Source of the DNA: Bolinopsis microptera
Taxonomy: Eukaryota > Ctenophora > Tentaculata > Lobata > Bolinopsidae
Direction of reading: 5' to 3'
DNA: 64,000 nucleotides
Assembly: GCF_026151205.1 (NCBI RefSeq)
Contig: NC_087084.1
Location: 3,008,845-3,072,844 of the forward strand
The number at the start of each line of letters is the position of its first letter. Position 1 is the stretch's first letter. A program made the translations under genes and the position numbers. The notes beneath the pieces were generated by a model that saw only the letters and a program-made list of their open reading frames with translations, searched no databases and was not told the origin of the DNA. Below are positions 1 to 64,000 of this stretch, in pieces.

Positions 1-395
1 CATAGAGTCCACTAGTATTTAATATTAGCCTGTACTAGCTCAATAAAATGTGACCTCCAGATCAGTAAAATTAGGGGTGCTGGAAGAGCTGCATAGAGTC
101 CACTAGTATTTAATATTAGCCTGTACTGGCTCAATAAAATGTGACCTCCAGATCAGTAAAATTAGGGGTGCTGGAAGAGCTGCATAGAGTCCACTAGTAT
201 TTAATATTAGCCTGTACTGGCTCAGTAAAATGTGACCTCCAGATCAGTAAAATTAGGGGTGCTGGAAGAGCTGCATAGAGTCCACTAGTATTTAATATTA
301 GCCTGTACTGGCTCAATAAAATGTGAACACCAGATCAGTAAATTTAGGGGTGCTGGAAGAGCTGCAAAGAGTCCACTAGTATTTAATATTAGCCC
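1..395. repeat. 91-bp tandem satellite, about 4.3 copies, cut by the window edge
   Basis: Units start at 1, 92, 183, 274 and 364, each opening with CATAGAGTCCACTAG (CAAAGAGTCC in the last). Units differ at a few bases, and the last is truncated near 395. The array probably continues to the left of the window. It has no coding capacity. Confidence 0.95.
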
Positions 396-1216
396 CAAAA
401 AAGCGGTCCTGGTCGAGCCTTGGCTTTAACGAGTTGGAAGCAACCAGAGAGATGGTTAGATGTATAAATTTGGGGATTGAAGTGGTTTGCAATAACCAGA
501 GAGGTGTTAAACAAATTGAACAACAGGTTGAACAAAAAATCATGTGTAAAAAGTTATCGAGTGATAATATAGGACAAAGGAGAAAGCATAGATATGATCT
601 TAGGCAGCTAGACGCCAGCTAGCTCATCGCGGTGTCACATGACTTTAATACCACGATATCATTGGTCATCTATATATCCAATGCGAAATATAAATATAGC
701 GCGTTTTTCATGAATTAGTAGCGCCGTACAAAAATTAAGCAGTTTGGAACAAAATTACAAGTTTTCAGTTTACAGAAATATTGAAACATTTCAATTTTTG
801 TTTGCATGAAGGTTCTAATGACTTAATAAAGTCGTTTAGATAATAAAAATACTACAAAGATACCAAGTAAACTCACAAATATTGCAACTTGGTTAAAAAC
901 AATGCATTTAACTGTTTTGGTGGCGCGCGCGCGCCATCTCAGTCAATTACTCCCATATTTGGTCAAATAGGATAATAGGGACGCAGAATATGCGTCCCTC
1001 TAAAAAGTCCAATTCCCTTCATGGTATGCCCCTTTTTCCGCCTTCGGCGGCGCGCGCTTCGCGCGCGAAAAGTGGCATGCAACGTATGTCAATTATCGCG
1101 AAAAGTCTTATTTTGGGCCTTATAAAAGTGCGCAGCTTTAACTTTGCAGATTCTTGTTCTCTGATTGGCTGAATCGTATCACGTGGTACGCGGTAAAATT
1201 GCATTCTTGGAATAAT
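396..1216. other. Unassigned AT-rich DNA with short alternating GC tracts
   Basis: No credible coding frame is present. There are GCGC-rich patches near 925-937 and 1047-1070, the latter with GGCGGCGCGCGCTTCGCG. Short open frames here (434-622, 990-1172) lack any recognisable domain and overlap in several frames. Patches like these accompany MITE-type repeats elsewhere in the window. Confidence 0.5.
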
Positions 1217-1334
1217 TTGTAGCGCGATGCACTACTGGGTCGCGCGCGCATCAAATAATGCTTCTCGGTAGATCGGCGAGATGCACCACTAGCTGTGCCT
1301 CACCGAGCTGCGAAGGATTGACATCGTGAATCAA
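1217..1334 (+). mobile_element. GC-rich MITE family A, copy 1
   Basis: The element runs from TTGTAGCGCGATGCACTAC to a TTGACATCGTGAATCAA end. The same roughly 120-bp sequence recurs at 56702-56827 (same orientation), 17927-18046 and 55668-55785 (opposite orientation). It is too short to encode a protein, so I read it as a non-autonomous dispersed element. Confidence 0.7.
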
Positions 1335-1541
1335 GGAATAATTGAAGCGTGCAAATGCAATGAACTAGCGAGCGCGCGCGGAGTTCAACAAGCTGTGAAA
1401 AGGCGATCACCCTGTAGTAATATTGCTAGCCGGTAAGGTCTGCTGGGTTGCTCTAACCAAAGCAAAATTATGACATAACATCATCACTAAAGTTTACAAA
1501 GTGTCATCGCACTACATGGAAAAATATACAGTAACTATTTC

Positions 1542-1638
1542 TTTGTCATACGTTGTATGACCCGCCGCGCACGAGGTGCGCGGCCCCCCTGTATCGTCAC
1601 CATAGTGAAACGACCGTGGGGGTCGCAACGTGATACAA
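1542..1638. mobile_element. About 95-bp MITE family B, copy 1 (TIR near CTTGTATCACGTTG)
   Basis: Imperfect terminal inverted repeats are visible: TTTGTCATACGTTGT on the left and ACGTGATACAAG on the right, around a GCGC-rich core. A second copy at 56362-56456 confirms the boundaries. This copy lies exactly where the LINE tail in the left arm of the large inverted duplication loses its upstream part. Confidence 0.65.
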
Positions 1639-1745
1639 GCTATGTTAGTAATAAAGAGAAGCATAACGATTATCTTTATATCCACCCTTTTGAGGCAAAA
1701 TTAAAGCGATTTATAAATCTTTATTCCACTGGGAAGTATGAATAA
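1639..1745 (+). pseudogene. 3' end of a non-LTR retrotransposon ORF (fragment)
   Basis: The frame reads SYVSNKEKHNDYLYIHPF and ends in LYSTGKYE then a stop. The same C-terminus is encoded on the minus strand at 16852-16956, where it continues into a recognisable LINE reverse-transcriptase C-terminal region. Here everything upstream is missing, replaced by MITE family B. It is the outer end of the left arm of the large inverted duplication. Confidence 0.75.
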
Positions 1746-2844
1746 AGTTATCTTTTGGAGATACTTTTTGAACTTATTTGAAATTTTTTAATAAAGTTGT
1801 AGTTAATAATTTATTAATTTTGGTGGTAAGATATTTATATTATTCCATATAGTGATTTGATACTTTGTAGACATGTGTGATGATGTTATGTCATAATTTT
1901 TACTTTTACTTACTTTTACTTTTAGAATATACTTCGGCGGTCGCGCGCTACTGCAAGCGAAAGGGCTCTGGTTAGAGCAAAATCCGCTTTATTATCTTAA
2001 ATCGTGTTTATGGATATCAAAGCCTGATTTCCCCAGTTGTAAGGGCCTGCAACGGCGGAATTATTAAAAATTAATCTGAAATAGAATGTGTTAACATTTA
2101 AAATAACACTATAGAAATATAAACCACTCACTGACTCTCACTGGTCACTAACCTCCATAACACTTACTACCCGATTCCCACTATAAACTAAATACTAAAT
2201 AACTAATAATTAACTACTATCTAAAATATCACTAAATATAATTCCCAAACTAAAAGTCTTTACTTCCTAAAATATATTGCTAATTAAATCAATGTTTATA
2301 CAAAATACACTTTCTTGGTTTGTCTACTTTTAGGTTACTCCTCTATTTTCGTGACGCTTACTGCTTACAACTTTTTACTACTTCTTCTTTCACTGCGTGC
2401 ATCTTTGGTTGGCGTATTTATTAAATTTAATACAATTGCCGGATGAGTATTAAATATTAAATTTTGATATTTGTCACAGAATGAGCTGAGTTTCGTGGGT
2501 GCATCTTGACACCCACACACAGCAGGTTGGAAATTCGTAAGCTGAAAGAAGAATCCGTGGAGATCTTTTAGAAACCTTTAATATATTTAGTGAATCAGTA
2601 GAATATGGTACAGATATTTTTAACATCAGAAGATCAGATGTGAATATCGTTTCAAACATAAAGTGCAATATTAAAAGATTTTATGACACGTATCTACCAT
2701 CTAACCATGCAGACTTACTAATACTGTCATAATGTATCATTTTTTAACAGTAAAGGTCATTCAAACAATATATATATACACAATAAATTAAATCAAGTGC
2801 AAGTGATGCAATTGGCAGAGCACAATCATAAATCATGAGCAATT
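1746..2844. other. Gene-free arm of the inverted duplication
   Basis: This AT-rich DNA has no convincing gene. The counterpart in the right arm is at 16097-16850 and 13450-13706. It includes the intact target site ATTCTACTGATTCAC (read on the minus strand at about 2595-2610), which is duplicated around the Penelope-like insertion in the right arm. Confidence 0.6.
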
Positions 2845-4375
2845 GTATATCAATTTCATATCATGTCCCTCAAAAAGCATTGTTTCAGACTCCTTAGGAA
2901 TGTTATAAGGAGAAAATATCTCTTTAGTAAAGCTCAGCTCAAGCTTATAATTAACAGCATCATTGTCTGCAAATTGGACTACTGCAATGCTCTTTATTAT
3001 GGAATTAGTGACAACCTCATCCACCAACTCCAACTCGTTCAGAATGCAGCTGCTAAAGCTATAGTAGGACTATATAAATATGATCATCTCGGAGACACTC
3101 TGAAAGACCTTCATTGGCTGCCTATTAGTTACAGAATTCAATATAAGTTATTGCTTCTTGTCTATAAATGTCTTAAGGGGGCCGGGGGGGGGGGTCTTCA
3201 TCAAAATTCTCTCGAAATTGATTTTATAGTTGTTTCTGATAGAGGGGAGTGATATCTATCAGCTGCTTTTGGTCCCATGGAAAAATATTGTTCCTAGCCA
3301 AAATTATCGCCAGTCAAAGGTCATCGCTCATGTGTAATTGTATTGCGCGAGCGATTTTCAATCGCGCGCCCTGAAAATCGAGTCTAAAAATCTATCTTCT
3401 CCTACATTTTTTGAGCAATCACCCTGAAACTTTCAGGATATGTTCTATGGATCATTTAAAAGATATCTGTCGAGCCGAATTTTGAGATAGGCCTTAGAAG
3501 ATTTTTTATTCAATTTTGAAAATCTTGGACCTCATTTTTTTACGATTTTTCCAGGTCCAAGATTTTCAAAATTGAATACAAAATCTTCTAAGGCCTATCT
3601 CAAAATTCGGCTCGACAGATATCTTCTAAATGATCCCTAGAACATATCCTGAAAGTTTCAGGGTGATTGCTCAAAAAATGTAGGAGAAGATAGATTTTTA
3701 GACTCGATTTTCAGGGCGCGCGATTGAAAATCGCTCGCGCAATACAATTACACATGAGCGCTGACCTTTGACTGGCGATAATTTTGGCTAGGAACAATAT
3801 TTTTCCATGGGACCAAAAGCAGCTGATAGATATCACTCTCCTCTATCAGAAACAACTATAAAATCAATTTCGAGAGAATTTTGATGAAGACCCCCCCGGC
3901 CCCCTTAATGGTATGGGACCAGATTATTTAAGTGATATGTTTAAATATGCCAATTATAATCATCTTATCTATTTGACTGAACCAAGAGTATATTCACAGT
4001 ATGGAGAAAGATCGTTTCAGAAAGTTGGCCCTAAATTATGGAATGAGCTGCCTGTTGAAATTAAGAATTGCATGTCACTGGAATCTTTTAAAGTGTATCT
4101 GAAAACGTTTCTTTTTAAACGTGCTTTTGATATTAATTAATTTACTATTTTTTCAACGTTTCTACTGTTAAGTGCATACCCTTAACCTTGTAATTTAGTG
4201 TATCAAGTCTTTACAATTTTCTATGGTTTGGAACCTAAATGTGGATTGCTTTTCAGGTTTTCTTGTATCCTGACTTGTTTTCGTGGCACACCTGTGCATT
4301 TTAAGTTGTTGTGCCACTATAATCTATAAGTTTAAATTATTATTTCATATTGTATCATTCTAGCTGAATAAATTC
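2845..4375 (+). pseudogene. 5'-truncated non-LTR retrotransposon (reverse transcriptase C-terminal part), split by a MITE
   Basis: The first segment (to 3176) encodes a typical C-terminal LINE region with KLIINSIIVCKLDYCNALYYG and LHWLPISYRIQYK (quoted in part). After the MITE, 3905-4140 continues with GPDYLSDMFKY, PKLWNELPVEI and a stop at 4138-4140. Removing 3177-3904 and one TTAA restores the uninterrupted reading KCLNGMGPDYL. The catalytic RT core and the endonuclease are absent. The 3' end has an AATAAATTCTTTGAA tail near 4365-4380. The type is CR1/L2-like by general appearance; the clade is uncertain. Confidence 0.85.
3177..3904. mobile_element. 728-bp hairpin (foldback) MITE with TTAA target duplication
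   Basis: Two near-perfect inverted arms of about 355 bp run from GGGGGCCGGGGGG on the left to CCCCCCCGGCCCCC on the right, around a loop of about 19 bp at 3532-3551. TTAA at 3173-3176 and 3905-3908 flanks the element. The host LINE frame is restored when the element and one TTAA are removed, which is direct evidence for a TTAA duplication. TTAA specificity is typical of piggyBac- or Kolobok-type transposases. It has no coding capacity of its own. Confidence 0.92.
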
Positions 4376-4583
4376 TTTGAACGTAATTCAATACTAAAGA
4401 TTAGTTTTTCATGAAGGTTTGTCCTACTTATTTATTTGTATCATTGTGACTCTTAACTTACCATTTTCCCTCAGTTGTAGCAAGAATAAGTGCACATGTG
4501 ATCTGTAATCAAGGTTTCCAGTACTGTTGTATTGGACTTGTCAGCATGTAAGATAGTTCCTGAAACTCTATCATATAATAGCT

Positions 4584-5768
4584 ATGGGTGAAGATGGCGA
4601 ACTTCCTTCAACCAGCAAAGAAGAAAATCTAGAGGCTTCAGAATCGATTGCATTGTATGAAATTTCCTTAGAAACTGTGGATGATGAAGATGAAGAAACT
4701 GACAGTATTCAATCCTTGAAACATGCAGCTAACAGGCTTTTGGGGGCAGATGATATTATTAAATCAGAAATTGTATCTAGCGCATTTACTTCAGAAATTG
4801 CAATTGACCAAACATGGGGTGAATGGATGCAGGAACTCCCTGGATCAACATGGATCAAAGTACGTACATTCGGAAAAGTCCAATGGAGATGGTCAAAAAA
4901 TTGTGTCCATTATGCTCATTTGCCAGAATGGTTAAAAGATAACAGATTTCTTCTCCGGTGCAACCGTCTACCAATTTACAGTTTTACTGGTTGTATGCTA
5001 AGTGCATTCAGAATCCACACTGAAACGGGTAACATCTGGACTCATCTCATTGGTAGCCTTCTGACAGTTGGATATTGTATTTATGCTTTTGCTTCTCGTT
5101 TACACAAGTTGCACTGGACTGAGCAGCTGGTCTATGCAGCATTCTTCCTTGCAGCCTCCCTGTGTATGGGATTCAGTTGTATTTTCCATGCTGTTATCAA
5201 TCATTCCCCGAAAGTTTTCAAGTTGTTTAGTCGTCTGGACTACTCTGGAATTTCTCTTCTTGTTATTGGAAGCTACATGCCTTGGTTGTACTACTCTTAC
5301 TTCTGCCATCCAACCATCTATGTTGTCTACACTGTTGTCACCTGTGTCATGGGTATATCAGGGATATTTGTTTCTCTTTGGGATGAGTTTGATAAGCCTA
5401 AATACCGAAATGTTAGGGCAGGTGTTTTTCTTACAATGGGTCTCTCAGCTGTAGTACCTGCTTTTCATTATGCAATTAAATTTGGCTGGTCTATTGCTCT
5501 AGATAGAGCGTCTTTAGGATGGATGATATTGATGGGCAGTCTGTATGTTTTTGGAACCATGCTGTACATGTTTCAAATCCCGGAAAGATGGTTTCCTGGA
5601 AAATTTGATATTTGGGGCCAAAGTCATCAAATGTTTCATATATTTGTTTTGGTTGCTGTGTTTGTTCATTACCATGGTATTTCTGTTTTAGAAGCGAATC
5701 ATACTGAGGATATTCTTAATAACCGAGTTTGTACAGATAATATTTTAAATACTACTACATTTGGTTGA
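4584..5768 (+). CDS. Adiponectin receptor-type PAQR seven-transmembrane protein, copy 1
   Basis: This is a single-exon 394-aa protein. An acidic N-terminal tail (about 1-110, cytosolic in the family) precedes the AdipoR signature LPEWLKDNRFLL (113-124) and FRIHTETGNIWTH (142-154), then about seven hydrophobic segments. The three zinc-binding histidines of AdipoR have counterparts at H202 (in CIFHAVINHS), H348 and H352 (in SHQMFH). Other conserved blocks are FSRLDYSGISLL, GSYMPWLYYS and IPERWFPGKFDIW. AdipoR1/2 proteins are membrane receptors with ceramidase-linked activity; function here is inferred from that similarity. The start is the first in-frame ATG. An intact copy with identical protein lies inverted at 12029-13213. 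Lack of introns could mean an ancient intron loss or a retrocopy that was then duplicated. Confidence 0.95.
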   Translation: MGEDGELPSTSKEENLEASESIALYEISLETVDDEDEETDSIQSLKHAANRLLGADDIIKSEIVSSAFTSEIAIDQTWGEWMQELPGSTWIKVRTFGKVQWRWSKNCVHYAHLPEWLKDNRFLLRCNRLPIYSFTGCMLSAFRIHTETGNIWTHLIGSLLTVGYCIYAFASRLHKLHWTEQLVYAAFFLAASLCMGFSCIFHAVINHSPKVFKLFSRLDYSGISLLVIGSYMPWLYYSYFCHPTIYVVYTVVTCVMGISGIFVSLWDEFDKPKYRNVRAGVFLTMGLSAVVPAFHYAIKFGWSIALDRASLGWMILMGSLYVFGTMLYMFQIPERWFPGKFDIWGQSHQMFHIFVLVAVFVHYHGISVLEANHTEDILNNRVCTDNILNTTTFG

Positions 5769-6507
5769 GATTGTACACAACAGTTAGCAGTATACACATA
5801 TGAGAAGTTTACTTTAGAAAAATGTGAAATCAATTGAATGTTGACCCCAAGATTTCAAATGATGAAAGGTTTCACATGCTGGCTTTTGCCGTTCCTCAGT
5901 TATGTTTCCTGCAAGCTCTTCATGAGACATTGTTTTAAGTTGGCGCATCCTTTCTGTACACCGCTAATATCTCATGCATTTAGATCTGACCCCATAGATT
6001 TTACTATGATTTAATAAGATATGCTTCTATTTTCTGCAACTGTAGTAACTTAATTTAGATGGTCTTGTATTGTGAAATTGTATAATTGATAATTATATTA
6101 TATATTATTATAATATATTATACTTGAAACCCGCTAGTCAAAATGCCGCTTTAAAATAAGTATGATGTTCCGATTTCTTCATATGGAGTATGGACCCACT
6201 GTGACCCGTCTACAATCTTTTTTAATTTATTCCCGATGACAACTAAGTTAAAAGTATTCCCTAGTTAAACTTTTTACTGCATCAAAAAATATCAATCACA
6301 ACCAAAGGTTTTGTGATGTATCTAATAGTGACTTTTCAACTCCATTTGCAAGCTGAAAATGTTGTCACCGGTAACTTTTTGACCAATTTATTTTCTGTGC
6401 CTTTGCCGGGCTGATTTCGTCAAGTTTAAAATAATAATATGAATATTTATATTATAATATTGAAGTGACAAATTTATTCTCTGGATGTGATGACTGTTCA
6501 TATATAT
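5769..6507. other. 3' flank of AdipoR copy 1
   Basis: The DNA is AT-rich with a run of AT dinucleotide-like sequence at 6084-6125. It is matched inverted at 11290-12028 with small indels and substitutions. No gene is visible. It probably contains the 3' UTR; no AATAAA close to the stop stands out. Confidence 0.5.
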
Positions 6508-8397
6508 GGACACGTTCATTTGAGTTTGAGGATATTGGTAAATATAAGTGACCCTATTAAAAGGCACAGTGTAGTTGACTTTGTCACACTATGAAATTAC
6601 TTAAACCCTTGATGGTTAGGATAATCGTCTCATCCTCCAGGCTAACTTTGTCACATAACGATATCTTAATCAGGTGATAAGATATCGCTTAAATACGGCA
6701 GGCACGGAAATGGTTACATTGTCACACTATAAACATGTGACGGAGTAAATATGGACCCCTTGCTGCCGTTTTTGACCAAATTTTTGAGTGTCCAGTTGAT
6801 TGGATGGGTACATATGACCATTACCTACATATTTGACGACTTTTTTCGTTAGATGGTGCATTCAGGTTTACTCTGTCACATATTAAAGAAAATATGTGAT
6901 GAATGTTTAGGGCACCCTGATAAGCAATGCTGAGTAGTGTAAGTTTATTTGATGGCCTGGAAGTGCTGGGAATTGTTATTATATCATATAGTCGTAAGGA
7001 ATTAAAACACAGAAGGCACAACCAAGCTTACTTTGTCACATAATCTTGATGATATCTGAACATGTGTGAAATTGAACAAATAATGATATACCAGCTTAAA
7101 CCCCTTATATTATACGTACTATGGATCAAACAACACTGCTAGTACCATGCACCAGTCACATAAATCATTATCAGGTGGTAATATGTTAACAGTGTCACAA
7201 TTAAACTACCGCTACATGGTCAAAAATAGGGTAATTTCGTCACAAAAAATTATTATAACTCTGTTAGCTCCTTGCTGGCAAAATAACTAGTTTATCGACA
7301 TTTTTTTGATGATAAAGTTACATAGTATTCTAATAGAGGTATAGTTCTTCAAAATAGGGGCAAGACATGTTTACTTTGTCACATCAGTTATTATAACAGT
7401 TAGGTAATCGTCATCACATTAACATATATTTTTTGTAGTTTGGATTGATTTATATAGGTAATAAAGCAGCATATGCTAATTTTTACACACTATCTTGAAA
7501 TTGTTGGGGCATGAAAAGTTAATTTTGTCACATTTTTAGTGACTTTGACAAATTTAACCTAAAATTGCTAAACTTAAGCTCTTGATGTTCTGGACAATAT
7601 TCTAATAGAGGTATAGAATATAGATCTTCAAAATAGGGGCAAGACATGTTTACTTTGTCACATCAGTTATTATAAGAGTTATTATAAGAGTTATTATAAG
7701 AGACTATTTCATTCTATAATCATTGTTTTTAATCTATTTACGATTTCGTATAATTTTTTTGTGACAATGTTAACATCAACTGACCTTAACTTGCATCAAC
7801 TACATTGTCATCATATAAAATTTTCCCGCCTTTCAAACCAAAATCAGATATATAAATAATTCGCCCAAAATTTTAAATTCCATATATTGTGACAGAATTA
7901 ACCTCATTTCCCAGTAACCGAGTGCCTGTATTAGCTAACTATTCAAAACAAAATATTTTAGGGCTATGATTGGTAGAGCAACCATCAAATAATGAGTTGA
8001 AAGGGTTTTTAGGACACCTCACAGTAGAATAGAGGTATGGTATCATGAGTGTGACAAAGTTACCCAAATATTGCCTTGTAACCGTTCGATCCGTGCCCAT
8101 TAACCAATGTTGTATCATAATTGTTAGATTCACCTAATTTACTATATTTCAGACCAAGGAATGATAATTAGACAACTGCAGTTAACTAAGTCACACAAAA
8201 TGTTACTTTTGAAACATTATAGTGCCTAACAACAATAGATTTTCTTTCTGAGCGGTGCATATGGGAGTATGGGTTACGTGGCTAATGTTCAGAACTTCTG
8301 AACGTGCTAGGTTAATAGATGTCAAAATTAAGCCACTATCGTCAAAAACGCTATTATTTTTGTTTACCAATATCCTCAAACTCAAATGAACGTGTCC
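6508..8397. mobile_element. E1: 1.89-kb non-coding TIR element packed with a 15-bp motif
   Basis: About 35-bp terminal inverted repeats begin GGACACGTTCATTTGAG (6508-6542; inverted at 8363-8397). The right arm of the duplication keeps the empty site (GTTCATATATATTC, read from about 11305 to 11290). Insertion duplicated part of the AT run, up to 8 bp, with the exact length ambiguous. No open frame resembles a transposase. Inside are at least 13 copies of a motif near GTTAACTTTGTCACA, for example at 6574, 6641, 6712, 7026, 7185, 7230, 7369, 7518 and 7648, and inverted at 7760, 7888 and 8050, then direct at 8181. A stretch around 7330-7396 is duplicated at 7601-7675. Termini match element E2 at 22217-24173. 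Confidence 0.85.
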
Positions 8398-8955
8398 ATA
8401 TATATTCTTTCTTAACAATGTTATATACGGCCCAAGCTGCACCTTTTGACATGGGAATTTGTGATTTAAGAGAAACTGTATTTAAAAAGTGATTTCTGCT
8501 TCTCCGGCAGCCCTTCCCGGTCAAGTCTTTGTTTTGAAGAAAATTCTGACAGCCTTCTAACAACCGGCGCGGCTGTTACGGTAACAGCCCTCTAATAGGC
8601 CTCTAACAGTTATTTTGGGGGGACAAATACTTAACAGCCGATGCTTACTTGTGTTTTGTTAAATGGCTATTAGCCGGTTAATAGCCTGCCGGCATTGCAC
8701 CTATTTGCATTCTCCTTTGCTTTAGTAAGCATAACGATTATGATGTCTAATTCTAATGCTATTGTATGCAATTTATTCAATTTCTGTCCTCTATTATATT
8801 TGTTTACCTCAATACAGAAATAAAGCATGATTTGCTTTATCTCTACGTCATGATGATTTATCATATTAGCCTGTCACATTTATAATACGTTATGTCCCAA
8901 ATATAAGTGCAGTAAACCCTTATTTACCGTAGAGTTTTTAAGAGAAGGAAAACGC
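8398..8955. other. Inner part of the left arm
   Basis: It is matched inverted at 10745-11290 and has no gene. It contains GGCTGTTACGGTAACAGCC, a perfect hairpin, near 8570. The innermost arm end is near TTTTTAAGAGAAGGAAA at 8934-8953. Confidence 0.6.
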
Positions 8956-8990
8956 TGTGATAAAGTGTGGTCTGTGGTAAATCGGGGTTT
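8891..8990. mobile_element. Short MITE-like sequence, CAGTAAACCC ends
   Basis: The ends GCAGTAAACCCTTATTTACC and GGTAAATCGGGGTTTTACTG form imperfect inverted repeats about 100 bp apart. Similar ends (CAGTAAAACCCC) bound a 334-bp element at 54813-55146. The inner boundary of the inverted duplication falls inside it. Confidence 0.5.
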
Positions 8991-9574
8991 TACTGTTATA
9001 CTGCTAAGTGCTAACGATTTTTCTACAAAAATGGTGATAAAAAATGTTTCAAAAATATATGAAAATAAGTAGACTGCTTAGTGCTTGGTTGCCATATATT
9101 TTTGTTAAAATGTCGACAATATTTTAAGTTCTTGGCGACTATTTACATCTAAGAAGTAATAACGGGACGGACATTTACTTGTTTTATTGATAACATACAA
9201 GATAGCATTTTAAAACATGTTAAAAACCAACAAAGATGAAGATTAATAACTCAACAACCTCGATATAAGATGCAAGTGCGGAGTTAAGGTGAGCTGGTAC
9301 ATGTCCTTGATTAGTGAGAATAGCACTTGTCATAACACCTCAGGGCTTCACGATATTGAGTTGTTTGGCTACGTGAGCATTACCTGAAGATTGCCAGTTA
9401 GATATTAAATCCATCTAACAACAAGAACTTGCAGCCAGTATTACCAAACCAGGGTTAATATTCACACTTGCATGAAGAAAAACTGTGGTAATTTTAATAT
9501 CATGCACGATATAAACGTATACAATACACATTATTTTTTCACCATTTGGGGATCCGCTCACAATTACGTAATAA
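8991..9574. other. Unassigned spacer DNA between the arms
   Basis: AT-rich spacer. I see no gene, tandem repeat or element with clear ends here. Confidence 0.4.
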
Positions 9575-10260
9575 TGATAGCCAGAATTTTGAACCAACTT
9601 CGACCCCACATCCAGAAATTTTATATGTTCCTCCAGATGCGTTTTTTTCTAATTCTGTTGGCCCGGCGCGCTTCGCTACGCAAGTTTGGGGGGGGGGGGG
9701 GGGGGGGCGTGCTGTCGGCGATCGACGTGACCAATCAGCCGTGCAGCGTGCGAAGCGAGCCGCTGTGGCTGGGGTCTGGGGGCGCAGCCCCCATCTCCTC
9801 GCGGGCACCCCCTTGGGGGGGGGGGGGGGGGGGGGGGCCCCCCGCCCCACCCCCCCCTGGGTCCAGGGGCGGAGCCCCTCTTGCGGGGGCTAGGGGCGCA
9901 GATAAATTACAGAAATTGGTAGACAGCAATAAACTGGATTGAAAAGAGATCAGAGTACTCACGTAAATTTGGTAACTTCACAACAGCAAGCTGGATTCTC
10001 CAATCAGAATATTTCCACTGTGTTCCAAAACTGACGGATGTTCCCTCTTTTGATTTTTTATACTATTGAAACATTGTTCCATCAAAAATTGCCTCAATTA
10101 TTTGTCCGTTATTCAAAAAAATAATTCGGAAATTAAGGAGTAACTTCTCAAAATTTCCTCTTCTATCTCAGTGGTTTCCTCCCAAAAAAAAATTTCCTCC
10201 CAGCTGCCTGGCAAGAAGGCGTGTTTCTGGATGTGGGGACTTCGACCCCTAACGATAGTC
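9575..10260 (-). mobile_element. GC-rich dispersed element C (copy 1) with long poly-G runs
   Basis: On the minus strand it carries the same blocks as 42650-42946: CAAATTTACGTGAGTAC, TTTCAATCC.AGTTTATTG, GGGGGCTGCGCCCCCAGACC, a GCTCGCTTCGC segment and AAAATTCTGGCTA at the end. G runs of about 19 (from 9689) and about 24 (from about 9814) interrupt it and create spurious glycine/proline frames in several phases. It sits in the unique spacer at the centre of the inverted duplication. Confidence 0.65.
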
Positions 10261-10744
10261 ATTTAGACAATGAGAGTAATTACTGCTAAAAATTAAACTC
10301 GCGTAAGCATTACCCATCCCTTCTTCTCCCTAATATGTGAGGATTCCGATTGTACAAAATATAAAAAGTGTAAAGTAATAAAGTACCCACTTGGGTCCTT
10401 TTACTTGGCATAATGCCCTCCTAGGTTGGCATCCTATAAGTCCACATGTTCTTAGGAGGTGAAGTCTCCTGAGGAGTACTTTGGGAGACAGCTTTAGGAA
10501 CAGTTTGTTTACTGGTTCCGTGGGCTTTGCAGGTTTGCGGCCAGGTTCCGTGGGCTTTGCAGGTTTGGTCTCTGGCACAGGCTTACTGGGTTGGCTTCTG
10601 CAGGTTGCGAAGCGAGCATATGCAGGTTTGTTTGCAGGTTCTGGTTTGGATGTTACAGGTGAGGAGTGGGGTAGGAGTGGACAGGAGCCTTCGAGGTTTC
10701 GCTGGGAGTGTACAGTGAGAAAAGATTGTCCGATAGTTAAAAAT
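10261..10744. repeat. Short direct repeats encoding a possible KPAKPTEP repeat on the minus strand
   Basis: TTCCGTGGGCTTTGCAGGTTTG occurs in two adjacent copies near 10516-10568 (quoted piecemeal as CCGTGGGCTTTGCAGG). On the minus strand these read KPAKPTEP twice within a frame of about 82 aa (10330-10578). It could be a fragment of a low-complexity exon; nothing else supports a gene. Confidence 0.3.
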
Positions 10745-12028
10745 TTCCTTCTCTTAAAAACTCTATGGTAAATTAGGGTTTACTGCACTTATATTTGGGA
10801 CATAACGTATTATAAATGTGACAGGCTAATATGATAAATCATCATGACGTAGAGATAAAGCAAATCATGCTTTATTTCTGTATTGAGGTAAACAAATATA
10901 ATAGAGGACAGAAATTGAATAAATTGCATACAATAGCATTAGAATTAGACATCATAATTATTATGCTTACTAAAGGAGAATGCAAATAGGTGTAATGCCG
11001 GCAGGCTATTAACCGGCTAATAGCCATTTAACAAAACACAAGTAAGCATCGACTGTTAGGTATTTGTCCCCCCAAAATAACTGTTAGAGGCCTATTAGAG
11101 GGCTGTTACCGTAACAGCCGCGCCGGTTGTTAGAAGGCTGTCAGAATTTTCTTCAAAACAAAGACTTGACCGGGAAGGGCTGCTGGAAAAGCAGAAATCA
11201 CTTTTTAAATACAGGTTCTAAACTCTTAAATCACAAATGCCCATGTCGAAGGTGCAGCTTGGGCCCTATATAACATTGTTAAGAAAGAATATATATGAAC
11301 AGTCATCACATCCAGTGAATAAATTTGTCACTTCAATATTATAATATAAATATTCATATTATTATTTTAAACTTGACGAAATCAGCCCGGCAAAAGCACA
11401 GAAAATAAATTGGTCAAAAAGTTACCGGTGACAACATTTTCAGCTTGCAAATGGAGTTGAAAAGTCACTATTAGATACATCACAAAACCTTTGGTTGTGA
11501 TTGATATTTTTTGATGCGGTAAAAAGTTTAACTAGGGAATACTTTTAACTTAGTTGTCATCGGGAATAAATTAAAAAAGATTGTAGACGGGTCACAGTGG
11601 GTCCATACTCCATATGAAGAAATCGGAACATCATACTTATTTTAAAGTGGCATTTTGACTAGCGGGTTTCAAGTATAATATATTATAATAATATATAATA
11701 TAATTATCAATTATACAATTTCACAATACAAGACCATCTAAATTAAGTTACTACAGTTGCAGAAAATAGAAGCATATCTTATTAAATCATAGTAAAATCT
11801 ATGGGGTCAGATCTAAATGCATGAGATATTAGCAGAGTACAGAAAGGATGCGCCAACTTAAAACAATGTCTCATGAAGAGCTTGCAGAAAACATAACTGA
11901 GGAACGGCAAAAGCCAGCATGTGAAACCTTTCATCATATGAAATCTTGGGGTCAACATTCAATTGATTTCACATTTTTCTAAAGTAAACTTCTCATATGT
12001 GTATACTGCTAACTGTTGTGTAACAATC

Positions 12029-13213
12029 TCAACCAAATGTAGTAGTATTTAAAATATTATCTGTACAAACTCGGTTATTAAGAATATCCTCAGTATGATT
12101 CGCTTCTAAAACAGAAATACCATGGTAATGAACAAACACAGCAACCAAAACAAATATATGAAACATTTGATGACTTTGGCCCCAAATATCAAATTTTCCA
12201 GGAAACCATCTTTCCGGGATTTGAAACATGTACAGCATGGTTCCAAAAACATACAGACTGCCCATCAATATCATCCATCCTAAAGACGCTCTATCTAGAG
12301 CAATAGACCAGCCAAATTTAATTGCATAATGAAAAGCAGGTACTACAGCTGAGAGACCCATTGTAAGAAAAACACCTGCCCTAACATTTCGGTATTTAGG
12401 CTTATCAAACTCATCCCAAAGAGACACAAATATCCCTGATATACCCATGACACAGGTGACAACAGTGTAGACAACATAGATGGTTGGATGGCAGAAGTAA
12501 GAGTAGTACAACCAAGGCATATAGCTTCCAATAACAAGAAGAGAAATTCCAGAGTAGTCCAGACGACTAAACAACTTGAAAACTTTCGGGGAATGATTGA
12601 TAACAGCATGGAAAATACAACTGAATCCCATACACAAGGAGGCTGCAAGGAAGAATGCTGCATAGACCAGCTGCTCAGTCCAGTGCAACTTGTGTAAACG
12701 AGAAGCAAAAGCATAAATACAATATCCAACTGTCAGAAGGCTACCAATGAGATGAGTCCAGATGTTACCCGTTTCAGTGTGGATTCTGAATGCACTTAGC
12801 ATACAACCAGTAAAACTGTAAATTGGTAGACGGTTGCACCGGAGAAGAAATCTGTTATCTTTTAACCATTCTGGCAAATGAGCATAATGGACACAGTTTT
12901 TTGACCATCTCCATTGGACTTTTCCGAATGTACGTACTTTGATCCATGTTGATCCAGGGAGTTCCTGCATCCATTCACCCCATGTTTGGTCAATTGCAAT
13001 TTCTGAAGTAAATGCGCTTGATACAATTTCTGATTTAATAATATCATCTGCCCCCAAAAGCCTGTTAGCTGCATGTTTCAAGGATTGAATACTGTCAGTT
13101 TCTTCATCTTCATCATCCACAGTTTCTAAGGAAATTTCATACAATGCAATCGATTCTGAAGCCTCTAGATTTTCTTCTTTGCTGGTTGAAGGAAGTTCGC
13201 CATCTTCACCCAT
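12029..13213 (-). CDS. Adiponectin receptor-type PAQR seven-transmembrane protein, copy 2
   Basis: The 394-aa protein is identical to that of 4584-5768. The four nucleotide differences I found are silent: Ser codon TCT/TCA, Asn AAT/AAC, Tyr TAC/TAT and Val GTT/GTG, at left-copy positions near 4785, 4904, 5274 and 5370. All zinc-site histidines (H202, H348, H352) and the AdipoR signature blocks are present. The two genes are transcribed towards each other across about 6.3 kb that includes the arm junction. Upstream flanks are also shared, so both may keep a promoter. Non-coding flanks differ more than the coding region, which suggests selection or conversion, provided the duplication is not an assembly join of two haplotypes. 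Confidence 0.95.
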   Translation of the reverse strand: MGEDGELPSTSKEENLEASESIALYEISLETVDDEDEETDSIQSLKHAANRLLGADDIIKSEIVSSAFTSEIAIDQTWGEWMQELPGSTWIKVRTFGKVQWRWSKNCVHYAHLPEWLKDNRFLLRCNRLPIYSFTGCMLSAFRIHTETGNIWTHLIGSLLTVGYCIYAFASRLHKLHWTEQLVYAAFFLAASLCMGFSCIFHAVINHSPKVFKLFSRLDYSGISLLVIGSYMPWLYYSYFCHPTIYVVYTVVTCVMGISGIFVSLWDEFDKPKYRNVRAGVFLTMGLSAVVPAFHYAIKFGWSIALDRASLGWMILMGSLYVFGTMLYMFQIPERWFPGKFDIWGQSHQMFHIFVLVAVFVHYHGISVLEANHTEDILNNRVCTDNILNTTTFG

Positions 13214-14167
13214 AGCTATATGATAGAGTTTCAGGAACTATCTTACATGCTGACAAGTCCAATACAACAGTACTGGAAACCTTGATTACAGATCACATGT
13301 GCACTTATTCTTGCTACAACTGAGGGAAAATGGTAAGTTAAGAGTCACAATGATACAAATAAATAAGTAGGACAAACCTTTATGAAAAAATAATCTTTAG
13401 TATTGAATTACGTTCAAAGAATTTATTCAGCTAAAGAATGATACAATATGATATACAATTGCTCATGATTTATGATTGTGCTCTGCCAATTGCATCACTT
13501 GATTTAATTTATTGTGTATATATATATATATTGTTTGAATGACCTTTACTATTAAAAAATGATACAATATGACAGTATTAGTAAGTCTGCATGGTTAGAT
13601 GGTAGATACGTGTCATAAAATCTTTTAATATTGCACTCTATGTTTGAAACGATATTCACATCTCATCTACTGATGTTAAAAATATCTGTACCATATTCTA
13701 CTGATTTCTCTTGGAGAATTTCTCTTTAGACTCTTAACTTGCGAACAAATTGAAGCAGCAAACTTTAGGCTAGAAACTTTATTGAATTGAAATAATCATT
13801 CCACGTAACAACGTCTTCTTCAGTTCTGTAATAAAATTGTTAAACATGTGTAAAAATTAACGACGGAAAGAAATTTAAAATAACATTAAAACAAAAACAG
13901 AGAAATAAAATTTACGAAATATGACCCAAAAATGTAATTGCAAAAAATGTCAAAACAACAAAAAATATACGACAAGAAGAAATGTAAGCTAATACAACTA
14001 AATACTGTACTACTCATGATACTAAACTAATTAGTAAACGTAAAACTGGTTGTTCAGAATTCACAGTTCATGTGTAAAAACTAATGATAAAATCAGCACT
14101 TAAGCAACGATAACTCGGTTGTCATGGTTACTATCCAAGATAGTCCTATCAATACATTATTTACTAG

Positions 14168-14992
14168 TTAAACATCGACTAAATATTTGTACAAATAACT
14201 CAACTCAGAACGATCATTCATTTCAGGACTTAATCTCAATATATACATCGCTTCTACAATCTTTCTACAAACAGTTTTACTCTGTAAATCAAGTAACTTA
14301 AAAGATAAAACTGGGGTTCGGTTAGGATGTAGAGATGCGTAGTGCTGTCCCACCCCATTCTCTGGATGTGCTCTAGGATTCCTAGCAGCCTGTCTGTGCT
14401 CCATCAGACGAGCATGGAGGCTTCTCTCAGTTTCCCCACAGTATCTCTTACCACATAACTCGCAAGTAACTAAGTAAATAGCTCCTTTTGTTGAGCATGT
14501 TGTTCCTGTGAGTCTAGGGCAGATCTCACAATTGTTAGGGTTACCAAGGTCACAAGTCTTCTTATCCAGTGGACGAGAGCGGCAGAAGATGTCCTGTAAC
14601 TTCTTACCAGGTGTAAAAATAACTCTGATGGGGAGTTTGTTAGATTTGATGTAGTTGCGAATCTTATTACAAATTGTTCCAGAGATGAATGGTAAGGTGA
14701 GTGGGACAGAGTCAGGTGTGGTTTGACGTCTTCTCCTAGTCCTCCTGTTCCTTGCGTTATGACTCAGAGGTTGGTGTCCATTTTTCTTTAAGAGATCATC
14801 GATGATATTAACTGAATGATCGAGTTCCTGGGGTCCTGAGGAAGCAATGGTGGCATTACGGTAGAAGTTCTTCTTACACTCCTCCTTCACTGAGTCCGGG
14901 TGGTGTGACTTCTGGTGTAATGTTATCCCCTTGTTCTGGGTTTTCCTGTAGAATCTGTGGTGCACTTTTCCTACCTCTAAGTCATAACGCAA
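14168..14992 (-). pseudogene. Penelope-like element ORF, 3' part: RT tail plus GIY-YIG endonuclease (left unit)
   Basis: The open frame is 274 aa. The N-terminal stretch HHRFYRKTQNKG..HQKSHHPDSVKEECKK..NGH matches the end of Penelope-type reverse transcriptases. A basic linker NRRTRRRRQTT and PIRVIFTPGKKLQD follow, then a Cys-rich block (CDLGNPNNCEICPRLTGTTC) and the GIY-YIG core AIYLVTCELCGKRYCGETER with SLHARLMEHR. The element is truncated at its 5' side; the RT catalytic palm is missing, so it cannot move alone. It differs from the right unit at one residue (TVCRK against TVRRK) in the shared part. Confidence 0.88.
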
Positions 14993-15576
14993 GGAACAGG
15001 AGGACTAGGAGAAGACGTCAAACCACACCTGACTCTGTCCCACTCACCTTACCATTCATCTCTGGAACAATTTGTAATAAGATTCGCAACTACATCAAAT
15101 CTAACAAACTCCCCATCAGAGTTATTTTTACACCTGGTAAGAAGTTACAGGACATCTTCTGCCGCTCTCGTCCACTGGATAAGAAGACTTGTGACCTTGG
15201 TAACCCTAACAATTGTGAGATCTGCCCTAGACTCACAGGAACAACATGCTCAACAAAAGGAGCTATTTACTTAGTTACTTGCGAGTTATGTGGTAAGAGA
15301 TACTGTGGGGAAACTGAGAGAAGCCTCCATGCTCGTCTGATGGAGCACAGACAGGCTGCTAGGAATCCTAGAGCACATCCAGAGAATGGGGTTGGACAGC
15401 ACTACGCATCTCTACATCCTAACCGAACCCCAGTTTTATCTTTTAAGTTACTTGATTTACAGAGTAAAACTGTTCGTAGAAAGATTGTAGAAGCGATGTA
15501 TATATTGAGATTAAGTCCTGAAATGAATGATCGTTCTGAGTTGAGTTATTTGTACAAATATTTAGTCGATGTTTAA
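14980..15576 (+). pseudogene. Penelope-like element GIY-YIG endonuclease (right unit, shorter)
   Basis: The element-derived part starts at 14980 with PLSHNARNRR; upstream residues of the open frame (from 14905) read the opposite strand of the left unit and are not meaningful. It contains the linker, Cys cluster, the YLVTCELCGKRYCGETER core and the C-terminal region ending SELSYLYKYLVDV. The RT portion is completely absent. Its 3' tail (15577-16037) contains a GAACTGAAGAAGACG segment shared, inverted, with the left unit. Confidence 0.88.
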
Positions 15577-16851
15577 CTAGTAAATAATGTATTGATAGGA
15601 CTATCTTGGATAGTAACCATGACAACCGAGTTATCGTTGCTTAAGTGCTGATTTTATCATTAGTTTTTACACATGAACTGTGAATTCTGAACAACCAGTT
15701 TTACGTTTACTAATTAGTTTAGTATCATGAGTAGTACAGTATTTAGTTGTATTAGCTTACATTTCTTCTTGTCGTATATTTTTTGTTGTTTTGACATTTT
15801 TTGCAATTACATTTTTGGGTCATATTTCGTAAATTTTATTTCTCTGTTTTTGTTTTAATGTTATTTTAAATTTCTTTCCGTCGTTAATTTTTACACATGT
15901 TTAACAATTTTATTACAGAACTGAAGAAGACGTTGTTACGTGGAATGATTATTTCAATTCAATAAAGTTTCTAGCCTAAAGTTTGCTGCTTCAATTTGTT
16001 CGCAAGTTAAGAGTCTAAAGAGAAATTCTCCAAGAGAAATCAAGTTCAAATGCGACTCATAAATATAGCCCCCTTGAACTACATATTCTACTGATTCACT
16101 AAATATATTAAAGGTTTCTAAAAGATCTCCACAGATTCTTCTTTCAGCTTACGAATTTCCAACCTGCTGTGTGTGGGTGTCAAGATGCACCCACGAAACT
16201 CAGCTCATTCTGTGACAAATATTAAAATTTAATATTTAATACTCATCCGGCAATTGTATTAAATTTAATAAATACGCCAACCAAAGATGCACGCAGTGAA
16301 AGAAGAAGTAGTAAAAAGTTGTAAGCAGTAAGCGTCACGAAAATAGAAGAGTAACCTAAAAGTAGAAAAACCAAGAAAGTGTATTTTGTATAAACATTGA
16401 TTTAATTAGTAATATATAATCGGGTAGTAAGTGTTAGGGAGGTTAGTGACCAGTGAGAGTCAGTGAGTGGTTTATATTTCTATAGTGTTATTTTAAATGT
16501 TAATAACACATTCTATTTCAGATTAATTTTTAATAATTCCGCCGTTGCAGGCCCTTACAACTGGGGAAATCAGGCTTTGATATCCATAAACACGATTTAA
16601 GATAATAAAGCGGATTTTGCTCTAATCAGAGCCCTCTCGCTTGCAGTAGCGCGCGACCGCCGAAGTATATTCTAAAAGTAAAAGTAAGTAAGAGTAAAAA
16701 TTATGACATAACATCATCACACATGTCTACAAAGTATCAAATCACTATATGGAAAAATATAAATATCTTTCCACCAAAATTAATAAATTATTAACTACAA
16801 CTTTATTAAAAAATATCAAATAAGTTCAAAAAGCATCTCCAAAAGATAACC

Positions 16852-17926
16852 CTATTCATACTTCCCAGTGGAATAAAGATTTATAAATAACTTTTTTGCC
16901 ACAAAAGGGTGGAAATAAAGATAATCGTTATGCTTCTCTTTATTACTAACATAGCTAGGTCCTTCAATTCTCCCTAATACTTCATTTGAAACATTCCAAA
17001 AATGTGAATCATTAGAAATATCCTTAGAAGTCATATCTTTCTTAAACCCTTCTAATTTAATCTTAAAACTTAAAACAGTCACCGAGTTCTTAACATCTGG
17101 AGGAAGTTTGTTCCAGTAAGGAATAACTCGCTCTGGAAGAAATGAACTTTGGAGATTCCTAATCTTCGCCATACTCTTACAACATCTGTTGGATGATACA
17201 AGATTAAGACCAGATCTGCTCACTTTGAACAAATCGGAGCCGTACTCGGTCAAACCATTAATAACCTTAAAAGCTTCAATAAGGTCCCCACGTATTCGCC
17301 GCTCTGCCAGCGTTGTCAAATTGAGAATTTCCAGTCTACGGCTGTAAGGAAGAGTACCCACCTCATTAATAAGACGGGTAAACCGCCTCTGGACGCTCTC
17401 CAGCTCCAAAACAATTTTTTTTTTTTTTTTTTTTTAATTATTCAAACAATATACACATAATATAGCAATGACCCTATATAAAAACAAACCTTTAAGAATA
17501 TAAAAAATTCCCTAAACACTCAAAAATTACCCTTGGCCTTGTGCTCCAAAACAATCCCCCAACTTCCATGAGCCGCAACTGGATTCCACAATTGGACACA
17601 ATACTCTAGATGAGGTCTTATTAAAGCTTTATAGATGGTTATCATAACTCCTTTTTCCCTTATTACTAAATTCCTTATAATCCAACATATCATACGATTT
17701 GCTTTAGAAATGCATGCTTTTATCTGCTCATTCCAAAGCAAGGAGTTATGGGTAATAACCCCCCAAGTCTTTTTCCTGAGCAGATGCTTCAAGTTCTACA
17801 CCATTAACAAAATAATTTAAGTTAGGATTACTATTAAGATTAACAGACCATTGTCCTTCTACAAAAACTCTCATAGCTTCCTATCTGTTCGAAAATCCTT
17901 TATAACATTTAATACTTTTCTCTTAA
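16852..17926 (-). pseudogene. Non-LTR retrotransposon RT C-terminal fragment, frameshifted and interrupted
   Basis: Reading leftward, NGVELEASAQEKDLG (up to about 17770) is followed by a shift at a run of six G bases. It resumes as VITHNSLLWNEQIKACISKA and YKALIRPHLEYCVQLWNP, then SVQRRFTRLINEVGTLPYSRR and VIPYWNKLPPDVKN, ending STGKYE. This is the classic LINE post-RT region. The frame is broken by the 127-bp insertion at 17416-17542 and by one extra G. The 5' part is cut off by MITE family A at 17927. It belongs to the same family as the tail at 1639-1745. Confidence 0.88.
17416..17542 (-). mobile_element. Short poly(A) retro-insertion with 13-bp target duplication
   Basis: GCTCCAAAACAAT is present at 17403-17415 and at 17543-17555. 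The insert begins with a run of about 20 T (a poly(A) tail on the minus strand) and carries about 105 bp of unrecognised AT-rich sequence. Removing it restores the LINE reading WGIVLE followed by LESVQRRFTR. It is a SINE, a truncated LINE or a processed transcript fragment; which one cannot be told. Confidence 0.85.
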
Positions 17927-18046
17927 TTGACGATGTCAATTCATGGCAGCTCGGCGCGGCACAGTAGCGCATCTCGCCGATCTAGATGTCGCTGTGAGAA
18001 GCCTCATTGAGTGCGCGGCGCGGCACAGTAACGCATCGCGCTACAA
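17927..18046 (-). mobile_element. GC-rich MITE family A, copy 2
   Basis: This is an inverted copy of the 1217-1334 element, nearly identical to 55668-55785, including CGGCGCGGCACAGTA repeated twice within the unit. It truncates the LINE fragment on its left. Confidence 0.7.
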
Positions 18047-18943
18047 CTTTTCTCCTATAAACACCAAATCCTTCCAATTTAGACAGAAGTTTAAAGTGGG
18101 GGGCTGTGAAACAAGCGCGTCACGCTGTACACGTAGACACATGGCTATGTGAAAAGCGGATTGACAAGCTCCCACTGCGAGCTGATCATTCGCGAGGTGA
18201 AAATGAGCGCTGGGGACGATCTCTCTGAAATTTTACCTGTTGGTTCAGTGGACGATTTTAGCCACAGCGCCTTAAATTTAGCACGATCGTCCATAATCAC
18301 ACAAAGTTACAGCTAATTTAGTGATGTAAACACTCGTCGCAATATACTGGAATTGAATCGAGCGCGTTACTATGGTTACTGCGCGTTGATATGGTTACTA
18401 GATTTAGATTAGATTCATCGTTTTAGCGCGCGTAGCATGTAGCATTATTACAATTCTATCATATTGTCATATTATTATTAGATGCACGAGTTTAGCTGCA
18501 TTTTACATTTAATTTCAGGAATCTGCAAGATTTGTAATCGATTAGATAATATTTAATTTCGTTCTTCATTCCTTGCTTGGCGGTCCTCATTTATGTATGT
18601 ATTTTACCTGGGAGCGGGAACTCCAGGCTACGCTTTTCATTAACCGGGATGTAATTTTCATAAACCGATTAGAGTTTAGTCAGTATGACATGCTGATCGC
18701 CGCCAGACAGTTGAAAATTTGTTTCATACACATAAAATTGATTGTGTCATATCTGAGTTCTTGGCTGTATTTCGAAACCTCAGTCAGTTGTGGGTTTTTA
18801 CCGGCCTAAATAAAAAGTCAAGTTTACAGGACATTTCTGGGGAACCTTACTATGTGTTTTACTTAACAAGATCAAAGATGCGAAGGTGAGGAAAAGGAAG
18901 CGTGCATTCGAGAGCGTATCATTTTGTACATTATATTACCCCG
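18047..18943. other. Unassigned DNA
   Basis: There is no supported gene. Short frames (18573-18809 and others) have no recognised domain. GCGC motifs recur at 18360-18435. Confidence 0.4.
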
Positions 18944-18951
18944 ATCTGAAG

Positions 18952-19772
18952 CAGGAGGTGACCGGGATTGGCAATTTTGAGTTATCCCGGTCCCGGTCAA
19001 CCGGGTCAAGTCACATTTTTCATCCCGGTCGCGGTCCCGGTCAAATGCTGATTTATGATCCCGGTCCCGGTTAATTCAGGATTCTTGGTCCCGGTCAATC
19101 ACTCAAATTTGCCGGGATTTTGACCGGGATCTTTTAATAATTTCATTCACTGTGATTTTAAGTTTTTACTTTCATTCATTGTGAATTTCATCTTTAAACA
19201 ATCTCTGAGCCAAATAAAACAATGTTTAAAATTGCTAAATAAGTTTAGGTAACTAATATCGTTACATAACTCATAAGTGCAAACTAACATCAAGTTTTCA
19301 ACTCGGGCTACGCCCAATTGTCAATTGGAGAATGAAACTGTTGAATAATTTGAGGGATCATTGACTGAGGAATGAGGGTGAACTTGAGTAATCAGTACAT
19401 GAACATTATTGGTGTAGTACATTAGGCCCATGCCCCATATTGACGGGTTTTTTCTAGTTTATTCTAATTTAATATTCTAGTTATTACTTATTCAAATTGT
19501 TCAATTATAATGTAAATGAAAGTTGCAGCTTTCAATATGAGAATACCAGTTTTGGTCCCGGTCATCCCGGTCAAATCCCGGTAAAATCCCGGTCATCCCG
19601 AAAAAATTGTATTGTTGGTCCCGGTCCTGGTCCCGGTAAGATAGAAATCCCAGAAATTATTGGTCCCGGTCCCGGTCACGGTAAATTGATAATCTCAGTC
19701 CCGGTCCCGGTCAAGTCACATTTTGTATCCCGGTCCCGGTCAGGCCTAAAATCATGTCCCGGTCACCTCCTG
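18952..19772. mobile_element. hAT-like non-autonomous element with perfect 8-bp target duplication
   Basis: The 821-bp element has CAGGAGGTGACCGGGA ends in inverted orientation and is flanked by ATCTGAAG at 18944-18951 and 19773-19780. An 8-bp duplication and a CAG-type end fit the hAT superfamily. Subterminal regions (18955-19125 and 19550-19765) are filled with GGTCCCGGTC-type repeats, all in one orientation on both sides. The middle, about 420 bp, is AT-rich and non-coding. There is no transposase. Confidence 0.9.
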
Positions 19773-19780
19773 ATCTGAAG

Positions 19781-20310
19781 TTTGATGACTAGAAAACAGT
19801 GAATACAATTAATGTTTATTAATATTATTATCGAACTTCATATTATATTGTTTATCCTAAGTAAAGATCTGATAACTCTACAACAGGGATCGGTTAAACT
19901 ATAAATGGAAACAATTTAAATACTGAAACATAAACTAGTGTTAACATATCTATAATACGTTAACTTAAAACTTAATTACATCAACTTGCAAGATTTAAAA
20001 AATTTTCCCTATAAAATACAGAGGCAATATCAAATATGGCACAGTTCAGTCAAATGAAAAAATCTGTTTGTTGATGGCACTGAAGAATATTTTGAAAAAA
20101 GCTACGATGAAAGTTGAAGGAACAGTTAAAGGAACACTATACCAATTTCAGAATGTAAATTTTCGTGTTTAAATATCATACTTTATAAGGTATAAAGTTT
20201 CGTATTATTAATCAAAAGTTGGTGTAATATCACACGTAACACGTTTTAGATATTAAACAGAAGAAAGTTTTTTGTCCTAGATCAAGAGCTGCTCATTTCT
20301 CACAAGCAGT
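19781..20310. other. Unassigned AT-rich DNA
   Basis: I see no gene, tandem repeat or element ends here. Confidence 0.4.
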
Positions 20311-21420
20311 GTGGTCGGGGTTCTGTTCTTCGATTCTTGCTGCCTTTGTCTTTCGCACGCAAGTAGGAGTACCCTGAGGATTAGAGGCAATAATAATAAT
20401 AACGCTTTATTTGTATACCGCTTAGGCCGTATAATCAACCATGAATTATTAAAATTTTATAGTTCTACAATTGGAACCTGCGACTTGTTTTGCAGTGAAT
20501 CACAATCCAGACGAAATGTGTAATTTTAAAAAGTATAGGTACACACCTGTCCGTAGTTTCTCGTACATCACGCGTGACGTCCGGCTAGAAGGAGTTTCTC
20601 CCAGGTCTGCTGTCTAGGAAGAGAGAATGGGAGATGAGAGCTGTTTGAGCTTTATGACTTCACTTAACAGCCAGAGGTGCCATAAGCTAACTCGTCGTAA
20701 ATTGCGAGCTCTGGCAGGTATCCTCGGGTGATTGTCAGATGAGATGGTGGTCCAAAAGAAACTGCTGGGAGCCTGACAGAAAACCGTATTGCAAGCCCCG
20801 AAACGGTGTCAGGTTTGTGACTGAAGATTCTGATCAAGCTCAGGGTTGAGTCTACACAGTGTCGCCACTTGCCGATGCCAGTTGATGCGACAGGACACTG
20901 ATTTAAGTGGGAAGTTGTGTCTAAGAAACAGCGTGTGGTTCGGGTGCCGGTTGAACGCATGTAATAGGGAGGGTATATCCGTATTTCGCTGCTAGGAGGT
21001 GGTCCGCAGATTGCGTGAAGATGCCTACTTTTAAACCTATCAATAGGTTCAATAGGTAGGTGCTAGTGATGCAGTCCTTGACCCGGAAGCTAAGGCTTCC
21101 CCGTTTCTCGCTCATTTGTGCTCCGATGTTCTTGTGACCTCTGCAGGGGTCAAGTGCAGGATGAGGGACATGGCCGACCAGGAGAAGGTTGTTTTTGAGA
21201 GGTATTTTTATACAGTTTAACTGTATCATTACCCTTGGAAATCTCTCGACCCAAACGATGCCAAATTCTGCCTCCGAGCACAAGTACTTTGTAGGGGGTC
21301 AGCGAGTCATTTCATGTCTATTGTTCAATGTCGTTGAGTACAGGGGAAGTTAGCTGCTGTCTACTGCCGTTATTCTCCAATTCTTAGAGTTCGTCTTTCG
21401 CACGTGAGTAAGTTTCCTGG
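20311..21420 (-). other. Possible retroelement-derived or unknown segment bounded by short direct repeats
   Basis: GTCTTTCGCACGCAAGTAGG near 20348 and GTCTTTCGCACGTGAGTAAG near 21391 form diverged direct repeats about 1.04 kb apart. Two adjacent minus-strand frames (21283-20921, 120 aa; 20960-20664, 98 aa) are higher in GC than their surroundings and look like one decayed reading frame. The phrase EFGIVWVERF faintly recalls a LINE endonuclease N-terminus, but I cannot assign it. Confidence 0.3.
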
Positions 21421-21639
21421 GGAAAATAAATAGTCAACCAAAAATTATTAATAATAAACATAGATGGACTTCCCACAATTATAACCAGTAAATCTGACAC
21501 CTGCTAGCTGGCGTAAATTTAAAATTTAACACGCAGTGCGCGCGCCGCGCGCTAAAAATATCTCAAATTTGAAAACTGATGTGGTTTTTACCGAAAATCG
21601 AATTCGCGCCAGCCGCCATCAGAAGATGCAGTAGATGAA

Positions 21640-22216
21640 TTCATAAATTTGGAACATGGGCACATCACAGTATTGGCCGTATTTGAGTGCTGGGAAGGCT
21701 CAGTTCGGATTTCTAAGATGGATATAGCCGTAAGCTAGGCCTAGGAACCATAAAAAGTCGTATAAAACTACCCATGGAATGACCAGAAATGAACGAAAAT
21801 GAACATTCTTCTCAAAGTGCTCAGAATGGTTTAAAATGGGTCGGAAAGTGTTTATATTAGTCCTAGGACCACTCAAACCAAGTTTGAGAATCATTGCATG
21901 TCTAGAACCGATGTTACCAATGTTCCAAAATGTCCCAATTTTGGCACAATAATCCTCCTGAGAATCCAGATTTTTGGAACATGGGCACATCGAAGTATTG
22001 GCTGTATTTAAGTGCTGGGAAGCCTCAATTCGGTTTTCTAAGATGGATGTAGGTAAAAACTAGGCCTAAGAGCCATCAAAACTCAAATAACATTACCCAG
22101 GTTCATGGAATGTATGGAAAATGAACAAAAATGAAAATAGTAGTTGAGATGGTGGAAACATTTGATACAATTTTGGAAACATGCTTTTACAGCCGTATTT
22201 ATGCTTGTACTGACTT
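21640..22216. repeat. Diverged tandem repeats (part 1), roughly 330-460-bp units
   Basis: GGAACATGGGCACATC with its downstream block (TATTGGCCGTATTTGAGTGC, CTAAGATGGAT, AGGCCTA) occurs at 21652 and again at 21977. Related blocks (GGTTCATGGAATGA, GTTGAGATGGTGGAAAC) reappear at 22097, 24257 and 24720 beyond E2. The units are old and diverged. Confidence 0.7.
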
Positions 22217-24173
22217 GGACACGTTCATAAAAAGGTGGCACTAGAGATTGATTTTTCACTGCCAAAATTGTGTGAAGCATTTTAAAATACTTGGATCTCA
22301 AGGAGTATGCTATGAAAGTTAACCAAATTTTAATGTGGTCCAAAAAGATTCAAATGTCACATAATAAAGTCATTCATCTCTTTATATCTGTTAATTGTGC
22401 AGATATGAGCCAGAAATCACAAAATATTCATTTCTTGCACCTCTAATGATGAATTTACATTCTGTGAGTGTGTCCTGCTTCTCAATGTGATTATTGAACC
22501 TTTTTGAGATAGCTGAGTGTTAAAAGTGCAAAGAATCACCGGTTAAATGTGGAGTTACGATGCAATTATCACATACAGGGTTAATTCTGACTAAGTATTT
22601 TAGAATGATGAATGTGATATGAATATCAACGGAATGATTGTAACAATGAACTCTATCAATCACAATTATATCATGCTAACTAATATTTAGAGAATTTAGA
22701 TGGTTAAAAGTGCCATAATGAGTCAAAAATCACATAAATGAGCATGTATTGAAATGATGCTGTATCAGGGGAATGTACACTGTCCATTTGAACACTGTCC
22801 ATTAGTACTCCGATGAAAAAGCGATGAATGTCGATTTGCCGTGATTCTAGCTTTGTGTGTTATTGTGTGATTTCAATGCACGGCAATGAAGGGACTCAGG
22901 TACCACGATCTGGCAGACAAACATGTCTGAACAGACATAGCGAGTCAGATCTGGTTCAGGAAATTTTATCGTTAAAGAGACATTCATATTTCATATGAAT
23001 CAATACTCAGGTTTCTAATTTTGGACTCGCCCGGGGTTTGATTATGATACTTTGAGGAATGACATTTGATTTATAAGTTGATTTCAAATCCCCTATGGGT
23101 ACCAGAAATACTGGTTTCACAACAACAACATCACTTTTTGGCTCTATATCAGGTTGGTATTCATAGTAAATCTGCAGTAATTTGTTGTGACACTGCACTT
23201 GTTTATGGTCATGGAGAAGTTCGTTATTAGAGTAATAGTGGAATCAATAATCACAAAACACTGATTTTAAACTGATTAAACTAGGCAAGTACTTTTACTA
23301 CTCAAGCCATGATAATTTTGTCTCCATACTGTGACAAATGAATCAATCAGTTACGTATAATACTTAATTGAATTTTTGAAATGTGATTATCGATTCATTA
23401 CCTTTCTTTTCAAAATGTCATTACAACTTGAACATTACATATGATTCAATTGTCATACTTTAAAGAAAATTACATAGTTGGTAGCCAGATTTGTGTGATT
23501 TTTGAATCATTTAACCACCCAGATCAAAAATTATCGCTCAAAGGCCTTCAATATGGTATAAGCTTAGACATGGATTCAAAAATCACATAATAAGAACCAT
23601 AGAATGGATATATGTTGTCATATTGTGCACTTAATTTAAGGCTTACTATAGTGAGACTTAATAGCGCACCAATAACGAAAATGTGATTTTTGAATCATAT
23701 TAACTGGTTTTAATACTATTTAATACTATTTTGTACCCTAAAAAATGATAGAAAGCCAATAAAAACGTAAGATGATTCAATAATCACTGCTCAAAATAGG
23801 CTCATTTCCAATGTTTAAGTTGTGATTTTTGAATCATTTTGGCACCAATAACAATTTCAGATAAGACATTTTATTCCTTACATGCATTATAGTCACCATA
23901 TCAATTTTGGCGTCTTTGTGAATAGTACTTTTCAGATTATCTAGTGTTGATTCATCTTGCATTTCTAATTGTGTGATTTTTGAATCATTGGCACACAAAT
24001 AACGATAACTCCTGTGATATAAGCACTACAGACTCCGTGATTTCAGGATCATGAAATTTAATCGAATTTCTAAAGGTATAGATAGATATATCAACCAACA
24101 AAGAGCAATGACCATTTTTAAAACTCATTTAAAAAAAATCAATCTCTAGTGCCACCTTTTTTTGAACGTGTCC
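22217..24173. mobile_element. E2: 1.96-kb non-coding TIR element packed with a different 15-bp motif
   Basis: The terminal inverted repeat of about 41 bp starts GGACACGTTCATAAAAAGG (22217; the inverted partner ends at 24173) with one mismatch. It is flanked by ACTT at 22213-22216 and 24174-24177. The uninterrupted unit at 24480-24510 and 24930-24970 supports a 4-bp duplication. Inside are at least 11 copies of a motif near GATTCAAAAATCACA, in both orientations: 22347, 22720, 23241, 23573 and 23774 direct; 22486, 23382, 23494, 23682, 23821 and 23972 inverted. No transposase frame exists. The first 12 terminal bases are identical to E1. Confidence 0.85.
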
Positions 24174-24177
24174 ACTT

Positions 24178-25010
24178 GGAATCTATCTGGTATGGTAGAA
24201 GGACACATGTACTAACATTTCCAGCCACTTAGAAGTGCAAAATACTCCCCTGGTTCATGGAATGAATGAAATGAACACAAAATGAACATTTTCCTAGAAT
24301 CCCCTGAATTGGGCTAAAACCAATTGGAATCGGTCGGTATTGATACCAGGAGTGTCCCTGAGAAGTTTGGTGTGCCTAGCATGTTCAGAAAGGGCTCTGG
24401 GGCAATGTTTCTATTTTGGTTTCAGAGTAGTTGAGATGGTGGAAACAATTGACACAAATTTAGAAACATGCTTTTTAGCGGTAATTATGCCTGGACTGGC
24501 ATGGAATCGATATGGTATGGTAGAGGGGCATATTGTTTACTAACATGTTCAGCAACTCAGAAGTTTTTTTCTTTGAAATGTAATACTCCACCGAAGGGAT
24601 AGGGTGCGTCAAGAATCATCCAGTTTCACATCGAAAGCACTATTTTCACACATCAAATTGTGACATTTTTTGTTCAACTTTAAAAAAACCTTTTTAGTGC
24701 AAAATGATCCCCTGGTTCATGAAATGAACAAAAATGAACTTTACCCTAAAATCGCCTAAACTGAGTTGAAGGCGATCAGAATCGATTGGTATCGATACCA
24801 GGAGTGTCCTTGAAAAGTTTGGTGGCCCTAGCATCCTCAGAAAAGGCTTTGTGGGCAATGTTCCATTTTGGTTTCAGAGAAGTTGGGATTCTGGAACAGA
24901 ATTGAGACAAATTTGGAACAGGCTTTTTGGGCATCAATTATGCCTTGGCTGACTTAAAATCGATCTGGTATGGTGGAGGGGTATATTAACTACATTTTTG
25001 GGTGTTTTCA
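24178..25010. repeat. Diverged tandem repeats (part 2), about 460-bp units
   Basis: GTGCAAAATACTCCCCTGG (24236) and GTGCAAAATGATCCCCTGG (24697) start corresponding units, with GATACCAGGAGTGTCC, TTTTGGTTTCAGAG and ATCTGGTATGGT blocks in order. They are continuous with the copies left of E2, so E2 inserted into a pre-existing array. Confidence 0.75.
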
Positions 25011-28000
25011 AATTAAAGATTTCAAAGCCAGATTTTCGGCTTAAGTTGGCTGGGACATGCCCAAATTGTATATGCTTTGATCGTGATCGGGTTTTCAAAA
25101 ATAAACGATTTACCTTTCGCATATGATGGACTTTTTCCCGAAGAAGGTGGGTATTTTATCCTTGTAGTTTTCCAGAGAAGGACGTAGTCTTTTCCACATC
25201 TCTGTCATCAGAGAAGTCATCTCGATTAAACGGTCCCTGTTTGGCACTCCTGAGGTAATTGACTGTCTTATACACAATGGTTTTACCGTTTACAACATTT
25301 GCAGTAATATTTATTACCGAATTTAATTAGAATTTAACCCATACATTTTAAACACATGAACTGCTGTATCAGTAACCATCAAAAAAGAGACAAACCTATG
25401 AATTTGATGTTTATCTTGTTAAGTGGGAGGTTAACCTCTTCTTGACACAAAATACCCAGTCGTCTCCTGAGATCTCCGACATGACAGAGGAAGCTACTGT
25501 CGAGTTCGATATTACAGCTAACCTAAGATAGTCAAACTGAGTGGGATCAATTTTAAGCATTACAAATCAGCAGTTATCAAGCAAATGTGATGAAAGAGCC
25601 ATTATTGAAATGTAAGGCAGATCTAGAGCTAGGAATGTGTTTCGGGGCATCAAAGAATAAGTATCTGTGTACTGTTCTTTACCATACCATTTAAACGATT
25701 TAATACATGGAAGTATCACAATAATATACTTTTTCAAAAACATAAACACATTTAAAAAAAGGCTCGAATGGGTTATCGATATTTCCATATAATGCAGGAT
25801 TGAAATAATCTGTTTAGGAGTAATACGTTCAAATTCGATCCTGATCTACAAAAGTGTAACATGATAGCAAAATCCGCTGTGCTTTTCTATACTAGAACAA
25901 GTTTTAGTAGCACATCACAGCTTAAAGGCAGTAACACTAAATCGATTACATTAAATAACCTCTCAAGATCATTTAGTAATATCTGTATTTCAATGTGCAA
26001 CGAAACAGCTTCTATACTACTTTACTACTTCTATACTACTTTACTATCAACTAGATATACGGTTTGAGCATTGATGCTCTATGCTGTGAGCAGCAACGAA
26101 AAGAGATGGGATTGCAATATATCGACTCACTTGTGAAAATAATGATTAAATCTCAAATCTCCTAATATAATATAATTACGATTTCTAACCACTAACTGCG
26201 CGGCGTAGTGCGTACTTTGAAATCCAAATAAAAATTATTTTTGATCAAAATATTGGAAAACAAAATTACAACATGATTCAAATCTTGTGTAAAAAAATGT
26301 GATAAACAATATGCTGTTAAAAACTTTCGTGAAAAATTTTAAAAAGCATGATTTCCACCCGATTATGTGAAGTTATCATTTTTATGACTTTTACAGGTTA
26401 TAATTTTTGTCAAGAGCTTAGCCATTTGTCAAAATTTAGGTCATGGTATCATGTTATGTGACTATACAATGAGATTATAATCCGTTGATGTATAATATCT
26501 TGGAGTTTATCAGGGGATAAAATTATTTGTAGGTTTATAAACTACCAAAACGCGCGCTGGGTTGGACTCGTTGTATAATAATAATGTATAACTATCAATA
26601 CATGATACACGATAACGTAAAACTATATAAATCGATAACATATAAGATCAAATAAACCATATGGTACCAAGTTACATTAATTGATGAAATCTTTCCATGT
26701 TTTAGAATGAAAATCCATACACAAATATTACTAGCTTTAAGTATGACACACATTATTACATGATAACGAATTGATTTAACGCGCATATGCAAAATATATT
26801 GTAATTGTATAAGAATCGACCTTGTTTTTTAAAGATTAGTCATTTAAAGTATCGATGAGAAAATCCCTGTACAAATAGCTTCTACTTATCACTTATAATC
26901 CGATAATTTATGTTGTATGATGCAATGAAAATACTCATACCGCGCGCGCAGCTTGAACTACGACATACGCAAGCGTTCAGTTGCAAATTATAAGGTCTAC
27001 CGAAGTTTGTAGGGCGCGAAAAATTTTATGTTGACGTGCTCGCGCATTCTGAGTAGTCAGCTCGCGTTGGGCTTAGCGCCGCCCAGTATGAATTTAGTTA
27101 TATTGTTAAGTATATAGTAATAATTAATAAGGCGCCGAGCCGGACTTTGAACAATTTCGAAATTTCATTGTACAGCATAAATTGATTTAGTATGCACAGG
27201 GCGCAAAAACCCAGTAACAAATTTTATCATGCGTATTTACTTTTTAGTATTAAAATGATATGCTTAAAATTTTACTTGACCGTTGGAATAAAAAATGCGC
27301 GCGCATATTTAATATTTCTTTTGGCGCGCCGCGCGCTTAATTCATATTTGAACGGATTTATATATATAATACCATACTTTAAAAATCGAGCGCTACATAG
27401 TAGGACCTACTTATATCAAAATAAAATGCAGCCACCTAAATTGTTGTTAAGCTTTCTTTGGCGAGTATTGTGAGTTTAGACCATTAAAATACTGTGTTTT
27501 AAGTTTGTTAGGCATGTGGACTAAGTGGGTTGAGAGTACTCGACTTGGAAGTGAGTGTTGAGAATTCTCAACTAAAATAAAGATCACAAGGTCCAGAATA
27601 TGAGGCAGCAGAGTGAGTTGTAGAGGCTGAAGGGAAAGTAATGTCACAAGGAAATGAGCAAGGAGAGTACTATAATACTCATATTTATGATAGTTCACCA
27701 ATAGCAATTTGTGCTAGAGAGCAGAAGGTAATGATGCACTAGTGGAATGCTCTTATTGGGTTTCTCTGTAGGAGCAGCTGTACAATGAAACGAAAAGTTT
27801 TATTTTACATTCCTTTAATCATAAATAAAATAAGAGCTTAAACCACGAATTAGTTAGCTAGACGTAAACTTGAGGAAATATTCTTTATTTAAAAAACTTT
27901 ATTTGGTACAGTGGACCTAGGAGAAAAATTCTGTAGTAGCTGTTGTCTAATACCTGGCAACTTGCCAGGTATTAGACTTGCCAATGGCAAGTTGGACTTT

Positions 28001-28180
28001 GAGGGTCGCAGTTGCTGGCCACCCTTGCCAGAAATAGTGCCAAGGTGATGTCATGGCTGTGTAATATAAGAGTGTAATATAAAAGAGACATAACTTTGGT
28101 GTCTGTGCTTCTACTTGAGTAGCGAGGAAAGAACTTTTCGTCCTTTTTGCTCCTTTCATCAATGTTATCCAGTATTTGAC
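25011..28180. other. Long gene-poor AT-rich stretch
   Basis: No supported coding region. GCGC-rich patches occur at 26940-27080 and 27295-27335. A perfect hairpin CTAATACCTGGCAA/TTGCCAGGTATTAG lies at 27947-27976. Short frames here are isolated and domain-free. Confidence 0.45.
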
Positions 28181-28620
28181 CCTTTGACAGAGGTCAAATC
28201 TTTGGGAGGGTGGTGAGTGGATCCGCTAATCTTCAAGAGGACCCTGGCATAAAAGTCTTTGAAAGTATCTAGGTAATATTTTAGCCATATAGGAGCAGCA
28301 TATAGAAGTTTTGTGAGAACTACTGTTCTGAAGAGCATTCTGAGTGAGCTTGCATTCAGACCTCTGTGGCGGGTGATCCTGTGCCAGGCAAACCAGCATT
28401 GTTTGAGTTTTAACTTTGTGTGACCCTTGCAGGTAAGCTTGTTGTCGATGCTTAGTCCAAGAACAGTTGATTTTATGCATGTATATGTTATGGATCGATT
28501 ACCGACAATGAATAGTCTAAAGGTTGTGACATCAGGTCAAGGATGTTGGTGCAATCATAATACATTCAGTCTTGTTTTTATCACAGTTTGGGATTAACTT
28601 CCATTTACTGTACCAGACAT
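28181..28620 (-). pseudogene. Decayed non-LTR retrotransposon RT C-terminal remnant
   Basis: Reading the minus strand in one frame from about 28487 to 28190 gives VLGLSIDNKLTCKGH, then LKQCWFAWHRITRHRGLN, FRTVVLTKLLYAAPIW and FYARVLLKISGSTHHPP. This is the thumb and post-RT region of LINE-type reverse transcriptases. Upstream, WYSKWKLIPNCDKNKTECI continues in a frame that soon meets stops. It is old, truncated at both ends, and distinct from the LINE families at 2.8, 16.9 and 49.4 kb. Confidence 0.75.
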
Positions 28621-29206
28621 GAAGGTATTTGCACATCAAGTCATGTGATCAAATTTTACACATCTGAACACAATTGAGACTTAATAAATAATAATATGAA
28701 TCATCTAGGATGAAGCATGAATGATTCAATTTCTTGGCCTAATAAATCTGCTGATTGCAGATCAGCGCCTTTAAATTATTTTAATATCCGAAATTGATTT
28801 TTGAGTTTAAATTATAATATCAATCATATACATATTTGCGTATTTGTGTGTGGATTTCATATTATTATAATTATACATTATTTGAGTAAATATTGACTGG
28901 CTTTGCAGGCCATTCCCAAATCAATCACTCAGAGGGAAACTATATTGCAACAAAATATAAATCACAAATGGCTACGATGAAAGATAAAATCACTGATAGC
29001 ATCTAGGTGTTTTCTCTAATCGTGATTTTCACCATCCTGGCAACATCTTGTAGTATTGAGTGTTCTAGGCCGTCTAATCATAACCAAATTATCTTTTTAA
29101 TTAAAAATCTTGGTTTTCCTACTTTTGTATCCTTAACACAAAAGGTATTTAGCTGTACTGTGATATCATTAGAACTCTTTTGTACCTTATAACACTTAAT
29201 TTAGGC

Positions 29207-29264
29207 ATGATCAAGAAGGTTATATTCTTCTGTTTGCTGGTCACCCTGACTGTCATCTACTCAT
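29207..29264 (+). CDS. Integrin beta subunit gene A, exon 1 (signal peptide)
   Basis: ATG at 29207 opens MIKKVIFFCLLVTLTVIYS, a short basic start followed by a hydrophobic core as in a secretory signal peptide. The exon ends in phase 1 before GTAAGT at 29265. Together with the next exon it has the same plan as gene B at 60188-60616: a signal peptide exon, a short intron, then the PSI domain exon. Confidence 0.75.
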
Positions 29265-29439
29265 GTAAGTTTATTATAGACTAGTATCTGCATTAATTGT
29301 ACGATATTATCTTATTGCACTGTATCTTTGATGATGTCACCTTTAAAGGGGATATTACTAAAGTAGTACAAGTAGGTATTGGTGAGTAATTTACTGAACT
29401 TTCAAATTACACATGATGAAACTAGCACTTTATTTCCAG

Positions 29440-29531
29440 ATGAGTTTAGAGGATACGACAAGTGCCACAGACAACTGACATGTTCTGACTGTATTGCGCA
29501 CGATCCTCTTTGTAGTTGGTGCTCAGATTCT
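29440..29531 (+). CDS. Integrin beta subunit gene A, exon 2 (PSI domain, partial)
   Basis: The exon lies between TTTCCAG and GTGAGT. Joined in phase to exon 1 it reads EFRGYDKCHRQLTCSDCI then AHDPLCSWCSDS. The spacing of the cysteines and the CSWC pattern is the plexin-semaphorin-integrin (PSI) domain that opens integrin beta chains. Integrin beta subunits pair with alpha subunits at the plasma membrane to bind extracellular matrix. No further exon is recognisable downstream; the DNA from about 30.9 kb is low quality, which could hide them. The gene may instead be a truncated paralogue of gene B. Confidence 0.75.
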
Positions 29532-30099
29532 GTGAGTAGAAGATATTTTCTATTTTTAGATATATTTTAGATATTTTCTACTTTAGTAGATATTATATGT
29601 TATTTTAGTAGATATTTTATATCTTAGAACATATTATATTATATTTTGTGATACATTTTATACTTATATTTCCCTACTTCGCCACATTTATCTTGTCCAT
29701 TTAAATTCAATTTTAAACAGCTTAGTAAGTTAGTAATAATTCTGATTATCTTTTGAAAGCAATTAGCTATTATTAAGTTATTTAATATCATGGGAATAAA
29801 AAATAAGTTTAAGGAATGTCGACTATTGTGGGGAATATAACATGTTATTCATTATTATGTACATGATAACTTATAAGTAATAAGATTTGGTACATGTACA
29901 TGATAAAATATAAGTAATAAGATTTGTTGATCGTAAATAGCCAATAAATCTCACGACACACTCTAATGTAACAGTATTTAATATTTATGCATTGGATAAA
30001 TGTGCATTAAAATGTGTGCCAAAGAGGGACTTCACAAGATACAATATCTTGTAATTGTGAACTGTCAAGTGACTTTTTAACACGTTCTCTGGGTGGCCC
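29532..30099. other. Intron or intergenic AT-rich DNA
   Basis: TAGATATTTTCTA-type short repeats lie at 29540-29640, and two copies of TACATGATAA..ATAAGTAATAAGATTTG occur at 29860-29925. No exon is recognised. Confidence 0.4.
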
Positions 30100-30330
30100 T
30101 GGATGACTATTCGAAGCCCTAAACCTCTAATGACTAATCTGATCCCAACCCTAGCCCTTACTCAATCGCTAACTAAAGCATATTCTGAAACCCTAACCCT
30201 AACGAGAAATTATACCAACTTCCTTATATGGTCATATCAAGTGATCGAGACAGTTTTTCGCCGATATCTCGCCAGGGAAGCATTTTAACCCCATGGTATG
30301 TGGGGTGATTCGGTATTAGCATTCGAAAAT
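30100..30330. mobile_element. Dispersed repeat D with telomere-like CCCTAA units, copy 1
   Basis: About 230 bp shared with 55985-56270: GTGACTTTTTAACACGTTCTC, CTGATCCCAACCCTA, GAAACCCTAACCCTAACGAG, CAGTTTTTCGCC and GGGGTGATTCGG occur in the same order. The CCCTAA units are more degenerate here than in the second copy. Confidence 0.7.
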
Positions 30331-30338
30331 ACATTAAT

Positions 30339-30412
30339 GGGTGATACTCGTAAAATATTTGTTCCAAAGACCGTCGACGATTCCAACTCGGCGCGCCAAT
30401 TATAAACCTACA
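30339..30412. mobile_element. MITE family E (GGGTGATACTCG) partial copy
   Basis: GGGTGATACTCGTAAAATAT, then CCGTCGACGATTCCAACTCG and TATAAACCTACAA, in the same order as in 57107-57245 and 58517-58604. The second terminal repeat is missing here. Confidence 0.65.
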
Positions 30413-30501
30413 AAAAATACATTGAATCAAGTTGGTTTGATTAACTGTGGGGCCCTTTTATAAAAATCGAGTGGATTCTAAAAATCCAAAATTCATGATG
30501 A

Positions 30502-30659
30502 GGGGTCGTTCACACTTCACATAATATTACGTAATCACTTTTAATCTGTTTTACACGTCATAGCTATTGACCTATTGTGTTAAAACTACACACGTTAGTT
30601 AGCGTAATCATTTGGAAAACCTTCCCCCCTCGGTGATTACGTAATATGTGAACGACCCC
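30502..30659. mobile_element. 158-bp MITE with GGGGTCGTTCACA ends
   Basis: The left end GGGGTCGTTCACA with ATTACGTAATCAC is matched inverted at the right end (GTGATTACGTAATATGTGAA then CGACCCC). It is non-coding. No clear target duplication is visible. Confidence 0.8.
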
Positions 30660-30899
30660 GGCCCTTATGACATAAAGTCACCATTATTCGACAAAACCGG
30701 TATTCTCTAGAAGTTATGGTATTACAGTAGCTGTAAGCTCATCATATATTTGGATATATTTATTGGTATTTACAGTTCCCACACAACAAGTAGTAAAAAT
30801 TAATAAATAATTATTATACCCACTATGCAAGATGAACTAATAATTTGAATTTTGATTAGAAAAGGGACTACTAAGCTATATATATCTGCACCGCTTTGT

Positions 30900-33800
30900 T
30901 GGCCAGTATCAACCCCATTTTTTGGACTTTGGTCGCTTATACGGCCTAAGCGCCCCCCCACTTAACCCCAGCCATGGACTTCGCTTTCTTGATAACCATG
31001 TAAATTTTAGTAAATACATTAAATGAATTTAGTAATTAGTGAATAACAGTTTGGGGTTTTAGGGCGTGACGGAGGTGCAGTTTTTTCCACTATAAATTAT
31101 TTTTTTTACCCCTAGGGGGAACTAAGAAAAAATACCACAGGGGGCCCCCCCTTTCCCTCCCCTTACTCAGTTTACTCCACTTTCCCCCTCATAACCCCCC
31201 CCTTCCCCCTTCACCTATGTTCCCCCTCCTTCATTTACCCCCAATTTATTAATAAATCTACATATCCCACATTAAATTATAAGATTTTGCAAGCTCGTTG
31301 AAGTTTACTTTCCCATTGTTTATTTACTCTCGGGGGGCCATTTTATTTTCCTTTCCCTCCCCCAACCATCATCCATTATCCCCATGTAAAATCCATTTTT
31401 TTGTTTACAGTTTATCTTTGTGTGTTTAATAATTAAGTTGGTCAAAACCGGGCTCATTCCGGTTATTCCTAAGGGGGGGGGGGTGGGTTCATGTAGGCGG
31501 CGAATGCAACCCCACACTTTTAGGATGCGGGCGGATTGTTTTTTCGGGGACAATTTTATTTGCGGATTCCGGGCATCTTTCTTTTCAAAAATCTTTTTTT
31601 CAAAAAAATACACATTGTTTAAAAAAAATGCGGAAAGTATACGGCCTTAATTATCAGGTTTTTCGGATTCAGGGGGCCACGCAAAAATGAATAGGGTTGC
31701 CTTGCAGGGCCTTGTTCGGTTTTATGATTTTTATTCCGGTTAATGCGAGCCGATCGATTGGTTTAGGGTTGGGGGCTTGTCCCACCCACGTTTTGGTCAC
31801 TCCACAAAAACCCATTAAAACCTTCAATTCTCCCATTTTTTAATAATTAAATAGTGGCTAGTTTGCATAATTCATTAATTTGGACTTAATGGGCATTTTA
31901 GTTAAGGGGGACTGGGGGGAATAATGTGAAAAAAACCAAATTTGCCCATTTTTTCTCCGGTTTTTGTATTTGTCCGACCTTCGTTAAGATGGTTAAAAGT
32001 GGTCTTTTTTCCTTTTGGAAATTTGGACACAACTAAACTCCCGATTTTTAAACCAATGACCAATTGGTGTTAAATAGAAGGTAAAACATCTACCACACTA
32101 ACGGGAAATTAAAAAATTTAATTTTAACAACATTAACTTGGCAAGGCCTAGGCTGTATGCAATGATATAATAATTTCATGTACAACTAGATTTACAATTG
32201 CAAACTGCCCAAAAAATGGGGACTTTTTTACCAAGGCATAGAGGGGGGGGGGGACCATGGGAATGTTTTTTTAAAAATCCCTTTTCAAATCACTTTTTAA
32301 TATTACTTTCTGTTGCAGGGGCTTTGCTGGGGGGACTCAAAATAGAAATAAAAGAGGGGGGGGCACATTTCGGTTTAACAAGTTATAATCGATCCTGTTT
32401 TTTAAAAAAAACGGGGGACGATGAAAAAGGGGGGGTGGACGAAGTACAAAATATACTTGAAAGGATTTTACTGAAGAATATGAAGGTTTCAATTAATTTA
32501 TAATATTGAGTTTCGGATTTTTTTCCTTAGATTAACTTGCCAGTCTTAAACTATAAACTTAATTAATTACTTTCACATGATTCACACTATTAAAAAAAAT
32601 AAAACTTACACACTGGGGCGGTAAAAAGGTCGGGGTCTTTTATTTCTCGAAAAAAAGGTCCGCATTATTTTTACACTCTTTCTTTAATTTCGGATGTAGT
32701 TGGGGAATTCATAGAACTTCATTTTGGGTATACAATAGTATTGATTCAAAAGTTATTTTTTCCCTACCGTCGTCCACGAACAGTTTTTACCAACTACACA
32801 ACTTTAAATTAAATGGGGGCTAGGATTTTTCATTGTGGGGAGGTATGCCCCCAACGGGTACACACACTATAAATCATTAGAGAAAAATGAAAAACTGTTT
32901 TTGGTTAAAACAATCAAAATTTATTCCAGTTTTTCTTCAATCTTTACAAAGGAGTTTCCCACGATTTAAATACCACGTAAAAAAACTTGGGCGTAGGAGA
33001 TTTCGGGGTCTGGTTTTCTTATTAAATTGTCTTTCCGAAAGCTTCAGTTATTTACGTCATGTTGCTGAGAGAGTACTGGGACTTCTCCTAGGGGGGGGCA
33101 AGTTGGACCAATTATTTATTTTTAGAGGGGCATTTGGAAAAAGCGCCAAGCCCGCAATGCGGGTGGGGACATTGGGATTCCATTTCAAGATAAACTAGGA
33201 TTTTAAGGGTTGGGGGCTTGCATTGTTCTTTCCCTTTCCCCCTTGCACCTAATTTCAATTATTTCTCCTTACAAGTTTTGGGAATCCCACAGGGATTAAA
33301 CACCGGGGAAAAACACAAATTTTTTGTCTTTTCGCCTAAACAAGGGGCGAAAAAAAGGACGAATTTTTTTATTATACCACCACATTCTGGTATATTAGGT
33401 TTACAAAACTTATGGTTATTTTTTTAGGGGAGTTGTAACAAACTTTAAACCATATTATTTTCAATTTTTCAGGTTTCCGAGGGTTGACGTTCTAAACCGA
33501 AAAAAATATTGCATAAAAATTTCAGTATTAAACCAGGGGGCGTTTCAAGTGTTTTGGGTCCAGAAGGGGGTAAACCTATTACACCCTAACCTATGAAAAA
33601 TAAAAACCTATTTGAAACCTATCTGACCGAGGTGTAGGGAGGTAGGCTTTCTTCACGGCCAAATCACGCAAATTCTGCGGGGGGACCCACACCTCCTTGG
33701 GGAACTTGGGCCCACCAGTCTTATTTAATTCGAGGTTAGAAGGTTTTCTAGCAACTGTAAATCCCACGGGAGTAAGGGGGGCTCTTGTTTCTGGGGTTGG

Positions 33801-36800
33801 TTGAACTAGGAAGCTTCCAAGGGAGGATGTTTCTTTGAGGCTTTTGCTTGGGCCAATTGGAAAAAAGTATGATCCATTCTAAAAAATCCCTCTTTTACAC
33901 TGCCATATTAATTAATATATAATGCGCAAGTAATTTTAAAATTATAATGGTGTGCCCGTGTAACAGGTCTGAACCGCCGCAATAAACAAAAATATGGTTT
34001 TTACTTACATTAAATAGATGTCTGTCCTTGGTTGGGTTACTAAAACGAATTTTTCGTTTATATTGGTTCCATTTGGAGTTAATCTTCAACCCAGCCCCAT
34101 AGGGCCACCGAAAAGCTGTTATTTTTCAGTTTCACGGTGGGCACCAGGGGACTAATCAATTTCAGAGTGCTTGTACTATTTGTTATTTTCTCAAAAATAG
34201 CTAAAATTTTCTTATATGGGGGGGGGGCCGTAGGGCCCACCCTTAAAGGATCCGCGCTGTTATTGCGGGTTTAAGAACGCCCAGGGGAAGGGCACCAGGG
34301 TGGGACCATAAGGATTAGTTTTAGAAAATAAAGGTGAGGTTCTCGGGTTAAATAAAATAAGGGAATTAAAAAATTTCTGTTCATGATTATTTTTTTATTT
34401 ATTAACTTCTAAACTCGGCAATCTCATAAGTCAAATGTGTTATTATATTTTACTAAACCTGACCGTAATAATATATTTAAATTAAAATAAAAAAAATATA
34501 CGCCACTAAATATCCCGATACTACATAATTATTTAATGAATATTTCGCCGGGAAAGAAAATCTAAGTGTCTCTTTTCTTACCCCAAACTACTAGATTTTT
34601 CTTTTTCTCCATAAGGCCAGCAAAAAAAAAAACACATTGGAAAGGTTCAGAATTTCAATGATTAGAACTATTTTCAGGAACTAAAACCAGATCTTACTAT
34701 TCGTTCTGTTTTCACCTCATCTTCTTTTTTTCTTAGGATTTGCTTTACTGGATCTCTTATCGGTCCTCTGGTTTTGTTTCCTTGGTGGGTCCGGTACTGA
34801 ACTTTTACTTTTAAAGGTGTTGGGGAAATATAAACCGGAATGTTGAAAAAGGCAAGGGGGTGGGGGGGGGTGACTGGGGTGTTTGTAGAGTTGTAAGAGT
34901 TGTTAGGGACGTTTATTTACAAATCTAGGGGTTTAATTAGGGCATTTTTTCGGTCCCATAAACCTTAGACCTGGTGAGACTAGTTGGGGCCTAAAGGGAC
35001 AAATTAATTTATTATTTCTTCATTTTTCTTACAACATAAACTTGGTTTCTTGGTTCCTCGGTTTTTTCCTGTGGACTATTGAAAATTATGCTTATATGGG
35101 GGGACATTGAGTTCCCTTATTGTGGGGGGGAATGTTTAATGTTGGGATCTTTATAAAAAACCATTTGTTTTTCCTAAAATTTCTCTTATTATATCTCTGT
35201 AGCCATGGAACCCAGTTTTGGATTACTGGCCAAAAAGTGGTAACCCAAGTTAATTTGTTTTGAAAACTTACCTTTTCTAAATTTCGGGAAAGGATTAGGG
35301 ACATTTTTTGACGTCGTCTGGTTTTTTAATGGGAAAAAAAATTTCCCCTTTGTATAGTTTGAAAAATAAAACCATTTATTACAAACTTAAAAAAATACCA
35401 ATCAGAGAGTGTTTATTTAGGTGTTAGTTAAACTGGGCAGCTTCTAAAAAATAATAAAACCTAATTTGTTTCACAGAGCGACTTTTACGGGGGACTTTGG
35501 GGGCATCAAAGAGGGATCCAAAGTAATTCAAAGGGGTTCACAAAACAAACCATATCCTAGAAACTTCTCAAGACTGGGGCAGTGGGAAAGGTTTTTCGTC
35601 AATTTTTTATTTATCTAAATTTTACTTTTTTTTATTTTTTAACGGGGTTAACAAGGGAAGTTTTACAGGTAGGGGGACAGAAGGATTCTTTTAAGGGACC
35701 AAATTTCATATTATTTAAACTATAGATAAAGTTTCTAGTTTTGGGACTTCAAATAATTTCAAAGTTACCACGTCAATGTTTTCATTTATGTAAACCTGTT
35801 AAAATGATCCACCCCTTCTTCCAAAGATTCAATTTGGGAATTCAAACCGTATCATATTAATTATAGGAAACGGGGTTTTGTCACAAGGGAAAAAAAAATT
35901 GTTACTTGATTCGGGTTAGTCTAAGGTGTTTCATAGGTTGGGGGGACTAGCCTGAAAATCCTTGTATCCGGGTTCGGGGGGGTTGGGGGTTTGCCATGTT
36001 TAAATTGTTTATTTATATTATTTTTATTATTGTTTTTTTATATATGTATTAAAAACAGTATTTTCTTCTATATATATTTATAAAAGAATTTGCCCCTTTA
36101 TTTATTGGAAAATAACTGTCCTTTACTTCACCTTTATCACAACCATGGTTCCTTGGGTGATCCTAGGTAAATGGAAGTTCTTTTTTACTTATATGATTTC
36201 GTTACCTTACTGGTTACACTGTCCTCTCTACACTCTCCCAAATTAAAAGGTAGGATTAAACGGTTTATTTTACTTTCGAAAGGAACGGCGGGGGTACCCC
36301 TTTATAATTAAATTATGTTTACTAGATAAATTTGGGTTTTTGGTACCATTTTTTTTTTTTTCCGAATTCTATTGGCCATGGGGCTTTTTTGTAGTGGTTG
36401 AAAGGCCTTCAAAAAAAAATAAGGCCACCTTCGGTCGGTGGGGGTTGGTAAGTTTTCGCAACGATTAAATTTTATTGATCCCACTGGACCATGGATGGGA
36501 TAAGCGTTGGCAAATTCCCGGCTTCTATATCAGGCGCAACCTCCGGCATACCCCAACGTTATATTCGGAGGATAGTGGCGCAAACGGTACCCTGTAGGGG
36601 GGACGTTTTTGCCGCAGGTCTATTATAAAAACAGTTTTTGCTAGGGGTAAACATACCCGCAAAGTTTATTTTTTCTTTTGGATTTAGCCGGGGGTTGAAT
36701 TCACTGTTTTTCTTTCCCTGTGTGGCAAAATAAATACTGAAAACAGACTCTCCACCAAAAGAAAATGTGGTTTTTTTTTACCTTTTTTTGTATAAACAAA

Positions 36801-39765
36801 AGTAATGGTCTATCCGTTAAAAGGGCGTTTTCACGTTTATAATTCAATATTTGTATGGGGGGGTGAACGAAAATATTATAATAAAAGCTTTTGGCCTGTC
36901 GGTTTGTTTTCGATAAAGTTTTACGTACCGTTTTTTTCTTTTGTTGATTATACGGACCATGCCAAAAAGGCAAAAAAGTTTGCATTCATTATGCTTGGGT
37001 TCAAAACCAATTAAACTAATCTGAGGGCTGTAATTCCCAGTTCACGTGTGGTACCAAGGGACCAAAACCAAAAACCCTGAGGGCTGTAATTCCAGGGTTT
37101 CACCGGTGTGGGGGGGGGGGAACAATTTTCCCAAATAACCCAATCGGGAGTGGGCGTTATTTCCAGTGTTCACCGTGGGGACCCAAAACTAAAAACCAAT
37201 CAGCAGAGCTTGTTTTATTTCCTGGGTCCACGTGCAAAGCCACAAACTATACTTTACTCTCTTTCTTTGTATTCCTCAGGGGGGGGAATTTCTCTGCTCT
37301 TTTTGTCAGGCCTACGTTGGTTTTTAAATTAAAAATCTAATTACACTCGCCCTAATCTAGAAAGGTATTGATTTATAAATTTAATCAAAAACGGGAACTT
37401 CGAGTACAACTGGAGTTGACATTTGTTTAATGGTAGGTTTTGGAGAAAAATCTTTCCACAGGATTGTTTAGGTATTTTCAATTGGTTCCCCCAACTCTTG
37501 TGGATAATAAATTTGTGCCATCCTTCAGGAAAATAATTTTGTTTAGGGGGGGGGATCGGGTTTTGACTTTTTGTTTTAATTAAGTTTTACCCATGGTAAA
37601 CTAGTAGAATTTTTTAGTTACTATTTTGCAAAACTTTACTCTACTAGTTTACTATGGTTTAGTTAGGTTACTATGTGAGTTTTTAGTTTACTATATTTGA
37701 TGGAAAAATTTCCCACTGGAAATGTTATTTATACATTTGGTCCCTCTGTTAATTTTCAACTAATTTGTGCATTTCTTAGGAAAAATTTCGTTAAAAACTA
37801 TATGTTTACCCATTGTTACTATAGATATTAGTTACTTATAGGCAAACTACTTTAAACTTGTTACTATCGGCTACTTTTAGTTTAACCTTTTAGTTACTTT
37901 TTGTTTTACTTAGGGTTATAGTACTACTGACTAGGTATTGTACGGTTTTAACTGTATGTTACGTAGGGTTAATATTTAAATGGACAGGGATGACAAGGGA
38001 ATGGGGAAAGGGGGAATGGAACAAAAGGAATGGACCAAAAGGGAATTGGGGGGGGACAAAGGAATTGAACAAGGGGAATGTTACAAGGATTTGGGGGGGC
38101 CAATGGAATGACAGGGATTGACCCACGGGGGAATTCATTGGGAACCAGGGGAATGGGGGAACAAGGGGAATGGAACACAGTGGAATGGGGGGTTGGGAAA
38201 ACCAATATTCGGACATAACCGTTTGTGAAAAAAAGGGGGGCAACTCTAAGTGTTAAACTAAACAAAAACCACCATAATTTCCTTGGCGATCATTTTCCAT
38301 GTTTAAGGTTAAGGTTTTAATTGGGTTTAAATTTCCACTCATGAAGGAGTCCACAACAAACAAAAGCCTTCCCATTTTTGGCATGTTCTAATTATTAAAA
38401 AATTATAATCCTAGCGGGGAATCTAAGTTTTAAAAAAATATTGGTTCAACTAAAATTTGTTGTTTGTTGTACCGTTAACCAATGTGATAATGTTAGCGTT
38501 TACTTTGGCCAGAGGGGGTCTTTGGGTCTTTTCTTAATAGGTTAATAAAAACTTTTTCTGTTGCTATTTTCTATTTAATAAACTTGAGGGGCCTTAGTGA
38601 AAGATCACGTGAAAAAGTGGGAATTTTATTTAAATTAACTTTCTAGGAATAAACAAATCCCACTACTCTTCAGCCCGGTTTTTAACTATTCCCAATTGCA
38701 AGGAAACTTTGAGGAGCAGGAAAAAAAAATACTTTAGTTTACGGGACAACGTAAAAAATTATCGGGAAATGTGTGAAAAACAAACCCCATTTTTCCAATG
38801 TAAAGTACGGTTGTGTTTAACATTTTGAATTGTTTGGAAGGGGCTGGTTTACTTTATCTCACAAACTGGGGGGTGGAGTGTTGGCAGTGTTGGGGATCGT
38901 TCCAGAGGCGAACAAATTGAGGGCCCGTCGGACTTTAGGAATATTCAATATTTAAATATTATTTTGATTTGATTTTGGAAAACAATGTTATGTGACCCAA
39001 CAAAAATGGGGCATTAATTTTCAACAATTTAGATTGGGCATTAATAAAAAGGGTGAGTAGGAAACAGGAGGCTGAAAACAATTATAGGGAGTTGCTTAAA
39101 ACAAAACGGTTGTTAAGATTATTTTCAGGGATAAAATTTGTAATGCTTCTATAACTGTAGGTTTAATCGTAATGGTTGTTATTATTGTAATTGTGTCTCT
39201 GCCTGGGGTCAGTATAAGGGATTAATAAAAAATATTTGGGGTTTTTTTAAATTAGAAATAATATATGAATTATTTTTCATCCCACTTTTTTTACTGGGGG
39301 GAGTATTACGGGTTAATGACTTAATAAATTGCAAAAAATTAATTTATTTTTATGTACTGTTATAAGTTTTTTTCAGGTATTTTAAAAGGGAGGGATGTAA
39401 CTTGAATGGAATAACTGTCAACCCCACCAGGGGAATAATTGGCAAATTTAAGATTTTGGTTACTTAATTAATTATAATTTTGTTTTCAGGTTAAAAAAGA
39501 AGATTGTAATTTACTGGGGGATAACTGTCCCAAATCCACAAGGAGGAGTTGGGGGAGGGTCTTGGGGGAACTTCATTGCTTCCAACGAGGTGGACGGGGA
39601 AGGAGGGTGGGTTACCAACATATTTACCATGTTATAAAAACCAAAAATATAACATTTTTTCTAACAAAAAATATTAAAACATTTAGTTATAAAACAAAAA
39701 ATATAACATTGTTATAACCAAAAATATTAAAACTTTGTTATAAAAACCAAAAATTATTTTTCAGG
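30900..39765. other. Low-quality consensus sequence
   Basis: The texture changes here: doubled bases and short homopolymers (runs of G, T, A and C of 4-10) are everywhere, and no repeat family from the rest of the window is cleanly readable. The clearest proof is at 39376-39760, a corrupted copy of 39766-40200. The exon sequence AAAGAGATGTACTTACTGG and the AACAAAATATAACATGTTAT satellite recur there with inserted bases. Other noisy tandem arrays are GGAATGGAACAA-type (about 37985-38190), TTAGTTTACTA-type (37590-37960) and four copies of a GGCTGTAATTCC unit (37010-37240). I see no gene I would trust. Confidence 0.8.
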
Positions 39766-39847
39766 TAAAAGAGATGTACTTACTGGAACTGTCCAACCAC
39801 AAGGATAATTGCAAATAATATTTGTTACTATAATAATTTGTTTTCAG

Positions 39848-39935
39848 GTAAAAGAGATGTACTTACTGGAACTGTCCAACCACAAGGAGAGTAGGGAGGG
39901 TATTGGGAACTCCATTGCTTCCAACGAGAGCGGAG
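39848..39935 (+). CDS. Unidentified coiled-coil protein gene, internal exon a
   Basis: Exon between TTTTCAG and GTGGGT, encoding VKEMYLLELSNHKESREG and then IGNSIASNESG, leaving phase 1. It joins in frame to exons at 41344, 46437 and 52264 with no stop. A truncated copy at 39766 and a corrupted one at about 39490 lie just upstream, probably assembly error or local duplication. The protein family is not recognised. Confidence 0.55.
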
Positions 39936-39941
39936 GTGGGT

Positions 39942-40215
39942 ACAAAATATAACATGTTATAACAAAATATAACATTTTATAACAAAATATAACATGTTAT
40001 AACAAAATATAACATGTTATAACAAAATATAACATGTTATAACAAAATATAACATGTTATAACAAAATATAACATGTTATAACAAAATATAACATGTTAT
40101 AACAAAATATAACATGTTATAACAAAATATAACATGTTCTAACAAAATATAACATGTTATAACAAAATATAACATGTTATAACAAAATATAACGTGTTAT
40201 AACATTATGTAACAT
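39942..40215. repeat. 20-bp satellite AACAAAATATAACATGTTAT, about 13 copies
   Basis: Near-perfect head-to-tail copies, with one GTGTTAT variant near the end, lie directly downstream of exon a, so the array is intronic if that gene model holds. Confidence 0.95.
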
Positions 40216-40390
40216 GATACATTTAATGTATATAATACCATGTACATTTTGTGTACATTTTGTGTAAATTGTGTACATGATGTGCATTTTATGTACATTT
40301 AGTGTACATGGCGTACATTTAGTGTACACTATTTTACTTATATCTAACTGAAACGACTCCAAGCCAACTAATAATGTGTTATGTTAGATT
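40216..40390. repeat. Degenerate TGTACATTT-type repeats
   Basis: TGTACATTTTGTGTACATTT-like units run at 40245-40330. They form a transition between the 20-bp and 12-bp arrays. Confidence 0.6.
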
Positions 40391-40900
40391 GCCTAGTGTA
40401 GTGCTTAGTGTAGTGCCTAGTGTAGTGACTAGTGTAGTGCCTAGTGTAGTGCATAGTGTAGTGCCTAGTGTAGTGCCTAGTGTAGTGCCTAGTGTAGTGC
40501 CTAGTGTAGTGCCTAGTGTAGTGCATAGTGTAGTGCCTAGTGTAGTGCCTAGTGTAGTGCCTAGTGTAGTGCATAGTGTAGTGCCTAGTGTAGTGCCTAG
40601 TGTAGTGCCTAGTGTAGTGCCTAGTGTAGTGCCTAGTGTAGTGCCTAGTGTAGTGCATAGTGTAGTGCCTAGTGTAGTGCCTAGTGTAGTGCCTAGTGTA
40701 GTGCCTAGTGTAATGCCTAGTGTAGTGCCTAGTGTAGTGCTTAGTGTAATGCCTAGTGTAGTGCCAAGTGTAGTGCCTAGTGTAGTGCCTAGTGTAGTGC
40801 CTAGTGTAGTGCTTAGTGTAATGCCTAGTGTAGTGCCTAGTGTAGTGCCTAGTGTAGTGCCAAGTGTAGTGCCAAGTGTAGTGCCTAGTGTAGTGCCTAG
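40391..40900. repeat. 12-bp satellite CCTAGTGTAGTG, about 42 copies
   Basis: The unit length is a multiple of three, so it yields long spurious frames on both strands (VVPS repeats on +, HYTR repeats on -). Variants CATAGTGTAGTG, CTTAGTGTAATG and CCAAGTGTAGTG recur in a higher-order pattern. Confidence 0.95.
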
Positions 40901-41343
40901 ACGTGTAGTGGAACTTATACCGCGACCGTTATTTTAAATGTCAAGTTTAAATGAGTATGTGGTTGCAACACGACGTGGTAATGAATATTGCCCGACAAGT
41001 AACCTTATAAGGAGGTGTATTGGCAAATGTTACGTATTGGAGCCTGGAGAAATACTTAGAAATTAGGGAGTTTTCCAGAAATTTCTCAATTTAGGCTACA
41101 AGTTGAATTTGGTGACGATCTTCCTTCCTTGGTATTATCAACGTGTATTATTTACTGAACTACCGATCTTCACCGAAGTTTCTGTGTGAAGAACATTTGC
41201 TGAAGTTGCGAGGGTTTAATTAATAAAAAAGGTGTATACATCTAAAGCCAATTACACTTAAAAACACATCAATAAAATGACGTATTTAATTACATTATTA
41301 TAATTAATAATTATCTAATTATCTAATTATCTAATTATTTCAG

Positions 41344-41443
41344 GTGGTGATCACTGCAGCACGTCTGGAGAGAACACTCGCTGTCAAACTCCACAGTCAC
41401 AAAGTTCTGGAAACTTCGATACTTTTAGCATACCTGAGTTAGT
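41344..41443 (+). CDS. Unidentified coiled-coil protein gene, internal exon b
   Basis: Acceptor ATTTCAG, donor GTACAT. In phase with exon a it reads GDHCSTSGENTRCQTPQSQS then SGNFDTFSIPEL, a Ser/Gln-rich linker. It leaves two bases that complete a Val codon with exon c. The donor is weak, and GTGTAC three bases upstream is an alternative that breaks the frame. Confidence 0.5.
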
Positions 41444-42105
41444 GTACATTTATATTATTTTATTTTATTCTTATACATTATATTATGTTTCGACTTTCGA
41501 GTCTGACATAATATTTCATTTAACATCGCAATACATGAATATAATCACATACAGTTACACCATATTTACATAATTATACACATTTTTTACATAGTTTTAC
41601 TCAACCAAAAATTTGCACTCAACAGATCCCAAAACATCGTGAAATACCTGTATTTGTACTTTATCATACCTATTTTATTACCTTTATCTATTTTTAATAC
41701 ATATAAAGTTACACTTAAACACTACCTCTTATAATCTCCGTTCTTTGAAAAGTAATCTGTGTGATTAATAACTTAACATTCCTAACGAGCTAACGGCTAA
41801 CTGTGACCTAACCTAACAGGCCGTCAGAACATGATGATTAATATTTAATAACACTTATATATGTGTATAAATCCACATATCCCTGCAATGGAATAATAAC
41901 TTGAATTTTATTATGTATAGTGTATACATTACGCTAGATGCTCTAGAGTACAAGTTTGTATGTACCAAATTACTGTCATTGTCTGTGCTAAAAAGCACTA
42001 ACCATGCATGTGTGCGTGGCTTGTACTAGATTAACAATGTTTAAGATATTTACTAGGTTTACGAGATTTAAGATATTTACTAGGTTTACGAGATTTACGA
42101 GATTC
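41444..42105. other. Intron DNA with short tandem repeats near its end
   Basis: AT-rich DNA with no gene. GGTTTACGAGATTTAAGATA-type units lie at 42030-42105, and similar GATTTACAAGATTAACAA units resume at 43026-43073 after the nested elements. Confidence 0.5.
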
Positions 42106-43025
42106 AAGGTTGTTAAATACGTCAAATTTTCGTGAAAGAATACGACGTATTCGGTTCTAATAAAGAATACGTCGTAATACGCCGGAATACGGTAATTTCT
42201 ATGGATTGTTAAATACGTCCACGAATACGCCATAATACGCCGTAATACGCTGATTTGTCAAAATTAAACATTACAGCTGCGCGCCACCCTAATCATTGAT
42301 CATACATTAAAGGAGTGCAGTTATACATGATAACTTAAATTTGTAATCAAATTTCATGGATAATCGTAACAGGCACGTAGACAGGGGGGGGCTAGGGGGG
42401 CGGCAGCCCCCCCGGAAAAATCGAACCCCAGAAAAAAGATAAGCCCCCTAGTCCCCATGGTCGCCTGGTAACTGGGCTGTGTTTATGACTGCAGTCAGTC
42501 AAAGATTTGAACTGTGGATTAGTAAATATCTGTCATAACATCCAAGCAAACATTCTAAGATTCTAGAAGACTTCTATAAATAGTCAATAGTGTCCCCTAG
42601 ACCGTAGGAAATGTAAAAATCTTAAGACGATGAGGCCTGAGTAAGTCGTAAATTCTGTCTGGAGAATGCAGATTGCATTTGTGAAGTTACCAAATTTACG
42701 TGAGTACTTGATTCTTTTCAATCCCAGTTTATTGCGGTCCTACAAATTTCTTTAATGCCAAATGTCGTCTAAAACACCCTGTTTCGCAAAAATTTTCCGG
42801 GGGGCTGCACCCCTGGACCCCGCTGGGGGCTGCGCCCCCAGACCCCTGCCACAGCTTGCTCGCTTCGCAGCTGCATTGGACACGTCGGCTCGCTTCGCTC
42901 GCCGACAGCCCCCATCGAAGAAAAATTCTGGCTACGTCACTGAATCTTAATACGTCAATTTTCGAGGAGGAATACGTATTCGTATTCCAATACGTATTCC
43001 CTCCTAATACGTATTTAACAACCTT
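42106..43025. mobile_element. TIR element with AAGGTTGTTAAATACG ends and dense AATACG motifs
   Basis: The inverted ends are AAGGTTGTTAAATACG at 42106 and CGTATTTAACAACCTT ending at 43025. The subterminal parts (42115-42260 and 42950-43020) are crowded with AATACG/CGTATT on both strands. Element C is nested inside. Non-coding. Confidence 0.75.
42368..42947 (+). mobile_element. GC-rich element C, copy 2, nested
   Basis: Right end GAAAAATTCTGGCTACGTCA then CTG; left end CAGGCACGTAGACAGGGG, giving imperfect CAGTGACGTAGCCAG-type termini. It shares internal blocks with 9575-10015 in inverted orientation. It sits within the AATACG-rich element, so it is the younger insertion. Confidence 0.7.
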
Positions 43026-43527
43026 GACGAGATTTACAAGATTAACAAGATTTACAAGATTTACAAGATTAACAATTTGTATGAATGCAGTTGTTCACGT
43101 AGTCAGGCCATGTTAAATGGAGAGTATGTGCCATGTGGTAGGATTGAAGTAGGATTGTAGTAGGATTGTAGTAGGATTGATGAAGAGTCAATAATAACAT
43201 ATTATCAACAATTGAAAATTTAGTCTAAGTTAGTCTAAGAACGAGTAATTAATGACGATATAATCGGTATTAACCCGTATTTAAGGTATGTCGTTGCATT
43301 CCCCGCTTTCATAAACAGTTTCTGTACTGCAGAAATGTTCGACAATTCCTGGATTTTTAAAACCTTCATTATAGTTAAACTTACATCTGTAACAACGAAT
43401 TCCGTTGTGAGTTGGTGTATATCATTAGCACTTGCTGGGGCCCGAGTTTAGTTAAAACTTTAAAACTCAATTTACCACAATATTTTAAGTAACCACCATA
43501 CATTTTAAGCAGCTTTAATTATTGTGG
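43026..43527. other. Intron DNA with small repeats
   Basis: GATTTACAAGATTAACAA units lie at 43026-43073 and a triple TAGGATTG-type repeat at 43138-43180. No gene. Confidence 0.5.
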
Positions 43528-44300
43528 TGCGTCACTGAATTACCAAGGATTTGGCATGTTGCTGCAATGGTATGTCACTGAATTACCAAGGATTTGGTAT
43601 GTTACTGCAATGGTATGTCACTGAATTACCAAGGATTTGGTATGTTACTGCAATGGTATGTCACTGAATTACCAAGGATTTGGTATGTTACTGCAACGGT
43701 ATGTCACTGAATTACCAAGGATTTTGCATGTTACTGCAACGGTATGTCACTGAATTACCAAGGATTTGGTATGTTACTGCAATGGTATGTCACTAAATTA
43801 CCAAGGATTTGGTATGTTACTGCAATGGTATGTCACTGAATTACCAAAGATTTGGTATGTTACTGCAATGGTATGTCACTGAATTACCAAGGATTTGGTA
43901 TGTTCTGCAATGGTATGTCACTGAATTACCAAGGATTTTGCATGTTACTGCAACGGTATGTCACTGAATTACCAAGGATTTGGTATGTTACTGCAATGGT
44001 ATGTCACTGAATTACCAAGGATTTGGTATGTTCTGCAATGGTATGTCACTGAATTACCAAGGATTTGGTATGTTACTGCAACGGTATGTCACTGAATTAC
44101 CAAGGATTTTGCATGTTACTGCAACGGTATGTCACTGAATTACCAAGGATTTGGTATGTTACTGCAATGGTATGTCACTGAATTACCAAGGATTTGGTAT
44201 GTTACTGCAATGGTATGTCACTGAATTACCAAAGATTTGGTATGTTACTGCAATTGTATGTCACTGAATTACCAAGGATTTGGTATGTTACTTCAATGGT
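43528..44300. repeat. 43-bp satellite, about 18 copies
   Basis: The unit is TATGTCACTGAATTACCAAG followed by GATTTGGTATGTTACTGCAA TGG. Variants (TTTTGCATG, GCAACGG, a one-base-short TGTTCTGC) recur in a repeated order, so the array grew by duplication of multi-unit blocks. Confidence 0.95.
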
Positions 44301-44665
44301 AATTGGTTAGTCACTGACTAACCAATTAGTTGATAGGTCGCAATTGGTACAACTTAACTAACAAATTCAACTAAAACGTTACTCGCCCTCAAGTAACTCC
44401 GCACTCTCTAACTCATTACAGCACTTTAAAAACACTCACCTGTAACAGACTGAATGACACGAGGAGAAATCTCATGGAATCCCCGACATGAAAGCCAGTA
44501 CAAATTGTACTGTACAATCTCATACAATATAAAGTAAAGCGTGAGTATATATATTATACACACTTACCACCGCGCTATGTGCTAACTTTAGTGTAGTATG
44601 ACGTGAAGTGTGTAATGCTGTAGTGTATTGCGAGGTTATACTGAGCTTAGTACGGAGAACAACAT
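44301..44665. other. Unassigned DNA between satellites
   Basis: CTAACCAATTAGTTG motifs form a small hairpin at 44306-44330. No gene is visible. Confidence 0.4.
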
Positions 44666-45225
44666 GGTATAGTGGTATAGTGGTATAGTGGTATAGTGGT
44701 ATAGTAGTACAGTGTATAGTAGTACAGTGTATAGTAGTACAGTGTATTATAGTGTATAGTGGTACAGTGTATAGTGGTACAGTGTATAGTGGTACAGTGT
44801 ATTATAGTGTATAGTGTATAGTGTATAGTGGTATAGTGTATAGTGGTATAGTAGTATAGTGGTACAGTGTATAGTGAAAATGAAATGAAATGAAATGAGG
44901 TATTTATATCCCGCTCATATGATTAACCAACAACACAAGGAAGGTGGTTAACCATGTCAGAGCGGCTGACTGTGAGTGATGTGAGCAAATGTGTAAAAAT
45001 GAACAAGAGTATAACTCAATATAAGGCTAAGACAAAATTAAAATATCTTTTATTTTAAACCACACTAAACTAAAAAGAAGCAGAGACCATACAATACATG
45101 TAGGTATAATAAATAGTGGTATAGTAGTATAGTGGTATAGTAGTATAGTGGTTGTATAGTGGTATAAGTGGTATAGTGGTTGTATAGTGGTATAGTAGTA
45201 TATACTACTATACCACATAATGTTT
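44666..45225. repeat. TATAGTGG / TACAGTGTATAG microsatellite arrays
   Basis: GGTATAGT and GTACAGTGTATA units run at 44666-44878 and again at 45113-45205, with a non-repeat gap between them. Open frames here are artefacts of the repeat. Confidence 0.85.
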
Positions 45226-46436
45226 AATATGTAGTATATATACCAATACCAGTACACAGTACACCTGTGTTATTGTGGTATATAATACTATACAGTATGC
45301 ATTATGCACAATACCTGTATATGTATGTGTTTATGTTAGGTATTATAGTGCTAACTGCAACATGTACAATTAAGATCTTCATACCACATAATATTACTGT
45401 TCCTGTATTGAGCAATGTTACCCTCCTTCACATGATGATAATAACTTCCAAGTCATTTATTTTTTGCCCTTTGTTGGATCTTTCTTGCCTCATGGTCGAG
45501 AAAAGACTTCCATATTTCAGAAAGATCCACTCCTGAATTTGTAGCTAAACTTATTCCCCTGAAAATGTCAAACAATAGTCGTGAAACTGATAGTTTTGTA
45601 ATCAATTTAAAACTTTCAAATTGTTACACAAAGTACAGTGAAACAACCTCTATTATACCGGGCTTCTCGAGGGAAACGGTATAAAAACATATGGAGAAGT
45701 TCACATGATCCCAATCCCCAGCATTTGTAGCCTCTCAAATAACCTATCAAATCAAAACTTTAGACAATTACTTTTATTGAGTTATAGTGGCGATCTGCCT
45801 GTTTTCAGTGAGGCAGCCGTCACTCTACAGTCTACACCATTAACTGTCTCCAATATACAAACATACATTTTATGATATATTAGTTGATAACGATCAATGG
45901 AATTAGTGGTTTATATTTGTCACACATCCGTATAAATTATAAAATATAAATCCATGGTAACTAATGGACATGGTTATGATATACAGTATACACTATACAA
46001 TATACACTGCTCAGTGCAATGTACACTTAACATTCATTTGCACTGGATGTTAATTGCGACAACTTTTTCAATATTTTCAATTATTATGTGGTATAATTAT
46101 CTGATATAATATACAGTATATAATTAGAAAATGTAATAACCCAAAATACATTATCAGCTGTATCGTATTTTTAACAGAATTCGTTAATCCGCTCGAATTA
46201 ATTCGTGATCACATTAGCAATTCCTTCTATATTCAATTACAACGATCCGATATCTGACTTATATGTGGCAAATCCGAATTCAATCTGACTGCAATTTGGC
46301 AAAAATTAGCAATTGAGTGCTGAAATCATTAAGTGTAAAATTCTCAGTTCCGAGTAATAAAGAGGATCAGATTTCACTGTTATCGTTGAATTCTGACGAC
46401 ACATAAGGAGGTTTCTAATGTCACCTTATTTTTCAG
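45226..46436. other. AT-rich intron DNA
   Basis: No exon or element with clear ends. ACAGTGAAACAACCTC with TATTATACCGGG near 45639-45663 resembles one half of a pogo-type terminus, without a partner nearby. Confidence 0.4.
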
Positions 46437-46470
46437 GTTAGACGCGTACGCAACGGAACACCAAGTAATC
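46437..46470 (+). CDS. Unidentified coiled-coil protein gene, 34-bp microexon c
   Basis: TTTTTCAG precedes and GTGAGT follows. In the frame set by exon b and required by the final exon it reads LDAYATEHQVI with no leftover bases, which fits the open phase of the final exon exactly. Its support is splice consensus plus frame continuity only. Confidence 0.5.
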
Positions 46471-47239
46471 GTGAGTATATTGTTTATCTGATAAGAGGAG
46501 CTACATTTCTGCTATTTTCTGACAAATGTGCTTAGTAAGACCATTTTTGAAATTCTGAATTATTTAACTTAAGTTTCATTTTTGGGCCAAGAAGTATCTC
46601 TGAATACCATCAGAAACCACCTTTTGAAACCTCTTAAAGTGCCACAATTTGTCATAAATGTGTCAAAACTCAAAAGTTAAGCAATTTTGTCATAAAACGG
46701 CAGATTTCTACCTATAGGGCGAGGGAACTCAGGGAATGTGAAATATTCTTTACTTAGTACTATGTCTAACGGTTCATAGATTTTACAACTGTTAAACATA
46801 GGTCACACAGGTAGGACGTAGGTATATTCCTCCGTAAACGGTCAACACCCGAATTAACTTTAATTCTACGTTAACATTTTTCTTCGCCTTCACCGGTCCA
46901 GTATCTCTACTATAATTCAGAGAATTATTTCTGCTGTCTGTACGACCGCCCACGTGCAAATTAGATGAAAAACAGGAATTTAGGTAACAACCAAAAGGTT
47001 CCATAGCAACGGTGTTTTAATGCACACATGCACGTGCAAACTGCAAAGATTGTTTTAACGTCATTTTGATCGGTTTTGTGGTAATTACGTTGTGTTTAAA
47101 GTGTTTTAAATTTAAATCGGCTGTATCTTCGGTTGGGATGGATATTTTTTGATGCGATTAAAACTTTCTTTCGAAGAATACTACTAGCTTCGTCCCTGTT
47201 ACCACGGGCTTTCTAGTATGGTATAATACCTAGCAATGG
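46471..47239. other. Intron DNA
   Basis: No gene or element is recognised between microexon c and the 16-bp satellite. Confidence 0.4.
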
Positions 47240-48611
47240 ATTATCCCACCAGGACATAATCCCACCAGGACATAATCCCACAAGGACATAATCCCACCAG
47301 GACATAATTCCACCAGGACATAATCCCACCAAGACATAATCCCACCAGGACATAATTCCACCAGGACATAATTCCACCAGGACATAATCCCACCATGACA
47401 CAATCCCACCAGGACATAATCCAACCAGGATATAATCCAACCAGGACACAATCCCACCAGGACATAATCCCACCAGGACATAATCCCACCAGGACACATT
47501 TCCACCAGGACATAATCCCACCAGGACATAATTCCACCAGGACATAATTCCACCAGGACATAATTCCACCAGGACATAATTCCACCAGGACATAATTTTA
47601 CCAGGACATAATCCCACCAGGACATAATCCCACCAGGACATAATCCCACCAGGACATAATTCCACCAGGACATAATTCCACCAGGACATAATCCCACCAG
47701 GACATAATCCCACCAGGACATAATCCCACCAGGACATAATCCCACCAGGACATAATCCCACCAGGACATAATCCCACCAGGGCATAATCCCACCAGGACA
47801 TAATCCCACCAGGAGATAATCCAACCAGGATATAATCCAACCAGGACATAATCCCACCAGGATATAATCCCACCAGGACATAATCCCACCAGGACATAAT
47901 CCCACCAGGACATATTCCCACCAGGACATAATCCCACCAGGACATAATCCCACCAGGACATAATCCCACCAGGACATAATCCCACCAGGACATAATCCCA
48001 CCAGGACATAATCTCACCAGGACATAATCCCACCAGGACATAATCCCACCAGGACATAATCCCACCAGGACATAATTCCACCAGGACATAATTCCACCAG
48101 GACATAATTCCACCAGGACATAATCCCACCAGGACATAATCCCACCATGACATAATTCCACCAGGGAATAATCCCACCATGACATAATCCCACCAGGACA
48201 TAATCCCACCATGACATAATTTCACCAGGACATAATCCCACCAGGACATAATCGAATCCCACCAGGACATAATCCCACCAGGACATAATCCCACCAGGAC
48301 ATAATCCCACCAGGACATAATCCCACCAGGTCTAGGTCATAATCCCACCAGGACATAATCCCACCAGGACATAATCCCACCAGGACATAATCCCACCAGA
48401 TCATAATCCCACCAGGACATAATCCCACCAGGACATAATCCCACCAGGACATAATCCCACCAGGACATAATTCCACCAGGACATAATTCCACCATGACAT
48501 AATCCCACCAGGACATAATTCCACCAGGATATAATCCCACAAGTACATAATCCCACCAGGACATAATCCCACCAGGACATAATCCCACCAGGACATAATC
48601 CCACCAGGACG
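47240..48611. repeat. 16-bp satellite CATAATCCCACCAGGA, about 85 copies
   Basis: Because 16 is not a multiple of three, every minus-strand frame reads the same 16-residue cycle (MSWWDYVLVGLCPGGI) without stops, giving several overlapping frames up to 362 aa. Variants (ATTCC, ATGACAT, an inserted TCTAGGT near 48330) are scattered. The array lies in the presumed intron of the coiled-coil gene. Confidence 0.95.
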
Positions 48612-49350
48612 TATTGTTTCTCTATTGGTCGTGTCCGGGTAGTTGATCCAGCCCTGGATATCATCTTCAATTGAACTTCAAGACTAAAGCTTCTGTTATG
48701 TTTCATTTGATGATAAATAGCAATGACTCCATTGTATACCCTTGTCGGTTAATGCTGCGACAACTTCGACTAGTAATGAAATCTATGCCCCTGTCTGTAT
48801 TATATAATCTGTCTTAGGTGTCGTATTACTTCAAAAGACCTGATGACGAAATATTTATGTACCACCTTATCAAATTACACCGTGTTCAAGGATCTTTCTA
48901 GAAAATCATGGAAAAAATAAAATGTTGCGGTTGTGCCTACTACTTTTTAACTTCCTTCATGGCCGATTAATTTTCTGATATATTGAGGTTGCGGTTATAA
49001 CTGTTACTCCATGGTCGGGTAAAGCTGGTATGTTATAGGGCTTGTCGATTGTTCTACTTAGTACTTACATTAGATGAATTTAAACGGTACTCTCTGTTCC
49101 AATGCACGCTCCTGCGTCCTTTAAAACACGCGGCGCTGAAACTTTGATGCGTCACAGGATTTTCGTGTCATCAATTATAGAGCGCGCATATCGTGCCGCG
49201 CACTACACGACTACTGGATTATTTTGTCTCTAAGACCCTAAACTACTAGCTAGAGTGACCTAGACGGCACGTAATCGATTTAACGAGATGTCGTCTAGCC
49301 AGCACCCTAGACCGCGACACGAGATGCAGTCTTTGGAGAACAACACACAA
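48612..49350. other. Unassigned intron DNA upstream of the LINE
   Basis: No gene is visible. The stretch 49100-49330 has more CG than its neighbours and could be a remnant of the LINE 5' side or another element. Confidence 0.35.
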
Positions 49351-49353
49351 GAA

Positions 49354-51426
49354 GAGTAACTTCTTATTTTAACTATTACTTTAAAGTTAGCATATAGAAA
49401 TCCCTGGTTTGACTCAGAGGCCCATGAGGCATACTTGAAGAAAAAAAGAGCTCATGAAAAGTGGAAACTAACCGGCCAACAAAAGGATTATTTTAAGTTT
49501 TGCTCACTAAGAACACAGTTCAAAAATCTATCTGATCAGAAGATGAACGATAATCTATATAACGATGATGACCCTGCATTGATCTCAAAGAAATTCTGGT
49601 CGCATGTAAAATCCTCTTCAAAGAATTCAAGAATACCGGATAGGATGTACCTTAGAGAAACATACAGAGAATCTCCATTAGACAAAGCAAATATGTTCAA
49701 TCAGTATTTCTCAGAACAATTTTCTGACGAATCTAAGTATGATATTGATATTGATTGGAGAAGTGATACTGAATTCGACTTAACTTTCTGTGCAGAGAAT
49801 ATAAAACATCTCTTAAGGAACATTAATTCTAACAAAGCTTGCGGCCCTGACGGTATCCATGGTAAGATACTGAAGAACTGTGCTGGTAGTCTCGCTTGCC
49901 CACTTTCAATTTTATTTGAGATATCATATAACTCCGGTATTATTCCAACTGAATGGAAGCTGGCTCACGTAGTTCCGGTTCACAAGAAGGGTAGTAAGGA
50001 GGACATTGAGAATTATCGGCCGATTTCCCTAACTAGTCTTATAATGAAAACATTTGAACGCCTTATTAAACAGGAACTCTTGAATAAAACAATGCATCTT
50101 CTTGATGATAGACAGCATGGATTTCTTGGAGACAGATCTTGTACCACAAATATGATTAACTTTATTGACAGTGTCACGCTATCCCTCAATGACTGTTCGA
50201 CTATAAGTGTAGACATCATTTACTTTGATTTTGCTAAAGCCTTTGATTCTGTAAATCATGATCTTATTCTTAAGAAACTTAAACTCGTCTTTAATATTGA
50301 AGGAAGGCTACTCAAATTCCTAACCAACTATCTTAGTGAACGGGAACAATGTGTGTTAGTTGATGGTAGACATTCAGAGATCAAACCTGTTTTGTCTGGA
50401 GTTCCTCAAGGCTCCGTCCTAGGTCCCATTCTATTTGTCTTATTCATAAACGATCTTCCCATGAGATTAAGTTCAGGCACAAATTTGGTACTTTATGCTG
50501 ATGACACGAAAATATGGAGTCCTATTAAATCATACAACGATTATTGCACACTTCAGAATAACATAAATGAACTTAATTCTTGGAGCATAGAAAATAAGAT
50601 GCGATTCCATCCATCAAAGTGTAAAGTCCTCTCTATTCCTGGAAAGAAATTCAGCAGTAGGATATTACCTATTCCATTTATCAGATTTCAATATTTGCTC
50701 GGTAATACTCCCTTAGATTACACCAGTACGGAAACAGATCTTGGAGTCGTTATAAATCAGGGCTTTCGTTTTGAAGAACACATAACTAAAATATTGTCCA
50801 AAGCTAACCAAAAATTTGGACTGCTGAAACGCACTTGCTCATTTGTCCAAGATGAGAGACGAAGAAGAAATTTATACCTTGCACTTGTTAGAAGTCAATT
50901 TGAACACTGTTCCCAAATCTGGCGTCCATTTAATAAAACACAACTAGATAAGATGGATGCTTTTCAAAAAAGGTGTATTAAGTGGATTTTTGATGAGGAA
51001 TTCACAAGCTATCAGTCCTTTGAAAACTATACTTACAAATGTCATCAATTGAAAATCCTTCCTCTCAGCAAGAGGTTTGAATTGAATGACCTGACCTTGT
51101 TTCACAAAATAGTCAATGGTGTATGCACACAAGAGCTTCCTAATTACTTACAACTATACAAAGGAAGCACACGCTTAAGATCATGTCACCATGACAGCCT
51201 AAGTTATGTAACGACTCTTGTTCAAACACAGTGTAATAGCAGTCTCCTTAAGAAATCATTCTTTTATCGGACACATCTGCTCTGGAATAAACTTCCTCTC
51301 GAAATAAGAGACCATAGCTGTCCTGATATCTTCAAGGCCAAACTTAAGGATCACCTATGGTCGGAAATGCTACCCACAGATCCAAACGATAGTCACGCTG
51401 AATTCTACCTGTCTGATAATGATTAG
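49354..51426 (+). CDS. Non-LTR retrotransposon reverse transcriptase (5'-truncated, frame intact)
   Basis: The frame opens after a stop near 49353 and runs to TAG at 51424; an ATG-independent portion (LAYRNPWFDSEAHEAYLKKK) precedes the rest. After a spacer with FWSHVKSSSK, the RT begins near NKACGPDGIHGKI and shows VPVHKKGS, NYRPISLTS, DFAKAFDSV (catalytic Asp), SGVPQGSVLGP and LYADDTK (catalytic YADD), followed by the usual thumb and post-RT region (LVRSQFEHCSQIW, LWNKLPLEI). No apurinic endonuclease domain is present upstream, so the copy is truncated at its 5' end as is common for LINEs. All catalytic residues remain, and there is no internal stop, so the insertion is young. It is CR1/Jockey-like in general; the clade is not determined. 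Confidence 0.92.
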
Positions 51427-52263
51427 ATGCATCTCATTTCTCCCAATGCCAATTCTCTAATCTAAAATAACCGATCCAAACTATTTAAGGGGTTAGGGGT
51501 GGGTTGGGTTGTGGGTTGGGTTTTTAAAAGTATTGTATGATATAATCTATTTCATTAAAAAGTTAACAAATTATTAACATTATGATATTTTATGCACGCT
51601 GTATTTTATTATTGCACAATCATCTCTATTACTATATATCTTACATTTATATGTGTTGATTGTATGAAATGTTTTGTCAGGGACCATATTTTGTAGGTGT
51701 AATTTTTGCACGAACTACGTTCTGGTTTCCCGTCATTATAGTACATAGAAATCACTTTTTTACCGTGTTATTTTCATGCAATTACATTGATGTATGTACT
51801 ATTTTGAAAAGATTTTCAATAAAAAAAGAGGAATTCTTTATAATTTACTCCCGTACCTTTTCATACAAATATACAAATTGCATCGTCATGAGAAGGTTTT
51901 CGCTTTGGCAATGGAGTTGATTCAATGTGCCATGATTACTTATCAAGTGTTAAAACGATCAATCAAATTCATTTATTTCAAATTTATTACTTCGCTTTGT
52001 GGCTATACAATTTGAATTAAGCCCGGAAATGGTAGTTCAGTGAGCAAAGAATGAGGAGGTGTGGTAGGCCCTTGCAAACATTCAACTAAGATATATTCTT
52101 ATGTCCATGATTTAATAAGATGGGCTCACGACTTTCCACTAACACAACTGCAGTTGTATAATTAATTACTGAAATTCTACATAACACAATTCGGTTCTCT
52201 TAGAATACCCAATAATATGCTGACCTATGTCCTATCTGATCTGATCGATGTCCGTATCCTCAG
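51427..52263. other. LINE 3' UTR followed by intron DNA
   Basis: GGGTTGGGTTGTGGGTTGGG at 51498-51520 lies within the probable 3' UTR of the LINE. No poly(A) or target duplication was resolved. The rest, up to the acceptor at 52263, holds no gene. Confidence 0.45.
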
Positions 52264-52434
52264 GAATTAAAAATAACTAGCTGTCTGAGGCAATCTAAGG
52301 AGAAATACGAAGCATTACACGCCGTGACGACCACATTGTATCAGAAATACGAGAAGCTGAAACTGGAACGTGACAAATTTCGTGACGAGAACACTAGTTT
52401 AAAAGAAGAAATAAGACGGTTGAAAACGAGATGA
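52264..52434 (+). CDS. Unidentified coiled-coil protein gene, last exon
   Basis: After CCTCAG the exon encodes 56 residues: ELKITSCLRQSKEKYEALHA, a short linker, YQKYEKLKLERDKF, then RDENTSLKEEIRRLKTR and a TGA stop. Leucines and charged residues fall in heptad spacing, so the C-terminus is a coiled coil, probably for oligomerisation. The upstream exons a-c join in frame. The reading is clean, codons are unlike the surrounding repeats, and the stop lies just before AT-rich flank. The family is not recognised; cytoskeletal, centrosomal or leucine-zipper-type proteins are all possible. Confidence 0.65.
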   Translation, partial: ELKITSCLRQSKEKYEALHAVTTTLYQKYEKLKLERDKFRDENTSLKEEIRRLKTR

Positions 52435-54812
52435 AATGATGCACAAATTTTGTATTAGATCGTGTTTTTACTTTATAATACGGTTCTGATGAATCTCAAT
52501 CCTATAGGAGCCATTGTTCGTCGTAGGCATTAACGAAAACCTCTTGATTTCTGATATATTCTGTATTCAACTCAAAAACATACCAAATTTTAGACTGATA
52601 GCTTCAAATATTATGCTACATTTAATGTGTACAAAATATCTCAAAATTTTTCAAGAAGTTCTCGTTGATTGTGTCGTAGTTTTCTATTTTTATACCTCGT
52701 TTAATGTGTCTGTTAAGTTAGAAGAGTGTTGCTCTGTCTAGCTACTGCTTATTCTTGTGGTTTTTTCCAAAGAAATTTGTTTCTAAAGATATTCGGATTT
52801 GTGGATACAATGTCAACCTGCTCTCCTTTTTCAAATTTACTTGTAACTTAGTGGTCAATTAGAGAAAAATGGGGTTGTGTTATTGACAAAATGTAAGGGA
52901 GAATCAAGTTGGCAGTGTACCACAGGGGTAGTTTATAATTGCGGTAATACTACCTATTGTATAACGCTTCCTCGTTTGGAATGCTTTCTTATACTGCGTA
53001 TTTTCCATATGTAATCTAGTTTTTATTGTCTGTGAAGCTTTTTTTATAAATATATTCCGGTTAAGCTTGGTGCCACTCGATGTCGAGATTAAACATGTTT
53101 CACTGGTCCCACCAGTCCAACTTTAGATAAATTGTCAGGGTCACGCTGCTGAATAATGTATTTTTAATACAGTCTCTCCGAAAGCTTTGGGACGTCCATA
53201 ATGCTTCTTAAAACGAAAATAATTTGTTTGATCGTCTATCATTCTTATTACGTATGATCAGGATGTCGCACTTTGGTCTATTAGTAGGAAGATTTATTGC
53301 AATGATCTCTTGATTTTAACAGTTCGGAAATATTTTCTTTGTAGTCGAGCATGTCACATAGTTAATAGTGTGGATTGAATCAGATTTCACGATTTAGGAT
53401 TGATGTTAACTGGATATGATGGTTGTGGTAGGCTAGCCATGACTAAATATGAGATATGATATCTGCATTTGCTTAAAGAAGGGTGGCTACTATAGTAGCC
53501 TAATATGCTAACAGAGTTGCCGTGGGTAATTCACATAAAAATTAGCGCGGCCCTGAATTAACACCAATGTCGTTCAGAGCCGTGTTAATAAAGAGCCGCG
53601 CTAATTTCGATGTACATACAGGACCCACGGATGAAGATTTTAGACATGATGTCATGTTAGGAAATAATGTGGCTTATCTTTTGTTACCTTGGTAACCCAG
53701 TTTTGTCATTGTTATGGGGTCGTTTACATGTTACTCAAATGCAAATGGTTGGAGAAAATCACCGAAATATTTAAAAGCTGATCAATATCGTGTGATTGAT
53801 TGACAGGAATGAAAAGTATGCAAAAGTATCACGTGATATGTGAAGGACCCAAGTTTGAACCCAGATTGTGGTTGTTAAGGGCAAGATTAGGATTGATTAT
53901 ATATTCTTTTGATTAGTGATACAACTTTTTCTATAGAATTCTGCGATTGTAGTTGCTCGATATGAACAGTTTAGATATCTACGGGGCACTTCGTTCAACG
54001 GGGCCAGGATTGATATTCGCATAAGTTCGATCTACGCTCGTAAAATTATTCTGTTAACAGAAAATTGATTGTCACCAACATTGACCAGTGTAAAACTGTT
54101 CCAATCTCGGTGACCCACATTTACGAAGGGAGGCCGGAGAGTACATAAAATTGCAAAAATGTAAACCAACTTTATACTACCATTGGTCCGATCATGGCTG
54201 CAAGTTTGTACCAGTTAACAAATTATGTGAGATGAAAATCTGGTTCATGGCCTAATTTTTGCATAAATCTTGTCAATAATAAATTCTACTCGAAGCAACG
54301 CAGTGCTTCCGACGATATGAAATCTGATTTTGGGATAGAAAACTTTTTTATCGACTTGTTAAGTGAGTAAAACTGTAGCCTTAGTGATAAATTGTTTCGT
54401 AATGAGAAGCGGAATATTTGAGATACGATCATCAATCTGAGACTGCGTAAAAAACTTATCTTGTCTGGCAAAAAGATTATTTAGAAAATATTTAATTTGC
54501 GATTTTTGCAATTATCCTAAATAAATATGAAATATGATAGATATGAACAAAAAGTGATTAGATAAATAGTGGTTAGACCATTTATTATATCTGAGATATA
54601 CACTATAATAGTTTCGTTGTGGTTATAAAACCAGTACAAAATGACTGGCGGAAAATAGTGGACTCTTTCATGATTTTAATGAACCACTGCTTGGACGTGG
54701 GAGTTAGGATGAGGTGATCAACCCAGTTCATTCATCTTAATATAACTACTATATAATATAATAACTATATAATATAATAACTATACCGGTTAAAGCAGAA
54801 ACATTAGTTGTA
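52435..54812. other. 3' flank and intergenic DNA
   Basis: No supported gene. An imperfect hairpin lies at about 53538-53612 (AAATTAGCGCGGC with GCCGCGCTAATTT, and AATTAACAC with GTGTTAAT), probably a small MITE. Confidence 0.5.
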
Positions 54813-55146
54813 CAGTAAAACCCCTATTTAACGTACCCGGCCCCGATTAATAGCGTAGCTAGACCCCGACTAACCGTGATCCCAATTTACAGTACCTCTC
54901 CCCTTTTTAAAATGTTTTAAAGATGACTAAATTTTAGTCGATATCACATGATCTTTTATAAATACGGCTTATAAATGAGACCATGAGTCGAGCATCCCAA
55001 TCTTGTAACTACCCCTTCGGTGCTTGCCAACCCTTACACTTGATTGGAAACCAGTATTGTGCGGTGAAAACCATACGATACGACTGGGATTCAAAAATAA
55101 TTCTATTTCCTTTCCCCAAACTGTACAATAAATCGGGGTTTTACTG
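54813..55146. mobile_element. 334-bp pogo/Tc1-type MITE with TA target site
   Basis: CAGTAAAACCCCTATTTA at the left end and AATCGGGGTTTTACTG at the right, flanked by TA at 54811-54812 and 55147-55148. CAGT ends with TA duplication are typical of the pogo branch of Tc1/mariner. Non-coding. Confidence 0.8.
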
Positions 55147-55667
55147 TATATAGTTGTTGTAGTAGGCTGTTCTGTGTTTTATGATATTGTTCCGTCTTAA
55201 CTACATCCGCAGTTAAGTCAGAACAGGTACTACTCAGTTTTGTGGGCAACATTATTTGAAATGTCTTCCACCAGCCATTTTGTACTGATAATATAATCCG
55301 GTAAATAAACTGATGATTTGTAAAAATATTCGTTGTTGAAGTTTCAAAAACCTACATTTTGTCGTTACTTCTATTCCTCCTTACCGAGCTTGCTAGTCAG
55401 AGCCTATTGCTCGATCCTCTCACGGAGAGAATGTGCAAGAACAAAGAACGGATGATGATTAATTGCTACAACGTGTAGCAAGGCGAAGTATATACAATAA
55501 TCAATATTAAATAAAGCGCGCGCCGGTTTGCAGTCCATTAACATGAGGCATCAATAAATCTAACGGGTCGATCGTCTGTAAGTACAAGTTATATGATATG
55601 TTATTTGTTATTAAATTTTTGAGTGCGCGTGATCAGGCTTTAGTTTTACTTTACTGGGCAGCGCTTT
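55147..55667. other. Unassigned DNA
   Basis: No gene; a short GCGCGC tract lies near 55515. Confidence 0.4.
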
Positions 55668-55785
55668 AATTGACGATGTCAATTCATGGCAGCTCGGCGC
55701 GGCACAGTAGCGCATCCCGCCGATCTGTCGCTGTGAGAAGCCTCATTGAGTGCGCGGCGCGGCACAGTAACGCATCGCGCTACAA
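55668..55785 (-). mobile_element. GC-rich MITE family A, copy 3
   Basis: Nearly identical to 17927-18046, including the doubled CGGCGCGGCACAGTA. Confidence 0.7.
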
Positions 55786-55984
55786 GGCAGCGCTCAGCCT
55801 GTCATTCCGCGCCGCCTAATTTCTGTTTATGAACATGATAGCCTGAGGTCCCCAGGTAAGGTAAGCTTTACTATGCGCAGCCCGCGCGTTTTTGGTTTAG
55901 AAAAGCTTGGAGGACTTCAACGCGTTAACGGGTGATATAGATATTCGTAAAATATTGGATGATGATTAATCACTCTACACTCGA

Positions 55985-56270
55985 CTGTCACGTGACTTTT
56001 TCAACCCGTTCTCTAGCTGGTTCTGAACGACTTTTCGAAACCCTAACCCTCTAATCTGATCCCAACCCTAACCCTAACCCTATCCTTAACAAAAACATAT
56101 GCTGAAACCCTAACCCTAACGAGAAATTAGACTAACTTCCTTATACGGTCATATCACGTGATCTAGACAGTTTTTCGCCAATATCTCGTCAGGGGAGCAT
56201 TTTAACCCTATGTCATGGGGGGTGATTCGGAATCAGCGTCCGAAAATACATCGATTGAAGTTGGTTACAA
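55985..56270. mobile_element. Dispersed repeat D with CCCTAA units, copy 2
   Basis: It contains CCCAACCCTAACCCTAACCC at 56061-56080 and AAACCCTAACCCTAACGAG at about 56105, with the same flanking order as 30100-30330. It is embedded in MITE family E-like DNA (ATATTCGTAAAATATTGG at 55944 and GACCGTCGACGAG at 56348). Confidence 0.7.
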
Positions 56271-56361
56271 CCGTCGGGGGCCCTTTTAGAACAATCTCGA
56301 AGATCGACTGTAGAGTGATTTAGCACGCTCGTAATATATTTGTTTTGGACCGTCGACGAGT

Positions 56362-56456
56362 CTTGTCATACGTTGTATAACCCGCCGCGCACGAGTGCAA
56401 ACTTTACAGTAGTTACAGGGGTGAAACGACCGTGGGGGATCACGATGTGATACAAG
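56362..56456. mobile_element. MITE family B, copy 2, nested in family E
   Basis: TCTTGTCATACGTTGT and GATGTGATACAAGA ends interrupt the family E phrase CCGTCGACGAGTCCAACTC after CGAG, and CGAG follows again on the right. Intact family E copies (58551) show the uninterrupted phrase, so this is a nested insertion with a 4-5-bp duplication. Confidence 0.75.
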
Positions 56457-56701
56457 ACGAGTCCAACTCGGCGCGCGTCCTGGTAGGTTGTAAACCTACA
56501 ATCGACGCGCCGCGCAAACTATTATTCTTACTTGCATCATTGATATGACTATATCGTTGCTCATGCTTTATTAATTTGCAGAGCAACGATCTGGAACGAT
56601 TGACATTGCGTCTAACGTCTTACTGGGCCGAGCTCAGCCTGTCATTCCGCCTAATCTCTATTATGTTTATGAACATGATAGCTTGAGGTCCCCAGTGCAG
56701 G

Positions 56702-56827
56702 TTGTAGCGCGATGCACTACTGGGTCGCGCGCGCATCAAATAATGCTTCTCGCAACCACCTTCGGTAGATCGGCGAGATGCACCACTGTGCCTCACCGAG
56801 CTGCGAAGGATTGACATCGTGAATCAA
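56702..56827 (+). mobile_element. GC-rich MITE family A, copy 4
   Basis: Same orientation as copy 1 at 1217-1334, with an 8-bp longer middle (CAACCACC before TTCGGTAG). Confidence 0.7.
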
Positions 56828-57106
56828 GTCCCCAGGTAACATCGCGTCATGTCAATCAAAGAAAAGCATGATAAAAGTAATTTTTGGTTTAAATTTTATT
56901 TTCAATTTTGGGCCGAAAATGGCCATTTTTGAACGTTTTTATGTTTTACAATATTCTAATTTTGTATTTTGATTCAATTAAAATTAAATGATATCAATGC
57001 TTCAAATATTTTGGTTTTTAGCATTTTTCAATTAATACCGCATTTAATAATAGTAACAAGTAAAGTCAAGTAAAATATTTTACTAGTATCACATTCACAT
57101 AACCAC
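56828..57106. other. Unassigned AT-rich DNA
   Basis: No gene or repeat with clear ends is seen. Confidence 0.35.
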
Positions 57107-57245
57107 TTAACGGGTGATACTCGTAAAATATCTGTTCCATATATAATTGGACCATGTCGCCGAGTCCAACTTGGCGCGCGTCCTGGTAGGTTGTAAACCT
57201 ACAATCAATATATGGAACAGATATTTTACGAGTATCACCCGTTAA
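57107..57245. mobile_element. MITE family E, complete copy with TTAA at both ends
   Basis: TTAACGGGTGATACTCGTAA begins a terminal repeat of about 38 bp that returns inverted at 57206-57245. The middle holds GTCCAACTTGGCGCGCG and a GTAGGTTGTAAACCTAC hairpin. TTAA at both ends may be the target duplication. Confidence 0.85.
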
Positions 57246-58127
57246 CAAATAACCACGAGTCTTCGTGCCCAGGAAAACCTACCGGCTGGGGTATATCTCC
57301 AAAAGTAAAATAGATAGAACCTTCCGGTTTTCAACAAAATGTCCGTCTCGTAAATTTAAAGGAGGCTCCCCAGGAGCACAATTTGGGACAACTTAGATTT
57401 TGAATTAAACTGAAAAGTTTGATTTTTGGCTAAATAAAAGATCGCAGCTTTTAAACTTTGCAAAGTCATGTCGTTGTCATAACTACTAAACTAAATGCAG
57501 CGTGCGAAAGGTAAACTCGATGTGACGCGCGACGCCAAACGTGCTGTTGAAAATCTATCACCTCTAGCAAGCCCAGCAGGCGGTAAGGTTTTCTGGGTGT
57601 ACTACGTGACTCGCTACTGCAAGCACGAGGGCTTTAGTAAGAGCATTTATTTGACATGACAGTTCAGTATTTAATCATCGAAACAAGTTTATAGATCGAT
57701 TACATTTTTTCGGGTGCTGCGCGCATTATGAAAATCCGTGAAAACAATCGAGCGCTACGATAAAATCTTTCCTAGCAGTACATTGACAGACTCGTTATAT
57801 TATGCTTATTGAACTGTATATGTGAAGTGTCTGTATCTGTTTGAGTTATGTCAAGGACGTTCTTTTATCTTTAATGTGGCTCTTTTTGAATAGTTTTAAC
57901 AATTTCACAATACTATAGTATGCTGATATAGTTTTTAGGTTTACAATGCAGTACGTCTGTACTGAAGGGTACCCCTATAATAACTTAAATGTTAGATGTT
58001 TGGCAGGGTCAGGTTCCGCCTCATTTGAAATAAATTAATCCTTCGATCTTGCAATTATCGATCAATGAGGAGAAACTCTGCCAATTAATCTGGAATCTAA
58101 TAAGGGTACCCTTCACCCGAAACAGCG
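57246..58127. other. Unassigned DNA
   Basis: The block at 57540-57640 (GGCGGTAAGGTTTTCTGGGT, then CTACTGCAAGC) is related to 1428-1450 and 1945-1965, so it is another piece of the repeat at 1464-1900. No gene. Confidence 0.45.
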
Positions 58128-58130
58128 TTA

Positions 58131-58362
58131 CAGTGGAGTTCCTACCTACGAGTGAAGCTAATGTCAGCCGCGCCGCAAGGCTGACATTTGACATTATCAT
58201 ACTCTGCATACACCGCGCCACCTTTCAGGCGCCTTTTCCCACCTACGAGTGAAGCTAATGTCAGCCGCGCCGCAAGGCTGACATTATCATACTCTGGATA
58301 CACCGCGCCACCTTTCAGGCGCGCCACCTCTCAGTTTTCACTCGTAGGTGGGAACTCCACTG
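58131..58362. mobile_element. 232-bp MITE with CAGTGGAGTTCC ends and 3-bp TTA duplication
   Basis: The left end CAGTGGAGTTCCTACCTACG and the right end CGTAGGTGGGAACTCCACTG are inverted repeats, flanked by TTA at 58128-58130 and 58363-58365. Inside, a block of about 105 bp (ACGAGTGAAGCTAATGTCAG onward) is tandemly doubled. A 3-bp TTA duplication suggests the PIF/Harbinger type. Confidence 0.8.
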
Positions 58363-58412
58363 TTAACCTATTCAATGAAACAAGAAATTTTTTTAATGAA
58401 ACCAGAAATTTA

Positions 58413-59175
58413 ATTTTAGCACATTTTACAGAATAAAAAGATGTAAAACAATCCATAAAATATAATGCCCAATTGGTGTATGTCTTTTTGTCCTTGACTG
58501 CTAGTTTGGTTTTGGTTAACGGGTGATACTCGTAAAATATCTGTTCCATATATTGGACCGTCGACGAGTCCAACTCCGCGTGCGTCCTGGTAGGTTGTAA
58601 ACCTACAAGGTTTTGGAAGGACAGGTAACTAACGGGGCAAGGAATGCGTGTGCCTCAAAGCTTTTGCACACACCGAAACACTAGTTCAGTTAAGTTATTA
58701 TTGTCGCTTTTTACAGTACATGATTGAGTGACCATCCGGATTCTGTTTGTGCTACTTTTGATCTAACTATTATCGATGCCAAGCGACTAGTCTTGTACAT
58801 TAATCATTTTGTTAGCTCCCTCATTTCTATTTTTAGAAGTTCATTATCCCAAGTATCATAGAGGAGCTAAACTAATTATTAGTAGATGAAAGTAACCAAT
58901 CACAATTTTTCTTGTACATGAGCTATTGAATCTCTAGCAAGGCATTTGTTAATACCTGTGTGTCAATTAAACAAATAATCAATTAAACAAATAATCAAAG
59001 TTTTAGCACATTTTACAGCATAAGATTTAAACAAATGAAAACATATAATGCTCTTAGTGGTAAATGGCCGTTTGTTCTGAGCTGTATGATTTTTTGATAA
59101 TCAACTAGCGGGGCAAGGAATGTACTGGCTGGTAGCTTTTGTACACACCAGAACGCTAGTCTGGTTGATTAGTGA
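58413..59175. repeat. Diverged direct duplication, about 200-bp units
   Basis: AGCACATTTTACAG, ATATAATGC, CGGGGCAAGGAATG, AGCTTTTG.ACACACC and CTAGT.... GTT occur in the same order at 58418-58700 and 58998-59175. The first copy contains the family E insertion. Confidence 0.6.
58517..58604 (+). mobile_element. MITE family E, one-ended copy
   Basis: It has GGTTAACGGGTGATACTCG through GGTAGGTTGTAAACCTACAA but lacks the second terminal repeat. It lies within the first copy of a diverged direct repeat (58413-58700 and 58998-59175). Confidence 0.7.
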
Positions 59176-60187
59176 CCAAATTAGAGGCGTTGATAGGAAG
59201 GCATTATAATTTGTGGGTGTAAGAGGGAATATTTGGCATGCATTATTCTAGCAGCTATTTTGTAACAAATGGTCTTTACGATTATTAAGGACAGTAAGTA
59301 TTTTGGGTGTTCAATACTAAATCATGGCTAAATGTCTAAGTGGGGGCCGGGGGTTTAAATTTAAGGGAGAAAAAGAAATGAATATTGGGTTATAATGTTA
59401 ATCATAGATGTCAACCCTGATATAACTATTGTACTAAAAATTCGATCATAATGCTTAGGGTCTTTATTAGGATTCAAATTGGATACAAAAATAGGATCTC
59501 TTTACACTACACTTACTCACTCACACATCACATTTAACTTGACAGAGGAATACGCTGGCAGAGTAAGTCTATTTGGTCATGAAATTTTGGAGGTCAGGTG
59601 GAATCCCTGCAGGAGCCTACGAAAATTTAAGGTTACAAATATCAAAGTCTTTATTTGTCCAGTCATAGTAGTAGTGTAGTTGACAAATACTAAAATGAAT
59701 TGGCATGTACACACACAACACCCAAGTTCTGGAAGACTGCACACGATTGGTCATATCAAAATTATATCAAAAGTTCATGTGTTGATTTAATGTTGTTGAT
59801 TTAACCGACTCACTCAGAAGTTTGATCGAATTTTCTAGTTTGAATATGTCTCCACTTCTCAAGTTAAAAATAATCTTTTACAGCTGAGCATAAGGGTTCA
59901 ATGTGTATTCTGATTTTTCCACTGATCTTAGATATGCTTTTCAATTTTTAAAATAATATTGTATTATATTTCTGATTCATTGATAAAACTTCTTAACTTC
60001 GCTGGAGGCTGTGAAAAGTGATATTTTCCTTCTATCAATTGAATATTAAGTCCGATCTTGGACTCTCTTGGTGCTTGGATTGACGATCAATCTATTTGTT
60101 GGTCTTGATGAATTGAGATCAGAACCAATTTGAATGATTTTATAGGTTCCTGCATTAACACAATCGTAATCTCAGACTAGCTTAGCT
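59176..60187. other. Upstream region of integrin beta gene B
   Basis: No gene or element with clear ends. It should contain the promoter of gene B; no TATA or initiator motif could be singled out. Confidence 0.4.
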
Positions 60188-60248
60188 ATGGGCTGGTGTC
60201 GAATATTGACTGGTCTACTACTTATCCTACAAATAGCTTTGAATTATG
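60188..60248 (+). CDS. Integrin beta subunit gene B, exon 1 (signal peptide)
   Basis: ATG at 60188 begins MGWCRILTGLLLILQIALNY, a typical hydrophobic signal peptide. It ends in phase 1 before GTTAGT at 60249. It joins in frame to the PSI exon at 60365 across a 116-bp intron. Confidence 0.85.
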
Positions 60249-60364
60249 GTTAGTGTAAATCTTGACTTTTTCATTTTTCTGGCTGTTAAGTAATAACTTA
60301 ACTTAAAACGAATATCGTGTTTGTAATTAACTTCAATTTCCAATAACTAATCTATTTTTCTCAG

Positions 60365-60616
60365 GAGCATCCACTGGTCAGTGCTCCGGTGCCAAAACAT
60401 GTTCCGAGTGTATCAAAACGCACTTCACCTGCAAATGGTGCCGGGACGAAATCTATGACGCCTCCAGATGTCAGTCAGATTTAAACCAAGAGCTGGGATC
60501 CTCTGAGTGTGAGAATTGGACCTTCCCTAAGTCTGTCATTGAGCCTGATGAGACGGAGTTTGGGCCCATTATTCAAGTCAAGCCCAGTGCCATCAAGATC
60601 ACTAACCTCAGGCCAG
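60365..60616 (+). CDS. Integrin beta subunit gene B, exon 2 (PSI domain and start of hybrid domain)
   Basis: Acceptor TTTCTCAG, donor GTAAGA. It reads ASTGQCSGAKTCSECI, THFTCKWCRDE, then SECENWTFPKS and VKPSAIKITNLRP. The Cys pattern with CKWC is the integrin PSI domain, and the closing IKI.LRPG is the conserved junction into the hybrid domain. Later exons (beta-I domain with its metal site, EGF repeats, transmembrane helix, NPxY tail) are not in the window and should lie beyond 64000. Compared with gene A the exon is longer and covers the whole PSI domain. It is an adhesion receptor subunit at the plasma membrane, paired with an alpha chain. Confidence 0.92.
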
Positions 60617-62099
60617 GTAAGATAACGTTCTAACTAGACTTTAACCTTAAATGCTTGTTTACACATTGTATATCAGATGATGAGAGGGGTTGGGTAACAA
60701 ATTATAGAAATAGATCTTTGCCTCCAACCAAAGCTCATCTCAGTGTGGTAAAATAGGAATATCTCACTTGAAAGATAACTTGTGTGGATGCAAAGTATTC
60801 TGTATTACTATTTCCATGGTATCATGTAGTTACATGATATAGCGGCTGTACCTTTAAATTTTCGTCAGAAATGAACCAGCGACCACCCTTTTCTCTATTA
60901 AATTCAGGAAACTCTAGTTCAAAACTGAACATTGAGTATCAAGTATGGAGCCTGACAAAACATTTAAATAATCTCTGACGACATGTAATGTGTACCGTGG
61001 TAACGGAACAGGTGCGGCTACCGGGCAACATCCGGTAATATGTCTGCTACTCATCTGAAATATCTGGTCAACTCACCACAATTACAACTCATAACTCATC
61101 TTGTTCAATCATCTTGTTTTAGCTGATTAGCCTATACTAGTTTTTACTAAATACTGCTCCCAATCATTTGAGATCTGCGTGCAAATAATACTGACATAAC
61201 CAATAACCATTAACCAGCCTCTAGGGGAAATCTAAGAATATTCTTTGGACTTAATTAATAATCTGATAGTTGATTTAGTAAGTGCAATAGAACTTAATTA
61301 AAAATTTAATGTTTCTGACATTTGCTTCCTTAATGGAATGTAAGCTCCGCTTACTTCCCCTTTGCGTTATTACACAAGACAATACCCAATAATTATGGGT
61401 ATTGTGTAGTATTTAGTACTCAACTATAGCATTGGGTTGATTGCAGGTCACTGCCTGTGTGTGACCTGCTGTGTGTAAAGGAACCCTAACTATTGGCTAT
61501 AAAGTGCAGGTGTGAGGCTGTGATGGTGTCAATACACATTACTCTGTTTAATGGTATTGGTCTAGTGGAGACTAGACTTGCTTGTCACGTGAGGACGTGA
61601 CCTATTCTGAGGAATTATTCTGAGGAATTATAGAGTTTGATGTTTTCATCCATCGGCTCAGCTCCATGGTAAACTAGGAATTTCTCACTTGAACGATAGC
61701 TTGTAAAGATGTGAAGTATTCCCCATAACGTTTTTTGCTCCTTGATTTTAATTATCACATTAACGACTGTTAAGTGTTAATGTGACCTGTGATATTACGC
61801 TTTTATTCGGACGAAATTTTTCACAGTTTTTTAGACATGTTTAACGGAGCTAATCTCTGTTGAGATGTTAATCTGAACCCATAAATCAAGACAAAGCTAC
61901 TTGTCTATGTTACTGAAGGAAGTTGGGACAAACTCTAAAGAGGAACTGCGAACCCTGAGGAGGGACAGGGATATATGGAGGGGGTTATCTGGCGTAGATC
62001 GGACTTAGTTCCGACATAGTAGTAGTATTAGTATAAATCTAGCTTTGTTATCTTGTGGCACTCCGCAACAATTGATTATGATTATAAACATGAAACATC
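60617..62099. repeat. Intron 2 of integrin beta gene B with a diverged repeated block
   Basis: TGGTAAAATAGGAATATCTC (60748) with ACTTGAAAGATAACTTG, and TGGTAAACTAGGAATTTCTC (61667) with ACTTGAACGATAGCTTG, are diverged direct repeats about 0.92 kb apart. A small hairpin (AATACCCAATAATTATGGGTATT) lies at 61381-61403. No exon is recognised. Confidence 0.55.
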
Positions 62100-62345
62100 G
62101 ATTTAGCTTTAAAAATTTGAACACTTAAATTTACTCGCATAACTTTAAGATAATATCCCAAGTAAAAGCTACAAACCTCATACGATTGTTCATTTGCAGT
62201 TTGCAAATAAAAATTGCAGACTTCACTACAGATTTAGCTTAAATTTATCTGTATAACTTTCAAATAACATCTAAAAAGTAAAAGCTACGCACCTCATAAG
62301 ATTGAACGATTAGCGGACAATTTGCAGACTTAGCTGCAGAATGTG
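62100..62345. repeat. Two tandem units of about 120 bp in the intron
   Basis: GATTTAGCTT, AGTAAAAGCTAC, CCTCATA.GATTG and AATTTGCAGACTT-type blocks occur in order in both 62100-62225 and 62228-62345. Confidence 0.7.
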
Positions 62346-62562
62346 AGTGTATCGTGTTACACACTACACGTCACTCATTATAGTTCCGCCTTCTCTCACA
62401 ACTATTTTTACACAAGCAAAGTTGTGTTCTGTGTTCTGTGTGAAACTATTAACTATGTGAGTGCATTGTGTGTTTTCCGTGTTTTGTGATATTTCAAACT
62501 ATCAAATTAAAGAAATTTGATACCATCTTGGTATGAAACATTAACCTGAAGTGTGGACAATC

Positions 62563-62863
62563 AGTGGTAAATAGCCAACTACAAAGTGGCAAATAACCAA
62601 CTACAAAGTGGTAAATAACCAACTACAAAGTGGTAAATAGCTAACTACAAAGTGGTAAATAACCAACTACAAAGTGGTAAATAACCAACTACAAAGTGGT
62701 AAATAACCAACTACAAAGTGGTAAATAACCAACTACAAAGTGGTAAATAACCAACTACAAAGTGGTAAATAACCAACTACAAAGTGGTAAATAGCTAACT
62801 ACAAAGTGGTAAATAACCAACTACAAAGTGGTAAATAACCAACTACAAAGTGGTAAATAACCA
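62563..62863. repeat. 22-bp satellite AACTACAAAGTGGTAAATAACC, about 14 copies
   Basis: Head-to-tail units with occasional TAGCTAACT and TAGCCAACT variants. There are no unique spacers, so this is not a CRISPR array. It is intronic if gene B continues to the right. Confidence 0.95.
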
Positions 62864-64000
62864 GCTGCGAATCAATAAATATTGAATCATCATCCAACAT
62901 GGCCCAGTGGGTAACATGATGTCATGTTTGAATGTTAAAATTACACACATTCCTAACTATCATCTAATTAGACCCAACACCGCACAGTACACAAACATGT
63001 AGAGAGAGTGAATAATGTACACACTTTTCACATCTCCGGCTGTTCCAACCTGTACACAATGTCTGTACATTCCCACCTAATGTCTGTACATTCCCACCTA
63101 ATTATACTGAATAGAAGTCATTAGAGGTGATTAAAGAAATGAGACCTGAATTGTGAATACAAAAACAACTGCTCTGAACGTTTACGTGATACACTAATAA
63201 TATAGTGCTGTAATAACTAGAGATTGTAATAACTAGAGATTGTAATAACTAGAGATTTATACATCGCTTTATAGCCGAAAAGAACTCCAAATCGGAAGAT
63301 TAAGTTCAAGCCATCTAAAGTGACTCATGAACATGTATATAAGATAAAATAGATAAATCAATTCTACATTTATTACACGCTTCGACATTTAAATATACGC
63401 AACGGATATTGGATAGTATGAAACATGAATTTATACGAAAAGTTATTATATGACAACCCTTCACTGCGCAATACTATTGAATACTTATTAGTCATATAGC
63501 GTGACCTGTAACTTTTCATTACTAAGTAATCAATATGTAACCACTGTATTATTAGCAACACATCAGTATTTAAGTTTTTAGCTGCTGAACATATTTTTAG
63601 TACTACTGGAGGTTTACTGAGCGTACAGTGACAAATACTTACAAATACTTACAAATACTGACGCAAATACTGACGCACGAGACAAGCTATCGTAATGTGT
63701 GTTTATTACAAGCACCGTTCTACTTCCACTACAGTATAATACACAGTATATTACACAGTGTAATACACTGTGTAATACACTGTGTAATAGACTGTGTAAT
63801 AGACTGACGTTTACTTAACAGACAGGAACTCTGTAATATCTACTGAAATCAAACTTAACTTAACTTAACTATTCCTTAATTCCCAGCTGACTCCACGTAG
63901 TTGAGTTATATATCCGAAATTAGCAGGCAGATTAGTTTAGTGAGTATTGGCTCGCATTTTGCGGGTTTTGGCAAATACCTAAGTAGAGAAACCCTTACAT
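62864..64000. other. Intron DNA to the window edge
   Basis: TAATAACTAGAGATTG is repeated three times at 63211-63258; ACTTACAAAT-type units lie at 63635-63675; a self-complementary run with TTACACAGTGTAATACACTG lies at 63740-63795. No exon is recognised. Confidence 0.5.

Follow-up and report, generated by a model that had tools for sequence, protein, structure and literature searches.

Introduction

Why should DNA elements that end in the same few nucleotides carry, in their interiors, arrays of a short word that is constant in one part and different from element to element in the other, and what would read such a word? The question is raised by two elements, E1 and E2, lying in a 64-kb stretch of ctenophore DNA, hereafter the window. 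The original prediction, made from the window alone, took them for members of a family that retains a common terminus while diversifying an internal binding site, and rightly gave them nearly equal lengths (1890 and 1957 bp).

Elsewhere in the window, two nearly identical adiponectin-receptor-like ORFs (relatives of PF03006) lie in opposite orientation at 4557-5765 (+) and 12032-13237 (-), and the ORFs at 14812-15573 (+) and 14171-15004 (-) also share sequence; given these paired ORFs in opposite orientation, the region looks like an inverted duplication. The nearest relatives of the adiponectin-receptor ORF stand at 61-86% and named insects and molluscs at 42-54%, among the best 120 of 788. 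Minisatellites at 40323-40934 and 47216-48677 are open in several frames and translate as SVVPSVV and PGGIMSWWDYVLVGLC repeats.

Results

E2 is a non-autonomous, apparently non-coding DNA transposon

E2 is a non-autonomous DNA transposon, apparently non-coding, with inverted ends and a target duplication (Table 1), the left tip reading GGACACGTTCAT and the right tip GGACACGTTCAA. At up to one mismatch, GGACACGTTCA has four matches in the window, all exact, where 0.68 are expected; they lie at 22217 (+) and 24173 (-) for E2 and at 6508 and 8397 for E1. No ORF of at least 130 aa between stops was found inside E1 or E2 of the window. Genome-wide, 21 loci with E2 sequence were read, and the target duplication is perfect in all 15 that were scored by a script pattern. 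Nine copies of the long class are 98.6-99.8% identical to the window copy; the short class, of about 1600 bp, is without the internal block. Long copies among those read contain nested insertions. At two loci (C10:10707385-10712000 and C11:1656200-1661000) E2 ends recur every 3-6 kb in the same orientation, and these are tandem duplications carrying E2 plus neighbouring DNA.

Read in the TGTGA-first orientation, the E2 word is TGTGATTTTTGAATC, 15 bp. Allowing three mismatches, GATTCAAAAATCACA matches 18 times in the 64 kb as against 5.99 expected, the largest count in 100 shuffles being 12. Thirteen of the 18 matches, five of them exact, fall within E2 in both orientations, where at least 11 copies had been predicted; the chance of 13 of 18 matches falling within 1957 of 64000 bp is 1.5e-16.

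Table 1. Positions in the window of E2, its parts and word sites, and of the sister element E1. For word sites the strand is that of TGTGA.
Feature	Position	Strand	Evidence or remark
E2, non-autonomous DNA transposon, long class, 1957 bp	22217..24173	+	inverted ends and 4-bp duplication; 21 loci with E2 sequence
Left target-site duplication ACTT	22213..22216	.	read from window
Right target-site duplication ACTT	24174..24177	.	read from window
E2 left inverted end, 40 bp	22217..22256	+	self-match 97.5% over 40 bp in short-class copy; window letters
E2 right inverted end, 40 bp	24134..24173	-	same self-match; window letters
Internal block, in long E2 class, missing from short class	22782..23129	.	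0 word sites at <=3 mismatches
Word site 1	22347..22361	-	<=3 mismatches
Word site 2	22407..22421	-	<=3 mismatches
Word site 3	22486..22500	+	<=3 mismatches
Word site 4	22559..22573	-	<=3 mismatches
Word site 5	22720..22734	-	<=3 mismatches
Word site 6	23241..23255	-	<=3 mismatches
Word site 7	23382..23396	+	<=3 mismatches
Word site 8	23494..23508	+	exact
Word site 9	23573..23587	-	exact
Word site 10	23682..23696	+	exact
Word site 11	23774..23788	-	<=3 mismatches
Word site 12	23821..23835	+	exact
Word site 13	23972..23986	+	exact
E1, sister family element, 1890 bp	6508..8397	+	ATAT duplication at 6504-6507 and 8398-8401
E1 left inverted end, 35 bp	6508..6542	+	window letters
E1 right inverted end, 35 bp	8363..8397	-	window letters
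E1 array, 16 sites of TGTGACAAAGTWAAC	6574..8195	.	<=3 mismatches

Conservation of the word within E2 is weakly significant, and we count this against a binding-site explanation. Fixed differences between window E2 and the short class fall on 0 of 195 word positions and 33 of 1413 others (P = 0.03). Single short-class copies, which are not independent of one another, differ at 42 of 2130 word positions against 505 of 15393 others (P = 7e-4), and 30 of these 42 differences sit at positions 6 and 13. In long-class copies word and other positions do not differ significantly (P = 0.15).

Four families share the tip

The prediction that several families would share a tip and carry internal words, constant in one part and family-specific in another, is borne out: the genome holds four, E1, E1b, E2 and E3, all with GGACACGTTCAT as their 12-bp tip and all with a composite word. 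The tip occurs at 568 + 577 places in the 264.65-Mb genome, compared with 4 + 22 for a reversed control. Of these 1145 places the first 100 were surveyed, all of them lying on C1, no further along than 19.7 Mb; they make up roughly one in ten of the E1 ends in the genome. From 35 fetched loci with facing ends and the two window elements we obtained a sample of 37, comprising 27 E1, 8 E1b, one E3 (L011) and one E2 (window). The target duplication is exactly 4 bp in 29 of the 35 elements with distinct flanks and 3 or 5 bp in none, ATAT being the commonest (17); shifting the comparison by 1 to 4 bases gave 1, 5, 0 and 2 of 37.

E2 had been said to end as E1 does, and this holds for the outer 11-12 bp, the remainder of the inverted ends being different. 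The interiors of E1 and E2 give no blastn match at E 1e-10, and those of E1, E2 and E3 are mutually unalignable; tip and site layout are what they have in common. The tip of E1b reads GGACACGTTCATTGAAG. E3 has four paired copies in the genome; the two that were read (L011 and L071) are 99% identical outside an extra block. Among other tips, GGACACGTTCAV occurs at 119 places (67 in the control), E2 right ends included, and GGACACGTTCATTM at 14 (2 in the control), while GGACATGTTCAT, at 91 places (32 in the control), showed by eye no family of close pairs.

In three E1b copies (L030, L038 and L089) the end (GGACACGTTCATGTTGAAG) is repeated internally, at a distance of about 670 bp from an outer one, and there are 78 such 13-mers in the genome; GGACACGTTCATS occurs at 78 places versus 9 in the control, the three read being these inner copies. 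Four E1 copies on C1 (L048, L080, L083 and L086) contain a common insert about 310 bp from one end, part of which matches 58372-58696 of the window; they are an E1 lineage that multiplied with a passenger.

A composite site with a constant and a family-specific part

Read TGTGA-first, the 15-bp words are TGTGACAAAGTWAAC in E1, TGTGACRAARTTTAC in E1b, TGTGATTTTTGAATC in E2 and TGTGATTWTTGTGYY in E3. E1 and E2 had been described as sharing a TCACA end and differing in the other half; the constant TGTGA stands, and the family-specific part is better described as certain positions within 6-15. A C-rich box at 25-26 completes the composite site. C occupies position 25 in 13 of 16 E1, 16 of 20 E1b, 8 of 13 E2 and 10 of 15 E3 sites, and this is the best C column of 29 in E1, E1b and E2 and the second, after 26, in E3. 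Since the sites of E1 and E1b are homologous, the box is found in three independent families, not four.

At up to three mismatches, each element holds many sites of its own word (16 in window E1, 19 in L009, 20 in L010 and 23 in L039; 13 in window E2, 13 in L058 and 15 in L071), where 0.2-1.3 per element are expected from 40 simulated sequences each. The words of E1 and E1b match each other's elements and those of E2 and E3 do so in part; between these two groups there are 0 or 1 matches. As predicted, each sub-family has its own variable part: words of the own-family type are present in all 35 E1 and E1b elements examined, the fewest being three in the 984-bp copy L019, so that no member devoid of an array came to light among them, and the E2 and E3 copies have theirs. 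Exact words occur genome-wide 960 times for E1, 833 for E1b, 168 for E2 (as a 16-mer) and 36 for E3, against 0, 0, 1 and 12 in reversed controls. All the E2 words listed, at least 100 of the 168, have an end of this type no more than 2.2 kb away. The E3 word is rare and not clean: 20 of its 36 exact occurrences are in the four E3 copies, 6 are clustered on C13 and 10 are elsewhere. This evidence is thinner than for the other families, and we count it against our main explanation. The cluster, at C13:15554239-15554583, comprises six occurrences of the E3 word TGTGATTATTGTGCT spaced by multiples of 30 bp, with none of the listed E3 ends close by.

Could such arrays be the remains of tandem repeats? 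Tandem duplication did help to build them: there are units of about 150 bp in E1, and a 198-bp stretch of E3 is repeated at 73%. Nonetheless, with the word used to align the sites within an element, identity between sites is 0.80 in E1, 0.81 in E1b, 0.83 in E2 and 0.77 in E3 within the word, and 0.29-0.35 in the 45-bp flanks on either side, where chance gives 0.28-0.29. With flanks near chance and words at about 0.8, tandem decay alone, which had been put forward as the explanation to be feared, accounts for part of the origin of the copies and not for the conservation of the word. Spacing in E3 is regular. Taking the 13 sites with at most two mismatches (two sites with three were excluded), 10 of 12 gaps measure 154 or 308 bp to within 14 bp, a result reached by none of 20000 random placements with the period left free.

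The sites of E1 and E1b differ by a switch at position 13

E1 and E1b diverge by about 21% and can be aligned over most of their length. Homologous sites were picked by TGTGAC in the E1 copy alone, and 40 columns were tested. Position 13 differs at 16 of 18 sites between L009 and L010 (P = 2e-9) and at 14 of 16 between window E1 and L039 (P = 2e-8). No other column of the 40 reaches P 1e-5, the next being positions 7 and 12 (11 of 18 sites each and 8 of 16 each), and positions 1-6 are changed in 0-2 sites each. Each of 30 pairs formed from 5 of the 27 E1 and 6 of the 8 E1b copies has its largest number of changes at position 13, at from 10 of 12 sites to all sites. Among distinct 27-mers built on TGTGAC, 121 of 134 from E1 have A at position 13, and 47 of 50 from E1b have T or C there.

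The change does not depend on the regular repeats. Fourteen of 19 sites in the L009/L010 comparison lie outside the regular-repeat block, and 12 of these 14 are changed at position 13 (P = 6e-7); at the two that are unchanged the E1b core is not TGTGAC. An effect of mutational context at position 13 was ruled out by a control: of the A's in TWAAC outside the words, 4 among 15 and 3 among 14 were altered (P = 4e-4 and 6e-4 in comparison with the words), and given that these A's are rarely changed, local mutation bias does not account for position 13. CpG decay was rejected as well: it might account for position 7, but it leaves the A/T difference at 13 unexplained. E1 and E1b thus differ by a site-by-site switch in the word while TGTGAC stays, which suggests, as far as sequence can tell, that a word-reading protein switched its preference during evolution.

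A further sequence, L104 (C11:1798431-1798860), is 25-26% from E1 and 33-34% from E1b; it is an older relative of both and a candidate outgroup for polarising the switch, though the number of its sites is too small to settle the direction. Among the matches listed in a literature search, in which most subscription journals were outside coverage, we found no report of such a switch; a search with the tip sequence returned, among the matches listed, none on transposons by title.

Orientation of the sites

TGTGA lies mostly on the minus strand in the left arm and on the plus strand in the right arm, so that its side of the site mostly faces the centre. Pooled over three mutually unalignable families (window E1, short-class E2 L058 and E3 L071), the counts are 19:3 on the left and 7:15 on the right (P = 5e-4, neighbouring sites not being independent). 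In seven single elements the polarity is weak (P = 0.11, 0.32, 0.06, 0.003, 0.27, 0.10 and 0.04), and this counts against an explanation by end pairing.

Search for an autonomous partner

The elements read, namely long pairs on C1, long E2 copies and 40 further ends, yielded no gene that could be identified as encoding a transposase or a DNA-binding protein. Insertions with ORFs are present in L032, L040, L043, L053, L059 and L069/L070, and we take these ORFs, by their look, to encode LINE proteins. An insertion beside TTAA in L035 has two ORFs with no Pfam match above cut-off. Many of the forty short stretches at further ends are E1, E1b or E2 copies, and some look like chance matches. Ten ends (L077, L079, L082, L085, L090, L091, L092, L094, L098 and L105) depart from the known families after 0-263 bp; four of them (L079, L082, L085 and L094) have ORFs of at least 70 aa, the longest of 116 aa. 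Since the ends surveyed are the first 100 of 1145 and all come from C1, no further along than 19.7 Mb, the genome may well contain an autonomous copy; as the elements read yielded neither transposase nor binding protein, the mechanism set out below is one that we infer.

Discussion

Conserved, mostly oriented and family-specific sites that have changed in concert would be the mark of a sequence-specific DNA-binding protein, and the near absence of exact E1, E1b and E2 words from other places favours a protein of the element family over a host factor. We therefore lean, with moderate confidence, towards the view that the words are bound by a protein of TnpA or VANC type, belonging to the element family, with which they have co-evolved; this degree of confidence is meant for the whole explanation, that is a shared tip and transposase, an arm-coating protein, end pairing, and site change driven by specificity. 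E1, E1b, E2 and E3 are families of non-autonomous cut-and-paste DNA transposons, whose outer 12 bp would be recognised by a shared or closely related transposase and whose internal arrays would be composite protein-binding sites of at least 26 bp. With the TGTGA side towards the centre in most sites, each end would have its own arm. A protein encoded by an autonomous partner would bind the words, coat the arms and, in the service of transposition, help to pair the ends, as TnpA does on En/Spm. If the protein region that recognises the central positions of the site changed its specificity, selection among copies would alter the sites one by one, until each family answered to its own protein. 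That the sites extend over the whole element and not over its ends only is counted against this explanation.

A more elaborate version can be put forward tentatively, namely that the elements carry a modular address code, in which a fixed tip serves catalysis and the internal sites have two fixed boxes and a variable middle, the latter recognised by a modular protein that the element encodes. Families would part as the code is rewritten in situ at almost all sites, leaving each lineage privately addressed, and the arrays may serve anti-silencing and transposition alike.

Might anti-silencing be the whole of their function? An element-encoded, VANC-like protein would then bind words along the element and remove host silencing marks, word divergence limiting the effect to its own family or aiding escape from silencing. 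We regard this as rather unlikely, and keep it alive on account of the element-wide coverage and the 154-bp rhythm of E3, a near-nucleosomal spacing that would suit a role in chromatin. Element-wide, family-specific arrays that change between related families are also what is described for VANC targets (PMC5735166, PMC10398659). The opposite polarity of the two arms, however, is not needed for anti-silencing and makes us prefer a role in end pairing; moreover, no VANC-like gene was found in the elements read, and overall methylation in the related ctenophore Mnemiopsis is low (6.8%; PMC12221973).

It is improbable that the words serve as sites for host transcription or chromatin factors, the elements having acquired sites for different ones. 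TGTGA and the CAAAG of E1 do resemble common host sites, with nothing specific about the likeness, but exact E1, E1b and E2 words are almost confined to the elements or absent from the reversed control. The ctenophore loop protein CTEP was rejected as reader of the words, its motif being GC-rich and unlike them (PMC12221973). Least probable of all are neutral arrays, in which tandem duplication and local homogenisation by gene conversion spread the words and made the family differences: the repeat units of E1 and E3 would fit, but not the near-chance flanks, the change at position 13 outside regular repeats, or the identical composite layout in elements of unrelated sequence.

How does the preferred reading, an element-family protein on co-evolved sites, compare with known systems? 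In CACTA elements TnpA-like proteins act on subterminal repeats, and co-evolution has been suggested from differences between families (PMC2613891). The likeness to En/Spm-type elements described there lies in repeated, family-specific short words near both ends and in conserved tips (PMC2613891). In contrast to CACTA, the tips here are GGACACGTTCAT and not CACTA or CACTG, the duplication is of 4 bp instead of 3 bp, the words span the whole element, and change is seen at homologous single sites; neither a tnp2 transposase nor a TnpA-like protein was identified in the elements read. On VANDAL elements, VANC targets are described as evolving and spreading through tandem repeats, and family-specific words stand in the non-coding DNA of related elements with differing specificity, as in ours (PMC5735166, PMC10398659). 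Unlike VANDAL, dispersed sites have here changed in place, with a 4-bp duplication, in an animal host and with no VANC-like gene found. MULE duplications are 8 to 11 bp long. In hAT elements such as Hermes, BED domains of the transposase reportedly bind repeated end sequences (PMC10368747). Several binding domains on repeated end words would make for a likeness. hAT duplications measure 8 bp, and we know of no element-wide arrays of a composite site in that group. Sola elements make 4-bp duplications, like those seen here; no transposase was identified in the elements read. The word arrays resemble the subterminal repeats of CACTA and the VANC motifs of VANDAL, and in tip and duplication length our elements fit neither.

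Co-evolution of a protein with repeated sites has been proposed in plants, for CACTA and VANDAL, where turnover of the arrays makes it difficult to follow at individual sites. As E1 and E1b can be aligned, the change between them is readable base by base at many sites, and the pair would be a natural record of a switch in DNA-binding specificity in a ctenophore. If the address-code reading is true, both codes of one split would still be alignable, in an animal. The switch also sets an exact test, namely whether one residue or domain of the protein accounts for A as against T at position 13.
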